This document shows, piece after piece, positions 1 to 64,000 of a DNA stretch of 64,000 bases (position 1 is its first letter; every line of letters begins with the position of its first letter). The stretch spans positions 3,038,001 through 3,102,000 of the forward strand of contig NZ_CP018937.1 in assembly GCF_002849695.1 (NCBI RefSeq). The letters are read 5' to 3'. This stretch comes from Bacteroides fragilis (GTDB lineage: Bacteria > Bacteroidota > Bacteroidia > Bacteroidales > Bacteroidaceae). The notes beneath the pieces were generated by a model. The model ran no database searches. It had not been told where the DNA came from and worked only from the letters and a program-made list of their open reading frames with translations. A program made the translations under genes and the position numbers.

Positions 1-59
1 AAGCCGGCCATCAGGAAGCAAGCCAGCAACCAAACAGCCCTTTTTTTGTTCTTCATCAT
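1..59 (-). CDS. 5' end of an exported protein (partial)
   Basis: The reverse strand from position 59 reads MMKNKKRAVWLLACFLMAG and then leaves the window. A basic N-terminus (KNKKR) followed by a hydrophobic run is the start of a signal peptide, possibly of a lipoprotein. Only about 19 codons are visible, so the product cannot be named. The start could also be the second Met at position 56. Confidence 0.6.
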   Translation of the reverse strand, partial: MMKNKKRAVWLLACFLMAG

Positions 60-235
60 GGTACTTAAATTTTTTAGTTGATTGAGATTGTTTTGATGCC
101 GCAAAGGAACGCGGAATCCCGTTTCTCAACTAAAAGATTTGTTTCAAAGGCTGCTACTTTTGATTCACCGACACATTACATATTAATTATCAATCATTTA
201 CAAAAACAAAAAAAGAAGATATCAGATACGCAAAA

Positions 236-592
236 TCACTTTCCTTTTCCTTCCAGCAGATCTGCGATCTTCTGCTTCAGGTTCAGTTTCAACATTTCAT
301 CCTGTCGCAACTCGATCTCTAAAGTGATCTTTGCATTTCCCATTTTAAACGTCTCCTCTTCATCAACAGGGAGAGCAACTCCTTTTTTTATGGAATATAG
401 AACAGCAAAATCATAATCCAGTGCCAATGACAAACTATACAGCGTATCTGTATCAATACTCTTTCGTGTCAGCAGATAGTCCACACTCTGTGGCCTCACC
501 CCCAATCTACGGGCAAGTTCGGCTTTTGTCACCTGCCTTTCGGCCATGACCTGTTTTATCACTTCACCTATGTATACATTACTCTTCTTCAT
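236..592 (-). CDS. XRE-family helix-turn-helix regulator
   Basis: Small cytoplasmic DNA-binding protein of 118 residues. Residues about 8-58 form an XRE/Cro-type HTH: the segment VTKAELARRLGVRPQSVDYL is a typical helix 2-turn-helix 3 (AELARRLGV, then the recognition helix). The rest (about 60-118) is charged, with a C-terminal helix that could serve dimerisation. It is a single gene with no operon partner; the terminator of the neighbouring operon lies just upstream. Target genes cannot be read from the sequence. Small XRE proteins of this kind are often prophage- or toxin-antitoxin-linked, but no toxin gene is beside it. Confidence 0.75.
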   Translation of the reverse strand: MKKSNVYIGEVIKQVMAERQVTKAELARRLGVRPQSVDYLLTRKSIDTDTLYSLSLALDYDFAVLYSIKKGVALPVDEEETFKMGNAKITLEIELRQDEMLKLNLKQKIADLLEGKGK

Positions 593-638
593 ATTCTAAA
601 TACCATTCAGTCGTCCAAAATGCCAATCACGTAAAAAT

Positions 639-668
639 CCCCGACAGCCGTCACGGACACCGGGGAGG
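639..668 (-). terminator. Intrinsic terminator of the 1562-741 operon
   Basis: On the reverse strand CCCCGGTGTCCGTGACGG pairs back through GCTGTCGGGG and is followed by ATTTTTAC. It lies about 75 bp past the stop of the beta-barrel gene. Confidence 0.7.
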
Positions 669-740
669 GTATAAATAAATGGACTTATTTATAAAATCAC
701 CCACCCGACCGATAACCTATCGGCCGGATGGAGATAGAGG

Positions 741-1514
741 TCAAAACTTAAATCCGATCTTCAATGTCGGAGCCGCCAAAACACTGTAGTTATGGCTGTC
801 TGCCGACAGATCGCCAAGACCGGCTTGCGGATTATACGTAGTCTTGTTGTACGTATAAGCAAACGGATCGATTTGCGCACCGACGTAGAGGGCAGGAAGA
901 ACATAGTAATCGACACCGATAGTCAGGGCGCCACGAAGATTCCAGCTCTCGGCAACCGATTTGCCCATAGAGGTTTCTTCATCATACTTCATTTCATTTT
1001 CGCCGTAAGCAAAACCTACGCGAACGCCTGTATACCACATCAGGTTAGGAACATGCTTGATGTTGAAATAACGATCAACACCTGCCGACACATTATAGGC
1101 GAACGACTGGGCACTGGCTACGGCACGGTAGTTAGGGATTTCTCCCATATTCTCGTCTGCCGAGTTATTCATATTCGAATCGTCTATCGTGCCGGGAACA
1201 GCCGGATAACCGGGGTTATTCGTGAAGCTGACACCGCCACCCAAATTTAGTTTCCACTGATCTTTGAAGAACCAGCCCCCTTCGAAACCAACCATCAGCT
1301 TTTTGTCTGCCCAGTTGGTTGAGAGCGCTCTGACTTCATAGTCAGTCAGCAGCCCTGAAGGGGCTGTGACGTTTGTGTAACTATTGTATCCAACAGTAGC
1401 TGCTACCGTAAAGTCACCCTTTTTAGGAGTATTGTCTTTACTACAGTTCTGCGCATTAGCTGCAAGACACATCATGGGTAGAACGGCCAACACTAAAAGT
1501 CTTTTTATTTTCAT
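741..1514 (-). CDS. Exported beta-barrel protein, function unknown
   Basis: A 257-residue protein with a clear Sec signal peptide (about residues 1-21, cleavage after ANA in LAANAQ). The mature part alternates hydrophobic and polar residues, is rich in Tyr, Asn and Gly, and ends in a barrel-type terminal strand (LKIGFKF). These are marks of an 8- to 10-stranded outer-membrane barrel of the OmpW/OmpA-like sort. No enzymatic motif is seen. The gene lies 47 bp downstream of the coiled-coil lipoprotein gene on the same strand, and one terminator follows, so the two are probably one transcript and may act together in the envelope. I do not recognise a named family. Confidence 0.75.
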   Translation of the reverse strand: MKIKRLLVLAVLPMMCLAANAQNCSKDNTPKKGDFTVAATVGYNSYTNVTAPSGLLTDYEVRALSTNWADKKLMVGFEGGWFFKDQWKLNLGGGVSFTNNPGYPAVPGTIDDSNMNNSADENMGEIPNYRAVASAQSFAYNVSAGVDRYFNIKHVPNLMWYTGVRVGFAYGENEMKYDEETSMGKSVAESWNLRGALTIGVDYYVLPALYVGAQIDPFAYTYNKTTYNPQAGLGDLSADSHNYSVLAAPTLKIGFKF

Positions 1515-1561
1515 ACGATACTTTTTTTGATTTGTTGTTTATTTGCCGTTACTATTGGCGA

Positions 1562-3178
1562 TTATTCTGCAGAGTCACCTACTAAAGCTTTGATCTGAGC
1601 TAAATAATCATTGTAAATAGGTTCATTTACAGCCAAACTATTTTCAAGGTCAGCAATTAATTTCTCCTGATTTGCGATAGCCTGTTCCTCTGATACAATT
1701 GAAGCGGCATTAGCTATATTTTCATCAGCAGTAGCAATAGCTTGTTTCTGGGCTAAAATCAACTGATCGTAATCAGCTAAGCCATCAGCTATACTTTGCA
1801 ATGTATAGGCCAAAGAACTTTGAACAGAATAATTATGAGAAGCTTTATTGTAAGCAATTGCAGTCTCTACCTGTGCTTTGACGGCATTATCCATAACTGT
1901 TAATAAATTAGCATATGCTGTAGCATTGTCACCCGATACGGCAGCCAATATATTATTCCAGTTTTTCAAGCTATTTTCCCAATTCGTCACATCTGTAGTA
2001 GCACCATCAACCGCATCTTCCAGAGGTTGTATGTAAGCACTTAAATTATCCTCCGCTGTACGTAGTTCACTCAAAGCAGTATTTTTATCTGCTTCGGTTT
2101 TAGCATCATCAAATTTCTTCTGCGCATCAGTTACAGCCTTTGTCAGACTTTTATAAGTATCAGAAGCCTTTGCATCTGTCAAAGCCTTATTAGCATCTGC
2201 AAGAGCAGCTTTACTTACACTCAAATATCTTGTTTGATTAGTAATTGTCTCATTGATACGATCCAAATTAGCAGTATATTTGGTATAAGAGCGAGGCCAT
2301 ACTGTTCCATTAGTAGAATCATCGTTTGTATAATTCACAACTTCTCCTTGAATATATTCCGTATCATAGTAAGACGAACCTGCTTGCTGCAATGTCTGAA
2401 CATAAAGAGAGCTGTTCAAATTATTATATGCTCCCCAATAAGCCTGTTGTGCATTTTGATCAGCTGTATTTTTTTCACCTTTAATTTGGTTAAGAGCAGT
2501 CAATTTAGCATTAGCTTCCTGAGCCGCTTTCTCAGCGTCAGCCTTATCTTGAGTACTATACTTCTCATACTCTGCGATTAACGCCTGGGCAACCGCTTTA
2601 TTTTTTTCCTCATTAGCTATTGTTTGCTGATTACTCAATTCCACTGACACTAAACCAGCTTTCAATCTTGCCAACTGATCTTTTGCATCAATTAAACTCT
2701 GTCTATCGCTATTGATCGTTATCAGCAACTCATTAGCTTTACCTAACAGAGTTGTAATTCTTGTCTTATTGGCCTGATCTACGTCATCCAAAGCAGCAAT
2801 AAGGGCAGCTTTAGCAGTTTCCAAAGAAGCTTTGGCATAATTCAATTGTGCTTCAGCATTAATTTTAGCAGCTTCAAGTTCTGCCTCCAAAGCAGCCTGA
2901 GCTTTCTCCAATAGGATTTTTTGTTGATCTGCTTGAGCCTGCGCCAATTCGGCTTGTGCTTTTTGATAGGCGGCTTCAGCCTCTTTTATTGCAACTTCAG
3001 CCGCAGTAATAGCTTTCTTAGCATCCGCATTCGCATTATTCATGTTCGCAACAGACTCTAATTGCTTTGCTTTTGCGTTACGCACCGCTGTTACCGATGC
3101 TGATTCGTCGTTGTCTACGCAAGCTCCCAGTGACAACGCACCCAGAAGCACTGCAACCATCATGAGTTTCTTTTTCAT
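1562..3178 (-). CDS. Ala-rich coiled-coil lipoprotein
   Basis: A 538-residue lipoprotein: the signal peptide ends in the lipobox LGAC (Cys20) and is followed by DNDE, acidic residues of the kind found at Bacteroides lipoprotein surface-export signals. Residues about 30-245 form a long, Ala/Glu/Lys/Gln-rich coiled coil (repeats such as AEVAIKEAEAAYQKAQAELA). A less regular Tyr/Asn-rich segment (about 250-300) follows, then further coiled coil (about 310-400 and 480-535). This hairpin-like layout suggests an extended rod anchored in the outer membrane. It is the first gene of an operon with the barrel protein downstream. No catalytic motif is visible. A role in cell-surface architecture is inference only. 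Confidence 0.8.
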   Translation of the reverse strand: MKKKLMMVAVLLGALSLGACVDNDESASVTAVRNAKAKQLESVANMNNANADAKKAITAAEVAIKEAEAAYQKAQAELAQAQADQQKILLEKAQAALEAELEAAKINAEAQLNYAKASLETAKAALIAALDDVDQANKTRITTLLGKANELLITINSDRQSLIDAKDQLARLKAGLVSVELSNQQTIANEEKNKAVAQALIAEYEKYSTQDKADAEKAAQEANAKLTALNQIKGEKNTADQNAQQAYWGAYNNLNSSLYVQTLQQAGSSYYDTEYIQGEVVNYTNDDSTNGTVWPRSYTKYTANLDRINETITNQTRYLSVSKAALADANKALTDAKASDTYKSLTKAVTDAQKKFDDAKTEADKNTALSELRTAEDNLSAYIQPLEDAVDGATTDVTNWENSLKNWNNILAAVSGDNATAYANLLTVMDNAVKAQVETAIAYNKASHNYSVQSSLAYTLQSIADGLADYDQLILAQKQAIATADENIANAASIVSEEQAIANQEKLIADLENSLAVNEPIYNDYLAQIKALVGDSAE

Positions 3179-3331
3179 AATCTCAATTTTTAGTGTTAAT
3201 AATATAAATAATTCAATATGTGTGTAATACCTTAATTCTTCTCTATTCTATCAAAATTGGCTATATTTGCCAATGGTTAACATACTTTTTAAAGAACCCT
3301 TTAATAATTGGGTATATTTAATTGTTCGAAG

Positions 3332-3362
3332 CAAATGTAGATATTATAATTATACTAAGCAA
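3332..3362 (-). promoter_or_regulatory. Promoter of the coiled-coil lipoprotein operon
   Basis: Read on the reverse strand, TACATTTG (3339-3332) matches the Bacteroides -7 box TAnnTTTG. A TTG (3362-3360) lies 20 bp upstream as the -33 element. The predicted start near 3325 leaves a leader of about 150 nt before the ATG at 3178. Confidence 0.6.
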
Positions 3363-4147
3363 GAGTTAAGAGAAAAAAAATTAGAGTTTTTTGTATAAGT
3401 CTGAGTTTTAATGGAATCCAAGTAAAAAGAAAAAGCCTAAACAGCTTCTTCATACCTATATAATAATAAAATAAGGAAATATCCACGTAATATAGAACTG
3501 TGAAAAGAGCCCTCGCTATAAAAGAAAAAACATAATCATTATATAATAATGTATATCATAATATATATTAAGCAAAAACACATGCAGATTGATATGATGA
3601 AAGCAATATTCCGAAATCCATATCAAAAAATCGCAAAAAGTCATTTCAGACTAACTGTTCATTTTTCCAAAAACTGTAAAATAGGAGTGAATCGGCAAGT
3701 CATATGCGAAAATTTGGCCTGTTTATATAATGAAATCCGAAAGCCGTCAGCAGGAAGTTAACATCGTAAAAACAAAGAACCAACTTCCTGGCAAGAGAAA
3801 GTTAATGTCCTGAAAGCAGGAAGTTAACTTCCTGCTTTCAGGACATTAACTTTCAGAAAGAAAAGCAAGGTTAAGTCGTAGAAAAGAGAATAAATTGACC
3901 CTGAAAAAGAACGTTTTCTTCCGGAAGCCAATCAAAAACGAGCATCATGCGAATAGCATTTTGAAATCACGCCAACATTTTGAGCTTCAATTTTATTACA
4001 ATACCCGCCAATTCCCATTCATCTTGAGCAAAATATTCCCCAAACACAAGACGAATGAATTATGCTATCGCAAAATCTACGCATTTTTATCCTGTCTGTC
4101 TCCTTTGGGACCGTAAAAAAGCGTTTCTACGCATTTTCAAATACAAA
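3363..4147. other. AT-rich intergenic stretch without a credible gene
   Basis: About 785 bp of AT-rich DNA. Short open frames (for example 3549-3761 and 3895-4116 on the plus strand) show no family features, no plausible start signals and unnatural composition. The only clear structure is the palindrome at 3797-3854 with related copies of its core at 3750-3762 and 3778-3790. A short direct repeat (TCTACGCATTTT) recurs near 4076 and 4126. Confidence 0.5.
3797..3854. repeat. 58-bp perfect palindrome
   Basis: The 29-nt left arm, from GAAAGTTAATGTCC to AGGAAGTT at 3825, is the exact reverse complement of the right arm (AACTTCCT to GGACATTAACTTTC at 3854), with no spacer. Just upstream are a direct copy of the core, GCAGGAAGTTAAC (3750-3762), and an inverted one, GAACCAACTTCCTGG (3778-3792). 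There is no U-run after it, so it is not an ordinary terminator. Confidence 0.9.
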
Positions 4148-4518
4148 ATGACAGATTGTATAAGTGATCGTGAAAAACAAGTTGTATTGCCTTACCTCAA
4201 TAAGATAAAAAGTTGAATTGAGAACATTAAATGGAGTGTAGACTATTCCAGTTGGCTTCCGGATAATATAACGGTTGCCTATTTAAAAACTAAAGAGAAT
4301 AAACCTATCAATAACCAGCCAGAAAGCCCATTGCACGGACATCTATCAAATGATAGCGGGAAAGCAAATCCCTGGTCCCCTTCGACAAACGAGTGGTTCG
4401 GATTGATTATGTCCAACAGATAAACGATCATGCTAAGTTGGTAGGTTGCCGTCTCTTTCTGTACGGCTTCATTGTCAACGACTATCTGCGCATGGAAAAT
4501 TGTCTGTTCTATTTGTAA
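4148..4518 (+). pseudogene. Decayed gene fragment of unknown family
   Basis: From ATG 4148 the frame reads MTDCISDREKQVVLPYLNKI, meets TGA at 4214-4216, then reads on in protein-like fashion (IENIKWSVDYSSWLPDNITV). After a likely frameshift near 4350-4375 a second frame is open to TAA at 4516-4518 and reads KSLVPFDKRVVRIDYVQQIN ... LRMENCLFYL. Both stretches look like real protein, so I read this as one gene broken by a stop and a frameshift. I do not recognise the family. Its end abuts the broken end of the TOTE primase fragment on the opposite strand, which suggests a rearrangement junction near 4519-4526. A competing 142-codon frame on the reverse strand (4707-4279) runs through both remnants and looks artefactual. 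Confidence 0.35.
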
Positions 4519-4519
4519 T

Positions 4520-4822
4520 AGATGTTTCAAAGAAAATCCAAACATGTGCTCCGTTGCCCGAACGAGAGCGTTCGATGTAACAAGGGATTTTCCATTCTTT
4601 GCAAACACAAACAAATGCAAGTACATCGTTTTGATAACCGTGTTCACAACTCTTGTCATCAAAGTCAGTACATAGAAGCAGGTGTTATCATACATTATCG
4701 GATACACACCTACAACATCTCTACCGAAACCATCTTTTCCCGCAAGATGGTTATAAATATACTCTTCAGTCAGTGATGCAAATAGACGATTGGGGCATTC
4801 TTCGTACGATAATGTTATGGTT
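4520..4822 (-). pseudogene. Remnant of a TOTE conflict-system primase gene
   Basis: Reverse-strand translation just after the HTH gene gives YEECPNRLFASLTEEYIYNH, then LAGKDGFGRDVVGVYP and DNTCFYV. After a frameshift near 4668-4672 it gives TDFDDKSC, and then CYIERSRSGNGAHVWIFF. This is the order seen in the archaeo-eukaryotic primase domain of TOTE-type helicase-primase proteins: a Cys-rich lead, IYNHLxGK, the metal-binding DFDD motif, and the ERSRSGxGxHVW motif carrying the sxH histidine. The N-terminus, the third catalytic motif and the whole helicase part are missing. Homology stops near 4526, where the unknown remnant of the opposite strand begins. The assignment rests on remembered family motifs. 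The fragment is certainly non-functional as an enzyme. Confidence 0.75.
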
Positions 4823-5107
4823 TTAATCCAAGACTTTTTGAGCGACCTTTATTGCTTCTTTTTTCGAATTATCATTGTCCTCTTCAATAGCGTCAAGTAC
4901 TTTGTCTGCAAGCCATAGCGTTAAGAGTTCCTTTTCATCAACCTTAAATTGTTTGGCAAGGGTAATTACCTACTCACGTTTTGCTCTTCTATCGCCACGT
5001 TCAATTTTGCTAAACATAGGAGTGTCTATTTCAAGAATAGCTGCTAATTGCCGTTGAAGCAGTCCTTGCTCCTCTCTTAATTCTTTTATTCTCTTTCCCA
5101 ATAACAT
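4823..5107 (-). pseudogene. XRE-type regulator gene with an internal amber stop
   Basis: A 94-codon frame from ATG 5107 to TAA 4823 is intact except for codon 46, TAG at 4970-4972. The first part, MLLGKRIKELREEQGLLQRQ to MFSKIERGDRRAKRE, is an HTH of the XRE/C-protein type. The part after the stop, VITLAKQFKVDEKELLTLWL, is the usual continuation, where family members often have RRE-Q-V; one C-to-T change of CAG would create the stop. Truncation comes after helix 4, so the dimer part is lost. It starts 11 bp after the DUF1016 stop and was probably co-transcribed with it. Similar HTH genes accompany restriction and other defence nucleases. Confidence 0.85.
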
Positions 5108-5117
5108 ATGTAATGAA

Positions 5118-6260
5118 TTAAAGAAGTTTTTCTAATTCTTCTACAGGAGGGAGCAGTCTCTTTAGACGCTCATCCATATCGGCAGTAGTCTTATATGTCG
5201 CCACTCCCATAGGCTTGTCATAGTCTTGGATTACATACTCAACAAATTTCTTATTGGCACTCTTGCAAAGAATGATTCCTATAGACGGATTCTCATTAGG
5301 CTTGCGTACTTCATCATCCAAAATACGCAGATATGCCGCCAATTGCCCTAAATACGAGGTCTTGAACGGACCATCTTTCAATTCCACACAAACAAGAGCA
5401 GCCAACTCTCTATTGAAGAATAGCAAGTCCGGAAACTCCTCTACACCGAATTTTTCCAAATGATATTGGTTGCCTACAAATGTAAAATCTTTGCCGAATG
5501 TCATAATAAACTCTTTCACATTCTGCACTATGCTTTGTTCGATTACCCGTTCATCTCTATCCTTGTCCCTAACGAACAACTCTTCGGTGTTGATAAAGTC
5601 AAGCAGATATTCATCTTTGAACATCGTGATTGCACGATATGCCTGTAGCTGATCAGGGATTGTTTTCTTAAAATTATTTGTCAACTCACCTTGATGACTA
5701 TACAAATCGTCATTTATCATTCGTTCCAAATCCTCTACCTTTGCTTTTGTGTCAGCTACGAATTGAATGTAGAATTTTCGTTGCTCTGTATCCTTAACTT
5801 TGCTGATGATAACATAATGGTGGGTAAAACCAATGTCCATAAATGCTGCAATCGGGAAATTTGCATCTATCTTAAACTGCACTGTAGGCAATTCATTCGT
5901 TCCAACGAACGAATTATGCTTTTCGCTTATTAAATTGTTCGTTTCAACGAACGAATTGTCCGAAAGCATCTGCCACTCCTCATAGAATGTACGCATCTTT
6001 CGTAAGCTTGCTGCGGAAAAGCCTCTTAACCCGGGTAATTCTTTACGAAGTTGTTCGCTGATTGCTTCAATGAATCCCGTGCCCCAATTCTTATTGCGGG
6101 TATTCACAGAGACAAATCGTCCAATGCCGTAGTAAAGTGCTAATTGTTCTTGGTTAATTATAGCCAAAGCTCGTTGTTGGCTTTGCAAAATCGCACCTTT
6201 AATTGCTTAAACAGCATTGGCGAGTTCTGTATATTTCATTGTATTAATAATATTGCTCAT
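5118..6260 (-). pseudogene. DUF1016 (YhcG-like) PDDEXK nuclease gene with an early ochre stop
   Basis: The longest open part (6188-5118, from a TTG codon) encodes 356 residues. Its N-terminal domain has LALYYGIGRFVSV and the stretch WGTGFIEAISEQLRKELPG followed by GFSAASLRKMRTFYEEW, the DUF1016 N-terminal pattern. Its C-terminal domain has FPDLLFFN followed by LVCVELKDGPF, giving the D...ExK signature of a PD-(D/E)xK nuclease. Extending upstream in frame, ATG 6260 (or 6239) gives MKYTELANAV, then TAA at 6207-6209, then AIKGAILQSQQRALAIINQE, which is the expected start of the family. So the natural start is cut off by one nonsense codon. Restart at TTG 6188 could still make a protein lacking only the first helix. 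The cargo context (broken HTH and primase genes) argues for decay. Confidence 0.8.
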
Positions 6261-6678
6261 TTTAATATCAAATTATTGTATATATCTTGAATAGTCAATA
6301 TTTGACAACAAATTTAGTAAAAAGATTCTATAAGCAACCTTAGTTGTCCATTATTTTTTCTCCTAACCCAATAAATAGACTACTATCTTTTTCTTTCTGT
6401 TGGCATAAACTATTCAAAACCTTTAGCCTTATCTTGCTTGCCTCGTATGTTTTAAGCCTAAACGTATTGATATACAAAATGATGCAGAACGATGAAACGT
6501 AATGCCACAAAGAAAAATCAGACTCTGTCATCGGGTAATGATTTGAAAACTGTCCGCCTTCATTCCCTTGCTTTATTGCCATTGTTCCTATTTCCGAGCT
6601 TCTCTGTTTAATGCGTTATGAATCAGTTCTTAACGCATATATTCACTTTTTTGTTCCGAGAGGGGCAGCCGGATGTAA
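6261..6678. other. Intergenic stretch between the decayed locus and the sigma-54 promoter
   Basis: No supported gene. One reverse frame (6582-6340) ends in a helical, protein-like tail (YEASKIRLKVLNSLCQQKEK) but its first half is unnatural, and I recognise nothing in it; it could be the 3' end of a lost gene of the defence locus. A small inverted repeat, ATGCGTTA/TAACGCAT, lies near 6611-6637. Confidence 0.4.
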
Positions 6679-6717
6679 TTGTGCGATAGTGAACTGCCTT
6701 TGTGCGTGTCCGCACAA
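6679..6717 (+). promoter_or_regulatory. Probable enhancer site for a sigma-54 activator
   Basis: TTGTGCG (6700-6706) and CGCACAA (6711-6717) form a perfect 18-bp inverted repeat with a 4-bp centre, and a third half-site TTGTGCG lies at 6679-6685. The sites sit about 55-95 bp upstream of the -24 element, the usual place for an NtrC-family activator. The cognate activator is not in the window. Confidence 0.65.
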
Positions 6718-6771
6718 TAACAAGAGAGCGTTCGAGAATATATTGTATTATATAATAGCTATTTAGCGACA

Positions 6772-6787
6772 TGGCATGATTCTTGCA
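6772..6787 (+). promoter_or_regulatory. Sigma-54 (RpoN) promoter
   Basis: TGGCATGATTCTTGCA fits the -24/-12 consensus TGGCACG-N4-TTGCW with one change in the -24 box; GG (6773-6774) and GC (6785-6786) are exactly 10 bp apart. Predicted transcription start is near 6797, some 17 nt before the ATG at 6815. No Bacteroides TAnnTTTG box is nearby. Confidence 0.8.
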
Positions 6788-6814
6788 AGCATAAAGAAAA
6801 AACAGTAATAGAAC

Positions 6815-9124
6815 ATGATTAAGCATTACTTGAAAGTAGCATTACGCAATCTAATGAACTTTAAAGTTCATAGTCTTATTTCGGCTGTTTGTTTGGCGAT
6901 AGGCATCACCTGCTTCTGTATGATGAATCATTTTATTGATGCCGTATCCGGTAAGATTGAACTGTCCGATGATAATGAATACAGCATCCGGTTGCTCGGA
7001 GCATCTTCCCAGACAGCCGCCGATATCTATTTGTTTAAGGAGGATTTTGATTATCTGAAAGGGTTGCCTATAGCGGGCATAGATCCCCTTGTGGCCTCTT
7101 CTTATAGCAATGAAAGAGAAATTACGGCCATTGACAAAAAACAACGGGAACTGCCGTTTCTGGTGTCGTTCAAAGATGTATCATCTAATTATTTCACCTA
7201 TAATTCGCTCCAATTGAAGTATGGCAATCAAGAGATAACAGCTCCCAACGAGGTGATCGTCTCCGAATCGTTTGCCCGGAAAGCATTTGGACAAGAAGAT
7301 CCGATAGGTCAGGTCATCCGTCAGGAGACAGAGGCTAACGACTCGTCTGATCTTGTGGTGTATAAAATTGTCAATGTTGCTTTGACAGAAGAAAAGGATC
7401 ATCGTGGAAAAACAATCGATTGTTATTTTCCGCTGTCCGCAAAGTCCCGTACTCCACTCTGCATCAGATCACGTCTCACCGGACAAACCACGACGGAAAG
7501 CCTGAATAAACAGTTAAAGAACCTGACCTGGAAGCATGGAGAACAGGATATCTATTTATATGCTTTCCTGGAGTCGGAACAGAATGACAGTGTCCAAAGA
7601 ACGATAAGTATTCTGCTCGCCCGGTTTATAGCTTCGCTGATTTTATTGTCGGGGTTGATCAATTTTCTGAAGTTCATTATCCAGATGTTCTATAACCGGC
7701 AACGAGAACTGGTGCTTCGCAAATGTATCGGTTCGGACATCAAAGGATTGTTTGCCTTGCTTTTCGCCGAAATCTTCTGGATGCTATCTGTCGCTTTCTT
7801 TCTGTCATTGGCCGTGACGGAAATCACCCTCTCTCTGGCATATACATACATCCGTCCGGAAGACATGATCTCATTCTCTTTGGTAGATCTATATGGTTCA
7901 CAATTAGGATTGTATCTCGTTTTGCTGTTGATCTGCATGCTCGCCATTCTTTATCCTATCTATCGGTTACGCCGGTTGAGTGTCCTCCATTCGGTCGTGC
8001 AGAGACAGAAGCGGCACGTGTTCCGCAATTTCATGATTGCTTTACAATTGGCGATTTCCATCCTTTTCACAGGCGGTGTATTTGGCATAACGCTTTTGTT
8101 CGATGAGATGTTTGAAGGAATGTACCATCCTTTGAGCACGGAAGAAGAGAACCGGGTGATTTCAATATCGGTCAATACCATACGCATGCAGAAAAACATG
8201 GATGCCATTCTTTCGGATATCCAGTCCTTGTCCGAGATAACCGATCGGACATCCGCTTTCAATACTTTCGATGCCGATGTTTATACCTACATGACCTACA
8301 TGAAAAACGGAAAGCCGAGAGGAAGTGTGCTGATGAACGAAGCAGAACCCCATTATTTTGAGTTCTTCAAGATCCCGTTCTCCGGAAAATTGGTGGATAA
8401 GGATGCTCAAGGCTTTGTTTATATAAGCGAACAGTTTAAAGAACAATTGCAAAAGGATAGTATAGAAGGTAGTGTCACGTTGGATGGCAAAGAATACCAG
8501 ATTGCCGGAACTTACCGCGCACTGAACAAGGAAAATGCTCAGAACAGGGCAGTCGGTTCTGTCTTTTTAGTTAATCCGCAAGCTTATACCTATTACTTCA
8601 AAACCCTCCATTCGGATATTACTCCGGTCGCCCTGGAAAAAATAACAGAGATCTGCCGGCGTTATGTACCTGAGACATTGCCTCTTGATATTCGTAATAT
8701 GGGTGATTCCAAACAGTCCGTTATGGGAACTGTAGCACTCTTGCAGACAGCATCCCTGTTGTTGGCAATAGTCAGTATCCTCTTGTTGATATTAAGTATT
8801 TATTCCGGAATCTCCATGGATGTGGTAAACCGTCAAAAGGAAGTAGCCATCCGAAAAATAAACGGAGCTACCCCGAAAGTGATTGCCCTGTTATTCGGCA
8901 AAATCTATCTGATCATTTACCTCTCTGTCTTCGTAATTATCTATCCGTTAGTACGATTGGTGTTGATAGGGATCGCACAAAAAAGTAGTTTGAAAAGCAT
9001 ATATAGTTGGAATTGGGGAATCTTGTTGTTCTTCACGATGGCCCTTTTGATCTTCTTGGTTACGGCATACAAGATTTATAAAGTAATGCACTTGAATCCG
9101 GCAAGTGTTTTGAAACAGGAATAA
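6815..9124 (+). CDS. FtsX/MacB-type ABC transporter permease
   Basis: Inner-membrane permease of 769 residues, about the length of the doubled Bacteroidales FtsX proteins. First half: membrane segment 20-40, periplasmic MacB-type core domain about 46-265, three membrane segments about 268-385. The second half repeats this, with a segment at about 400-425, a periplasmic domain about 430-640 and three C-terminal segments. The cytoplasmic coupling motif occurs twice: RQRELVLRKCIGS (about 290-302) and RQKEVAIRKINGATP (about 672-686). Such permeases work with a MacB/LolD-like ATPase in mechanotransmission or export, not classical transport. No ATPase or periplasmic adaptor gene is next to it, so its partner is encoded elsewhere. 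A sigma-54 promoter lies directly upstream. Confidence 0.9.
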   Translation: MIKHYLKVALRNLMNFKVHSLISAVCLAIGITCFCMMNHFIDAVSGKIELSDDNEYSIRLLGASSQTAADIYLFKEDFDYLKGLPIAGIDPLVASSYSNEREITAIDKKQRELPFLVSFKDVSSNYFTYNSLQLKYGNQEITAPNEVIVSESFARKAFGQEDPIGQVIRQETEANDSSDLVVYKIVNVALTEEKDHRGKTIDCYFPLSAKSRTPLCIRSRLTGQTTTESLNKQLKNLTWKHGEQDIYLYAFLESEQNDSVQRTISILLARFIASLILLSGLINFLKFIIQMFYNRQRELVLRKCIGSDIKGLFALLFAEIFWMLSVAFFLSLAVTEITLSLAYTYIRPEDMISFSLVDLYGSQLGLYLVLLLICMLAILYPIYRLRRLSVLHSVVQRQKRHVFRNFMIALQLAISILFTGGVFGITLLFDEMFEGMYHPLSTEEENRVISISVNTIRMQKNMDAILSDIQSLSEITDRTSAFNTFDADVYTYMTYMKNGKPRGSVLMNEAEPHYFEFFKIPFSGKLVDKDAQGFVYISEQFKEQLQKDSIEGSVTLDGKEYQIAGTYRALNKENAQNRAVGSVFLVNPQAYTYYFKTLHSDITPVALEKITEICRRYVPETLPLDIRNMGDSKQSVMGTVALLQTASLLLAIVSILLLILSIYSGISMDVVNRQKEVAIRKINGATPKVIALLFGKIYLIIYLSVFVIIYPLVRLVLIGIAQKSSLKSIYSWNWGILLFFTMALLIFLVTAYKIYKVMHLNPASVLKQE

Positions 9125-9168
9125 AAACGACCTCTGTCGCGTCTGCCTGTTATGAGGGTGTGTCCAAC

Positions 9169-9216
9169 TGAAGTGCCCCCAAAAGTTTTGTGTCTGACTT
9201 TTTGGGGGGCACTTCA
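9169..9216. repeat. Inverted repeat, terminator or IS-end remnant
   Basis: TGAAGTGCCCCCAAAAG (from 9169) is mirrored by CTTTTTGGGGGGCACTTCA (to 9216), an imperfect hairpin 45 bp past the FtsX stop. It could end that transcript. The arms also resemble the terminal repeats of some Bacteroides insertion sequences (CCCCCAAAAAGTT with GACA). No transposase is present. Confidence 0.55.
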
Positions 9217-9342
9217 TATTTTATTCGCTACCAGAATGAAGAAGTCTTTCAAATTTCATTATAATATGGGTAAATAATGCGTTTTCACTCAACTTTCAAA
9301 ACGAAAGATTGTTTCCAAAACATGTAATTCAAATGATCTCTT

Positions 9343-10608
9343 ATGAACCAAAAGCGCAATCAAACCAAAGTCGTGAACGTATTTACCGTATTTACGGTAA
9401 TGCTGATATTGTATTTTATCGTAGGACTTTTCACCGTCATCAATCAACAGTTCCAGATACCGTTACAAACAGCTATGCTGCCCCACGACGGTAACATCAC
9501 CAATGCATTGGTGACAATGCTGAATTTTTCATGGTTCCTTGCCTATCCCCTATCCGAAGGATTCGGGACACGATGGCTGGAAAAATACGGATACCGAAAA
9601 ACGTCCTTTCTTGCCTTACTGATACTTATCGCCGGACTGGCCATCTACGAAGCAGCGGTGCTTTTCCATATATATACCCCCATGCAGGTCTCCATCATCG
9701 GCAACGATATCTCTGTCGGCTTTTTCATTTTTCTGATCGGCTCTTTCGTGATCGGTGTAGCCGCGACGATCCTGCAAGTAGTGCTCAATCTATATCTCAC
9801 GGTCTGCCAGATTGGTAAAACGACGGCCTTGCAACGACAGATGATTGGTGGAACGAGCAACTCGATCGGCATGGCCATCGCTCCGTTGGTAATCAGTTAT
9901 CTGATATTTCACGGAACTCCTTTGCATGACATCGTGACAAAGCAATTTATTATTCCGCTGATCGTATTGATTCTGATCATGTTGATTGTCACTCTTTTTG
10001 TCGGCAGAATACAAATGCCTTCTATCGACAATGTAGGCCAAGCTCCGGGAGAGAAGCTGGATAAAAGCGTATGGTCATTCAGAAACCTCAAATTAGGGGT
10101 ATGGGGTATTTTCTTCTATGTAGGTATCGAGGTTGCTGTCGGAGCCAATGTCAATATGTATGCATCCGAACTCGGAGGATCGTTCGCCTCGAATGCCACG
10201 CATATGGCCGCTTTATATTGGGGATTGCTCTTATTGGGGCGTTTCTTAGGATCCTTTATCAGGCAAATCCCTTCCGAAAAGCAACTGGTGATAGCCTCCA
10301 TCGGAGCCATCATGCTACTCGTGCTTGCCATGCTGACGGGCAATCCTTGGATACTGACGGGCATAGGCTTTTTTCACTCTATCATGTGGCCGGCCATTTT
10401 CACATTGGCAACCGACAAACTGGGGAAATATACCACTAAGGCATCCGGAGTGCTGACAATGGGAGTCATCGGAGGAGGTATTATTCCTCTTCTGCAAGGA
10501 ATCTTTGCCGATGTGATGGGTGGCAACTGGCTTTGGACATGGCTGTTGGTCATTGCCGGAGAAGCTTACATTTTGTATTATGGCCTAAACGGATACAAGC
10601 AACATTAA
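9343..10608 (+). CDS. MFS sugar permease, FucP-like
   Basis: A 421-residue inner-membrane protein with about 12 hydrophobic segments. Its layout matches the FucP/GlcP-like sugar:proton symporters of Bacteroidetes: N-terminal FTVINQQFQIPLQTAM in the first helix region, YPLSEGFGTRWLEKYGYRKT (the A-motif loop between helices 2 and 3), a long helix 3-4 region, and a GxxxG-rich C-terminal half (TMGVIGGGIIPLLQGIFADV). In this family the usual substrates are fucose, glucose, galactose or N-acetylhexosamines; the substrate cannot be fixed here. It is monocistronic. Its stop codon overlaps the stop of the convergent nitroreductase gene (shared bases 10605-10608). Uptake of sugar freed by the PUL at 25-31 kb is possible but not shown by context. 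Confidence 0.85.
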   Translation: MNQKRNQTKVVNVFTVFTVMLILYFIVGLFTVINQQFQIPLQTAMLPHDGNITNALVTMLNFSWFLAYPLSEGFGTRWLEKYGYRKTSFLALLILIAGLAIYEAAVLFHIYTPMQVSIIGNDISVGFFIFLIGSFVIGVAATILQVVLNLYLTVCQIGKTTALQRQMIGGTSNSIGMAIAPLVISYLIFHGTPLHDIVTKQFIIPLIVLILIMLIVTLFVGRIQMPSIDNVGQAPGEKLDKSVWSFRNLKLGVWGIFFYVGIEVAVGANVNMYASELGGSFASNATHMAALYWGLLLLGRFLGSFIRQIPSEKQLVIASIGAIMLLVLAMLTGNPWILTGIGFFHSIMWPAIFTLATDKLGKYTTKASGVLTMGVIGGGIIPLLQGIFADVMGGNWLWTWLLVIAGEAYILYYGLNGYKQH

Positions 10609-11333
10609 ACTCTATGATAAACTTCATTAAACGGTACTCTGCCCCGTTCACCCCAGATTCCTTTATTTCCATCCCGTATTCCGCAGCCGATCACCATGTT
10701 CACTTCGGCACCATGAGGTAATTTCAACAGTTTCTTCATTTGTTTACTGTCAAAGCCCTCCAAGGGACAAGTATCATACCCTTCGTTGGCCATTGCGATC
10801 ATAAATGTCTGAGCGGCAAGTGCACAAGATTTATGGACGACGACACGCATATCACCCTCGGAAACTTCACGCACAATAGGGCGGAAAAGGCCGATGGCTT
10901 TAGTCAATAAAACTCTCAAAAAACCCAGTATGCCAAAGAAACGGGCATAAAGAAACGGCATTAACTTTCCATAATAGAGTTCTCTGTCCTTGATACGTTT
11001 TTCCTGACGCTCCCGGGGACTATTTCGTCTGACGTTCCCTCTTTCAAAATCGAGTACAAACCTGGCCCTGCTCCGATATAAATCCTGACGTGTAACAAAA
11101 ACGACAATCTCTGAAGCTGTTGAAGTCGCAGTCTGGTCAAGACAGGCTTTGGATATCTTTGCCAGCAACTCCGGTTGCGTGACCTGATAAAACTCCCACA
11201 ATTGCATATTTGAACTGTTGGGTGCCAACGTTGCCAGTTCCAGACAATGTTTCACCTTTTCCGGATCCAACTGTTTCTCTCTATCAAACACCCGTACAGA
11301 ACGACGATAATTTAAGACTTCCTCTAAATTCAT
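10605..11333 (-). CDS. Nitroreductase-family FMN oxidoreductase
   Basis: A 242-residue cytoplasmic flavoenzyme. The N-terminus carries the FMN phosphate-binding RRSVRVF (residues 10-16) and the ATLAPNSSNMQLWEF segment (about 35-49) of the nitroreductase fold. A late GxxxC-type segment (MVIGCGIRDGNKGIWGERGR) fits the C-terminal FMN/dimer region. An insertion of about 50 basic and hydrophobic residues (about 105-160) is longer than in NfsB-like proteins. It presumably reduces quinones, nitro compounds or other electrophiles with NAD(P)H. It starts 2 bp after the stop of the DJ-1-like gene upstream, so the two form an operon, which supports a stress role for both. Confidence 0.85.
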   Translation of the reverse strand: MNLEEVLNYRRSVRVFDREKQLDPEKVKHCLELATLAPNSSNMQLWEFYQVTQPELLAKISKACLDQTATSTASEIVVFVTRQDLYRSRARFVLDFERGNVRRNSPRERQEKRIKDRELYYGKLMPFLYARFFGILGFLRVLLTKAIGLFRPIVREVSEGDMRVVVHKSCALAAQTFMIAMANEGYDTCPLEGFDSKQMKKLLKLPHGAEVNMVIGCGIRDGNKGIWGERGRVPFNEVYHRV

Positions 11334-11335
11334 TT

Positions 11336-12046
11336 TTATCTGATCAAATTATTTTTCCCATTTAATTGTTGCATTACCACCTCCGCCATTTCTTTTGAAC
11401 TGAACGGGTTTTGCCCCGTTATCAGATTATGGTCCACCACTACTTTTGAGGTCATCGGAATTAATGCTTTTTCGTAATCGGCTCCTCTTTTTTTCAACTC
11501 TGCTTCAAGATCAAAAGGTACCTCCTTCTTTCTCCCGGCAACACTTTCCTCAAACCAGGAAAATCCTGTGAGCCTTTTATCTTTTATAAGATACTCTCCG
11601 TTGGACAATTTGACATTCAAAAGCCCACTTACACCATGGCAGATCGCGGCTACTATTTTAGTATGCTCATAATGCTCCTTAATAATCGTCTGCAAAGTGG
11701 TATTATTAGGAAAATCATACATCGTACCATGTCCGCCCGCCAGATAGATACAATCAAACAGCTCTCCGGCAACCTCGTCCAAACTCTTCGCATGTCGCAA
11801 CTCATTCCTAAATTCAGGATCATCCCAATACTCTTTCGAAAGTTTGTCTAAAACCATCGGCTTTAAACTTTCCGGATCAACAGGGACGTTGCCACCTTTG
11901 GGGCTTGCTATGATTATTTCATATCCCTTTTCTTCCGCACAATGATAGATGTGAGTCAACTCACTGAGCCACAATCCTGTTTCCAGATTTCCATCAGCAT
12001 ACATATCCGTTCCCGTTACAACAGCCAGCATTTTCAAAGTATCCAT
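11336..12046 (-). CDS. DJ-1/PfpI family protein, Hsp31-like
   Basis: Class I glutamine-amidotransferase-like protein. I place the start at ATG 12046 (MDTLKMLAVVTG), which begins right at the first beta strand; an ATG 36 bp upstream (12082) adds residues that do not fit the fold. The protein then has 236 residues. The nucleophile elbow is AAICHGVSG with the catalytic Cys, preceded by YLAGGHGTMYDFPNN, the conserved Gly-rich loop of Hsp31/YajL-type proteins. The C-terminus (VVVDHNLITGQNPFSS) is also typical. Members act as glyoxalases, deglycases or holding chaperones; which applies here cannot be seen. It is the first gene of an operon with the nitroreductase. Confidence 0.85.
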   Translation of the reverse strand: MDTLKMLAVVTGTDMYADGNLETGLWLSELTHIYHCAEEKGYEIIIASPKGGNVPVDPESLKPMVLDKLSKEYWDDPEFRNELRHAKSLDEVAGELFDCIYLAGGHGTMYDFPNNTTLQTIIKEHYEHTKIVAAICHGVSGLLNVKLSNGEYLIKDKRLTGFSWFEESVAGRKKEVPFDLEAELKKRGADYEKALIPMTSKVVVDHNLITGQNPFSSKEMAEVVMQQLNGKNNLIR

Positions 12047-12182
12047 ATATATTCTTTTTATAGTGACGTTATATAGGAACATGGCTGTAACCTACTTGTT
12101 ACTTTACCAATCAGACTTTTAACTTTATTTTCAACCACTTGTGACCCGGCTTCTTAAAACATCCACATTCTTTGCCGGGATA

Positions 12183-13022
12183 TCAGCCAACTTCAAACTT
12201 CTGCTTCGCACATTCGTATCCTTCTTCATACAGATCGGTCAGTTTATGGATGTCACGTTCAATGCGATCGACAACAACCGGTTTCCGGGGCCGGATAACA
12301 GTTATATTTCCCTCTTCTTCCATACGCTCAACCATCTCCAATTGTTCGTTGTATACAGCACAACGCCTGCTCAACGCTTCACGTATCTTCGGATATTTAC
12401 GATAAACAAAAGAGGGAACGCGGATGTCTTTATTCTCTTTCCGATAACCGCGGTTCCGGGTAAGAACAACCACATTGTTCCGATATCCATCGTCTATGGC
12501 ACGTTGCAAAGGAATAGAGTCGACAATACCTCCGTCCAGCATGGGAATACCGTCTACATAAGCTATGGGGCAAACGAAAGGAAGGCTGCTGGAAGCACGG
12601 ACAATGTCGATCACACGGTTTTTATCCTCTTTCTCCTCAAAATAAATGGCTTCTCCGGTCAGGCAATTGGTAGTCACCATCACATAACGCCCGGGAGAAT
12701 TGAAGTATGCCTGATAATCGTATGGAAGTATATGCTCGGGAAACTCCGTAAAGAGGAGATCGAAGTCCAGAATATTCCGTTTCTTAAGCAGATGTTTCAG
12801 CCCGATATAATGATATTTTTCTAACAGGTCTATATTACTGTACTTGGCACGCCCACGCTGTCGGGACATATACGAAAGGCCGTTACAAGCCCCTGCAGAC
12901 ACCCCGATCGTATAAGGAAAACGAATATCATGGTCCATTAGATAGTCCAGTACCCCACAGGTAAACACTCCGCGCATACCTCCGCCTTCAAGCACCAGAC
13001 CGGTTTGATTATCAATTGTCAT
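12183..13022 (-). CDS. Patatin-like phospholipase
   Basis: A 279-residue lipid acyl hydrolase without signal peptide or membrane segments. The oxyanion-hole loop is LVLEGGGMRGVFTCG (about 9-23), the nucleophile elbow GVSAGACNG carries Ser at about residue 42, and the second catalytic residue is the Asp in MLDGGIVDSIPL (about 165). This is the Ser-Asp dyad of patatins. The C-terminal 80 residues are a charged helical extension common to the bacterial YjjU-like subgroup. The gene lies 37 bp downstream of the antiporter gene on the same strand and may be its operon partner. The substrate is unknown; phospholipid deacylation is the family's usual role. Confidence 0.88.
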   Translation of the reverse strand: MTIDNQTGLVLEGGGMRGVFTCGVLDYLMDHDIRFPYTIGVSAGACNGLSYMSRQRGRAKYSNIDLLEKYHYIGLKHLLKKRNILDFDLLFTEFPEHILPYDYQAYFNSPGRYVMVTTNCLTGEAIYFEEKEDKNRVIDIVRASSSLPFVCPIAYVDGIPMLDGGIVDSIPLQRAIDDGYRNNVVVLTRNRGYRKENKDIRVPSFVYRKYPKIREALSRRCAVYNEQLEMVERMEEEGNITVIRPRKPVVVDRIERDIHKLTDLYEEGYECAKQKFEVG

Positions 13023-13059
13023 CTTTCATAATAATTAATCGTTAGAAATTAGTAGTACC

Positions 13060-15249
13060 TTAGTTTTTCTTAGGCCGCCGGATGACTAACAAGGAAGGAA
13101 AATCACGGAACACTTCTTCCTCTTCGGACAACTTCGTATAGGACAGGTGGCTCATCACAAGCAAGCCGTCCTTTGCTACCGAAGCCAGATCGACGGCGCT
13201 ACTAAAGGATTGCGTTTGTATTCTGGAGGAATATTTGGCCAATATCGGATCTGTAGACTGCCGGAAAGCCTCATCATCCGTGTCGAAGAGGAAGAGATGT
13301 ACCTGTGCGCCCCCCTCCAGCATACTCTCAAGATAAGTAAGCAGAAAAGCATCGATCACCCCACCCAACACAAAAGAGACGGGGACGTTTCCGCTATAAC
13401 CACGGTTGACAAAAACGGCTACCGGACATTTCACCTGTTCCATCACATCATCTATCTTATCACGAAACAGAGAAAGCCATAACACTCCACTGCCTCCGGC
13501 AGTATCCGGTCTGTATTTACTACCGGCTCCCAGCAAAAACATGTCAGGACGCTCTTTTCGTGCCAACCGGATCATATCCTGCACCAATTTATCGGTCACC
13601 CGGTAACGGTTTTCAACACTAAGTCCCAACTCGGAAGCTTTTTCGTCCACCAGCGAGAAACTATCACGGGCATATTGCTCTGCATTCAATGGGTTTAAGT
13701 CCGTCCCCACCGTAAAATGGGCAGCGACCACATGGGCAGCTTTCATCTTTTTTCCAAATAATAAGAAAAAGACGGAAAGCAGGCTGCGTCCCGACTCCGG
13801 TCGTCCAAAACAAAAGACCAACTTCAACTTAGCCGATAAACGTTCTTCGCGACGGGCAAAAATCTGTTCAACAAAATGCAGCAACGGGGTGGTCATGAAG
13901 GTAGTCACCAGAGCCATAATGACCAGGATTACAAAAATAGAAGGTGGAAGCACTCCCATTTCGTATCCGATGTTTAATGCGACCAACTCCATCAATCCCC
14001 GTGTATTCATCAGCGTACCGATAGTAAAACTGTCTTTCCACGACTCTCCCACCAAACGGGCGGCAACAGCGCAACCACCCAGTTTTCCTGCCACAGCAAC
14101 CGTAATCAACAACAGGCAGACTCCCCAAAGCGCCGGGCTGTTAATCAATCCGATCTCCGTACGCAATCCGGTAAAGGCAAAGAAAAGCGGAAGGAAAAAG
14201 ACAAGAGCAATGTCTTCCACTTTTTCCATCATCACCTTACGAAATCCCAGGCTGGGAGGCATCACGACTCCTGCCATGAAGGCCCCGAACAGGGCATGAA
14301 TACCGATAATCTCGGTAAGCGTAGAGGAAATAATCAAAATCAGCAGAATCAGGGCCACAAATGTTTTATTAATCACCTCCTGATTGGCATACACCTCTCC
14401 TACCTTCTTGAGAAACGGCCGTACCACCATAAACATGATTATGATATAAAGGGCAGTCAGCCCGATGGCATAAAGAGCGCTGGCAAATGTTCCGGCCTTG
14501 GCAATGGCTATGACTACAGCCAGCAAACACCAGGCAGTGACATCATCATTGGCAGCCGAAGCTATGGCCAAAGTTCCCAAAGGAGTTTTCGTCATATTCC
14601 GTTCCTGAATGATGCGGGCCAATACCGGGAAAGCGGTAATACTCATAGAGATACCGATGAAAAGGGCAAACGGCAGGAAACTTGTCTGGGCAGCGGCATA
14701 TTCTTCATAAATCCAATAAGATGCGACGATGCCGAGGAAGAACGGAACCAATATACCTGCATGGCTGATGACCAATGTTTCGTTGATCTTGTTTTTAAGT
14801 ACACTGAAATCGAGTTCCATTCCGATCACAAACATGAAAAGTACCAGACCGACCTGGCTCAATAATTCAAGATTCGTAAGGGACTCCGGAGGGAACAGGG
14901 CCTGGAATACATCCGGAAAGAAATAGCCCAACACGGAAGGTCCCAACACAATTCCCGCCACAATCTCACCAATCACCCCCGGCTGCCCGATATGTTTAAA
15001 CAGAAAACCAAAAAGCCTCACCATCAACAAGACAGCGATTATCTGTATCAACAATATACTTAACGGATGATGCAGATTGTCGGTGACAAACTGACAAAAC
15101 ATAGCGAAAGGAGTCTCCTCCGCAACAGCTGATGATGCTACCACATGGTGTGAAAAACGGTCACCTTCCTCGATAGCCATGTAAATAAGTGCCCCGAAAA
15201 GGAGCAACATGATCACATAAATAAGATAATTTTTTTTGGCTCTCTGCAT
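13060..15249 (-). CDS. CPA2-type Na+(K+)/H+ antiporter with universal-stress-like C-terminal domain
   Basis: A 729-residue inner-membrane protein. One N-terminal segment (8-26) is followed by about 12 transmembrane helices (about 62-450). The exchanger core shows GQPGVIGEIVAGIVLGP (helix 2-3), MFVIGMELDF, and the acidic ion-binding pair in ASAANDDVTAW. HALFGAFMAGVVMP and MNTRGLMELVALNIG are further CPA2 signatures. Residues about 475-729 are cytoplasmic and resemble two weak universal-stress-protein domains, a layout known from Bacteroidetes cation/proton antiporters. It exchanges a monovalent cation for protons in pH or salt homeostasis. It has its own -7 box at 15282-15289 and is followed after 37 bp by the patatin gene. 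Confidence 0.9.
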   Translation of the reverse strand: MQRAKKNYLIYVIMLLLFGALIYMAIEEGDRFSHHVVASSAVAEETPFAMFCQFVTDNLHHPLSILLIQIIAVLLMVRLFGFLFKHIGQPGVIGEIVAGIVLGPSVLGYFFPDVFQALFPPESLTNLELLSQVGLVLFMFVIGMELDFSVLKNKINETLVISHAGILVPFFLGIVASYWIYEEYAAAQTSFLPFALFIGISMSITAFPVLARIIQERNMTKTPLGTLAIASAANDDVTAWCLLAVVIAIAKAGTFASALYAIGLTALYIIIMFMVVRPFLKKVGEVYANQEVINKTFVALILLILIISSTLTEIIGIHALFGAFMAGVVMPPSLGFRKVMMEKVEDIALVFFLPLFFAFTGLRTEIGLINSPALWGVCLLLITVAVAGKLGGCAVAARLVGESWKDSFTIGTLMNTRGLMELVALNIGYEMGVLPPSIFVILVIMALVTTFMTTPLLHFVEQIFARREERLSAKLKLVFCFGRPESGRSLLSVFFLLFGKKMKAAHVVAAHFTVGTDLNPLNAEQYARDSFSLVDEKASELGLSVENRYRVTDKLVQDMIRLARKERPDMFLLGAGSKYRPDTAGGSGVLWLSLFRDKIDDVMEQVKCPVAVFVNRGYSGNVPVSFVLGGVIDAFLLTYLESMLEGGAQVHLFLFDTDDEAFRQSTDPILAKYSSRIQTQSFSSAVDLASVAKDGLLVMSHLSYTKLSEEEEVFRDFPSLLVIRRPKKN

Positions 15250-15281
15250 ACAAGCATATTTTTGTGTGAAGTGTGTCTATG

Positions 15282-15289
15282 CAAAGATA
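15282..15289 (-). promoter_or_regulatory. -7 box of the antiporter promoter
   Basis: On the reverse strand TATCTTTG fits TAnnTTTG. The predicted start near 15275 gives a leader of about 26 nt before ATG 15249. No clear -33 TTTG is seen. Confidence 0.55.
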
Positions 15290-15507
15290 AAACAAACCAA
15301 AAGAAAAAATAGTTTTAGAGCGAGTTTAAATATTGATTCATATAAAAAGGCACTGAAAAGAATATATGGACACTCTGTTTACTTTCCTTATTTCCGCTTC
15401 AAAGTTCCTGTTTGTCATCAGTAAAACGAAGATACAGAGGAATAAGAAAGAATAAAAGAGAAAGATAACCAACAGGAAAACAAGATTATAACAACACACA
15501 AAATTGA

Positions 15508-15588
15508 TTTAAAACCAAAGGATTGTTGATTTAAGAGGTAAAACCCGTTAGTTAAAAACCCAGAGGACTTTGGTTTTAAACTAACGGG
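15508..15588 (-). terminator. Overlapping hairpins after the kelch-DUF4907 operon
   Basis: CCCGTTAGTT (15544-15553) pairs with AACTAACGGG (15579-15588); on the reverse strand this stem is followed by TTTTACC and can end the DUF4907 transcript. A second pair, TTTAAAACCAAAG (15508-15520) with CTTTGGTTTTAAA (15568-15580), uses overlapping bases, so the two stems compete. The rest of the 375-bp gap (15250-15624) holds the antiporter promoter and no gene. Confidence 0.6.
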
Positions 15589-15624
15589 AACATAGTTTCG
15601 AATGTATCCTAAAACACCTGTTCA

Positions 15625-15957
15625 CTAATCGCCGGTAATTCCCTGCCCCTTCAGGTCGGCAGCCGATATTGTAAAATCATTTCCCTGCCTGATCCGTTCC
15701 AATACCAGGTTGCCTACTTTCCGGGCATCTTCTTCCAAAGCAAACCCTTTCCGCCCCGGAAGGGAAGGTATGTATGGTTGGCAGATCACTACCCGGTCGC
15801 CACAAAGAATCTGATAACCATATCCGTTCCCATTTTCTGTTTCAATTACTTTGAGACGATACGGACAAGCTTCATGCCGATCATAGAAAAAGAGGACTGA
15901 AACAGCGCAGGCAACGCATATCATACAAAGTAGCTTCTTATTCCTCTTCATATTCAT
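15625..15957 (-). CDS. DUF4907 family exported protein
   Basis: A 110-residue protein with an N-terminal hydrophobic segment (about 8-25: LLCMICVACAVSVLFFY) that is either a signal peptide or an anchor. The mature part has the DUF4907 pattern: GNGYGYQILCGDRVVICQPY followed by IPSLPGRKGFA, an EDARKVGNLVLERI helix and a terminal segment ISAADL. The function of this family is unknown. Its start overlaps the end of the kelch gene by 20 bp, so translation is probably coupled. DUF4907, kelch, DUF4270 and a barrel gene lie together here as a divergent cluster, which suggests joint envelope work. Confidence 0.75.
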   Translation of the reverse strand: MNMKRNKKLLCMICVACAVSVLFFYDRHEACPYRLKVIETENGNGYGYQILCGDRVVICQPYIPSLPGRKGFALEEDARKVGNLVLERIRQGNDFTISAADLKGQGITGD

Positions 15958-16990
15958 AAGGTTTCAGTTCCCAGGTATCGTCAAAGTAAGAACTCGAACC
16001 ACTGCCACCCGTCGCAACAATACCCCGGGTCCCGGTAGAGAAGCAAACAGCATGAATACGGGTACTTCCTTCAAACGCCGTCAGGTCGTCACCTTCCCAA
16101 AGATCGGTTGCCGGATCATAAATCCAATAATTCGAATAATAGCTTCCTCCGGCAGTGGAACCCAGAGTCAGATAAGCTTTTCCATCGATCACAAAACTGA
16201 CTCCATAGGAACGGACAATAGATGTATAGTCATCATCGTAATCATCATCACTCGTATTGGCGATGTCTCTCAGTTGTGTCCAAGGTGTAGCAGCGGAAGG
16301 GTCGAAGCACCAGAAGTCCGATACATCGGAATTATTGTTCTGCCCTCCGCAGACATAAGCTTTCCCGTCGATGACAAATGCCGTACCTCCCTGACGCTTT
16401 TGTCCTCCGAAACCATTCACGATAGTCCATTGTGAACCGGCTGCGGCAGTAGGGTCGAAACGATAAAAGTCCTTCAGGTAATTATCGTTGTAACCGGTTC
16501 CCACATAACCATAATTATCAATCCCGAAGCCAAGGGCATAATAGCGGGCTCCTCCCTTGAAGTCGTCCATCTGCCTCCAACTATTCGTTTCCGGATTATA
16601 CTCCCACGTATCGGACAGGTATTTCTGATCGGGATTGTATCCGGTAGTGACATACCCTTTGCTACCTACCGAGAAGCCGGTGGCAGCATTGCGGACCGTA
16701 CCGGGCATATCGGCACGCTGAGTCCACCAGTCATTGTCGATATCATATTCCCAGGTATCGGCGAGCCGGGTCGTTTTTCCGTTATAGCCTCCGCAGATGT
16801 ACCCTTTATTACCAATGGTGAAACCGGCAGCATCGGTCCGTGCTACCCCGTCAAAGTCCGAACGCCGGTACCATACTCCGGCCGTATAGGAAGCATCTTC
16901 CGTACAGGCACACAAACAAAAGAGTATGGCACAAAGCACCAATACTCCGGACGCGGACTTACTCGCTACAGTTTTTTCTATTCCAGTCAT
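15938..16990 (-). CDS. Kelch-repeat lipoprotein
   Basis: A 350-residue protein with a signal peptide ending in FCLCAC; the lipid-bearing Cys is near residue 29. Residues about 40-345 contain six kelch-type repeats, each with a GF/V-IGxKGYVxxGYN strand pattern (for example AAGFTIGNKGYICGGYNGKT, ATGFSVGSKGYVTTGYNP) followed by WEYDPxxNxW. They predict a six-bladed beta propeller at the outer membrane. Propellers bind proteins or glycans; no catalytic residue of galactose oxidase is apparent. It is the first gene of an operon with DUF4907 and is transcribed away from the DUF4270 gene. Confidence 0.85.
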   Translation of the reverse strand: MTGIEKTVASKSASGVLVLCAILFCLCACTEDASYTAGVWYRRSDFDGVARTDAAGFTIGNKGYICGGYNGKTTRLADTWEYDIDNDWWTQRADMPGTVRNAATGFSVGSKGYVTTGYNPDQKYLSDTWEYNPETNSWRQMDDFKGGARYYALGFGIDNYGYVGTGYNDNYLKDFYRFDPTAAAGSQWTIVNGFGGQKRQGGTAFVIDGKAYVCGGQNNNSDVSDFWCFDPSAATPWTQLRDIANTSDDDYDDDYTSIVRSYGVSFVIDGKAYLTLGSTAGGSYYSNYWIYDPATDLWEGDDLTAFEGSTRIHAVCFSTGTRGIVATGGSGSSSYFDDTWELKPYEYEEE

Positions 16991-17027
16991 TCTTTTATTC
17001 TGTTTTTTAATCGTTAATTACTGACCG

Positions 17028-17035
17028 CAAATGTA
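17028..17035 (-). promoter_or_regulatory. -7 box of the kelch operon promoter
   Basis: The reverse strand reads TACATTTG, matching TAnnTTTG. Predicted start near 17021, about 31 nt before ATG 16990. Confidence 0.55.
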
Positions 17036-17185
17036 GACGACATCAGTAAGGGTGAAAAAAAGGATCGACTAACAGGCACATTCTCTCTACCAACCAAAAT
17101 GCAGTCGATAAATCATTCCGGTTAGTCGATAGTTTTTTAACAGGGAAGAGAAATCGACTTCTTTTGCGGCAAAATTATCCGATTA

Positions 17186-18511
17186 ATGAAACAGAAAACC
17201 TTATCATTTTTATTCATCACTCTTTTAATATCCCTCCTTGCCTCTTGCCGGGACGAACTGTCGACAGTAGGAGGCAAATGGGTGGAAAGTTCCCTGCGGA
17301 CGGTGCAGACCGATACTTGCACGGTCCGCATCAACACTATCCTTAGTGATTCTCTTGCCACATCGGGCGACACAGTCTGCCAGATAGGAACCATTGACGA
17401 TCCTGTCTGGGGCAAAATAAAAACCGCTTTCTATGCAGAATATGACGTACCGGGAGTTTCATTCAGCGAAGACGCAGATTATGGTTTCGATTCCATTACC
17501 ATCCGGTTCTACTCTTCGGGCAACTATCTGGGAGATACTCTGAATCCGCAACGCATCTCACTGCACAGCCTCTCAGAAAATCTGTCGCTGGACGAAGGAT
17601 ACTTGTATAGTAAATCGACAGTGGCTTACCACGCCACTCCCTTAGCTTCGTTCACCTTCACTCCCACTCCGGGCGAAACCACCCGGGAACACGAAATCCG
17701 CCTCCCCGACGAATGGGGACTCGAGTGGTTCGAACGTTTCCAAAACGGATCACGCGAGATGGAGTCACAAGAATACTTCCGCGACTATTTCAAAGGCATT
17801 GCATTCATTCCCGAAGAGGGAGGAAGTTGTATCAACGGTTTTATGGTGAATGATTCAAGCCTGTGCATCACACTTTATTATCACCAAACGAAAACAGACG
17901 CAACGGAACTGTCCGCCAGTTTCCCGGCCAACAGCGACTTGAGATTCAACCAAGTCAGTTGTGACCGTAGCCGGACAGCCCTCTCCTCCTTACAAAGCGG
18001 AATCAATAACGGGCTTCCTTCAGAAAAGTCCGACCACCAGGCCTACCTGCAAGGACTGACGGGAATGTATCTCAACATTGACTTCCCATTCCTCAATGAC
18101 TTGCGAGCCGAAGGCAAACTGGTAACTATCGAAAGTGCGCTCCTCCGCCTTTACCCGGTAAAAGGGACGTATGGCGAACGGTATCCTCTCCCCGAATCGC
18201 TGACACTATATACAGCCGACGAAAACAATATAACGGAAGATGTCGTGACGGATATTTCAGGCAGTTCGGTACAAACCGGAAGTCTGGTAACGGACGAAAT
18301 GATGGGAGAAGAGACCTATTACTCTTTCGATATTACCTCTTTCCTGCAAAGCAATCTGGGGACGGTGGGATACAACCGGAAAATCCTTCAGCTGATGCTT
18401 CCGGACAATTTGTTTTTCACCACCCTGAGTGGAGTCGTATTCGGAGATGCCGGCCATCCGGACAGTAGCCCCGTGAAACTAACCATACTTTATAAAACAT
18501 ATAACCCATGA
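17186..18511 (+). CDS. DUF4270 family lipoprotein
   Basis: A 441-residue lipoprotein; signal peptide with lipobox SLLASC (Cys at about residue 19) followed by RDELSTVG. The DUF4270 features are present: an early strand-rich part (RTVQTDTCTVRINTILSDSL, then GTIDDPVWGKIKTAFYAEY), many beta strands, a GMYLNIDFPFLNDL segment and a terminal region of the VVFGDAGHPDSSPVKLTI sort. Family members are outer-membrane-associated in Bacteroidetes and of unknown role. The stop overlaps the start of the next gene (ATGA at 18508-18511), so both are translated together. Divergent from the kelch-DUF4907 operon. Confidence 0.82.
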   Translation: MKQKTLSFLFITLLISLLASCRDELSTVGGKWVESSLRTVQTDTCTVRINTILSDSLATSGDTVCQIGTIDDPVWGKIKTAFYAEYDVPGVSFSEDADYGFDSITIRFYSSGNYLGDTLNPQRISLHSLSENLSLDEGYLYSKSTVAYHATPLASFTFTPTPGETTREHEIRLPDEWGLEWFERFQNGSREMESQEYFRDYFKGIAFIPEEGGSCINGFMVNDSSLCITLYYHQTKTDATELSASFPANSDLRFNQVSCDRSRTALSSLQSGINNGLPSEKSDHQAYLQGLTGMYLNIDFPFLNDLRAEGKLVTIESALLRLYPVKGTYGERYPLPESLTLYTADENNITEDVVTDISGSSVQTGSLVTDEMMGEETYYSFDITSFLQSNLGTVGYNRKILQLMLPDNLFFTTLSGVVFGDAGHPDSSPVKLTILYKTYNP

Positions 18512-19713
18512 AAAGACAGCTGATTCTACTGCTTACGCTTTGTCACTCTACCTTATTAATATATAGTCAGAACACAACCAACTCCCCTACATCCATGTTC
18601 GGCCTGGGCGAACTTTCGACCGGAGAAGGCGGACAGTACGCCGGACTGGGCGGAGCGGGAATCGCCCTGCAAAGCTATAACTTCCTGAATACTGCCAATC
18701 CTGCCTCACTTACCGCCATCGAAGGACAACGTTTCCTGATAGACACCGGACTGATGGGAGCATACAAAATCTACACCCAAACCGGAACAAACAATCATTC
18801 GGTAGTGGGAAACCTGAATAACCTCAGCATCGGTTGCCGTCTCACTCCCCATTGGTACGGGGCTGTATTTATGGCACCGGTCAGCAGTATGGGATACGCT
18901 ATCACACTGGATCAGGACATCACGGGAAGCGGAAATTCCACCGTATCATCACTTTTTGAAGGAGAAGGGGGGCTATCTAAAATGGGTATCAGTACCGCCT
19001 ACCGCCTTTTCAAAGGTTTCTCTGTCGGTGCCAATCTTTCGTACGTGACCGGAACCACCAAACAAACAGAGACTCAGGGAAGTCTCAGTGTGGAAGAGAG
19101 TTCTTACAAGCATGCTTTTTATGTCGATTTCGGCGTGCAATACAAGTTTTCCCTAAATAGGGACAAGTCCATTGTAGCAGGGCTTGTATACGGGTACTCA
19201 CAAGATCTGGCACAAGACAACAACCTGTCGGTGAGCAGTTCGTCGAGCAGCGAGTCGATTGATGAAAGCCAACGTTATGTGCGCCAATGCCTCCCGCAGT
19301 TTATCGGGGCGGGATTATCATACAATAGCCTCCGCTGGATGCTGACAACCGAATACAAATATACGGATTGGAGCCGCATGAAGTCTTCAAAAAGCAACGT
19401 CCGCTTCGAAAACCAACACCGGTTATCGGCAGGTATGGCCTACACAGCAGGCAATATCTACCGCAATCCGGTGAAACTGTTACTCGGAGCGGGCGTCAAC
19501 AATTCATATATGGTCATCCAGAAGAAGAAAGCAACCAACTACTACATCAGTGCAGGAAGCAACTTCACTCTCTATAACGGAAATGTCCTCTCGTTAGGAG
19601 TGAAATACAGTGATCAACTCCATCTGCCCAACGGTATGCAACGGGAACAAGGGCTGGCACTCTTCTTCAACTTTACCTTCTCGGAACGGACATACCGGGC
19701 GAAAATACAATAG
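18508..19713 (+). CDS. Outer-membrane beta-barrel protein
   Basis: A 401-residue protein with a signal peptide (about 1-20, ending IYSQ). The mature N-terminus (PTSMFGLGELSTGEGGQYAG, then LGGAGIAL and NPASLTA) resembles the plug-like start of FadL/OmpP1-type barrels in Bacteroidetes, where small Gly-rich segments precede the first strand. Alternating strands continue to the C-terminus (LALFFNFTFSERTYRAKIQ). It probably forms a 12-14 strand barrel acting as a channel or as a surface anchor for the DUF4270 lipoprotein encoded immediately upstream with a 4-bp overlap. The substrate is unknown. Confidence 0.8.
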   Translation: MKRQLILLLTLCHSTLLIYSQNTTNSPTSMFGLGELSTGEGGQYAGLGGAGIALQSYNFLNTANPASLTAIEGQRFLIDTGLMGAYKIYTQTGTNNHSVVGNLNNLSIGCRLTPHWYGAVFMAPVSSMGYAITLDQDITGSGNSTVSSLFEGEGGLSKMGISTAYRLFKGFSVGANLSYVTGTTKQTETQGSLSVEESSYKHAFYVDFGVQYKFSLNRDKSIVAGLVYGYSQDLAQDNNLSVSSSSSSESIDESQRYVRQCLPQFIGAGLSYNSLRWMLTTEYKYTDWSRMKSSKSNVRFENQHRLSAGMAYTAGNIYRNPVKLLLGAGVNNSYMVIQKKKATNYYISAGSNFTLYNGNVLSLGVKYSDQLHLPNGMQREQGLALFFNFTFSERTYRAKIQ

Positions 19714-19714
19714 A

Positions 19715-20173
19715 CTAATCACGGAACACTTCTTCCTGCTTCAGAACGTAAGCATCGGCCAAAGCACCGGTAGCAGGTTGTTTCTCATTGTTCAGCATCA
19801 CCAGGCTGCCCTCCTGCACCTTAAAGTAAGAGACTTCGCCTCCTTTTTCAGTAAGTGTCAGCAGATTGTCTTTTACCGTGAATGTGCCGGTTTCATCAAA
19901 CTCGGCATCTTTGCGGTCAATGTAAAGCCAGTGATATGTATAAGTGCGGTCCTTTTTCAGGGTCAGAGTCAGTTCTATACCCGGACAATCGGCAGCCGGA
20001 ATCGTACCTTTGTAAACTCCATAGTAATCGAGAGAGGTTTCGGCAGTGTGCATATCTACCACTTGGGTGGTATCGTTACCCGCTGCAGACACATCGGCTT
20101 TCTTCGCATTTGTACAACCTACGGCAGTTAAAGTGATGAATGCTACTGCCATCCAATAAAGATTCTTTTTCAT
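19715..20173 (-). CDS. NlpE N-terminal-domain lipoprotein
   Basis: A 152-residue lipoprotein (lipobox AVGC, Cys about residue 20). The mature part carries the NlpE/CutF N-terminal signature: DYYGVYKGTIPAADCPGIEL, the strands LTLKKDRTYTYHWLY, GTFTVKDNLLTL and a final YVLKQEE. The expected CxxC of E. coli NlpE is absent; only one Cys (in AADCPG) remains. In E. coli NlpE reports surface contact and lipoprotein or copper stress to Cpx; Bacteroides lacks Cpx, so the role here is open. It is monocistronic, divergent from the C1B peptidase gene and ends 2 bp past the barrel gene. Confidence 0.82.
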   Translation of the reverse strand: MKKNLYWMAVAFITLTAVGCTNAKKADVSAAGNDTTQVVDMHTAETSLDYYGVYKGTIPAADCPGIELTLTLKKDRTYTYHWLYIDRKDAEFDETGTFTVKDNLLTLTEKGGEVSYFKVQEGSLVMLNNEKQPATGALADAYVLKQEEVFRD

Positions 20174-20213
20174 CGGTTTAAGTTTTTATAAATGAAACAT
20201 TAAAATATGATAG

Positions 20214-20261
20214 CAAAGATAGGCGTTCATTTCCATATTTAAGGATATTCAGCTATCTTTG
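20214..20261. promoter_or_regulatory. Divergent -7 boxes for the NlpE-like and peptidase genes
   Basis: CAAAGATA at 20214-20221 reads TATCTTTG on the reverse strand and serves the NlpE-like gene (ATG 20173). TATCTTTG at 20254-20261 on the plus strand serves the peptidase gene (ATG 20293). Both fit TAnnTTTG and stand about 32-41 bp before their starts. Confidence 0.65.
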
Positions 20262-20292
20262 TCGCATAAATATTAATAAAAACGACATAATA

Positions 20293-21477
20293 ATGAAAAA
20301 GACAATCCTCCTGGCCGCTTTAGGCTTGATCAGTCTGAGCGCATTGGGCAAAGACAAACCAAAAGAAGAAGGCTTCGTTTTCACGACAGTGAAAGAAAAC
20401 CCGATTACATCCATCAAAAACCAGAATCGTTCAAGCACTTGCTGGAGCTTCTCGAGCCTCGGCTTCCTCGAATCGGAACTGCTCCGTACGGGAAAAGGCG
20501 AATACGATCTTTCTGAAATGTTCGTTGTACACCACACAATGGTTGACCGCGCCGTTAACTATGTCCGCTATCATGGCGACAGCTCCTTCTCTCCGGGCGG
20601 AAGCTTCTATGACATCATGTTCTGTATGAAAAACTACGGACTTGTTCCGCAAGAAGCCATGCCGGGAATCATGTATGGTGACTCACTGCCCGTTCACAAC
20701 GAACTGGATGCAACAGCGGAAGGTTATGTAAACGCCATTGCCAAAGGCAAACTGAAGAAACTGACTCCGGTATGGAAAAAGGGTCTTTGCGCCATCTATG
20801 ACACTTACCTCGGACAATGTCCGGAGAACTTCACTTACAAAGGTAAAGAATATACTCCGATGACTTTTGCACAGTCTCTGGGTTTGAATCCGGACGACTA
20901 TGTATCTCTGACTTCATACACACACCACCCCTTCTATTCACAGTTTGCCATCGAAATTCAGGACAACTGGCGCAACGGATTGTCATACAACCTGCCGCTT
21001 GACGAATTCATGGCTGTAATGGACAATGCTGTAAAAAACGGATACACGTTCGCATGGGGTAGTGACGTCAGCGAAGAAGGATTTACCCGTGACGGCATCG
21101 CTGTAATGCCGGACGCAGCCAAGGGTGCTGAACTGACAGGTTCGGATATGGCCCGCTGGACCGGAATGACCGCCGCCGACAAACGCAAAGAACTGACTTC
21201 AAAGCCACTGCCGGAAATTAAAGTTACTCAGGAAATGCGCCAGACGGCTTTCGATAACTGGGAAACAACCGATGACCACGGAATGATTATCTACGGTATC
21301 GCCAAAGATCAGAACGGAAAAGAATACTTTATGGTGAAAAACTCTTGGGGCACTAATAACAAGTACAAAGGTACCTGGTATGCTTCTAAAGCTTTCGTTG
21401 CTTACAAGACTATGAATATTCTGGTTCACAAAGATGCGCTTCCTAAAGATATCGCAAAGAAACTGGGAATCAAGTAA
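20293..21477 (+). CDS. pepC: C1B family cysteine aminopeptidase (bleomycin-hydrolase-like)
   Basis: A 394-residue peptidase of the papain superfamily. The catalytic Cys lies in SIKNQNRSSTCWSFSSLGF (about residues 39-57), the His in TTDDHGMIIYGIA (about 331) and the Asn in FMVKNSWG (about 353). The spacing and the shorter propeptide-free layout fit C1B aminopeptidases. Residues 1-19 look like a signal peptide (LLAALGLISLSALG), so unlike cytoplasmic PepC of lactic bacteria this form is probably periplasmic. It would trim amino acids from peptides. It is monocistronic, with its own promoter and a following hairpin. Confidence 0.88.
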   Translation: MKKTILLAALGLISLSALGKDKPKEEGFVFTTVKENPITSIKNQNRSSTCWSFSSLGFLESELLRTGKGEYDLSEMFVVHHTMVDRAVNYVRYHGDSSFSPGGSFYDIMFCMKNYGLVPQEAMPGIMYGDSLPVHNELDATAEGYVNAIAKGKLKKLTPVWKKGLCAIYDTYLGQCPENFTYKGKEYTPMTFAQSLGLNPDDYVSLTSYTHHPFYSQFAIEIQDNWRNGLSYNLPLDEFMAVMDNAVKNGYTFAWGSDVSEEGFTRDGIAVMPDAAKGAELTGSDMARWTGMTAADKRKELTSKPLPEIKVTQEMRQTAFDNWETTDDHGMIIYGIAKDQNGKEYFMVKNSWGTNNKYKGTWYASKAFVAYKTMNILVHKDALPKDIAKKLGIK

Positions 21478-21498
21478 GAAATTACAAGTTACAGAGCC

Positions 21499-21550
21499 AC
21501 GGGCTGTAGTCTGCAAGGTGTAATCCACTTGTAGATTACAGCCCGTTCTT
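21499..21550. terminator. Bidirectional hairpin between pepC and the LytTR gene
   Basis: A 19-nt arm beginning ACGGGCTGTAG at 21499 pairs with an arm ending TTACAGCCCGT at 21546 (two wobble mismatches), then TTCTT. It lies between convergent genes. Confidence 0.65.
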
Positions 21551-21568
21551 ATGACCTGTCACCCGACC

Positions 21569-22306
21569 TTAACTGCTGATACAAATCTTGTTGATATATT
21601 CTGTAAACCTCTCCTTATAATTGTCGCCGACAGGTATGTATATATTCTTATTAAAAATGATGCGCAACCGTGAGACCTCCGTTATTTTCCGAAGATTGAC
21701 GATATAGGAGCGATGTACCCTCATAAACATTTCTTGCGGCAGACGCTCTTCCAGTTTTCTCATACTCAGCAGAGTGACTACCGGCTTATCCGCCATATTC
21801 GTGTAAATGCGCACATACTCGCTCATGCCTTCGATATAACAAATATCCGCCACATTGATACGGATAATCCTGGATTCGGACTTCACAAACAACGAACCGT
21901 CCCGTTCCAGCAAATCCGATTCTGCCCCTCCCCCGTAATCCTGCAAATGATACTCAAACTGCCTGCGTGCCTTGTCCGCCGCCTTCAGGAGATCCTGAAA
22001 CTCGAACGGCTTCAACAGATAGTCCACCGCATCCACTTTAAAACCTTCAACAGCATATTCTGGATAGGCGGTAGTAAACACAATCAGAGGTTTCACTACC
22101 AATGAACGCACCAGATCGAGTCCGTTCAGGTCCGGCATATGAATATCGACGAACATCAAGTCGACTTCTTCTTCAGAAAGCACCTGCATGGCACCGAAAG
22201 CATCCTGACAGGAAGCAATTAGTTGCAGGAAAGGGACACGTGAAATATAACCTACCAATTGTTCAAGCGCCAACGGCTCGTCATCAATAGCAATGCATTT
22301 TATCAT
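21569..22306 (-). CDS. LytTR-family response regulator
   Basis: A 245-residue response regulator. Receiver domain at about 1-118: acidic start CIAIDDE, phosphoacceptor Asp in LMFVDIHMPDLNG (about residue 55), the conserved Thr in VFTTAYPEYA and the Lys in DYLLKPFEF. LytTR DNA-binding domain at about 145-240: the stretch FVKSESRIIRINVADICYIE, then MRVHRSYIVNLRKI. Genes of this type bind paired imperfect repeats upstream of a few targets. It overlaps the sensor kinase gene by 4 bp (ATGA) and is therefore its partner. Targets are not evident; the neighbouring SusC locus is a candidate only by proximity. Confidence 0.92.
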   Translation of the reverse strand: MIKCIAIDDEPLALEQLVGYISRVPFLQLIASCQDAFGAMQVLSEEEVDLMFVDIHMPDLNGLDLVRSLVVKPLIVFTTAYPEYAVEGFKVDAVDYLLKPFEFQDLLKAADKARRQFEYHLQDYGGGAESDLLERDGSLFVKSESRIIRINVADICYIEGMSEYVRIYTNMADKPVVTLLSMRKLEERLPQEMFMRVHRSYIVNLRKITEVSRLRIIFNKNIYIPVGDNYKERFTEYINKICISS

Positions 22307-23424
22307 AACAAAGGAATGATTAATAAAACGTTAAAACTACCCTCGCGCTCGTTAATAGACAGGGTATAGTCCTGCCCGAACAAAAGCCTCAACCGCTTAC
22401 GGACATTTTCCAATCCGATGCCATGATTCTGTTCACCGGATTTTCCCCAATTGCTGTTGGAACAGCGAAACGCAAGTTTCCCATCTTCTACAGTCATGGC
22501 AACCCGTATGAACGACTCTTTCTGATAACTCACTCCATGCTTAAATGCATTCTCTACAAAAGAGATAAAGAGTAAAGGCGGTATCTGTACTTTTGGTATT
22601 TCGCCGGGCATGTCGCACATGATGCAAACCTTATCGGTATAACGAAGCTTCATCAAGGTAATATAGTTATCAAGAAACTGTATCTCACGCGAAAGCAAAA
22701 TCGTTTTATTACTTGCTTCATAAAGCACATAACGCATCAGTTTAGAGAGTTCGACAATGGTCTTCTTGGCTTTCCCGGCATCCATATCGACCAGTGCATG
22801 AATGTTGTTGAGCGTATTCATAAAAAAATGCGGATTGATCTGATACTTCAGATATTGCAATTCCGATTGCAGGTGCTGGTGTTCCAACTCTTTCAGTGCC
22901 TCTTCATCCCGCATGGACTTGAATAGAAGCTTGATAGCCACATTGAACCCCACCACCAGCAAAGCCAGTGAGAAACGTCCAAAAAGATAGCCCGGCAAAG
23001 GATAAGGCCCCTGCCGGAGCGGATCTATCACTCGCTTGGGCATGGGTGGTTGAGACGAATGTTCTTCATAAATATAACCGGGAGGAACGGGCATCGGGTT
23101 GTTGAACTGCCTGTGCCTCGGTCGGCTGAAGGAGGGATATAAGAAAAAAAGCAGAACAATGACTCCTATCAATGAAAATCCATAGTACCAATATCGCTTC
23201 CGAAGCAACAATCGGGGGGCGAGTAAATAGTTGTTCACTACAAAAAGCAGAAAAAAGGGTAATGTCAACAGCCATGCCACCCGTATGGTCTGCCAGCTGA
23301 AAGTATGTATCGAACTAATGGATGAAAACAGATAGTCACCCACCAACGGTACGAAGATGACAGTCAGCCAGATGACGAGATAAACCACCTGCTCCAGTAA
23401 TTGCTGCTTATTAATCTGTTTCAT
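22303..23424 (-). CDS. LytS-type membrane sensor histidine kinase
   Basis: I choose ATG 23424 (MKQINKQQLLEQ), which begins just before the first membrane helix; an ATG at 23457 adds 11 residues. The 373-residue product has four membrane segments (about 15-35, 44-64, 72-91 and 150-172) with a proline-rich periplasmic loop between the third and fourth. The His_kinase domain has the phosphoacceptor in YQINPHFFMNTLNNIHALV (about 214-232). The ATPase domain has SFVENAFKHGV and GIGLENVRKRLRLLFG. It phosphorylates the LytTR regulator encoded downstream. The signal is unknown. Confidence 0.9.
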   Translation of the reverse strand: MKQINKQQLLEQVVYLVIWLTVIFVPLVGDYLFSSISSIHTFSWQTIRVAWLLTLPFFLLFVVNNYLLAPRLLLRKRYWYYGFSLIGVIVLLFFLYPSFSRPRHRQFNNPMPVPPGYIYEEHSSQPPMPKRVIDPLRQGPYPLPGYLFGRFSLALLVVGFNVAIKLLFKSMRDEEALKELEHQHLQSELQYLKYQINPHFFMNTLNNIHALVDMDAGKAKKTIVELSKLMRYVLYEASNKTILLSREIQFLDNYITLMKLRYTDKVCIMCDMPGEIPKVQIPPLLFISFVENAFKHGVSYQKESFIRVAMTVEDGKLAFRCSNSNWGKSGEQNHGIGLENVRKRLRLLFGQDYTLSINEREGSFNVLLIIPLL

Positions 23425-23620
23425 TATGATAAAGTCTTTCTGAAGATTAGTCCACAAAAATACCCCCTTTTGCCATACCCGACAAAAGAACTCGACAAAG
23501 AGGGACGTTTTGACGATAAAGCATGGTAAATCATGAACTTCCCTTTTCTCCGCCGGTGCATTTATTCGTTACCCTGAAAAGATCAATGCCCTTCAGCCAC
23601 GAATTTTGCCAGTAATTACC

Positions 23621-23628
23621 TATCTTTG
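23621..23628 (+). promoter_or_regulatory. -7 box before the small barrel gene
   Basis: TATCTTTG matches TAnnTTTG and lies 29 bp before ATG 23657. No good -33 element. Confidence 0.5.
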
Positions 23629-23656
23629 CAGCCCGAAAAAATAATCCGCCATTTTA

Positions 23657-24337
23657 ATGAAGAAATTAGCCATACTTGCAGCTTTCATCTTTTGCCCCTT
23701 TGCCATACAGGCACAAGAAGTATTTATCAATGTCGACCTGGTAAGCAGTTACATCTGGCGTGGAATGAAGAATGGAAATGCTTCCGTACAGCCTACTCTC
23801 GGCGTAGAGTGGAAAGGATGGACCCTATCGGCATGGGGATCGACAGAATTCAGAAACGAGAATAATGAAATAGACCTTACGCTAGAGTATGAATATAAAA
23901 ACCTCCAACTGTGCCTTAATAACTACTTTTACCAAAGTGAAGACGAACCATTCAACTATTTCCACTATACTCCCCGCACCACAGGTCACACCTTTGAAGC
24001 AGGAGCTGTCTATACCATTAGTGAAAGTTTCCCGTTATCGTTGGCCTGGTATACCACCTTTGCCGGAAACGATTACCGGGAAAATGAAAGACGTGCCTGG
24101 TCCAGTTATTGCGAACTCAGCTATCCATTCACTGTAAAGGGAGTAGACCTGGCTGTCGAAGCCGGGTTCACCCCATGGGAAGGAGAATACGCTAATAAAT
24201 TTAATGTAGTTAATGTCGGACTTTCGGCTACCCAAACATTGAATATTTCATCCGGATTCACTCCATCTGTTTTTGGTAAACTGATAGCTAATCCATACGA
24301 AAACCAACTCTATTTTGTTTTCGGAATAAGTTTGTAA
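23657..24337 (+). CDS. Small outer-membrane barrel protein, function unknown
   Basis: A 226-residue exported protein with a signal peptide (1-20, cleavage after IQA). The mature part is strand-rich with aromatic girdles: DLVSSYIWRGMKNGNASVQP, WKGWTLSAWGSTEFRNE, and a terminal LYFVFGISL. The opening VSSYIWRG is shared by a group of small barrel proteins (TorF-like) in Proteobacteria and Bacteroidetes with no proven role. It is monocistronic, divergent from the LytS/LytTR pair. A fragment of a paralogue follows at 24361. Confidence 0.7.
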   Translation: MKKLAILAAFIFCPFAIQAQEVFINVDLVSSYIWRGMKNGNASVQPTLGVEWKGWTLSAWGSTEFRNENNEIDLTLEYEYKNLQLCLNNYFYQSEDEPFNYFHYTPRTTGHTFEAGAVYTISESFPLSLAWYTTFAGNDYRENERRAWSSYCELSYPFTVKGVDLAVEAGFTPWEGEYANKFNVVNVGLSATQTLNISSGFTPSVFGKLIANPYENQLYFVFGISL

Positions 24338-24360
24338 TGGAATATTCAAACTGAATCAAC

Positions 24361-24432
24361 GTCATAAACTTCGGACATTCAACCACAAAAACATTGAATA
24401 TTTCATCGAGATTCACACCTCTTTTCTCATAA
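24361..24432 (+). pseudogene. 3' fossil of a tandem paralogue of the small barrel gene
   Basis: In frame from 24361, the sequence reads VINFGHSTTKTLNISSRFTP then LFS and stop (TAA 24430-24432). The intact gene just upstream has VVNVGLSATQTLNISSGFTP at the matching place. Nineteen bases (AAACATTGAATATTTCATC) are identical at 24234-24252 and 24389-24407. The rest of the second gene is missing. Confidence 0.7.
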
Positions 24433-24722
24433 CTGACAGATCGTTACGACATATAGAATCCTATTTTGACTCACTCTCTAGCCCAACACATACAGAGCTA
24501 TCATACAATAAATTAACTAAAGAAAAAATAATAAAACACAGATTATTCCTAACAGAACTTGATTACTGTAAAGCGTTTATTATCACAGGTATGCGCATTT
24601 ACGCACAGCTCTTCTTTTATTGTGAATAGCTTTGTAGACAGAGATAAAAGATTGAAGTGGCTGTTGTTCTACTAAATGACGATTATCATGTTTGGTATTT
24701 AGTTTTTATGACAACTGAAGAC

Positions 24723-24805
24723 TTTTGCATCCTCTCTGTCTACCCTGACATATATCGAAGAGTACTCTTCGATATTGTTCCGGAAGGAGCGTAGAGGATG
24801 CAAAA
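24723..24805. repeat. Nested inverted repeats upstream of the SusC gene
   Basis: Outer arms TTTTGCATCCTCT (24723-24735) and AGAGGATGCAAAA (24793-24805) are perfect inverses. In their centre lies a perfect 24-bp palindrome, ATATCGAAGAGT/ACTCTTCGATAT (24752-24775). The element stands about 60-140 bp before the likely SusC promoter; without a T-run it is more likely a regulator site than a terminator. Confidence 0.8.
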
Positions 24806-24861
24806 TATTCGGTTAGAATGAAAAAAACTTTGTGATTATTATCTATTTTTAAAATAATCGC

Positions 24862-24869
24862 TATATTTG
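24862..24869 (+). promoter_or_regulatory. Probable -7 box of the SusC-SusD operon
   Basis: TATATTTG fits TAnnTTTG; the predicted start near 24876 gives a leader of about 195 nt. No -33 TTTG at the normal spacing, so activation by a regulator is likely. Confidence 0.5.
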
Positions 24870-24930
24870 CATCATTGTTAATCTAAAAAACAAAAAATAT
24901 TCTATCCTTTTTAATACATTATAAAATGTG

Positions 24931-24990
24931 TTTCTTTAAAACGATTACATTTGTTATAGTTCTGTTAGAACTAATCCTGTTTTAAAGAAA
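24931..24990 (+). other. Structured 5' leader of the SusC transcript
   Basis: TTTCTTTAAAAC (24931-24942) pairs with GTTTTAAAGAAA (24979-24990), enclosing a second perfect hairpin TAGTTCT-GTT-AGAACTA (24957-24973). The element ends 81 nt before the SusC start codon. It may be a cis-acting RNA element. The rest of the 734-bp gap holds the paralogue fossil and the nested repeat listed separately. Confidence 0.6.
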
Positions 24991-25071
24991 AAGGAAAGGC
25001 AGATGAATGGAGAAAGTGAAATGTAAAAGAGCCGAACAAAACCTTTATTATTAATCTAAAACAAAATTGTT

Positions 25072-28000
25072 ATGTTAAAAATCACTAGACAAGTTACTCT
25101 GCTCTTGCTCGCCGGTGCACTAAGCTTCCCAGCTTATTCGCATGCAACGCAAGCCACAGAAGCATTGGTTCCTGAAGTTACTCAAGAGAAAGTAACAGGA
25201 ACGGTTGAAGATGCAATGGGCCCGGTTATTGGTGCCAGTGTCATGGTAAAAGGCACGACTAACGGCGTCATCACAAATTTAGAAGGTAAATTCTCGTTGG
25301 ATGGCGTGAAAAAAGGAGATATTATTGTAATATCTTACATCGGATATGTCACACAGGAAATTCCTTATACCGGAAAGCCCATTCAAGTGAAGCTTGCTGA
25401 AGACAGCAAGGCATTGGAAGAGGTGGTAGTCGTTGGTTATGCCACCGTGAAAAAAGCCAACCTGACCGGAGCCGTATCAGCTGTGGACAGTAAGGTGCTG
25501 GAAGACCGCCCGATTGTCAATCTCGGACAAGGTTTGCAAGGTGCTATCCCCAACTTAAACGTAACCACCAGTGGTCGTCCGGGCGAAGGTTCAAGTTTCA
25601 ATATCCGTGGTACCACTGCCATGAGTGGAAGTTCACCGCTGGTATTGGTCGATGGCGTGGAAATGGACCCGAACCTCATTAACCCTCAAGACGTGCAAAG
25701 TGTCTCCGTACTGAAGGATGCCGCATCCGCATCTATCTATGGTGCACGTGCAGCCTATGGTGTTGTACTGATTACCACCAAAGGAGGACGCAAGGACCAG
25801 CCGACACAAGTATCATTCGATGCTTCGGTTTCTTTCAACGGACCTACTACCCGCCCCACCTATATGAACTCCATGCAATATGCTACCTGGATGAACACCG
25901 CACAGCAAAACACAGTGGGACGAGACTATTTCGATGCTGAATGGATGCAACACATTGAAGCTTACTATAAAGATCCGGCAAACAACTCTCCGGTATTTAT
26001 CCACTCAGATCCGAGTATCAGTAAAAACGGCACCAAATACACGTATGCCGGTAACACCAACTGGATGAAAGAGATGTATAAGAAGAATTATCCTGTCCAG
26101 AAGTACAATGTCAATATCAGTGGCGGCGGTAAGAAGGCTACCTATTACACTTCTTTAGGATATACCGACCAGGGATCTCTGATTCGTTTCGGTAACGAAC
26201 AGTTCAAGAAGTTCAATGTGATGAACAACATCAACTATGACATAAACGAATGGTTGCACCTCTCCATGAAAACAAGCTTCAACCGCACCAAGCTGAGAGG
26301 ATTGAATCAGGATAACGTGCATGGCGATAATTTTATGGGAGGTGATACGCGTCCTATCATGCCGGTGAAACACCCGGACGGAAATTGGGCCGGACAGGGC
26401 GACTTCACCAACTTCCCTGCCATCCTTGAAGACGGCGGTAACCGGCAAACCAACAAAAATGACCTTTGGAACACGATCACGATGAAGCTGACTCCTATTA
26501 AAGGTATGAGTATCAACATGGACTATACGTTCAATTACTATAGTGAGAATAATAAGGTACACATGAAGTCATTCGACGAATATGGAGCCAACGGACAATT
26601 CCTGCAAACTTTTGCATGGACCAATCCGAACTCTATTTCTCAATCACAAGCCAACGATACCTACAATGCTTTCAACTTCTTCGGCGATTATGAAAAGACA
26701 TTGGGCAAACATTACCTGAAGGGAATGATCGGTTACAATCAGGAAAGCAAGCACACCACCGGATTCAATGCCGGACGCGAACAACTGATCTCAAATGACC
26801 TGGGCTCATTGAGCTATGCCACAGGCGACCGTTGGGTAGGTAGCAGTGATAACTCCTGGGCTACCCGAAGCGGCTTCTTCCGCGTCAACTACGGATATGA
26901 CGAGCGTTATTTACTGGAAGTAAATGGCCGTTACGATCTCTCCTCCAAATTCCCCAAGCACGACCGTGCCGTATTCAATCCTTCGTTTTCTGCAGCTTGG
27001 AGACTCTCTAATGAAAGTTGGTTCAAGAACTGGACAAACAGTTTCTTTGACGAATTGAAAATCAGAGGTTCTTATGGCAGCTTAGGCAATCAGGCACTCA
27101 ATAATGGCTGGTATGCTTACCTTTCCAACTACAGTACCGGGCAGATCAGCTGGATCATGGGCAGTAACCAACCGCAATATGTGATCCCTGGCGGCCTTGT
27201 CAGTTCGTCCATCACTTGGGAAACCGTTACACAGTGGGACCTGGGACTTGACTTCAACTTCCTGAACAGCCGATTGAAAGGCGCTTTCGACTATTATCAA
27301 AGACGTACATCGGATATTCTTGCCGCAGGTAAAATCCTGCCGGGTATCCTGGGTGCCAACGAACCTCAGGAAAATGCAGCCGAATCATTGACGAAAGGTT
27401 GGGAATTTGAGATCAGCTGGAACGACCAGTTGGCAAGCGGGTTCCACTACACAGTCGGATTCAATCTGTCCGACTATCAATCGGAGGTTACCAAGTTCGA
27501 TAATAAGTCAAAAGAACTGGGCAACTGGTATGTGGGACAGAAACAAGGAGAAATCTGGGGTTATGAAACCTATGGCTTATTCCAGTCCGAACAAGAGATA
27601 GCCGGAGCTGCCAATCAGGATAAAGTATCGGGAGGTATCAAACTGATGCCGGGTGACATCCGTTTTGTAGACCGCAACAACGATGGCGTTATTGACTGGG
27701 GTCACAACACCGTTGATGATCCGGGCGATATGAAAATTATCGGTAACAGCACTCCGCGTTATCATTATGGTATCAATCTGGGAGCCGATTGGAAAGGTTT
27801 CGACTTGGGTATCTTCTTCCAAGGTGTGGGAAAACGAGACCTCTATCTGCCGGGCACTTCATTCCGCAGCCATTACGGAAGCGAATGGCAGGTACCTTCG
27901 GCCTACAACAACGATTACTGGACTGAAGATAACACCGGAGCCTACTTCCCACGCGCTCGCTTCAATGGTGGTTCGGCCATCAATCAAGCTCAGACACGCT

Positions 28001-28227
28001 ATCTGGTTGACGCCTCTTACTGTCGTCTGAAATCGCTCAGCATTGGTTATACATTACCTAAAGTGCTGACTCAAAAAGCTTCTATCGAAAAGATACGTAT
28101 CTATTTCACCGGTGAAAACCTTTTCACCATTTCGGATACCCCCGACGGACTCGATCCGGAATTGGATAACCCATACAAATATCCGATGCAAAGATCATTA
28201 TCTGTTGGTTTAAATCTCACATTCTAA
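25072..28227 (+). CDS. SusC/RagA-family TonB-dependent outer-membrane transporter
   Basis: A 1051-residue protein, the normal length for SusC. Signal peptide about 1-25. A carboxypeptidase-regulatory-like domain (about 42-110) has VTGTVEDAMGPVIGASVMVK. A TonB-box-like stretch EEVVVVGYATVKKANLTGAV (about 117-136) precedes the plug (to about 240, with VLVDGVEMDPN and IYGARAAYGVVLITTKGG). The barrel fills the rest and ends LSVGLNLTF. No FecR-contacting STN domain is seen, so it does not signal to an anti-sigma factor in the usual way. It imports oligosaccharides captured by SusD. The SusD gene follows after 13 bp in one operon. The substrate is probably a fucosylated glycan, judging by the GH29 gene. 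Confidence 0.95.
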   Translation: MLKITRQVTLLLLAGALSFPAYSHATQATEALVPEVTQEKVTGTVEDAMGPVIGASVMVKGTTNGVITNLEGKFSLDGVKKGDIIVISYIGYVTQEIPYTGKPIQVKLAEDSKALEEVVVVGYATVKKANLTGAVSAVDSKVLEDRPIVNLGQGLQGAIPNLNVTTSGRPGEGSSFNIRGTTAMSGSSPLVLVDGVEMDPNLINPQDVQSVSVLKDAASASIYGARAAYGVVLITTKGGRKDQPTQVSFDASVSFNGPTTRPTYMNSMQYATWMNTAQQNTVGRDYFDAEWMQHIEAYYKDPANNSPVFIHSDPSISKNGTKYTYAGNTNWMKEMYKKNYPVQKYNVNISGGGKKATYYTSLGYTDQGSLIRFGNEQFKKFNVMNNINYDINEWLHLSMKTSFNRTKLRGLNQDNVHGDNFMGGDTRPIMPVKHPDGNWAGQGDFTNFPAILEDGGNRQTNKNDLWNTITMKLTPIKGMSINMDYTFNYYSENNKVHMKSFDEYGANGQFLQTFAWTNPNSISQSQANDTYNAFNFFGDYEKTLGKHYLKGMIGYNQESKHTTGFNAGREQLISNDLGSLSYATGDRWVGSSDNSWATRSGFFRVNYGYDERYLLEVNGRYDLSSKFPKHDRAVFNPSFSAAWRLSNESWFKNWTNSFFDELKIRGSYGSLGNQALNNGWYAYLSNYSTGQISWIMGSNQPQYVIPGGLVSSSITWETVTQWDLGLDFNFLNSRLKGAFDYYQRRTSDILAAGKILPGILGANEPQENAAESLTKGWEFEISWNDQLASGFHYTVGFNLSDYQSEVTKFDNKSKELGNWYVGQKQGEIWGYETYGLFQSEQEIAGAANQDKVSGGIKLMPGDIRFVDRNNDGVIDWGHNTVDDPGDMKIIGNSTPRYHYGINLGADWKGFDLGIFFQGVGKRDLYLPGTSFRSHYGSEWQVPSAYNNDYWTEDNTGAYFPRARFNGGSAINQAQTRYLVDASYCRLKSLSIGYTLPKVLTQKASIEKIRIYFTGENLFTISDTPDGLDPELDNPYKYPMQRSLSVGLNLTF

Positions 28228-28240
28228 TACAAAGCATCTT

Positions 28241-29929
28241 ATGAAAATCAAATATTTATTCTATATCGGAGTGGCAACACTCACCCTATCGGGTTGTAAC
28301 GACGGTTTCCTGGAAAGAGCTCCGGAAGCAATCAATGACAAAACCTTCTGGAATACCACAGGAGATTTGGAAACATATGCCAATCAATTCTATAGTTACC
28401 TCCCCGGAGGTGTAACCTCAATAGCAGACGGAGAGAGCGATAATCAAGTACCTAACAGCATCCCCCAGTTCTTCTGGAATCAGTTGAGCACCCCCGCAGA
28501 GGCAGCAAGCTGGTGTAACTGGAGCAAAGGCGGATGGCAGCCGATCCGGTTGGTAAACTACTTCCTGACCCACTATCAGACTGTAAGCGGTAAGGAGTCG
28601 GAAATCAACCAGTATGTAGCAGAAGTCCGTTTCTTCAAAGCGATGCAATATGCCGGATTGATGAGAACGTTCGGCGATATCCCCTGGCTGGATAAAGATC
28701 TGGGCACGGGTGATACGGATATTCTTTACGGACCGAAACTGAAACGGTATGAAGTGATGGATAAAATCATTGAAGAATTTGATTTTGCCATCCAATGGTT
28801 ACCCGAGAAACCGGCTACCGGACGCATCGGAAAAGATGTAGCACGCCAGTTGAAAGCCAGGACTTGTCTGCACGAAGGTACATATTATAAATATCACACC
28901 GAATTGGGATGGGCAGACAAAGCAGACCGCTTGCTGAAAATGGCAGCCGACGAAACAGATGCAATCATGGCAACCGGCAAATACGAGATCTATAACACCG
29001 GACATCCGGAAAAAGACTATTACGACGTATTTGTAATGGAAGACAAAACAAACCTGAAAGAGGCTATCCTGCCGGTGATCTATCTGGATGGCAAAAGAAA
29101 ACACGGCATGAGCCGTACGTTGTCCGAAGCCAATACCGGCTTTTCAAAAGACTTTGTAGAAAGTTATCTGTGTCTCAACGGTAAACCCATTGCAGGAAAC
29201 GCCCAATATAAAGGGGATGACAATATGAAGAATGAAACTACCGACCGCGACCCACGCCTGAAGCAGACCATCCTGACCTGGGACTTCCCTACACGGGTGA
29301 CTGTGGCCACCAACGACAGTACGTATGTTGAAAAGGAAGAAGATTTCATTTCGCAATACTGCCTGACCGGATATAAGTCCATCAAATACCTTATTCCGAC
29401 AGATAAAGCCTTTGAGGCAAACAACAATACTTATGACGGCATCGCCTATCGTTATGCAGAAACCTTGTTGATCAACGCAGAGGCTAAAGCCGAACTGGGT
29501 ACGATTACACAAGCGGACTTGAACAAGACCATCAATGTATTGCGCGACCGTGCAGGTATGCCTCACCTGACTATGGAAGTAGGTTTCACCGATCCGAACT
29601 GGTCCGCCTGGGGATACAGCCTTAGCCCGCTATTACAGGAAATCCGCCGCGAACGCCGCATTGAGTTGGCTGGTGAAGGATTCCGCTGGGACGACCTGGC
29701 CCGTTGGAAAGCCGGAAAAATATGTGATAATGTGAAGACATACGTCGGAAAACGTGAACCTTATAAGGAAGGCAAGTACGCAGTCGTATATCCTGCCTAT
29801 ACCAATGCCGACTACTCTTATGAAGCAGGCAAAAGCCGCACCTGGAATGACAGGCTTTACCTGAGGCCGATACCGACCGGGGAACTTCAGAGAAACGAGA
29901 ACCTTCTCCCGCAAAATCCGGGATGGTAA
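28241..29929 (+). CDS. SusD/RagB-family glycan-binding lipoprotein
   Basis: A 562-residue surface lipoprotein: lipobox TLSGC (Cys about 19) then NDGFLERAPEAINDKTFWNT, the classic SusD N-terminus. Tetratricopeptide-like helices follow (EVRFFKAMQYAGLMRTFGDI). The C-terminal half has YRYAETLLINAEAKAELG and IRRERRIELAGEGFRWDDLA, the SusD signatures. It caps the SusC barrel and binds the glycan. It is second in the operon after SusC; an intrinsic terminator follows at 29949. The ligand is not readable from sequence. Confidence 0.95.
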   Translation: MKIKYLFYIGVATLTLSGCNDGFLERAPEAINDKTFWNTTGDLETYANQFYSYLPGGVTSIADGESDNQVPNSIPQFFWNQLSTPAEAASWCNWSKGGWQPIRLVNYFLTHYQTVSGKESEINQYVAEVRFFKAMQYAGLMRTFGDIPWLDKDLGTGDTDILYGPKLKRYEVMDKIIEEFDFAIQWLPEKPATGRIGKDVARQLKARTCLHEGTYYKYHTELGWADKADRLLKMAADETDAIMATGKYEIYNTGHPEKDYYDVFVMEDKTNLKEAILPVIYLDGKRKHGMSRTLSEANTGFSKDFVESYLCLNGKPIAGNAQYKGDDNMKNETTDRDPRLKQTILTWDFPTRVTVATNDSTYVEKEEDFISQYCLTGYKSIKYLIPTDKAFEANNNTYDGIAYRYAETLLINAEAKAELGTITQADLNKTINVLRDRAGMPHLTMEVGFTDPNWSAWGYSLSPLLQEIRRERRIELAGEGFRWDDLARWKAGKICDNVKTYVGKREPYKEGKYAVVYPAYTNADYSYEAGKSRTWNDRLYLRPIPTGELQRNENLLPQNPGW

Positions 29930-29948
29930 TAATTGCTTTTTAGTTAAT

Positions 29949-29976
29949 CCCCGGAACGAGTTTCCGGGGATTTTTT
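29949..29976 (+). terminator. Intrinsic terminator of the SusC-SusD operon
   Basis: CCCCGGAA (29949-29956) pairs with TTCCGGGG (29962-29969), then ATTTTTTT. It directly abuts the -7 box of the next gene. Confidence 0.85.
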
Positions 29977-29984
29977 TATCTTTG
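29977..29984 (+). promoter_or_regulatory. -7 box of the GH29 gene
   Basis: TATCTTTG immediately after the terminator T-run, 25 bp before ATG 30009. Its -33 region would lie inside the terminator stem. This separates the fucosidase transcript from SusC-SusD. Confidence 0.6.
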
Positions 29985-30008
29985 CATCATTAACCCTTTT
30001 AACATATC

Positions 30009-31889
30009 ATGAAAATAAACAAACTACTGTATGCCGGAGCTGCCCTGACCCTACTTGGCGCTTGTGCTCCTGCTGTGAAAGCTCCCGAAGCTATCTTACC
30101 TGTTCCCGAAGAAAAACAAGTGGAATGGCAGAAAATGGAAACGTATGCTTTCGTTCACTTCGGCCTGAACACTTTCAACGACCGTGAATGGGGATACGGA
30201 GATTCGGACCCGAAAACGTTCAACCCATCCAAGCTGGACTGCGAACAATGGGTGAAAACCTTTGTAGAATCGGGTATGAAAGGAGTAATCCTTACCGCCA
30301 AACACCATGATGGCTTTTGCTTGTGGCCTACCGAACTGACAGAATATTGCATCCGTAACACTCCTTACAAGGACGGTAAAGGAGATATTGTAGGTGAACT
30401 GGCAGCCGCCTGTAAGAAATACGGCATTAAATTCGCCGTTTATCTCTCTCCCTGGGACAGACACCAGGCTAACTACGGTACACCGGAATATGTAGATTAT
30501 TTCCATAAACAACTGACTGAGCTGATGACCAATTATGGCGAAGTATTCGAGGTTTGGTTTGACGGTGCCAACGGCGGTGACGGATGGTATGGCGGAGCCA
30601 AAGACAGCCGTACCATCGACCGCAAGACTTACTACAACTATCCACGTATCTATGAAATACTGGATAAACTCCAACCACAGGCCATTGTTTTCTCCGACGG
30701 AGGTCCCGGTTGCCGCTGGGTAGGTAACGAGAACGGATTTGCCGGAGCTACCAACTGGTCGTTCCTGCGGGCGGGCGAAGTGTATCCGGGCTATCCGAAA
30801 TATCGCGAACTGCAATACGGACACGCTGACGGTAACCAATGGGTACCGGCAGAATGTGATGTCTCTATCCGTCCGGGATGGTTTTATCATCCGGAAGAAG
30901 ACAACCGCGTAAAAACCGTGGATCAGTTAACGGACCTTTATTACCGGAGTGTGGGACACAACGCGACCCTCTTGCTTAACTTCCCGGTTGACCGCGACGG
31001 GCTGATCCATCCGATCGACTCGGCCAATGCAGTTAACTTCCACAAGAATGTACAGAAACAATTGGCACACAACCTGCTCGCAGGCATCCAACCAAAAGTA
31101 TCGGATGAACGTGGAGGAAAATTCTCAGCCAAAGCCGCAACAGATGAAAGTTGGGATACTTACTGGGCTACCAATGACGGTGTGACTGCCGCAGAGATTG
31201 AGTTCGACTTCCCCAAAACGGAGAAGGTCAACCGTATGATGATCCAGGAATATATTCCGTTGGGACAACGTGTCAAATCATTCGTAGTGGAATATGACAA
31301 AGATGGAAAATGGCTGCCGGTGAAACTGAATGAAGAGACTACGACCGTGGGCTACAAACGCTTGTTGCGCTTTGAAACCATTTCGACCGACAAACTCCGC
31401 ATACGCTTCACGGATGCACGCGCCTGCCTTTGCATCAACAACATAGAGGCTTATTATGCAGGTGAGACACCCGACACATTCACCGTAGAGGCCAAAGAAT
31501 TAAAAAGTTATCCGTTTACACTCGTAGGAGTATCCGAAGAGGAGACTAAGAAATGTATGGATAAAGACAAGAGCACCACTGCTTTTGTTGAAGGGGACGC
31601 ATTGGTGATCGATCTGGGAGAAGAACGCACAATTACCTCTTTCCATTATCTGCCGGATCAAAGCGAATATAACAAAGGATTAATCTCCTCTTATGAACTA
31701 TCTGTAGGTACTGAAGCAAATGCGGTAAACCAGATAGTAGCTAAAGGGGAATTTTCAAACATCAAAAACAATCCGATTCTACAGTCTGTCTACTTCACTC
31801 CGGTGAAAGCACGATACCTTTCTCTGAAACCTACCAAAATGGTAACAGAAGGAGAAACTATGGGATTTGCAGAAATAGGAATCCAATAA
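30009..31889 (+). CDS. GH29 alpha-L-fucosidase lipoprotein with CBM32-like domains
   Basis: A 626-residue lipoprotein (lipobox LLGAC, Cys 19). The GH29 catalytic barrel spans about 35-345: FVHFGLNTFNDREWGYGD, then MKGVILTAKHHDGFCLWPT, and the nucleophile Asp in FEVWFDGANGGDGW (about 183). The size and the WFDGA context suggest the subfamily acting on alpha-1,3/1,4-linked fucose (GH29-B), but I cannot be sure. Residues about 360-480 form one discoidin/F5-8C-like domain (AATDESWDTYWATND) and about 490-626 a second, which should bind galactose- or fucose-type glycans. It stands downstream of SusC-SusD with its own promoter. It would release fucose in the periplasm or at the surface. Confidence 0.92.
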   Translation: MKINKLLYAGAALTLLGACAPAVKAPEAILPVPEEKQVEWQKMETYAFVHFGLNTFNDREWGYGDSDPKTFNPSKLDCEQWVKTFVESGMKGVILTAKHHDGFCLWPTELTEYCIRNTPYKDGKGDIVGELAAACKKYGIKFAVYLSPWDRHQANYGTPEYVDYFHKQLTELMTNYGEVFEVWFDGANGGDGWYGGAKDSRTIDRKTYYNYPRIYEILDKLQPQAIVFSDGGPGCRWVGNENGFAGATNWSFLRAGEVYPGYPKYRELQYGHADGNQWVPAECDVSIRPGWFYHPEEDNRVKTVDQLTDLYYRSVGHNATLLLNFPVDRDGLIHPIDSANAVNFHKNVQKQLAHNLLAGIQPKVSDERGGKFSAKAATDESWDTYWATNDGVTAAEIEFDFPKTEKVNRMMIQEYIPLGQRVKSFVVEYDKDGKWLPVKLNEETTTVGYKRLLRFETISTDKLRIRFTDARACLCINNIEAYYAGETPDTFTVEAKELKSYPFTLVGVSEEETKKCMDKDKSTTAFVEGDALVIDLGEERTITSFHYLPDQSEYNKGLISSYELSVGTEANAVNQIVAKGEFSNIKNNPILQSVYFTPVKARYLSLKPTKMVTEGETMGFAEIGIQ

Positions 31890-32082
31890 CAACAGTACTC
31901 CGGAGGTATGCCAAAAGTAATTATAAATCTGAGGCATACCTCCAATATTCAACCCTTTCTCCCTTTTTTATATATTCCTTATAAGAAGGATAATGCTAAA
32001 GGATAACATAGTTTAACTATCAGGTTTTATCTAAGTTACGAATATTACGTAGTTTTATGCCATTTACTAAAAAGCATAGACT

Positions 32083-33294
32083 ATGAGAACGAACACAACC
32101 CTTTTCAGCTTACTCCTTTCCTCCGGTTTACTCTTCTTGGGATGTACCAATAAACCCTCTTCGTCACAAGAACCAATTTCCGAAACAACATTTCCCGTCA
32201 CTCTCCCTTTTGAAACCGGAATCGGGACGGAACAAACAGTTACCTTGAGCCAGATAGCCCGGGAAGTGAAAATCATCCCTTTGGAAACCACCGACCAATG
32301 TTTACTGCCGGCCATCATAAAAAACAGCATTACACTCTGCGGACATAACTTATACATCCCTACGCAAAAACAGGTCTTTCAGTTCACGGACGAAGGTAAA
32401 TTTGTCCGGACAGTTGCCCGGATGGGACAAGGCCCCGGAGAATATACCGGTATTCGTTTTATATCAACAGACGATGTTTCCAAACAAGTATTCCTGATGG
32501 ACCATGGAAAACTACTGGCATATTCCGGCAACGGAGAGTTCATGAATGAATGTAAGTTTCCATTTGCCTGGCAATTTTCGGCACTGAACGACAGCACTTT
32601 CGCTTCCTACATTTACAACAATACGGGAAACAAGCTTTTCAGATTATTAATAATCAACTCTAAAGGCGATACACTGACTTCATTTCCCCAATATGACCGT
32701 TTCACCATTCCCAGCGGGCTAAACTTCTATTTATGGGGAAAATGCGACAAATATTTATACCGGTTCCAGAATCAGGTTTGCATGAAAGAATACTATAATG
32801 ACACAGTATTTACCGTCCGTCCGGATACACTCCTGCCCCGCTATATCCTACAACTTGGAAAATATAAATTGCCCAAAGAGAAACGCTTCGAAGTTCTCGA
32901 CGGCAACTGGAACGTTTATGAAACAACGGCTTCCAACTATCTCCGTCCGGATATATTGGAAACGCCCGGATACCTGTTCATCCCTTATACTTCATGGAAC
33001 GTAACGGACAAGTCGGAATCTCCCCGCCTGGCTATATACGACAAACAGAAAGGACAGCTATTCGGTGTAAAAAACGGAATGATACAGAACGATATGTATG
33101 GCAAAGTCCCTTTCTACCCGGCAATGCGTGTGGCAGATGATGTTTTATTGTATTATTGGGAAGCAAGTGACATACTGGAGTTGGCAGAAGAAGATCCGGA
33201 GCTGAAAAACATCCCCGAATTAAAAGATCTGAAAGCCGACGATAACCCGGTAATCATGATAGTAAGAACCAAACAAGTTGCTCAGAATCTTTAA
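32083..33294 (+). CDS. 6-bladed beta-propeller lipoprotein
   Basis: A 403-residue lipoprotein; lipobox LFLGC (Cys about 22). The mature N-terminus has the family pattern TLSQIAREVKIIPLETTDQC, with LIxxI and LYIPTQKQVFQFTDEGKFVRTV next, and MGQGPGEYTGI, the GxGPGEY signature of the Bacteroides 6-bladed propeller (NHL-like) group. It ends in DDNPVIMIVRTKQ, as its relatives do. The function is unknown; members often sit next to PULs and bind at the cell surface. It has no close operon partner. A homologue with the same architecture is at 60732-61889. Confidence 0.8.
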   Translation: MRTNTTLFSLLLSSGLLFLGCTNKPSSSQEPISETTFPVTLPFETGIGTEQTVTLSQIAREVKIIPLETTDQCLLPAIIKNSITLCGHNLYIPTQKQVFQFTDEGKFVRTVARMGQGPGEYTGIRFISTDDVSKQVFLMDHGKLLAYSGNGEFMNECKFPFAWQFSALNDSTFASYIYNNTGNKLFRLLIINSKGDTLTSFPQYDRFTIPSGLNFYLWGKCDKYLYRFQNQVCMKEYYNDTVFTVRPDTLLPRYILQLGKYKLPKEKRFEVLDGNWNVYETTASNYLRPDILETPGYLFIPYTSWNVTDKSESPRLAIYDKQKGQLFGVKNGMIQNDMYGKVPFYPAMRVADDVLLYYWEASDILELAEEDPELKNIPELKDLKADDNPVIMIVRTKQVAQNL

Positions 33295-33320
33295 ACTTGT
33301 GCATTTTTCAGACGGATTTC

Positions 33321-33350
33321 TTGTCAGAACCAAGCGTTTGCTTAAATTTG
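33321..33350 (+). promoter_or_regulatory. Promoter of the etf operon
   Basis: TTG (33321-33323) and TAAATTTG (33343-33350) are 19 bp apart, matching the Bacteroides -33/-7 pair. Start expected near 33357, leaving a leader of about 88 nt before ATG 33445. Confidence 0.65.
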
Positions 33351-33444
33351 CAGGCTGATAGTTAACCGGATAGTGAATAGCAAGAACCTTACTACTGACT
33401 ACTGGCTGCTAACTTGTAGAAATACTAATACTAAAATTAATAAC

Positions 33445-34317
33445 ATGAGTTTGAAAATTGTTGTATTGGCAAAACAAGTTCCCGACACACGCAACGTTGG
33501 GAAAGATGCCATGAAAGCCGACGGAACCATTAACCGTGCGGCACTCCCTGCCATCTTCAACCCCGAAGACCTGAACGCTCTTGAACAGGCTCTCCGACTG
33601 AAAGATGCCCACCCAGGCTCTACCGTTACCATCCTGACCATGGGACCGGGACGTGCAGCCGACATTATTCGTGAAGGACTTTTCCGTGGTGCCGACAATG
33701 GTTATCTGCTGACAGACCGTGCTTTTGCCGGTGCTGATACACTGGCTACTTCGTACGCTCTGGCAACAGCCATCAAAAAGATCGGTGGATATGACATCAT
33801 CATCGGCGGTCGTCAGGCCATCGACGGAGATACAGCACAGGTAGGACCGCAGGTTGCAGAAAAGTTAGGACTGACTCAGATTACGTATGCGGAAGAAATC
33901 CTGAAAGTAGGTGACGGAAGCATTACCGTGAAGCGTCACATTGACGGTGGTGTGGAAACCGTAGAAGGCCCGCTGCCCATCGTTATCACTGTCAACGGAA
34001 GTGCAGCTCCCTGCCGCCCGCGCAATGCAAAGCTGGTTCAGAAGTACAAACATGCCAAAACCGTTACCGAGAAGCAACAGGGCAACCTGGACTATACCGA
34101 CCTTTACGACACCCGCGACTACCTGAACCTGGTGGAATGGAGTGTAGCAGACGTAAACGGTGATCTGAAACAATGCGGCCTCAGCGGTTCGCCGACAAAG
34201 GTAAAAGCTATCCAGAACATCGTGTTCCAGGCGAAAGAGAGTAAAACCATCAGCGGCAGCGACCGTGAAGTGGAAGAACTGATTGTTGAACTGTTGGAGA
34301 ACCACACTATAGGGTAA
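33445..34317 (+). CDS. etfB: Electron transfer flavoprotein beta subunit
   Basis: 290 residues from ATG 33445 (MSLKIVVLAKQVPDTRNVGK), the natural EtfB start; an upstream ATG at 33373 would add an unrelated 24-residue tail. EtfB signatures: NPEDLNALEQALRLKD, TILTMGP, the AMP/FAD-binding GGRQAIDGDTAQVGPQVAEK, and a C-terminal IVELLEN helix. It pairs with EtfA (starting 15 bp downstream) to carry electrons from the acyl-CoA dehydrogenase encoded third. The TAQVGP loop is also found in bifurcating Etf proteins, so electron bifurcation is possible but not decided by sequence. Cytoplasmic. Confidence 0.95.
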   Translation: MSLKIVVLAKQVPDTRNVGKDAMKADGTINRAALPAIFNPEDLNALEQALRLKDAHPGSTVTILTMGPGRAADIIREGLFRGADNGYLLTDRAFAGADTLATSYALATAIKKIGGYDIIIGGRQAIDGDTAQVGPQVAEKLGLTQITYAEEILKVGDGSITVKRHIDGGVETVEGPLPIVITVNGSAAPCRPRNAKLVQKYKHAKTVTEKQQGNLDYTDLYDTRDYLNLVEWSVADVNGDLKQCGLSGSPTKVKAIQNIVFQAKESKTISGSDREVEELIVELLENHTIG

Positions 34318-34332
34318 GAGGAGAGAAAAGAT

Positions 34333-35352
34333 ATGAATAACTTATTTGTATATTGCGAAATAGAAGACGGCATCGTCGCAGACGTAAGCCTCGAACTTCT
34401 GACAAAAGGACGCTCGTTGGCCAATCAGTTGAATTGCCAGCTTGAAGCAGTCGTTGCCGGAACCGGTCTCAAAGATATTGAAAAACAGATTCTCCCGTAC
34501 GGAGTAGACAAACTCCATGTATTCGATGATGAAGGACTCTATCCTTATACTTCACTTCCCCACACTTCAATCCTCGTGAATCTGTTCAAAGAAGAACAGC
34601 CGCAAATCTGCCTGATGGGTGCAACCGTGATCGGTCGTGACCTCGGCCCGCGTGTATCGTCAGCTCTGACCAGCGGATTGACAGCGGACTGTACCTCACT
34701 GGAAATCGGTGATCACGAGGATAAGAAAGAAGGTAAGGTTTACAAAAACCTGCTTTACCAGATTCGTCCGGCATTCGGAGGTAACATCGTTGCTACCATC
34801 GTCAATCCCGAACACCGCCCCCAAATGGCAACCGTTCGCGAAGGTGTGATGAAAAAAGCCATTCTGTCAGCCGACTACAAAGGTGAAATCATTAAGCATG
34901 ATGTGAAGAAATACGTAGCCGACACCGATTACGTAGTAAAAGTCATCGAACGCCACGTAGAAAAAGCCAAGAACAACCTGAAAGGTTCTCCGATCATCAT
35001 TGCCGGCGGTTACGGTGTAGGTTCGAAAGAAAACTTCAACTTGCTGTTCGATCTCGCAAAGGTGTTAAACGCAGAAGTAGGCGCCAGCCGTGCCGCTGTA
35101 GATGCAGGCTTCGTTGACCACGACCGTCAGATCGGCCAGACCGGTGTTACAGTACGTCCGAAACTCTATATTGCCTGCGGTATCTCCGGACAAATTCAGC
35201 ACATTGCCGGTATGCAGGAAAGCGGTATCATCATCTCCATCAACAACGATCCGTCAGCTCCGATCAATACGATTGCAGACTATGTGATCAACGGAACAAT
35301 CGAAGAAGTTGTACCGAAGATGATTAAGTATTATAAACAAAACAGTAAGTAA
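34333..35352 (+). CDS. etfA: Electron transfer flavoprotein alpha subunit
   Basis: 339 residues with the EtfA layout: N-terminal domain beginning LFVYCEIEDGIVADVSLELL, then the C-terminal FAD domain with ADCTSLEI, RPAFGGNIVATIV, VGASRAAVDAGF, QIGQTGVTVRPKLYIACGIS and SGIIISINNDPSAPI, the FAD-binding consensus. It forms the heterodimer with EtfB and feeds electrons to or from the acyl-CoA dehydrogenase. It lies between the two other genes, with gaps of 15 and 3 bp. Confidence 0.95.
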   Translation: MNNLFVYCEIEDGIVADVSLELLTKGRSLANQLNCQLEAVVAGTGLKDIEKQILPYGVDKLHVFDDEGLYPYTSLPHTSILVNLFKEEQPQICLMGATVIGRDLGPRVSSALTSGLTADCTSLEIGDHEDKKEGKVYKNLLYQIRPAFGGNIVATIVNPEHRPQMATVREGVMKKAILSADYKGEIIKHDVKKYVADTDYVVKVIERHVEKAKNNLKGSPIIIAGGYGVGSKENFNLLFDLAKVLNAEVGASRAAVDAGFVDHDRQIGQTGVTVRPKLYIACGISGQIQHIAGMQESGIIISINNDPSAPINTIADYVINGTIEEVVPKMIKYYKQNSK

Positions 35353-35355
35353 GAA

Positions 35356-37059
35356 ATGGCTAACTTTTATTTAGATACTCCGGAACTCAAGCATCACTTG
35401 AACCATCCGTTGATGAAGAGAATTGTTGAGCTGAAAGAGCGCAACTATGCTGATAAAGATAAATTCGACTATGCTCCGGTAGACTTCGAAGATGCAATGG
35501 ACAGCTACGATAAAGTACTGGAAATTGTAGGGGAAATCTGTGGTGACATCATCGCTCCCAATGCAGAAGGCGTCGATCACGAAGGTCCGGTTTGTGCCGA
35601 CAACCGCGTAACTTATGCCAGCGGAACTGCCCAGAACCTGGATGCCTGCCGTAAAGCCGGGCTGATGGGTATGGCTATGCCCCGCCGCTTTGGAGGTCTG
35701 AACTTCCCAATCACTCCATACATCATGGCTGCCGATATCGTGAGCCGCAGTGATGCAGGTTTCGAGAACCTCTGGGGACTACAGGACTGTGCCGAAACCA
35801 TCTACGAGTTTGCCAACGAAGAACAGAAGCAGCGCTACATCACCCGTGTATGCCAGGGCGAAACCATGTCAATGGACCTGACCGAACCGGATGCAGGTTC
35901 CGACCTACAATCTGTCATGCTGAAAGCCACTTACAGTGAAAAAGACCAATGCTGGTATCTGAACGGCGTGAAACGCTTTATCACAAACGGTGATGCCGAT
36001 ATTCATCTCGTATTGGCACGTTCGGAAGAAGGAACACACGACGGACGCGGTCTGTCTATGTTCATCTACGACAAGCGCAATGGCGGAGTTAACGTACGCC
36101 GCATCGAGAACAAAATGGGTATCAAAGGCTCCCCTACTTGCGAGCTGGTATATAAAAATGCCAAAGCCGAACTTTGCGGTGACCGTAAACTGGGTCTTAT
36201 CAAATACGTAATGGCGTTGATGAACGGTGCCCGCCTGGGTATTGCCGCACAATCGGTAGGTTTGTCACAGGCAGCTTACAATGAAGCTCTGGCTTATGCC
36301 AAAGACCGTAAACAGTTTGGCAAAGCAATCATCGAATTCCCTGCCGTAGCCGAGATACTTTCTTTGATGAAAGCTAAACTGGATGCTTCCCGTTCACTGC
36401 TGTACGAGACAGCTCGTTTTGTAGACATTTACAAAGCACTGGACGACATTGCCAAGGAGCGCAAACTGACTCCGGAAGAACGTGCCGAACAGAAAACATT
36501 CGCCAAACTGGCTGACGCCTTTACTCCGCTGGGCAAGGGCATGGGCAGTGAATTTGCCAACCAGAACGCTTATGATTGTATTCAGATTCACGGTGGTTCG
36601 GGCTTTATGAAAGATTACGCCTGCGAACGCATCTATCGTGACTCACGCATCACTTCCATCTACGAAGGTACCACCCAGTTGCAGGTTGTGGCTGCTATCC
36701 GTTACGTAACGACCGGTGCTTATCTGGCACGTATCCAAGAATACGAGAACATGCCGGTAGCTCCAGAACTGGAAGGCTTGCAGAACCGCCTGAAAAGTAT
36801 GGCAAGCAAATATGCAGCCTGCGTGACTCAAATCACAGAAGCAAAAGACCAGGAACTGCTCGACTTCTGCGCACGCCGTCTGGTAGAAATGGCTGCCCAC
36901 ATCATCATGGGTCACCTGATGGTTCAAGATGCTTCGAAGAGCGATCTGTTCTCCGAATCGGCTCAGGTATACGTACGTTATGCTGAGGCTGAAGTAGAAA
37001 AACATATCAACTTTATTCGCAAATTCGATAAAGACGATCTGGCTTACTACAGAAAGTAA
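35356..37059 (+). CDS. Acyl-CoA dehydrogenase, long form
   Basis: 567 residues, longer than the classical 380-residue enzymes and with an extra C-terminal helical domain (about 440-567). Signatures: MSMDLTEPDAGSDLQSVMLK (flavin/substrate loop), RFITNGDADIHLVLARSEEG, ARLGIAAQSVGLSQAAYNEA, and QIHGGSGFMKDYACERIYRD, then TSIYEGTTQLQ holding the catalytic Glu (STIYEGT type). It oxidises or, with EtfAB, reduces an acyl-CoA; the natural substrate is unknown. It follows etfA by 3 bp and ends the operon. In an anaerobe without a full beta-oxidation set it may act in the reductive direction or in branched-chain or aryl acid metabolism. Confidence 0.92.
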   Translation: MANFYLDTPELKHHLNHPLMKRIVELKERNYADKDKFDYAPVDFEDAMDSYDKVLEIVGEICGDIIAPNAEGVDHEGPVCADNRVTYASGTAQNLDACRKAGLMGMAMPRRFGGLNFPITPYIMAADIVSRSDAGFENLWGLQDCAETIYEFANEEQKQRYITRVCQGETMSMDLTEPDAGSDLQSVMLKATYSEKDQCWYLNGVKRFITNGDADIHLVLARSEEGTHDGRGLSMFIYDKRNGGVNVRRIENKMGIKGSPTCELVYKNAKAELCGDRKLGLIKYVMALMNGARLGIAAQSVGLSQAAYNEALAYAKDRKQFGKAIIEFPAVAEILSLMKAKLDASRSLLYETARFVDIYKALDDIAKERKLTPEERAEQKTFAKLADAFTPLGKGMGSEFANQNAYDCIQIHGGSGFMKDYACERIYRDSRITSIYEGTTQLQVVAAIRYVTTGAYLARIQEYENMPVAPELEGLQNRLKSMASKYAACVTQITEAKDQELLDFCARRLVEMAAHIIMGHLMVQDASKSDLFSESAQVYVRYAEAEVEKHINFIRKFDKDDLAYYRK

Positions 37060-37080
37060 AGAGTTTACTTCAAGACTTAA

Positions 37081-37116
37081 AAAAGGGATTCGGACAACCG
37101 GATCCCTTTTCTTTTT
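37081..37116 (+). terminator. Intrinsic terminator of the etf operon
   Basis: AAAAGGGATTCGG-ACAA-CCGGATCCCTTTT with one U-G pair, then CTTTTTC. Confidence 0.85.
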
Positions 37117-37273
37117 CTACTACCGGAGAGAGGCGAGTTATTTTTATCTCCCGAAAATACCCAATTAATGTCAAATGATTTGGCTATGTGACTGGTTTTT
37201 ACGAATATTGCAACAAAATTAGAGAGATACCGGATTACGGATCAATATAACACGAAAAAACTTCAGTAAATAA

Positions 37274-41320
<4,047 letters not shown>

Positions 41321-41340
41321 AAGTACGGCCAAACATAAAA

Positions 41341-41401
41341 AAACAGAGCCTTTATCGGGGCGGAACAGACACTCTGTCCACCCTTGATAAAGGCTCTGTT
41401 T
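41341..41401. terminator. Bidirectional terminator between the GH2 and cbpM genes
   Basis: AAACAGAGCCTTTATC (41341-41356) and GATAAAGGCTCTGTTT (41386-41401) are perfect inverses, with an AT-rich run outside on both sides: T-rich for the minus transcript (GTTTTTTTATG), TATAT for the plus one. The loop itself can form a smaller hairpin. Confidence 0.85.
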
Positions 41402-41466
41402 ATATCATATAGAGGCTCTGATAGAAACCGGAAAAGCCTCTTTATCCAACACATGAAATAAACCTT

Positions 41467-41778
41467 TTACCAGTCCTCCATTACACCTTCCCTCTTAAAG
41501 ACGATAAGCTGATTCCGGAGAGTACTGATTTCACGTCTCATCAGTTCCATCCTTTCCAGCAAATGATGAATGGCATCGATACCCTCCATATTGATGGACA
41601 GGTCGTAATACATACGGCTGTATCGTTCCACATCGGGAAGTTGCGACGCAAGCAGATAGTGCTCGCCGCCCTCGGTGCGTACCTCAATCAAGCCACCCTC
41701 TTCTAACAGGTCGATAAATGAAGGCTCAATATGACATTTGTGACAGTATTCACTGACTATTATTAATTCGGTCTGCAT
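41467..41778 (-). CDS. cbpM: CbpM-like chaperone modulator
   Basis: A 103-residue MerR-like helix-turn-helix protein without a metal-binding domain: N-terminal ELIIVSEYCHKCHIEPSFID, then LLEEGGLIEVRTEGGEHYLL, DVERYSRMYYDLSINMEGID and a coiled-coil tail with HLLERMELMRREISTLRNQL. This is the CbpM pattern. In E. coli CbpM binds the J-domain of CbpA and inhibits its work with DnaK. It starts 15 bp after the CbpA-like gene on the same strand, supporting the pair. Direct DNA binding has not been excluded. Confidence 0.85.
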   Translation of the reverse strand: MQTELIIVSEYCHKCHIEPSFIDLLEEGGLIEVRTEGGEHYLLASQLPDVERYSRMYYDLSINMEGIDAIHHLLERMELMRREISTLRNQLIVFKREGVMEDW

Positions 41779-41793
41779 AGCGCTCTTTCATTA

Positions 41794-42735
41794 TTAGTTC
41801 ATACTCTGTTGTAACTCTCTGAACAGTTCTTTCTGTCTATCTGTCAGACTCGTAGGTATCTTGACTGAATAAGTGACAATCAAATCGCCAAACTGTCCTT
41901 CTTTCTTATATATGGGGAAACCTTTACCCTTCAGGCGTACCTTCGTACCATTCTGGGTTTCGGGCTTTATCTTCAGTTTCACTTTACCTTCCAGCGTATC
42001 AACCACCTTTTCACCACCCAGTACGGCAGTATAGAGATCGACTTCCACATCCACGTACAGATCGTCTCCGAGACGCTTGAATACAGGATCTTCGGCTATC
42101 CGGAAAGTAATATACAGATCGCCTGCCGGACCACCGTTAATACCTTCACCACCGTATCCTTTCAGTTTAATCACCTGTCCGTCGGCTACACCGGCCGGTA
42201 TTGTGATACGAACCTGCTTTCCATTCACATTCAACACCTGCTTATGGGTCTGTGCCGCATCTCGAAGAGACAGGTGTAGTTCCGCATTAAAATCTTGTCC
42301 GCGGAAACCTGATCCGCCTCGTCCGCCTCCGCCCCTATGCCCGAACATAGACTCGAAGAAATCCGAGAATCCTCCGGCATCACCACCTGAGAATCCTTCT
42401 CCATCGGACGAGTACCAATAGGAACCACCATCTCCGCCAAAGCCGGAGAAGCCGCCTCCACCCGCACCGGCATGCTGCCGCGCCTTCTTCTGCGCTTCGA
42501 ATTCGTCCGCATGTTTCCAATGTTCGCCGTATTCGTCGTACTTTTTCCTTTTTTCCGGATCGCTCAATACTTCGTTGGCTTCATTAATCTCCTGAAACTT
42601 ATCCTTAGCGCTTGGGTCATTCGGATTCAGGTCCGGATGATATTTACGGGCCAATTTGCGGAAAGCCTTTTTAATATCATCCTGAGAAGCATTCTTGTCA
42701 ACTCCGAGAATCTTGTAATAATCTATATAAGCCAT
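41794..42735 (-). CDS. cbpA: CbpA-type DnaJ co-chaperone
   Basis: A 313-residue Hsp40 of class II. J domain 1-70 ([20 protein letters not shown], with the HPD triad in [11 protein letters not shown]). Gly/Phe/Ser-rich linker about 88-145 ([19 protein letters not shown]). C-terminal substrate-binding barrels about 150-305 ([40 protein letters not shown]). The CxxCxGxG zinc finger of DnaJ is absent, as in CbpA. It stimulates DnaK ATPase and delivers substrates. It forms an operon with cbpM. Confidence 0.92.
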
Positions 42736-42808
42736 GTTTTTTATATATTTAAACCTCTATATTAAGTGTATACAAACAACACGCCAACCGGAGTTTTAGG
42801 TTCAATTT

Positions 42809-44446
42809 TTAGCACAAATTAATAGGAATATCGAGTGGTATGTCCTCTTGAACAGGAAGACGGAACCAGAAGCAGGCACCCTCTTCTACTGCCGTATCGA
42901 CCCCGATCGTTCCTCCCAGGCGCTCTATGATCACCCGGCAGATGGCGAGTCCCAGCCCCGTGCCCTTAACGAAGGAGTTCAGTTTGACAAAACGTTCAAA
43001 GACTTTTTCAGCTTTATCGGCGGGAATGCCGATGCCTGTATCTTTCACGAAGAAATAAAGTTCATTCCTCTGTCCGTTCAACCGGTATCCCAACGTAATG
43101 GAACCTTCGGCAGTAAACTTCATTGCGTTATTCATCAGATTGATGATAACCTGCGACAAACGCAAACGATCCGTATTGATCACACAGCAGGGCTCCTTTT
43201 CTGTAAACAGAATCTGTACCCCTGGGTGTTGGTTCTTCTGCTGCATTTGCAGGCAGATGTCCTCCATCAGTTCGTTGATATCCGTCAGGGCATAGGAAAA
43301 ATCCATCGTTCCGGCTTCTATCTTCGACAGGTCGAGAATGTCGTCGATAAGCTGCAACAAAAGTTCGTTATTCGAAGTGACAATCCGGATGTACTCCTCT
43401 TTCTCTTCGGCATCATCTGTCTGGCAGATCAGGTCGGAGAAACCGATGATGGCATTGAGCGGCGTACGTATTTCATGGCTCATATTGGCAAGAAAGGCCG
43501 ATTTCAACCGATTGGATTCTTCGGCTTTCTCCTTAGCCTCCTGAAGCATACGGTCTACTTTCAGTTTCTCGGTGATATCTTCAAAGCGCAGCAATCCACC
43601 GATGATTTCACCTCCCGTATCACTATAAACGGGGGTAGCGGTAATTTCAAAGTCTACATGATCCACATGGGTAATATGCCTCACCATTTTGCCGGTACTG
43701 ATGGCCTCCTGAAAAGCACATCTTTTACACGGTTTGTCCCCTCGCCCCGTTGTCCGGTAGCAAGTAGTGCCGGGAATATAATGACGTCCGACAACCAGAT
43801 TCTTTATATTACTGGTCTCTTCCCATTGCACCTTATAATTCCGATCGATATAAATCAGGCCGAAATCAATACTTCTTAAAGCCAGTTTCTGTTTACGAAC
43901 GGCTCCCTCCAGTTGCTCTTTGGCAGCCAAAAGCTCCCTTTCGTACATCTTAAGCTGAGTGATCTCCCAACGGGCCACCAGTAACCATTTGCCCAGTTTG
44001 CCCGAAGATATGATTGATTTCACCACAAGGGTATCATGCACTTTTCCATCGGCAGTCACATACCTCTCTTCCGCTTTATAGGGTTTTCCGGCTTTAACGA
44101 GATCTTCATCTATTTTACGGTACTGTTTACCCCGTTCTTCACCAAAAATATCGGCATCGGAAAAGCCGACGGCATCTTTGCGGCTGATGCCCGACTGCAA
44201 CTCGGCCTCCTTATTCCAGTACGTGTACTTGAATTGTTCCTGAATATCCTTCACCATAATAGGAAACGGAAGATTATCTAATATCTCAAACAGGAAGCGA
44301 CGATAGTCATCGTCTGCCGAAGCCGATTTACGAAGCCGGAAGTTCTGAAAGAGCAGGAAGCAAACGGTCAGAAACAAAAATACGGATAACACATAAAGCC
44401 ATAGATTATCGGTTACCCCCATTACCAATAGTAGTTTGGTTGCCAT
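42809..44446 (-). CDS. Membrane-anchored PAS histidine kinase without receiver
   Basis: I choose ATG 44446 (MATKLLLVMGVTDN); the longer frame from 44536 adds 30 residues with no relatives. The 545-residue product has one membrane segment (about 15-38), a PAS domain (about 55-165, LDNLPFPIMVKDIQEQFKYT), a second PAS-like domain (about 195-300) containing CYRTTGRGDKPCKRC, HisKA (phosphoacceptor His in FLANMSHEIRTPLNAIIGF) and HATPase_c (DTGIGIP, GTGLGLAICRVIIERLGG). There is no receiver domain and no response-regulator gene beside it, so its partner is elsewhere. The signal is unknown. Confidence 0.88.
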   Translation of the reverse strand: MATKLLLVMGVTDNLWLYVLSVFLFLTVCFLLFQNFRLRKSASADDDYRRFLFEILDNLPFPIMVKDIQEQFKYTYWNKEAELQSGISRKDAVGFSDADIFGEERGKQYRKIDEDLVKAGKPYKAEERYVTADGKVHDTLVVKSIISSGKLGKWLLVARWEITQLKMYERELLAAKEQLEGAVRKQKLALRSIDFGLIYIDRNYKVQWEETSNIKNLVVGRHYIPGTTCYRTTGRGDKPCKRCAFQEAISTGKMVRHITHVDHVDFEITATPVYSDTGGEIIGGLLRFEDITEKLKVDRMLQEAKEKAEESNRLKSAFLANMSHEIRTPLNAIIGFSDLICQTDDAEEKEEYIRIVTSNNELLLQLIDDILDLSKIEAGTMDFSYALTDINELMEDICLQMQQKNQHPGVQILFTEKEPCCVINTDRLRLSQVIINLMNNAMKFTAEGSITLGYRLNGQRNELYFFVKDTGIGIPADKAEKVFERFVKLNSFVKGTGLGLAICRVIIERLGGTIGVDTAVEEGACFWFRLPVQEDIPLDIPINLC

Positions 44447-44587
44447 AATTGCATATTGTGATGAATTGACGGTAAATATAGAAATTATTCTCCGACTTTC
44501 ACCACAATATGAAACAAAAGCACCTGTAGGGAACAAAGTTTCGAGATACTACACTTATATCCCCAAGTCTATAGTTTAAATGCGTTT

Positions 44588-46288
44588 TCAGCGAATATTC
44601 ATTTTCCTGAACATCTCAAAGTCCTCCTTACGCAATCCGATATCGTCGTAAGCCCGCGGCTCGTTGTGGTCATTCAGGTAAAAGCGGGGGAACTCCGTAT
44701 AGGACGGGCTTGCCACGGACAGCGAGTCGTTCACATAGGCAGTAGTCACTCCGGCCAGATCGAGTACCGAATGGAACACTACCCGGTTCGAAGCGACAGA
44801 CTTTTGACGGTTTTGCTGTAAAGCAGCGATATGCTCCGGATATTTCTCCCGGTATTTATCCGAAGTCCAGACAATAAACGGCACGTGCAACTGATAATAC
44901 GAAGGCACAGGCGACGCATGCAGGAAGAGGTGACGGTCGTCGTCAAAAATATCTTCTCCATGGTCCGAAGTATAGAGTATGGCCGAACCGGCATCCTGTT
45001 GCTGCAACAAGCCGATCAGCCTTGCCAGGAAATCGTCGGTATAGCGGATGGAGTTGTCATAGGCATTAATCAGATTGTCCCGATACTTAAATTCGGCATC
45101 CGCCGGACTGTCGGGCCGGAAAAACGCAGCCCCGGCAGGATAGCGCTCACGGTAGTTAAAGTGCGAACCATAGGTATGCAACACAATGAATTGTTTGCGG
45201 TTCCCTTTGGCAAGTTCCTCTTTCACCAATGCCAGCAGGTTGTCATCCGAAAGGTTCTGACCGGCGGTCAGCGAATCTTCTTTGATGAAATCGCAATGAT
45301 CGGCCTCTTTTCCGAAGAAGTCTATAAAAGAATTATTGTAACGCTGATTGGAGAAAAAAGCCGTTTTGAAACCTGCCTCCCTGAAAGCCGTAATAATACC
45401 TTTCTGATGGTAGATAGAGTCGAAATTCTCTGCCGAAACAGCGGACATCAGCATCGGAACGCTCTTATGGGTTGTGTTCGACTGGGTCAGCACATTCGTG
45501 AAAGCCGTAAGATTGGGTATTTCCGACAATTTGGGGTTCGTCTCGCGGTCATAGCCATACAACGACCAGTTGAGAGCACGGGATGTCTCCCCCACAACCA
45601 GCACGTATATCTCGCGGTCCTCCGCCGGATGGGTGGCAACAGCATGGAAAGTAAAATCCTTCGAAGTCTCTGCATAGTCGAGGGTCTGCGCGTTGCGCTC
45701 TACGGCAAGCACCACGTTGTAGCACACATTGACCGGATATAAATCGGTGGTCATCTCATATTTCTTATCCAGCAAGTAGGCAGCTCCCAACGAAAGAAAG
45801 CCAACGGCAAGTACTCCCCACGCACGTTTCCGTTGCCTACGGATAAAGTCGACAGAGAGCCTGCGTTTACGAACTATGGAAATCATACCCAGTATCAGGG
45901 CGGGTATATACAGTATCACGATCGTAACGAGGGCCGGCAGCAGATTATCGAGCAACTCCATGGCTTCGGAAGAATTGGTCGTAGCCAGATTGAGGAACAT
46001 ATCCACCGCTATGATGGACTGCCCGAACAGATAGAGCAACACGATCTGAAAAGCCCCGAAGAATACAAAAAGAAACAATATCCAGAGCATCTTTCCGCAA
46101 TTCCTGGACAGGGTCATAATCAGATAATAACAACCCAAAGGTAACAGAACGTTGGCAACCTTGGCCACAAGCGGTAAAGGTTCCGTGAAACACAGTGCTA
46201 TGTTGGGCACAATCAGCACAAACAAAAACAGGTAGAACAAGTTCTCCTGATTATCGAACCATTTCTTTATCTTATTAAAAAGCTTCAT
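44588..46288 (-). CDS. Phosphoethanolamine transferase-like membrane sulfatase-fold enzyme
   Basis: From ATG 46288 (MKLFNKIKKWFDNQ) the product has 566 residues; the upstream ATG 46324 adds 12 residues without support. Five membrane helices (about 18-38, 42-60, 67-92, 110-135, 150-170) precede a periplasmic alkaline-phosphatase/sulfatase-fold domain (about 225-560). It has YVLVVGETSRALNWSLYGYD with the metal-binding Glu, the catalytic Thr region TQSNTTHKSVPML, FIVLHTYGSHFNYRERYP and the metal ligands YTSDHGEDIFDD. This is the EptA/CptA layout: transfer of phosphoethanolamine from lipid to lipid A or other envelope sugars. Its start overlaps the end of the BamA-like gene by 14 bp. Confidence 0.88.
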   Translation of the reverse strand: MKLFNKIKKWFDNQENLFYLFLFVLIVPNIALCFTEPLPLVAKVANVLLPLGCYYLIMTLSRNCGKMLWILFLFVFFGAFQIVLLYLFGQSIIAVDMFLNLATTNSSEAMELLDNLLPALVTIVILYIPALILGMISIVRKRRLSVDFIRRQRKRAWGVLAVGFLSLGAAYLLDKKYEMTTDLYPVNVCYNVVLAVERNAQTLDYAETSKDFTFHAVATHPAEDREIYVLVVGETSRALNWSLYGYDRETNPKLSEIPNLTAFTNVLTQSNTTHKSVPMLMSAVSAENFDSIYHQKGIITAFREAGFKTAFFSNQRYNNSFIDFFGKEADHCDFIKEDSLTAGQNLSDDNLLALVKEELAKGNRKQFIVLHTYGSHFNYRERYPAGAAFFRPDSPADAEFKYRDNLINAYDNSIRYTDDFLARLIGLLQQQDAGSAILYTSDHGEDIFDDDRHLFLHASPVPSYYQLHVPFIVWTSDKYREKYPEHIAALQQNRQKSVASNRVVFHSVLDLAGVTTAYVNDSLSVASPSYTEFPRFYLNDHNEPRAYDDIGLRKEDFEMFRKMNIR

Positions 46289-47495
46289 TGATATTAAATA
46301 TAAATCCGGTCTGGCCTTTTCCAAACCCTAAATCCAATCGTACATTCACTCTCTTCTTGAACTCCCACCGGTAGCCGAATCCATAATTGGGAAGTATATG
46401 TTTCACCTCGAACGAAGAAAAGTCGGGAAAAACATTTCCGGCTCCCACCCAGACAGCTACTCCGTTACGTTTCCATACATACTGCCGGAGTTCAACCTGC
46501 ATATCCACCACATTCTTGTCACGGAATCTGCCATCGTAATATCCGCGCATGGAATACGAACTTCCCAATGTTGCCATCAATCCCCAGGGCGGATTGCCGT
46601 AAGTCAGCAGCGTATGAAATTGTCCGGCAAGTATTCCACCTTTCCACACCTTACGATAGTAGCTTGTGGTCAGCTCCGTACTGCTGAATGCGTAGTCATT
46701 CCCCAGAAACGCAGGACTGAAACGCTGGTCTATGCGCAGATAATACCCCTTATAGGCATTCGTGAGGAAGTCCCGCGAATCGTACACAAGGGAAAGCCCT
46801 GCACTGACGTTGGTCGTACGGGCGTCCATCCCCTGCCAGAGTTCGGGTTTCTCAAAGTTGCGTCCGTCGATATAATCGAAACTTGCCATAGGTCCCAGAT
46901 AGAAGTTTTTTGCCAAACGGAACATAAAGTCAACTTTCACCTGTGCCTGGAAGCGTTTGTAACTGCTTTCATTTTCGTCATTCACCGCATTCCGGTATCC
47001 TATTCCCCAATACAAACTGGGAAAAGAATAAAAATAAAGGTTATAATTCAGCCTGTATTTATCTTTCGGAAAGATATGATTGCCCCGAACGCCCAGCAGA
47101 TAGAATCCGACAGTGGACACATCGCCATACAATGATACGGTGGAAAGCGGCAGAAGTGTATCGGCACGGTCGGTACGGTATAATCCGGCAGCCACCAGTC
47201 CCAGCCCAAGCTTGGTATCACTGGAATAATGCGGACCGCCGATTACACTGAAATCAAACTTCTTGTTCTTCTTCTCCTTATTGGCATCATTGAAGTAATC
47301 AAGGAATTTCTTTAAAAAACTACGCTTCACCGCAGTAGAGTCGGCAACGACAACAGTAGAGGCGGAATCCTCCGCAACAGGAATATACGTAATCGGTGAG
47401 AGACTATCGTTGCAGTTCTCCCCCTGTGCCAAAGATACAGTCCACAGTGCGGAAAAGCATCCAAGTAATAGCCAGTTTTTGTGTTTAGGTTTCAT
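46275..47495 (-). CDS. BamA/TamA-like outer-membrane barrel protein
   Basis: I place the start at ATG 47495 (MKPKHKNWLLLGCF), because a good promoter at 47527-47556 puts transcription start near 47520, downstream of the ATG at 47522. The 406-residue product has a signal peptide (cleavage after SLAQ), a linker with a short coiled stretch, and a C-terminal Omp85-type barrel (about 100-406): VIGGPHYSSDTKLGLGLVA at the first strand and a final GQTGFIFNINEAF. The strand-6 loop signature appears as YSMRGYYDGRFRDKN (R-G-Y/F). No POTRA domain is visible. The gene is first in an operon with the phosphoethanolamine-transferase-like gene. Confidence 0.82.
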   Translation of the reverse strand: MKPKHKNWLLLGCFSALWTVSLAQGENCNDSLSPITYIPVAEDSASTVVVADSTAVKRSFLKKFLDYFNDANKEKKNKKFDFSVIGGPHYSSDTKLGLGLVAAGLYRTDRADTLLPLSTVSLYGDVSTVGFYLLGVRGNHIFPKDKYRLNYNLYFYSFPSLYWGIGYRNAVNDENESSYKRFQAQVKVDFMFRLAKNFYLGPMASFDYIDGRNFEKPELWQGMDARTTNVSAGLSLVYDSRDFLTNAYKGYYLRIDQRFSPAFLGNDYAFSSTELTTSYYRKVWKGGILAGQFHTLLTYGNPPWGLMATLGSSYSMRGYYDGRFRDKNVVDMQVELRQYVWKRNGVAVWVGAGNVFPDFSSFEVKHILPNYGFGYRWEFKKRVNVRLDLGFGKGQTGFIFNINEAF

Positions 47496-47526
47496 ATATT
47501 GCTCCCTCTTAAGAAAACTCAATCTA

Positions 47527-47556
47527 CAAAAGTAGTTTTATCATTCCTTGTTACAA
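47527..47556 (-). promoter_or_regulatory. Promoter of the barrel/phosphoethanolamine-transferase operon
   Basis: Reverse strand: TACTTTTG (47534-47527) as -7 box and TTG (47556-47554) as -33 box, 19 bp apart. It fixes the downstream start codon at 47495. Confidence 0.65.
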
Positions 47557-47779
47557 TCATATTACATTCTCTTTTATCATTTATTGCCTCCATTTAACAC
47601 TTAATAAACGAAAAAAGTTCAGAATATACCATATAAAGCAATATCAAATTCTAAAAACTTGTAAACGACACATAATATCAGCTAATAAAACTACCCTATT
47701 ATTCTTTAAGTAAATTAAATCCGCTTTATTTGCATTATACAACTTAACACATTCCCCAACCTTAAACAATGCTTCCATT

Positions 47780-50290
47780 ATGAAACGGAATTACTGGCTT
47801 TTGGCCATTGTTTTCTTGCTTTCCACCCTGCACGCTCAGGCAGGTGAATGGATACGGATCAACCAACTGGGCTACCTCCCCCAATCTAAAAAGGTAGCCG
47901 TATTTATGAGTGAAGTACCGGTTGAAGTGAACAACTATTCACTGGTCGATGTATTCACCGGAAAAACGGTACGTACTTTCACATCTCCCCGGAAGACAGG
48001 CCCGATCGGACAAATGAAATCAACCTACCGGCTGGACTTCAGTACCTTTGATACACCCGGAACCTACTATCTGAAAGCCGGAAAAGCAGTATCGCCCCAC
48101 TTCCCCATCAACCACCGGGTATACAACGGAACGGCCGACTTCCTGCTGAATTACATGCGCCAGCAGCGATGCGGTTACAACCCCTTCCTGAAAGACAGTT
48201 GCCATGTACATGACGGCTTTATCGTGTATCATCCTACAAAGACCGGACAGCACATCGATGTCCGGGGAGGATGGCATGACGCGACCGACTATCTGCAATA
48301 TACCACAACCTCGGCCAATGCCATTTATCAGATGATGTTTGCCTATCTGCAAAACCCGGAAGCTTTCGGCGATGCTTACGACGCTGCCGGACACCCTGGA
48401 GCTAACGGCATCCCGGACATTGTAGACGAAATAAAATGGGGGCTCGACTGGTTGAACCGGATGAACCCAGCCCAAGGAGAGCTTTACAACCAGATTGCCG
48501 ATGACCGGGATCATGCAGGGATGCGCCTGCCCAATAAAGATTCGGTAGACTACGGCTACGGACGAGGGCAAGGGCGTCCGGTTTACTTTTGCAGTGGCGA
48601 GCCACAAGTTCGCGGTAAATTCAGAAATGCAACCACCGGAGTGGCCAGTACCGCAGGCAAATTTGCCTCTTGCTTTGCACTGGGGGCAAAGGTACTGAAA
48701 GATTTCTATCCGGACTTCGCCCAAGAAATAGCCTCTAAAGCAGATAACGCCTATCAGGAGGGTATAAAGAAACCCGGTCCCTGCCAAACGGCCTCGGTAA
48801 AGTCACCCTATATTTATGAAGAAGACAATTGGGTGGACGATATGGAACTCGGAGCCATGGAACTGTTCAAAGCTACCGGCGACCCCAAATATCTGGAGCA
48901 GGCAGTAGAATACGGAAGGCGTGAACCGGTGACACCGTGGATGGGTGCCGACAGTGCCCGCCACTACCAATGGTATCCGTTTATGAACATGGGACACTAC
49001 TGGGTAGCCAAAGCTTCGGGCAACGAGCGCCTGCGCGACGAATTTATCCGGAACCTGCGAACCGGAATACAGCGAACGTACGAAAAAGCCGTCGGTAGTC
49101 CTTTCCTGCACGGCATACCTTATATCTGGTGTTCGAACAACCTGACCACCGCCATGCTTACGCAATGCCGGCTTTACCGTGAGCTGACAGGCGACACGAC
49201 TTATGAAGAGATGGAAGCCGCTCTGCGCGACTGGCTCCTGGGGTGCAACCCGTGGGGAACCAGCATGATCGTAGAGCTACCTTTATCCGGAGATTATCCG
49301 ATACAGCCTCACTCTTCATTGCTGAACGCAGGAGTAGGCAACACTACCGGCGGACTGGTGGACGGCCCGGTATACCGCACCATTTTCGAAAGTCTCCGGG
49401 GAGTGAACATGGAGGGCATTCCGGGAATGCCCGGACAGGATTACGAACGTTTCCAACCGGACTTAATGGTCTATCACGACGCCCTCCACGATTATTCGAC
49501 CAATGAACCGACCATGGACGGAACCGCTTGCCTGACCTACTACTTATCTTCTTTGCAGAAAGACGGAATGAAGCAGGCAAACGCAGCAGCAGATAAGAAC
49601 ATCTACAGCAATGGCGGCATTGTACGTACCGACCCGTCCCAAAAACAGATCACGCTCGTATTCACCGCCGCCGATAGAGCGGACGGAGCGGACGCCATCA
49701 TCAGTACTCTGAAAAAGCAAGGTATCAAAGGAGCATTCTTCTTTACCGGAGAATTTTACGAACTCTATCCGGACGTAGTGCAACGCCTGCTGAAAGAGGG
49801 GCACTACGTCGGCAGTCACAGTTACGGACATTTGCTGTACAGCCCGTGGGAAAACCGCGATTCGCTGCTGGTGACGCGCGAAGAGTTTGAAAAAGATCTG
49901 TTGAAAAGCTACGAAGTGATGCGAAAGGCCGGCATTGAATTTAAAGATGCTCCGCTCTATATACCGCCTTACGAATATTACAACCGGCAGATTGCAGCGT
50001 GGGCAAAGAATATGGGCATCCAGGTGGTTAACTTCACCGCCGGCACAGCCAGCAATGCCGACTATACCACACCGGACATGAAGAACTACCGGAGCAGCCA
50101 GGCAATCTACGATAAAATCCTTTCGGTAGAAGCTGCCGAAGGATTGAACGGTCACCTGATGCTGATCCATTTCGGGACGGACGCCCGCCGCACGGATAAA
50201 TTCTATAAAGGTCACCTTGAACGGTTGATTAAAGTCCTGAAGAATAAAGGATATAAATTTGTCCCACTGCGAGAAGCCGTTGGCATATAA
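47780..50290 (+). CDS. GH9 glycanase fused to a CE4-like deacetylase domain
   Basis: An 836-residue exported protein (signal peptide 1-21, cleavage after AQA). CelD-type Ig domain about 22-105 (WIRINQLGYLPQSKKVAVFM). GH9 (alpha/alpha)6 barrel about 115-590: VRGGWHDATDYLQYTTTSAN carries the catalytic-base Asp pair, LNAGVGNTTGGLVDGP and YSTNEPTMDGTACLTYYLSS the C-terminal active-site part with the acid Glu. A NodB-like polysaccharide deacetylase domain follows (about 625-835): GAFFFTGEFYE, the zinc-binding GSHSYGH and LIHFGTDARRTDKFY. The usual TFDDG motif is replaced by TAADRADG. The enzyme presumably cleaves a beta-glucan or related polysaccharide and removes an acyl group. Monocistronic; no SusC/D nearby. 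Confidence 0.88.
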   Translation: MKRNYWLLAIVFLLSTLHAQAGEWIRINQLGYLPQSKKVAVFMSEVPVEVNNYSLVDVFTGKTVRTFTSPRKTGPIGQMKSTYRLDFSTFDTPGTYYLKAGKAVSPHFPINHRVYNGTADFLLNYMRQQRCGYNPFLKDSCHVHDGFIVYHPTKTGQHIDVRGGWHDATDYLQYTTTSANAIYQMMFAYLQNPEAFGDAYDAAGHPGANGIPDIVDEIKWGLDWLNRMNPAQGELYNQIADDRDHAGMRLPNKDSVDYGYGRGQGRPVYFCSGEPQVRGKFRNATTGVASTAGKFASCFALGAKVLKDFYPDFAQEIASKADNAYQEGIKKPGPCQTASVKSPYIYEEDNWVDDMELGAMELFKATGDPKYLEQAVEYGRREPVTPWMGADSARHYQWYPFMNMGHYWVAKASGNERLRDEFIRNLRTGIQRTYEKAVGSPFLHGIPYIWCSNNLTTAMLTQCRLYRELTGDTTYEEMEAALRDWLLGCNPWGTSMIVELPLSGDYPIQPHSSLLNAGVGNTTGGLVDGPVYRTIFESLRGVNMEGIPGMPGQDYERFQPDLMVYHDALHDYSTNEPTMDGTACLTYYLSSLQKDGMKQANAAADKNIYSNGGIVRTDPSQKQITLVFTAADRADGADAIISTLKKQGIKGAFFFTGEFYELYPDVVQRLLKEGHYVGSHSYGHLLYSPWENRDSLLVTREEFEKDLLKSYEVMRKAGIEFKDAPLYIPPYEYYNRQIAAWAKNMGIQVVNFTAGTASNADYTTPDMKNYRSSQAIYDKILSVEAAEGLNGHLMLIHFGTDARRTDKFYKGHLERLIKVLKNKGYKFVPLREAVGI

Positions 50291-50504
50291 TTCAGTTACA
50301 AGATAAAGGTTAGTTAAGAAGGTTATCATAATAGGTATTTAAGGTAGACAATCGACCGGATTGTTTTCAGTAAACAAACCCCTCCACCCCCAAGGAGCGT
50401 GGTTTGAATAAGCGAAGGTCCGCGCCTGCGAAGGTCCGGACCTTTATTATGCCCTCACGGCTCTTTCATACTCAGCCTTCTTCTCATACAAAAAACACGT
50501 TTCG

Positions 50505-50619
50505 ATCTTCCATCTTCCACCTTTTAGAGTGCATGCCGTTGATTGTGAGATGTATAGATTGGTGGAAGATGCGGTTTTTATGCCATTTATCTTCCACCCC
50601 CATCTTCCATCTTCCACCC
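50505..50619. repeat. Cluster of CTTCCATCTTCCACC repeats
   Basis: ATCTTCCATCTTCCACC at 50505-50521, ATCTTCCACCCC at 50588 and CATCTTCCATCTTCCACCC at 50601-50619 are direct copies; GGTGGAAGATG at 50561-50571 is inverted between them, so stems can form. It looks like an interspersed repeat of Bacteroides. Just upstream, GCGAAGGTCCG is also duplicated (50415-50445). Confidence 0.6.
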
Positions 50620-50752
50620 GCTGTTTTAGGGGATATTTCAGTAGTAACGGTTTGGAAAACAAATGGATATGTCCAATTTCTTATCCGTTTATCTCTCTAA
50701 AAGCATTTCATTTCCCTTACTCTCTTTAGTGCAAATGGTCGGATCCTTATCT

Positions 50753-50862
50753 CGGCCCGGGCATGCGGGCTCATCGGCCCGGGCATGCGGGCTCATCGGC
50801 CCGGGCATGTGGGCTCATCAGCCCGGGCATGTGGGCTCATCAGCCCGGGTATGCGGGCTGGG
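50753..50862. repeat. Five tandem copies of a GC-rich 22-bp unit
   Basis: The unit CGGCCCGGGCATGCGGGCTC+AT is repeated at 50753, 50775, 50797, 50819 and 50841. Copies 1 and 2 are identical, copies 3 and 4 have T for C, copies 4 and 5 begin CAGCCC, and copy 5 ends GGG. Each unit has palindromic cores CCCGGG and GCATGC. The 926-bp gap 50291-51216 holds these repeats and no credible gene. Confidence 0.9.
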
Positions 50863-51216
50863 ATAAAGAGTTATATGATAATGGTTAATCTGCTGGATTT
50901 CTTCGGTAATAGTCGGCCGGATTCTTTCTTAAAAAAGAAACAACGAAGCGCTGCTTCCGCATGGCTGTGTGCGAATGGAAGGTTTTGTGGGGGGCAAGGG
51001 AGGAAGACGGTTGTTAAATGAAAGAGCCGTGATTATGCCTTCCCTCCAAGACCGGCTCCGTTTCTCCGAGACATCTGTTTGCCAAGTTGCACAACTGGTA
51101 TGCCATATCTCCTAAAAGAGAAGGAATTTGCCTCCCGGACAAAAATAAAACGCTATACAGTAAGGTTTCTCCCATGAAATATTTATCTTTACCGTCACAA
51201 CTTTAATCATACGGAT

Positions 51217-53433
51217 ATGAAAAACAAGATACTCCCGCTACTGCTACTTCTGGGAAGTACGTATGCCGCAGCACAAACCGTAATTGAAAACCCTTCTTTC
51301 GAAACACGCCAGGGAAGTGCACACACCATCTCGAAGATAGAACTATCTCCGACAGAAACCCGGCTCACGATACGGACGGTATTCCGCCCCCAATGGTGGA
51401 CCAGCATCGACAGCCTGACTTATATTTATGCCCCCGAAAGCAGAAAGCAATTTTATCCTCTCCGCATAGAAGGGCGCAAATTTGGCGAACGCGTAACGAC
51501 TCCCGCCTCAGGAATAATAGAAAACGACTGTGTCATCACCTATCCTCCCCTGCCCGAAGGCACAACCCGGATAGATTGGATGGAGGACGATCTTAAATCG
51601 GAAACCAACACCTATGGCATTCTGCTGGTGAAACCGCAGGAGACCAAAGAGCAGGCCTTCCTTCGCGAAATCCGTGGAAACTGGCAGCAGACAGATGCAG
51701 GAAACGGATGGGACATCGGAATTTACGATTCACTTGCCATCATGGATAACCGGTTCTGGAAATATGAACTTTGCCGGAAACAGGGGAAAAAGCTCAAACT
51801 GAATTTAAGGAATGAAACTGACGGACAGTGCCAACTTGAAATAACACAAGAAAAAGACGGCAACATACGCATCGGCAAAAACGGTGAAAAAGAGAAAAAG
51901 TATATCCGCGCCGGACTGCCCCATCGAAATTACGCATCGGTAACAACTGCTTCCACTACTCCCCGGACTGATTTTTTCCGGAAAGATACGGCTCACATAC
52001 GTGGTTTTCTGGATGGATACAACCCGCAGTTAGGATTTACCACCGCCCTGATCTATACAGACAATCATATCACCCGCGAGAGTAGTCCCGCCCTGGTGAC
52101 CATCCATCCGGACGGACGTTTCGAGTCGGACTTCATTGTCAATTATCCTGGGGTACATCACCTTAGTCTGGGCAGCTGTTGGATAGGGTTTTATGTCAAA
52201 CCGGGCGAAACACTGATCCTTTACCTCAGTTGGGAAGACCTGCTGGACTACAACCGGCAAAGAAGGTTGAAACCCATGCTGACAGAAACTCAATATATGG
52301 GGGCTTCAAGCACTTTCAACCAAGAATTGATGCCTTGTGAACCGCTCTTCCCAAGAGACTTCAACATCCTGTTGAAAGCATGCGGCACGCTGACTCCCGA
52401 TGAATTTAAAGCACAGCAAAAGCCGATGTACGACCTGTGGATGCATCGGCTCGACTCGTTGGAACAATCAAAAACGCTGCAACCCGAAGGAATGCAAATG
52501 CTGAAGAATAATGTGAAAATGATGTACGGCAGCTGGCTTCTCGATTTTATCCTGCAAAGAGACATGAATGCCCACAAAGATACCACCAACGCGATATTAA
52601 AAATAAAAGAGGCTCCGGACTATTATGATTTCCTGAAAGAAATGCCGCTCGATGACGTCCGTGCCATCGGTTGCAGTTCTTTTTCAACCTTCATCAACCG
52701 ACTTGAGTATATGAACCCTTTAAACCGGGCAAGTTGGCAAATCAAGATCGGCACAGACGACCATGTGAAAAAATATGCGGAAAGCTGGCAAAAGAAAAAG
52801 GAGATATTGGAGGACACGACAGGAATCCCATTCCCAATGGCCGGAGAACTCATTCTCACCCGTTCTTACCCCTTCCTGGCCGGAACTCTCAAGGATGGGA
52901 AAAAAGCTTTCACACTACTCAATATCCTGAAAAGCTATTTACACGAGCCATTCCTTATGGCAGAGTCCGAACGCATGTACCGTCAGATTTATCCGCCACA
53001 AGGGAACCAGCCACAAGAACTTCCGGCAGGGAAAGGAACGGATATCATCCGCAAAATCGTAGCACCTTATCATGGAAAATTGGTGGTCATTGACTTTTGG
53101 GCAACTACTTGCGGGCCTTGCCGTGCCAGCATCGAGCATCATGCAGATTTGCGAAAAGAGTACCGGAACAGTCCGGATATCAAGTTCATCTTCATCACCA
53201 GTGACAGTGAATCACCTGAAAAAGCTTACAACGATTATGTAGAGAAGAATCTGAAAGAAGAAGTCATATTCCGCCTTCCGCAAAGCGACTATAACTATTT
53301 GAGGGAGCTATTCCACTTTAACGGTATCCCCCGTTACGTATTACTGGACCGGGACGGAAAACTGCTGAACGGGGATTTTCCGATGTACAACATCGAACAA
53401 TTCCTGAAAGAATCTAAAATAAGAAAAGAATAA
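51217..53433 (+). CDS. TlpA-like thioredoxin protein with long N-terminal domain
   Basis: A 738-residue exported protein (signal peptide 1-20, cleavage after AAAQ). Residues about 22-150 form a beta-rich domain (PSFETRQGSAHTISKIELSP). About 150-580 is a long, strand-then-helix region common in Bacteroidetes TlpA relatives. The C-terminal thioredoxin fold (about 600-738) has VVIDFWATTCGPCRASIEHH with the CGPC active site, and the cis-proline loop FNGIPRYVLLDRDGK. It is a periplasmic disulfide reductase or isomerase. Monocistronic, with a poor -7 box (TATCTTTA) near 51184. Confidence 0.85.
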   Translation: MKNKILPLLLLLGSTYAAAQTVIENPSFETRQGSAHTISKIELSPTETRLTIRTVFRPQWWTSIDSLTYIYAPESRKQFYPLRIEGRKFGERVTTPASGIIENDCVITYPPLPEGTTRIDWMEDDLKSETNTYGILLVKPQETKEQAFLREIRGNWQQTDAGNGWDIGIYDSLAIMDNRFWKYELCRKQGKKLKLNLRNETDGQCQLEITQEKDGNIRIGKNGEKEKKYIRAGLPHRNYASVTTASTTPRTDFFRKDTAHIRGFLDGYNPQLGFTTALIYTDNHITRESSPALVTIHPDGRFESDFIVNYPGVHHLSLGSCWIGFYVKPGETLILYLSWEDLLDYNRQRRLKPMLTETQYMGASSTFNQELMPCEPLFPRDFNILLKACGTLTPDEFKAQQKPMYDLWMHRLDSLEQSKTLQPEGMQMLKNNVKMMYGSWLLDFILQRDMNAHKDTTNAILKIKEAPDYYDFLKEMPLDDVRAIGCSSFSTFINRLEYMNPLNRASWQIKIGTDDHVKKYAESWQKKKEILEDTTGIPFPMAGELILTRSYPFLAGTLKDGKKAFTLLNILKSYLHEPFLMAESERMYRQIYPPQGNQPQELPAGKGTDIIRKIVAPYHGKLVVIDFWATTCGPCRASIEHHADLRKEYRNSPDIKFIFITSDSESPEKAYNDYVEKNLKEEVIFRLPQSDYNYLRELFHFNGIPRYVLLDRDGKLLNGDFPMYNIEQFLKESKIRKE

Positions 53434-53440
53434 GAAGACT

Positions 53441-53522
53441 TCACCACGGAGTAACACAGAATCCCAAAGAATTGAATTTCTATCATTCTCCCTCTGTGAG
53501 ACTCTGTGCTACTCCGTGGTGA
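53441..53522. terminator. Long bidirectional hairpin between convergent genes
   Basis: TCACCACGGAGTAACACAGA (53441-53460) and TCTGTGCTACTCCGTGGTGA (53503-53522) are inverses with one mismatch. The same motif (CACGGAGTAACACAGAG) is widespread in Bacteroides as an interspersed repeat. It separates the TlpA-like and threonine aldolase genes. Confidence 0.75.
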
Positions 53523-53547
53523 GCATCTGGCGCTATTGGATGCAATC

Positions 53548-54561
53548 CTATTTTTTCAATATCCGGATAAACGTATCGATGTCCTCCTCCGTTGTGTCAA
53601 ACGAAGTAACCAAACGAATTTCATCCGCCTCTTCATTCCAAAAATAAAAAAAGTAAGATTGCAGCATACGATCTATTTCGGCGCGAGGCATGGTCAGGAA
53701 TAATTGGTTACTTTCCACCTTTTGGGTGAAACGCACACCGGGAATCTGCTTCAAAGCTTCATAGAGACGTTTGGCCATCGCATTGGCATGCATTGCGTTC
53801 TTCAACCACAGTTCCTCTGTCAGATAAGCCGTGAACTGGCAGGAAAGATAACGCATCTTCGATGCCAGTTGAGCCGATTGCTTGCGTACGAATCGAGCTT
53901 CCGCTTTCAACGAATCATCAAATACGATCACACACTCTCCCATCATCAATCCGTTTTTGGTTCCGCCAAAACTGAGCACATCGATACCGCAATCTACGGT
54001 CAATGCTTTCAGTGAAAGGCCGAGGGCAGCACAGGCATTGGCTATACGTGCACCATCCATATGTACCCGCATCCCGTGTTGGTGGGCCAGTAAGGTAATT
54101 GCTCTCAACTCTTCCGGCGTATAAATAGTACCCAACTCCGTACACTCCGAAAGATAAACAGCGCCCGGCTGCGAATGGTGCTGGTCACCAAAGCCATGCA
54201 GATAGGGAGCGATCAGTTCAGGTGTCAATTTTCCGTCGGGAGTGGCTACGGGACGGATCTGGCAACCGGTCATCTTCACCGGAGAACCACATTCGTCTAC
54301 ATAAATATGTGCAGTTTCGGCACAAATAATAGAATTATAAGGACGAGTCAACAGTTGCAAAGCAATGACATTACTGCCTGTTCCATTGAAAACAAACAAC
54401 GGCTCACAGTCGGCAACAAATATTTCTTTAATTTTCCGGACAGCTTCTTTTGTCCACGAATCGTCACCATAGCCCAGCGCATGATCTTGATTAGCCCGTG
54501 TCAGAGCTTCCATGATGGCAGGGTGTACACCCGAATTATTATCAGAGGCAAAACTTCTCAT
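53548..54561 (-). CDS. ltaE: Low-specificity L-threonine aldolase
   Basis: A 337-residue PLP enzyme of fold type I. Start MRSFASDNNSGVHPAIMEAL matches the family (FxSDNxxGxxPxI). Cofactor residues: AETAHIYVDECG with the ring-stacking His, VHMDGARIANA with the Asp, and FGGTKNGLM with the Schiff-base Lys (about residue 198). It splits threonine and allo-threonine to glycine and acetaldehyde. Cytoplasmic, monocistronic. Related beta-eliminating lyases share the fold, but the motif set is that of threonine aldolase. Confidence 0.93.
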   Translation of the reverse strand: MRSFASDNNSGVHPAIMEALTRANQDHALGYGDDSWTKEAVRKIKEIFVADCEPLFVFNGTGSNVIALQLLTRPYNSIICAETAHIYVDECGSPVKMTGCQIRPVATPDGKLTPELIAPYLHGFGDQHHSQPGAVYLSECTELGTIYTPEELRAITLLAHQHGMRVHMDGARIANACAALGLSLKALTVDCGIDVLSFGGTKNGLMMGECVIVFDDSLKAEARFVRKQSAQLASKMRYLSCQFTAYLTEELWLKNAMHANAMAKRLYEALKQIPGVRFTQKVESNQLFLTMPRAEIDRMLQSYFFYFWNEEADEIRLVTSFDTTEEDIDTFIRILKK

Positions 54562-54625
54562 AGTCTATAAAGATAAATTTTTCTGCAAAGGAAGAAAATT
54601 ATTCGCAGAAAAAGAAAAGATTTCC

Positions 54626-54822
54626 CCACAGACTACACGGAGGGCACAGAGGTTTTCTGATATTATATCCTCAGCTGATGAATGGACAATCCAAAATAGG
54701 AATGAATCGGTTCCACCACAGATTACACGAATTTTCACCGAATCTTTAGTCCTAAATATCAACGAATAATTTTAAATATCAACGGAATAAATTATTAATC
54801 TGTGGAAATCTGTGTAATCTGT
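54626..54822. repeat. Interspersed CCACAGATTACAC-type repeats
   Basis: CCACAGACTACACGG (54626-54640) and ACAGATTACAC (54718-54728) are direct relatives; GTGTAATCTGT (54812-54822) is the inverse of the second and could pair with it across about 80 nt. This motif is common in intergenic DNA of Bacteroides. The rest of the gap 54562-54839 has no gene. Confidence 0.6.
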
Positions 54823-54839
54823 AGTGAAATCAAACTCAC

Positions 54840-55208
54840 TCAGGAATGAAACTTCTTCTTACGCAGCCAATAATCCAATCCGAGCAGGAGCAGAACCAAA
54901 GTTGCAATATAGCTATAGAAAACCATCATCGGAGAAGCGGTATCAGACCAATCGACTCTGGACAAACACTCCTTTAAGTTGAATTCTAATTTGAAAACGA
55001 GTGTATAGACCGCCATCCCTATCAATAGCAATATACCCAGAATCATGCCGCAAAGCATAGTCCGTTCTTTCCGTTTCCGCTGTTTTTCGGCCTCCAGTCG
55101 AACCTGTTCCATCATCCGGTAATTAAAATTGGACGGCAGATTACCAGGTTGCCTTTTCCGAAGGGCCTGCTTCAATGCATTTTCCGTACATTTCTTATTT
55201 GCTTCCAT
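54840..55208 (-). CDS. Small membrane protein, probable sigma-factor partner (DUF5056-like)
   Basis: A 122-residue protein: cytoplasmic N-terminal half (LKQALRKRQPGNLPSNFNYR, then MMEQVRLEAEKQRKRKER), then two membrane helices (about 50-72 and 97-115). It begins 2 bp after the ECF sigma gene ends and is translated with it. Position and layout suggest an anti-sigma or modulator, but the zinc-binding HxxxCxxC anti-sigma motif is absent. I believe it is of the DUF5056 group seen next to Bacteroides ECF factors; no function is proven. Confidence 0.65.
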   Translation of the reverse strand: MEANKKCTENALKQALRKRQPGNLPSNFNYRMMEQVRLEAEKQRKRKERTMLCGMILGILLLIGMAVYTLVFKLEFNLKECLSRVDWSDTASPMMVFYSYIATLVLLLLGLDYWLRKKKFHS

Positions 55209-55210
55209 AA

Positions 55211-55762
55211 TTACTCATCTCCGTTCATTAATAAATAAATCTTTTTGCGGGTACGGTGCAACTTCACCTTGACATTTCCCGATGAAAGTTTCAGCACCTC
55301 TCCTATCTCCTCTATCGACTTCTCTTCAAAATAGAAAAGTGTAATCAAGACTTTTTCCTCAACATTCAGCAAGTCGATGGCTTGAATCAGTTTCGCAGTC
55401 CGTTCTTCGTCATCGGTAGGACAAAGTATTTCGTCGGCCTTTTCATCGGGTACATTATTTATGGTACCTTCCTCAATATAAAGAAATTCCTGTTTCTTTT
55501 TGCGGGTAGCGGATACAGCCGCATTATAAGCAATCCGATAAAGCCAGGTAGAGAAGCGGCACTCTCCCTTATAACTGTCAAGACAGCGGAAGGCTTTCAG
55601 AAAAACATCCTGTACCAACTCTTCCGCATCTTCGGGACAACCGACAATCTGCACAATCAGCACATAAAGCGGACGGCTGTAACGGTCGAGAAATACAGAA
55701 AAAGCTTCTGTGTCCCCGTTCAGTATCCGTGCTATGTATTGTGTTTCTTCGTTCTGTACCAT
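55211..55762 (-). CDS. ECF-family RNA polymerase sigma factor
   Basis: A 183-residue sigma-70 family protein with only regions 2 and 4. Region 2 about 22-95: YSRPLYVLIVQIVGCPEDAE then ELVQDVFLKAFR (core binding, -10 recognition) and FSTWLYRIAYNAAVS. Region 4 about 122-178: LLNVEEKVLITLFYFEEKSI followed by EEIGEVLKLSSGNVKVKLHR (HTH). It drives a small regulon; no target promoters can be assigned here. Co-transcribed with the membrane protein just downstream. It is not adjacent to a FecR-like anti-sigma or a SusC gene, so it is probably not a PUL regulator. Confidence 0.9.
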   Translation of the reverse strand: MVQNEETQYIARILNGDTEAFSVFLDRYSRPLYVLIVQIVGCPEDAEELVQDVFLKAFRCLDSYKGECRFSTWLYRIAYNAAVSATRKKKQEFLYIEEGTINNVPDEKADEILCPTDDEERTAKLIQAIDLLNVEEKVLITLFYFEEKSIEEIGEVLKLSSGNVKVKLHRTRKKIYLLMNGDE

Positions 55763-55893
55763 GATATTCGGTTAGACGCAAGCGAATCAGAAAGGTTACA
55801 GGCAAAAAAATATTTTTTTCTTTGTAACCTTTCCGTAGTCTGTTGCGTCAAACAGTGCAAAGAACGGAATTATTCACTTAAAAACATACGATC

Positions 55894-56322
55894 ATGATGG
55901 ATTTCATTACAATCCCCTTAGTTGTGGGAATCATTACCTTAGGTATTTACAAATTGTTTGAACTTTTTGCGTGCAGACGCGAACGCATCACTCTTATTGA
56001 AAAGTTAGGAGAGAAAATGTCAGAAGGCAATCTCGAACTGAATGGGAAGATTTGTTTGCCTGACTATAACCGTTCTCAATTGTCATTCGGAACCTTGAAA
56101 GGTGGCTGCCTGCTGTTGGGAGTAGGACTGGGACTATTAACCGGTTTCATTATCAGTTACGTAAGCTTCTCTCCGTATGACTTTGATAGGTTCGACAGGG
56201 GATATACCCGCGAAATGGTAGGAGTTATCTACGGATCATGCACACTTCTCTTCGGAGGAGCTGGATTAGTGACTTCTTTTTTGATAGAACGGAATTCCTG
56301 CAATAAAAAGAAAGAGGAATAA
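55894..56322 (+). CDS. Small inner-membrane protein (DUF6249-like)
   Basis: A 142-residue protein with three membrane segments: about 5-23 (TIPLVVGIITLGIYKLFELF), 70-92 (GGCLLLGVGLGLLTGFIISY) and 108-128 (GVIYGSCTLLFGGAGLVTSF). The loop in between has RRERITLIEKLGEKMSEGNL. The first-segment/RxRE pattern is that of the DUF6249 proteins often found next to ECF sigma genes in Bacteroides. It is divergent from the sigma operon and shares its control region, so it may be a target or partner. The function is unknown. Confidence 0.7.
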   Translation: MMDFITIPLVVGIITLGIYKLFELFACRRERITLIEKLGEKMSEGNLELNGKICLPDYNRSQLSFGTLKGGCLLLGVGLGLLTGFIISYVSFSPYDFDRFDRGYTREMVGVIYGSCTLLFGGAGLVTSFLIERNSCNKKKEE

Positions 56323-56330
56323 AAAATAAT

Positions 56331-56372
56331 CCCCGGAATACAATACCAATGGACTGTTCCGGGGATTTTTTT
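56331..56372 (+). terminator. Intrinsic terminator after the DUF6249-like gene
   Basis: CCCCGGAA (56331-56338) and TTCCGGGG (56357-56364), then ATTTTTTT. The stem is identical in arm sequence to the terminator at 29949. Confidence 0.85.
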
Positions 56373-56390
56373 CATAATAAGCAGCATCAT

Positions 56391-56609
56391 CTACCCAATA
56401 TAAACATTTACACAGAGGTAAACATAAAGTTCCTCCTCTTCTTGTTCAAACTCAATCTTATCTTCTCTGGCTAACCAGCCCAGAGCTGCCCCCAATTCCT
56501 TATCCTTCAACCCGGATTTCCTTTTCAGGTTACCATAACTCCATTTGTCATTGTTGCTCAACAATTGCCAAACTTTTCCGGCATTCAAGCCGATTTCATT
56601 TTTATCCAT
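56391..56609 (-). CDS. Small winged-helix protein
   Basis: 72 residues from ATG 56609 (MDKNEIGLNAGKVWQLL); the ATG at 56618 is a possible alternative. The pattern NEIGLNAGKVWQLLSNND, then WSYGNLKRKSGLKDKELGAA and LGWLAREDKIEFEQ, belongs to the small winged-helix family annotated as DUF2582 in Bacteroidetes. It probably binds DNA, but no partner or operator is visible. Monocistronic; stops near the terminator of the convergent gene. Confidence 0.8.
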   Translation of the reverse strand: MDKNEIGLNAGKVWQLLSNNDKWSYGNLKRKSGLKDKELGAALGWLAREDKIEFEQEEEELYVYLCVNVYIG

Positions 56610-56840
56610 TTGATACAAAAGTTTAAAGGTTAAAACACATAAAGTTACTATTTACGCGGTGTAAGTTAACAAAATTATGTAAGCATTGTTACTACAAAAA
56701 CACCAAAAACATACTACATACGATATTTTTAACATAAAATCTATCTTATATACCAATATACCAAGGTTATTAGCATACGTTAAATATACAACTTTTTGAT
56801 ATAATCACCTGTTATTGCATCATTGAATAACCTAAACTGA

Positions 56841-58589
56841 ATGATAGATATGGGAAAGAAGGTAGCAGAACAGCTTGTCGACACTCTGATTGAGGCAGGC
56901 GTCAGAAGAATTTATGCAGTAACAGGCGACAGCCTGAACGAAGTGAATGAAGCCGTCAGGCAAAACGAAGCAATGAAGTGGATACATGTACGTCATGAAG
57001 AGACCGGTGCGTATGCCGCAGGTGCAGAAGCACAACTGACCGGACTGCCGGGATGTTGTGCAGGAAGCAGCGGACCGGGACATGTCCATTTAATCAATGG
57101 GCTTTACGATGCTCACCGTTCGGGAGCTCCTGTGATAGCCATTGCCTCAACTATTCCAACCGGAGAATTCGGAACTGAATATTTTCAGGAAACCAATACG
57201 ATCAAGCTATTCAATGACTGTAGTTTCTATAACGAAGTAGCTACTACTCCCCAACAGTTTCCCCGCATGCTGCAATCGGCCTTGCAAACAGCCACTACCC
57301 GAAAAGGAGTAGCCGTAATCGGGCTTCCTGGTGACTTGGCAAAGAAACCGGCAGCCCAAGTAGAGTCCTCTGAACAGATTTATCCGTTAGCTTCGTCCGT
57401 ATGTCCGGCCGAAGAAGACCTGATCCGGATGGCCGGCATGCTGAATCACTACGGACGCATCACCTTGTTTTGTGGTATAGGCTGTAAAGGAGCACATGAG
57501 GAAATCATCCGGATGTCCGAGATTCTAAATGCTCCTGTCGCGTATACTTTTAAAGGAAAAATGGAAGTACAATATGACAATCCCTATGAAGTAGGTATGA
57601 CCGGACTGCTGGGTATGCCTTCTGGCTATTACAGCATGCACGAAGCAGAAGTGCTTGTCATGCTCGGAACCGATTTCCCCTATTCCGCCTTTTTACCCGA
57701 TGATATAAAAATCGTCCAGGTGGATATTAAACCCGAAAGACTGGGACGACGTGCCAAAGTGGATCTGGGGCTTTGTGGAGATATACGCTCTACTCTCCGT
57801 GCCTTATTGCCCATGCTACAACAGAAAAAGGATGACTCTTTTTTACGCAAACAGCTGAAACGCTACGAAGGAGTAAAGAAAGATCTGGCTGCCTATACGG
57901 AAGATAAAGGCAAAATGGATCTGATTCATCCGGAATATGTGATGTCCGAAATCAATAAGATTTCATCCGATGACGCCATCTATACGGTAGATACAGGTAT
58001 GACGTGTGTATGGGGAGCCCGCTATCTGCAAGCGACCGGAAAGCGGCACATGCTGGGCTCTTTCAATCATGGTTCGATGGCAAATGCCCTGCCCCAAGCT
58101 ATAGGAGCAGCGTTGGCTTGCCCGGACAGACAGGTAATCGCCCTTTGTGGTGACGGAGGATTATCCATGACATTGGGAGATCTGGAGACTGTGGTACAAT
58201 ATAAACTCCCTATAAAAGTGATTGTGTTCAACAATCGGTCCTTGGGAATGGTAAAACTGGAAATGGAAGTGGACGGACTGCCGGATTGGCAGACGAATAT
58301 GCTGAATCCTAACTTCGCACAAGTAGCCGAAGCAATGGGTATGACAGGCTTCAATGTTTCCGATCCGGAAGAGGTATTAAATACATTATGTAATGCATTC
58401 GAACTGGAAGGTCCCGTATTGGTAAATATCATGACCGCCCCGAATGCTTTGGCCATGCCTCCGAAAATAGAATTAGGCCAAATGGTAGGCTTCGCCCAAT
58501 CCATGTATAAACTACTGATCAACGGACGCTCACAGGAAGTTATCGATACGATCAATTCGAACTTTAAACATATCAGAGAGGTATTTTAA
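56841..58589 (+). CDS. ThDP-dependent pyruvate oxidase/dehydrogenase-like enzyme (PoxB-like)
   Basis: A 582-residue enzyme of the ThDP/FAD family. The PYR domain (about 4-170) holds the catalytic Glu in HVRHEETGAYAAGAEAQLTG. The central domain (about 190-330) is FAD-type. The PP domain (about 360-540) has the ThDP signature CGDGGLSMTLGDLETVVQYK with VIVFNNRSLGMV. The length and absence of a biotin or TPP fusion match PoxB. PoxB decarboxylates pyruvate to acetate and passes electrons to quinone; a C-terminal membrane-binding helix (about 555-578) is plausible. Other ThDP enzymes (acetolactate synthase, glyoxylate carboligase) are less likely. ATG 56850 (MGKKVAEQL) is an alternative start. Confidence 0.85.
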   Translation: MIDMGKKVAEQLVDTLIEAGVRRIYAVTGDSLNEVNEAVRQNEAMKWIHVRHEETGAYAAGAEAQLTGLPGCCAGSSGPGHVHLINGLYDAHRSGAPVIAIASTIPTGEFGTEYFQETNTIKLFNDCSFYNEVATTPQQFPRMLQSALQTATTRKGVAVIGLPGDLAKKPAAQVESSEQIYPLASSVCPAEEDLIRMAGMLNHYGRITLFCGIGCKGAHEEIIRMSEILNAPVAYTFKGKMEVQYDNPYEVGMTGLLGMPSGYYSMHEAEVLVMLGTDFPYSAFLPDDIKIVQVDIKPERLGRRAKVDLGLCGDIRSTLRALLPMLQQKKDDSFLRKQLKRYEGVKKDLAAYTEDKGKMDLIHPEYVMSEINKISSDDAIYTVDTGMTCVWGARYLQATGKRHMLGSFNHGSMANALPQAIGAALACPDRQVIALCGDGGLSMTLGDLETVVQYKLPIKVIVFNNRSLGMVKLEMEVDGLPDWQTNMLNPNFAQVAEAMGMTGFNVSDPEEVLNTLCNAFELEGPVLVNIMTAPNALAMPPKIELGQMVGFAQSMYKLLINGRSQEVIDTINSNFKHIREVF

Positions 58590-58610
58590 TGATGAACAGG
58601 GTTGGGTGAA

Positions 58611-58695
58611 TGATGAATGGTAAACGATGAACGGTAAATAATGGATAATTATGATCCACACCTTGCGTTCATCGTACACCATTCAACATTCATCA
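58611..58695. repeat. Imperfect inverted repeat between convergent genes
   Basis: TGATGAATGGTAAACGATGAACG (58611-58633) faces CGTTCATCGTACACCATTCA (58666-58685), an inverted, A/T-rich repeat of a type that occurs between Bacteroides genes. The left arm also holds short direct copies (GATGAA-GG). It can act as a bidirectional terminator and overlaps the 3' end of the flavoprotein gene. Confidence 0.6.
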
Positions 58696-59271
58696 TTTAT
58701 CATGTACAGCCTTTAGCAACCACGCCAATTGTACTCCCAGGTCTTTCATATTTCTCAACCCTTCTGCATCATCATAAACTTCTCCCGGCATTTCACCAAT
58801 ACCGAAGTTCCAGTAAGTAGATCCGGGAACAATCATTCCGCTTCCGAGCATAAAACGGTTAAGTTCATCATAAACCGTTACGGCACCACCTCTGCGGACA
58901 CTAATCACGGCAGCTCCAACTTTACGTGTCAGTGTACGCCCTTGTCCGATAGTGGTCAACCCCAATCGGTCCATAAAAGCTTTCATCTCCGCGCTCACAC
59001 TACCATAGTAAGTAGGTGATGCCAGAATTATTCCGTCTGCCTCCTGGGCTTTTCGGATAAACTCATTCATTGGGTCGGTCTTGATGACACATTGTCCGTC
59101 CTTTGTCTTGAAACAAGTATAACATGAAGCACAGCCACGCAGCAACTTCCCACCCAACTGTACCAATTCGGTTTCTATACCGGCTTCCTGTATAGGTTTA
59201 AACACTTCATTAATTAGCATCTCTGTATTGCCACCTTTACGGGGACTTCCGTTAAACGCCACAATTTTCAT
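58693..59271 (-). CDS. Flavodoxin-fold iron-sulfur flavoprotein-like reductase
   Basis: A 192-residue FMN protein. The FMN-phosphate loop is FNGSPRKGGNTEML (about 5-18). Cysteines in GCASCYTCFKTKDGQC (about 46-61) follow C-x2-C-x2-C-x7-C, the compact cysteine cluster of archaeal Isf iron-sulfur flavoproteins, suggesting a 4Fe-4S centre. SPTYYGSVSAEMKAFMDRLG is the flavin loop. It is probably an NAD(P)H- or ferredoxin-linked reductase acting in redox or oxygen defence. Own promoter at 59301. Convergent with the PoxB-like gene. Confidence 0.85.
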   Translation of the reverse strand: MKIVAFNGSPRKGGNTEMLINEVFKPIQEAGIETELVQLGGKLLRGCASCYTCFKTKDGQCVIKTDPMNEFIRKAQEADGIILASPTYYGSVSAEMKAFMDRLGLTTIGQGRTLTRKVGAAVISVRRGGAVTVYDELNRFMLGSGMIVPGSTYWNFGIGEMPGEVYDDAEGLRNMKDLGVQLAWLLKAVHDK

Positions 59272-59300
59272 TTTGTCTGTTCTTTTATAGGTTTAAAATG

Positions 59301-59308
59301 CAAATATA
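59301..59308 (-). promoter_or_regulatory. -7 box of the flavoprotein gene
   Basis: Reverse strand TATATTTG fits TAnnTTTG; predicted start about 59294, 23 nt before ATG 59271. Confidence 0.55.
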
Positions 59309-59426
59309 AATTAGTAAAATATGTTAGAGTAAAAGTGCCCTTGGTTCCGGCCCTCCTATTTTGTTTTATTATTGATACACAGGCACAATTTAACACAATT
59401 TACCGCAGTTAACGTACGATGACTCC

Positions 59427-60710
59427 TTAGGGATTAATCTGACTTACATCAACAGCAATCACGCCTCTAAGAGGGGTTACATATATCCCTTGACAGTTAC
59501 ATCCACCCACTATGTAAAGCGTATTTTTCCAGTAGAAAAGCCCTGCATTTTCCACGTCCAAAGCAGCCAGTTCGTAAATACGCACTGTATCTGTTTCAAT
59601 ATTGTAAACCTGTAAGTTGCGATTCTCAAAAATATAAATATAGCTGCCATCAGAAGCCAGTCCGGGATAGGAAACTCCATCTTTCAGGTCACACAATCGT
59701 TGCCATTTCCCCGTCCGCAAATCGTAACTCGCAGCTGTCCACATAGGTGCTGTATGGTAACCACCCCAAAAATAAACCTTATCTCTCACCAGAATGCCAT
59801 TCATTCTGCCACACCGCCCGGCAGGAATGGTATCTTCCAGTTCATACCAGACACCTCGTTTCAAATCGAGCGTGTGTATTTTATTAGAAAAAACTTTCTC
59901 TTTTATAGCCCCTCCCATCGCATACAAACAGTCACCGTAAATGAAAGAAGTGAAATCAACTGCCTGATGGGGATTGACGGGATCGACATACAACGTATCC
60001 TTATCCAAATCATAAATTTCCATTGTAGCATCTGTATACTCCAACTGCCGGTTAGTGGAAAATCTTTTCCCTCCTAAAACAAAAACTTTGCTATTATAGA
60101 AATGGGCAACATGGCCGGCACGCGGTATAAAGCCTTTAGCACATTTCTTCCACATATCGATTGCAATATCATACACATACATATTGGAAGAACAATACTC
60201 CCAGGCTTCAGTACCTTGCCTGTATTTATTGGATGCCATTCGGACCAGTGTTTCATCACCGCCAACCACATAAATCTTCCCTGCATGCAGAAATCCGCCG
60301 TAAGAGTATAAAGGCTTGGGTAAAGGAGCTAGTGACGTCCACTCCAGGAAGAATGGCGGACGCTCTCCGCTAACCACTACCTCATGCAGCAATTGGGGAT
60401 GCTCATATAGAGTCACTTTATATTCGAGACGCTGTAATTGGGGTAATGTACACTTCAACGGCAAATAGCCGACATGCGAAAAGACGATGGTATCACTTTT
60501 CGTCATCATATCACAGCTAAAGAAAAATTCTCCTTTTCGGTCTGTCGATCCGATTCCAACGGAATCTTTCTGCAAGTAAATATTCACACCGGACAAGAGC
60601 CGTCCCTTTACACCATCCACAACAACTCCTTTAGTTTGAGCATCAACAACTGGTCCCCCCAAAAAGAGAGCACATAGAAATAAAGCCGCACGCGAATACT
60701 TTGTCAACAT
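59427..60710 (-). CDS. Kelch-propeller protein with carboxypeptidase-regulatory-like domain
   Basis: A 427-residue exported protein (signal peptide 1-24, cleavage after VDA). Residues about 25-105 form a CarboxypepD_reg-like Ig domain (GVVVDGVKGRLLSGVNIYLQ, then IVFSHVGYLPLKC). A kelch propeller follows (about 130-425) with repeats such as GGFLHAGKIYVVGGDET, FYNSKVFVLGGKRF, FIYGDCLYAMGGA and ILVRDKVYFWGGYHT. A domain like this one is normally at the start of SusC; here it is joined to a propeller. It lies 21 bp after the propeller lipoprotein gene and is probably in the same operon. No catalytic residues seen. Confidence 0.82.
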   Translation of the reverse strand: MLTKYSRAALFLCALFLGGPVVDAQTKGVVVDGVKGRLLSGVNIYLQKDSVGIGSTDRKGEFFFSCDMMTKSDTIVFSHVGYLPLKCTLPQLQRLEYKVTLYEHPQLLHEVVVSGERPPFFLEWTSLAPLPKPLYSYGGFLHAGKIYVVGGDETLVRMASNKYRQGTEAWEYCSSNMYVYDIAIDMWKKCAKGFIPRAGHVAHFYNSKVFVLGGKRFSTNRQLEYTDATMEIYDLDKDTLYVDPVNPHQAVDFTSFIYGDCLYAMGGAIKEKVFSNKIHTLDLKRGVWYELEDTIPAGRCGRMNGILVRDKVYFWGGYHTAPMWTAASYDLRTGKWQRLCDLKDGVSYPGLASDGSYIYIFENRNLQVYNIETDTVRIYELAALDVENAGLFYWKNTLYIVGGCNCQGIYVTPLRGVIAVDVSQINP

Positions 60711-60731
60711 ATTGATCCCCCAAAATATGAG

Positions 60732-61889
60732 CTACAACTCCATCACCATCAATATCGGATTATCATCCTCCCTTATCTTTACTCCCGGAATTTCACCCAT
60801 AGCTTCATCCGCCGGAATAAAAAAAGCAAGTTTATTTCCACTTATATAAGCAGGTAATAATTTGATGATTGTACCCGAAGGTAAACGAAATTGGATTCCA
60901 CGGAACACTGTAAACTGATTGGGACGGGTCAAGATACTTCTCGACACGATTTGATTCGTTTTCCGGCTCCATATTTCGCCCAGAACTTGCTCTTTGTATG
61001 CATACTGCAAATAATAATATCCCGGGAAAGTACTAATAGATAATCCTTTAATAAATGGATCATATTGATTCCACTTCATGAATTGCTTTACATCTTCCGA
61101 AGACGGCGCATATTTGCCTTTACGAAGGATAAAGTCAAGTTTCAATCCGTCCGGAGTCAAAAGAAAAACACTATCGCTATTAATGTGATTAAACAAACAA
61201 AGATCAGGACTGCACGCTTTTATACTGCTATTCAACATAGTAGCTCCCCGTGTAATATAATCGGCCGTCGAATCAAAAGGTAAAATGGAAGACTTCACCC
61301 GCAATGCCGTATCCGTCACAATAACTTCTGATTTACCTTTACTGAAACTACCACGAAAAAAATAAGAATCGCCCTGCATGTGCAATAAATAATTAAATTC
61401 GGAATCGGCCAAATTAATCTCCCGGAAGAACTTCCCCTGCTTATTATAGATGATATGTTTATAACTGCCATTATCAAAAACACGAATAGTGGAATCTTTT
61501 AGATGGTATACGACTGAAGATAAATAAACATATTCTCCGGGCCCATTGCCTACATGCCTGAAGCTATTTAAGAAATTACCTTTATAATCGACACAATTTA
61601 TCCATTGACTTTTCCCTTCCGAAATAATGCACATATCATCATCGAGATACTCTATTACAGGATGACCGTCCATCAGATGAGAAGAGGACAATGGTATATA
61701 AGTAATCTTTTTGGCCACACTATTCCACATAAACGTATCAGGAACTTGTTTATGGATTGCCGAAGCAAAATCTAATACAGGTATAGTATCTCCTTTTATT
61801 TTGTGGCCACCGGTATTAATCCCCGGCTGAGAAGTACAAGCTATCACCCCCAAAGCAACGAACCATAGAAATATAAGATGTGCCTTCAT
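60732..61889 (-). CDS. 6-bladed beta-propeller lipoprotein
   Basis: 385 residues from ATG 61889 (MKAHLIFLWFVALGVIACTS), whose lipobox VIAC puts the lipid on Cys18. A longer frame from 62021 runs into the groEL terminator and the promoter at 61927, so it is not used. The family marks match those of 32083-33294: KKITYIPLSSS, FLNSFRHVGNGPGEYVYLSS with GNGPGEY, IIYNKQGKFFREINLADS, and the end REDDNPILMVMEL. It probably forms an operon with the kelch gene downstream (21-bp gap). Function unknown; surface binding is an inference. Confidence 0.82.
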   Translation of the reverse strand: MKAHLIFLWFVALGVIACTSQPGINTGGHKIKGDTIPVLDFASAIHKQVPDTFMWNSVAKKITYIPLSSSHLMDGHPVIEYLDDDMCIISEGKSQWINCVDYKGNFLNSFRHVGNGPGEYVYLSSVVYHLKDSTIRVFDNGSYKHIIYNKQGKFFREINLADSEFNYLLHMQGDSYFFRGSFSKGKSEVIVTDTALRVKSSILPFDSTADYITRGATMLNSSIKACSPDLCLFNHINSDSVFLLTPDGLKLDFILRKGKYAPSSEDVKQFMKWNQYDPFIKGLSISTFPGYYYLQYAYKEQVLGEIWSRKTNQIVSRSILTRPNQFTVFRGIQFRLPSGTIIKLLPAYISGNKLAFFIPADEAMGEIPGVKIREDDNPILMVMEL

Positions 61890-61926
61890 ATATAAGTTTG
61901 TTTTGGTTTGAATATACGAATGTACA

Positions 61927-61934
61927 CAAATATA
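61927..61934 (-). promoter_or_regulatory. -7 box of the propeller-kelch operon
   Basis: Reverse strand TATATTTG; predicted start about 61920, giving a leader of about 31 nt and supporting ATG 61889 as the start. Confidence 0.6.
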
Positions 61935-61977
61935 TAATCTCGGCAAAGCGTTCCACGCAATATCCGCAAAGGTCAAC

Positions 61978-62018
61978 AAAAAAAGCTGCTTCCGTTTCCG
62001 AAAGCAGCTTTCTTTTTT
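61978..62018. terminator. Bidirectional terminator after groEL
   Basis: AAAAGCTGCTTCC and GGAAAC-AAGCAGCTTTC arms (61982-61991 with 62001-62010) with T-runs outside on both strands (CTTTTTTC plus; CTTTTTTTG minus). It ends the groES-groEL transcript. Confidence 0.8.
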
Positions 62019-62034
62019 CAATCCTGGGAATAAA

Positions 62035-63690
<1,656 letters not shown>

Positions 63691-63714
63691 TTAATTGATT
63701 AAACACTACGTTTA

Positions 63715-63987
63715 TTAACCCAAAACAGCGAGAACATCGCTCTGACGCATGATAAGGTATTTTGTACCTTCTACTTCAAGTTCTGTTCCGGCATACTTTC
63801 CATAAAGAACCGTATCGCCTGTTTTTAATACCATTTCTTCGTCTTTCGTACCGTGACCAACTGCCACAACTTCACCCTTCAAAGGTTTCTCTTTTGCTGT
63901 ATCAGGAATAATGATACCACCAATTGTTTTTTCTTCTGCAGGTGCAGGGAGTATCAGCACTCTGTCTGCTAATGGTTTAATGTTCAT
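63715..63987 (-). CDS. groS: Co-chaperonin GroES (Cpn10)
   Basis: 90 residues: [20 protein letters not shown], the mobile loop [18 protein letters not shown], and [20 protein letters not shown]. It forms the heptameric lid of GroEL. First gene of the operon; its promoter and any heat-shock operator lie beyond the window end (only 13 bp remain). Confidence 0.97.
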
Positions 63988-64000
63988 AGTTACTTTTTAT

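Follow-up and report, generated by a model that had tools for sequence, protein, structure and literature searches.

Three damaged reading frames lie next to one another on the minus strand of the window (the whole 64,000-nucleotide stretch analysed, G000:C1:3038001-3102000, from a genome of 5.3 Mb), and the question they raise is whether they are the remains of genes that once formed a set. A sequence-only reading had taken them for a DUF1016 nuclease, an HTH regulator and a TOTE-type primase, left over from a former anti-phage or conflict system. A decayed defence-type locus is indeed present, but the commoner partner of this HTH gene proved to be AlbA_2. We propose, with a probability of roughly 0.7, that the locus is what remains, after decay, of a Bacteroidaceae cassette with the order "AlbA_2 or DUF1016 - small XRE HTH - primase-helicase", here in its DUF1016 form; the primase-helicase of this cassette consists of an AEP plus a ResIII-type SF2 helicase.

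Composition of the decayed locus

The locus occupies positions 4311-6260 and reads DUF1016/YhcG, HTH and AEP-TOTE primase piece, followed by two scraps (Table 1). Gene identities, order and breaks can be read directly, and a less broken relative has the same order. The Pfam matches of the DUF1016, HTH and primase frames are far beyond chance and confirmed three decayed frames on one strand in the order proposed. After its stop, the DUF1016 frame matches PF06250 (5.5e-43) and PF17761 (8.6e-24), and the DUF1016_N and YhcG_C nuclease domains that mark the YhcG/DUF1016 family both lie on this open part; the PADLOC candidate PDC-S02 was matched at 5.5e-112, and no solved structure matched at E<=0.01. 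The in-frame TAA is codon 18 from the outermost start (6258-6260) and codon 11 from an inner ATG (6237-6239). The TAG of the HTH gene was likewise found in frame, with HTH_31 (4e-7) before it and no meaningful Pfam match in the second half of the gene.

Table 1. Features of the decayed locus, with positions in the window
Feature	Position	Strand	Basis and remarks
DUF1016/YhcG PD-(D/E)XK nuclease gene, stop at 6207-6209	5118..6260	-	PF06250, PF17761, PADLOC PDC-S02
Small XRE-type HTH gene, 94 codons, stop at 4970-4972	4823..5107	-	HTH_31; stop common to G018
AEP-TOTE primase, upstream piece, ~codons 114-159 of the L159 protein	4663..4800	-	PF22548
AEP-TOTE primase, downstream piece, ~codons 157-209 of the L159 protein	4517..4675	-	PF22548; holds DFDD, SGNGAH
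Conjugation coupling protein scrap (T4SS-DNA_transf/TraG type), 25 codons	4438..4512	-	92% identical to L242
Abi_2 gene scrap	4311..4437	-	Two short matches to L239

The primase remainder is frameshifted and truncated at both ends, as had been suggested, and its similarity to TOTE primases was borne out in both frames by PF22548 (4.3e-8 and 7e-14; 33.5 and 52.4 bits against a curated cut-off of 27). A profile search of the whole genome returned the same two pieces (8.4e-16 and 4.1e-7). Together they cover about codons 114-209 (~96 codons) of the 959-aa protein of L159, the better-preserved relative described below, and the frameshift falls where, compared with L159, a short stretch has been deleted; the site is not a homopolymer. 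The motifs had been thought legible only with two frames joined; this did not hold, since DFDD and ERSRSGNGAHVW share the single frame 4675-4517 and the other frame contributes only the piece 4800-4663. A complete AEP-TOTE domain with its helicase half is absent from the window copy. Searched against the whole genome, the L159 protein matched only three places, a distant intact TOTE gene (53% identity) and the two window pieces, so the helicase half of the window copy is gone.

The Abi_2 and coupling-gene scraps adjoin the primase stump of this inactivated and partly deleted defence-type locus. No plasmid or phage record was matched by blastn with window positions 4300-6300. Reassignment of both stop codons was judged not to apply, one being TAG and the other TAA in an ordinary bacterial genome. 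Close by lies an element of ~600 bp (3578-4187), of which G000, G017 and G018 have copies at 78-80%; a perfect 58-base palindrome (3797-3854) matches other genomes too.

A sister genome with a different primase loss

A sister genome, G018, is closer than L159 to the window DUF1016 gene (99%) and HTH gene. Its locus (L036) aligns at 97.4% over window positions 4812-9207, 97.1% over 10599-16365 and 90.0% over 1258-3568, with other DNA between the left blocks. The DUF1016 gene is whole in G018 and interrupted in the window, and G018 shares the HTH stop and has no more of the primase gene than its first codons, up to a junction; PF22548 was matched nowhere in this genome. The window lacks these first codons but retains others, and the two genomes have therefore lost different parts of the primase. 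Where the window has its left scraps, a second, divergent DUF1016 gene is found in G018 (L036 4248-7579), with a gene for a 654-aa protein that resembles, by eye, NUDIX plus radical SAM.

The HTH gene differs between window and G018 by three synonymous and one non-synonymous changes (binomial 0.03, uncorrected and from few changes); non-synonymous changes are thus few despite the common stop, and four changes are too few to press. Among the neighbouring genes, dN/dS against G018 is 0.03-0.15 on the right flank and an unusually high 0.52 for the gene at 1562-3178, which encodes a 538-aa protein, alanine-rich and coiled-coil-like by eye.

A better-preserved relative among TOTE loci

For the survey, genome contigs were searched with five TOTE proteins in a set with one genome per species. 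The best 80 of at least 509 relatives, 20 loci from the genus and the genome's own TOTE locus gave 101 loci, which were profiled for DUF1016, HTH, AlbA_2 and TOTE (L099 gave no TOTE match). Within these limits, 12 rows, or nine distinct loci (L080=L148, L084=L202, L086=L151), have HTH immediately ahead of TOTE; the HTH gene of L080 is broken into two frames, and L098 has a decayed TOTE gene. The order DUF1016-HTH-TOTE, on one strand and with short gaps, occurs in one of the 101 (again with the best 80 of at least 509 relatives), namely L159, a Bacteroidaceae MAG (RGIG4567) from roe deer rectum. Its primase-helicase is whole (AEP-TOTE 1.4e-96, ResIII 1.2e-20), as is its HTH gene, and its DUF1016 gene lacks the N-terminal part, at an integrase gene. 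In the same sample L159 is also the closest locus to the window, at 92% for DUF1016, 85% for HTH, and 84% and 93% for the two primase pieces.

The combination had been suggested as possibly intact in related strains. It is better preserved in L159, but no copy with all three genes whole was found among the 101 loci (best 80 of at least 509 relatives) or in G018. In L090 (G057), a different DUF1016 gene (29% identity, internal stop) is followed after 33 bp by a partial TOTE gene; this locus (6396-12327) holds two TOTE genes, one of them partial. L153 has no HTH gene, and its DUF1016 gene lies on the opposite strand, 668 bp downstream.

A quick tree was built from 97 rows of the AEP region, with L096, L185 and L193 dropped for coverage and with L093, L095, L097, L098, L099 and duplicates left out. 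The window fragment, which covers 25% of the tree columns, groups with L159 (support 92), and both group with L153 (99, starred). All three belong to a starred group of 20 rows in which every one of the 14 HTH-linked rows is found, and the HTH label requires 3 changes on the tree, compared with 13.3 on average after shuffling. The intact TOTE gene of the window genome (L052 7991-10903, 970-aa primase-helicase without the window-type HTH) belongs to another starred clade, and on that ground the remnant was rejected as a copy of it.

An upstream slot held by AlbA_2 or DUF1016

Members of the HTH family were found in 24 of the 158 genus genomes (E<=1e-8) and in 67 of the 399 genomes of the taxonomic family (E<=1e-15). 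We compared 40 distinct HTH loci, each with flanks of ~1.5 kb (29 at family level and 11 at genus level, after two duplicates were dropped and weaker matches left out). Upstream of HTH lies a Schlafen AlbA_2 gene in 27 loci, four of these matches being weak (1e-12 to 1e-13), a DUF1016 gene in five (L106, L109, which is the window, L110, L258 and L264) and neither in eight; TOTE follows downstream in 10 of the 40. Around L110 (L039), AlbA_2 codons 1-37 precede a DUF1016 gene 79-80% identical to that of G018, and around L258 (L274) the end of AlbA_2 (~451-559) is flanked by a divergent DUF1016 (27%) on one side and HTH on the other. In L037 the DUF1016 gene follows the end of a DUF1848 gene, and DUF1848 precedes AlbA_2 in L098, L133 and L134. 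AlbA_2 is the usual occupant of the slot, and these AlbA_2 remnants together with the upstream DUF1848 suggest that DUF1016 genes from different lineages have come to occupy it instead. A further step, that the two are interchangeable modules with equivalent jobs, that DUF1016 lineages (window; L274, 27%; L130, 24%) entered repeatedly, and that window and G018 record the loss of the primase-helicase with the slot gene kept, is a tentative suggestion that we consider possible but doubtful.

Alternative explanations

Sequencing or assembly errors in an intact locus would suit the DUF1016 stop, seen in one assembly only. The HTH stop, however, recurs in G018, an independent assembly, and is therefore no assembly error, while the primase has lost both ends, hundreds of codons, which the L159 protein finds nowhere else in the genome apart from the distant TOTE gene; we regard such errors as very improbable. 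Chance is a more substantial rival: DUF1016, HTH and primase might have come together on a scrap heap in a defence island without ever being a functional set. Unrelated gene scraps do lie alongside, DUF1016 is common (108 of 158 genus genomes) and mostly solitary where looked at, and the HTH family stands upstream of many kinds of gene, including methyltransferases (by eye). The last two points also speak against a single system, and against the cassette it counts that DUF1016-HTH-TOTE was seen in one locus besides window and G018, with DUF1016 truncated there (best 80 of at least 509 relatives), that L153 has no HTH gene although it shares a starred tree set with L159, and that the match of the HTH to control proteins is weak. 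Against a chance assembly stand the locus of another organism, L159, which has the same order with short gaps and is the closest in all three parts (within the same best 80 of at least 509), and the clustering of HTH-TOTE adjacency on the tree; chance appears quite improbable.

The DUF1016 gene could also be live, a solitary nuclease beside dead neighbours that is translated from the TTG at 6186-6188 or carries a very recent stop. Past the TAA, 356 codons are open from this TTG, and the gene differs from that of G018 by seven synonymous and four non-synonymous changes (dN/dS 0.14; binomial chance under neutrality 0.0022, uncorrected and from just 11 differences). Solitary DUF1016 genes are moreover usual: among the first 32 DUF1016 loci, 23 lack any ORF of >=80 aa on the same strand within 120 bp; the broken HTH of window and G018 escapes this test. 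On the other side, translation from the TTG would omit 24 N-terminal residues present in the G018 protein, among them the first part of the DUF1016_N domain, and a live gene seems unlikely. The substitutions nevertheless suggest that selection probably acted on DUF1016 during most of the window/G018 divergence, and for this reason the stop may be recent, or the protein may still be made from a downstream start. The early TAA agrees with the inactivation first proposed for this gene, but the break is possibly recent or bypassed.

Relation to known systems and possible function

The cassette, of which the window holds a remnant, is probably defensive, to judge from its relatives and neighbours, and we infer that its three proteins may work together. 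The primase-helicase would work on invading or unusual DNA, and DUF1016 would supply the nuclease that cuts this DNA; the HTH protein might limit expression of the set, by analogy with control proteins at restriction-modification (R-M) loci. The set as such cannot work in the window genome, since the helicase half is gone; in L159 the primase and helicase motifs are intact. A regulator that recurs directly before a primase-helicase, together with a slot for either of two unrelated proteins, makes a concrete three-gene set. As a single locus, the remnant in the window is genuine but unremarkable, the wreck of a modular cassette that was probably defensive.

Work by Aravind, Iyer et al. from 2022 is reportedly the one cited for TOTE systems. 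The acronym denotes TPR, OB, TBP and Effector (PMC12458937). No TPR, OB or TBP family was matched by Pfam in nine neighbours of L159, L084, L080 and L086, and because these partners are missing among the nine, the window locus is no TOTE conflict system as so defined; only its primase Pfam domain carries the name. The original TOTE primase-helicase label is thus right about the family of the primase domain but not about such a system. The window fragment itself, at ~96 codons, matches the AEP-TOTE primase-helicases above the curated cut-off. By profile, the closest solved primase domain is 7nqd (1.1e-16), which we take to be a CRISPR-associated primase-polymerase and whose structure record says TPR_REGION protein. 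PADLOC PrimPol matches the L159 protein at 3.6e-83, and the NCBIfam PrimPol_Msp score of 100 stays below its cut-off of 200; the L159-type protein differs from CRISPR-associated primase-polymerases in the helicase fused behind its primase.

DUF1016 has been described as a YhcG PDDEXK nuclease near KKP genes (PMC11341870, figure legend). The window gene resembles this family in both Pfam domains and the PADLOC model, and differs by its early stop and by having HTH plus primase-helicase as partner instead of R-M genes; by profiles, DUF1016 has R-M or helicase genes as close neighbours in L009, L011, L028 and L029. The HTH protein recalls R-M control (C) proteins, which are small HTH proteins that regulate their own operons, as a small XRE HTH at defence-type loci, with weak PADLOC matches in L159 (HTH_VI 1.2e-8, Control_protein 1.3e-6). 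In Bacteroides acidifaciens DSM 15896 (L202 = L084), the same HTH family stands directly before a related primase-helicase, and an AlbA_2/HATPase_c_4 protein lies upstream, where the window has DUF1016.

A fair number of genus genomes (21 of 158) encode AEP-TOTE primase-helicases, yet in the one paper found that names TOTE systems, PMC12458937, these systems receive a passing mention and "primase" and "AEP" are absent from the main text. A literature search for "TOTE conflict system", "AEP-TOTE" and "PF22548" found no paper using these terms, and a search that covered few subscription papers found neither the DUF1016-HTH-primase-helicase form nor its alternation with AlbA_2, although some literature pairs "DUF1016" with "primase".

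Upstream repeats and further observations

Across 19 upstream regions, no common palindrome was found that could serve as an operator shared by the HTH proteins. When the most frequent 7-mer of each region was compared with 1000 first-order random sequences, low counts were obtained for L149 (4), L084 (7), L039 (15) and L131 (33), a weak signal that carries no correction for the 19 tests; no such signal was seen in L086, L133 or most of the other regions. By eye, short operator-like direct repeats lie between AlbA_2 and HTH, with GACTAAA in L080 and L149 and GGTCGTA / GTCGTAA in L084 and L098; of these four, just L149 and L084 exceed the random sequences, before correction.

A conserved run upstream of AlbA_2-HTH (L098 566-4795; also L133 and L134) comprises a UvrD-like helicase, a 720-aa protein with no Pfam match and DUF1848, and may be part of a larger set. 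A relative of the L159 primase, at 42% identity, is also carried by a viral contig (L273 6001-8283).
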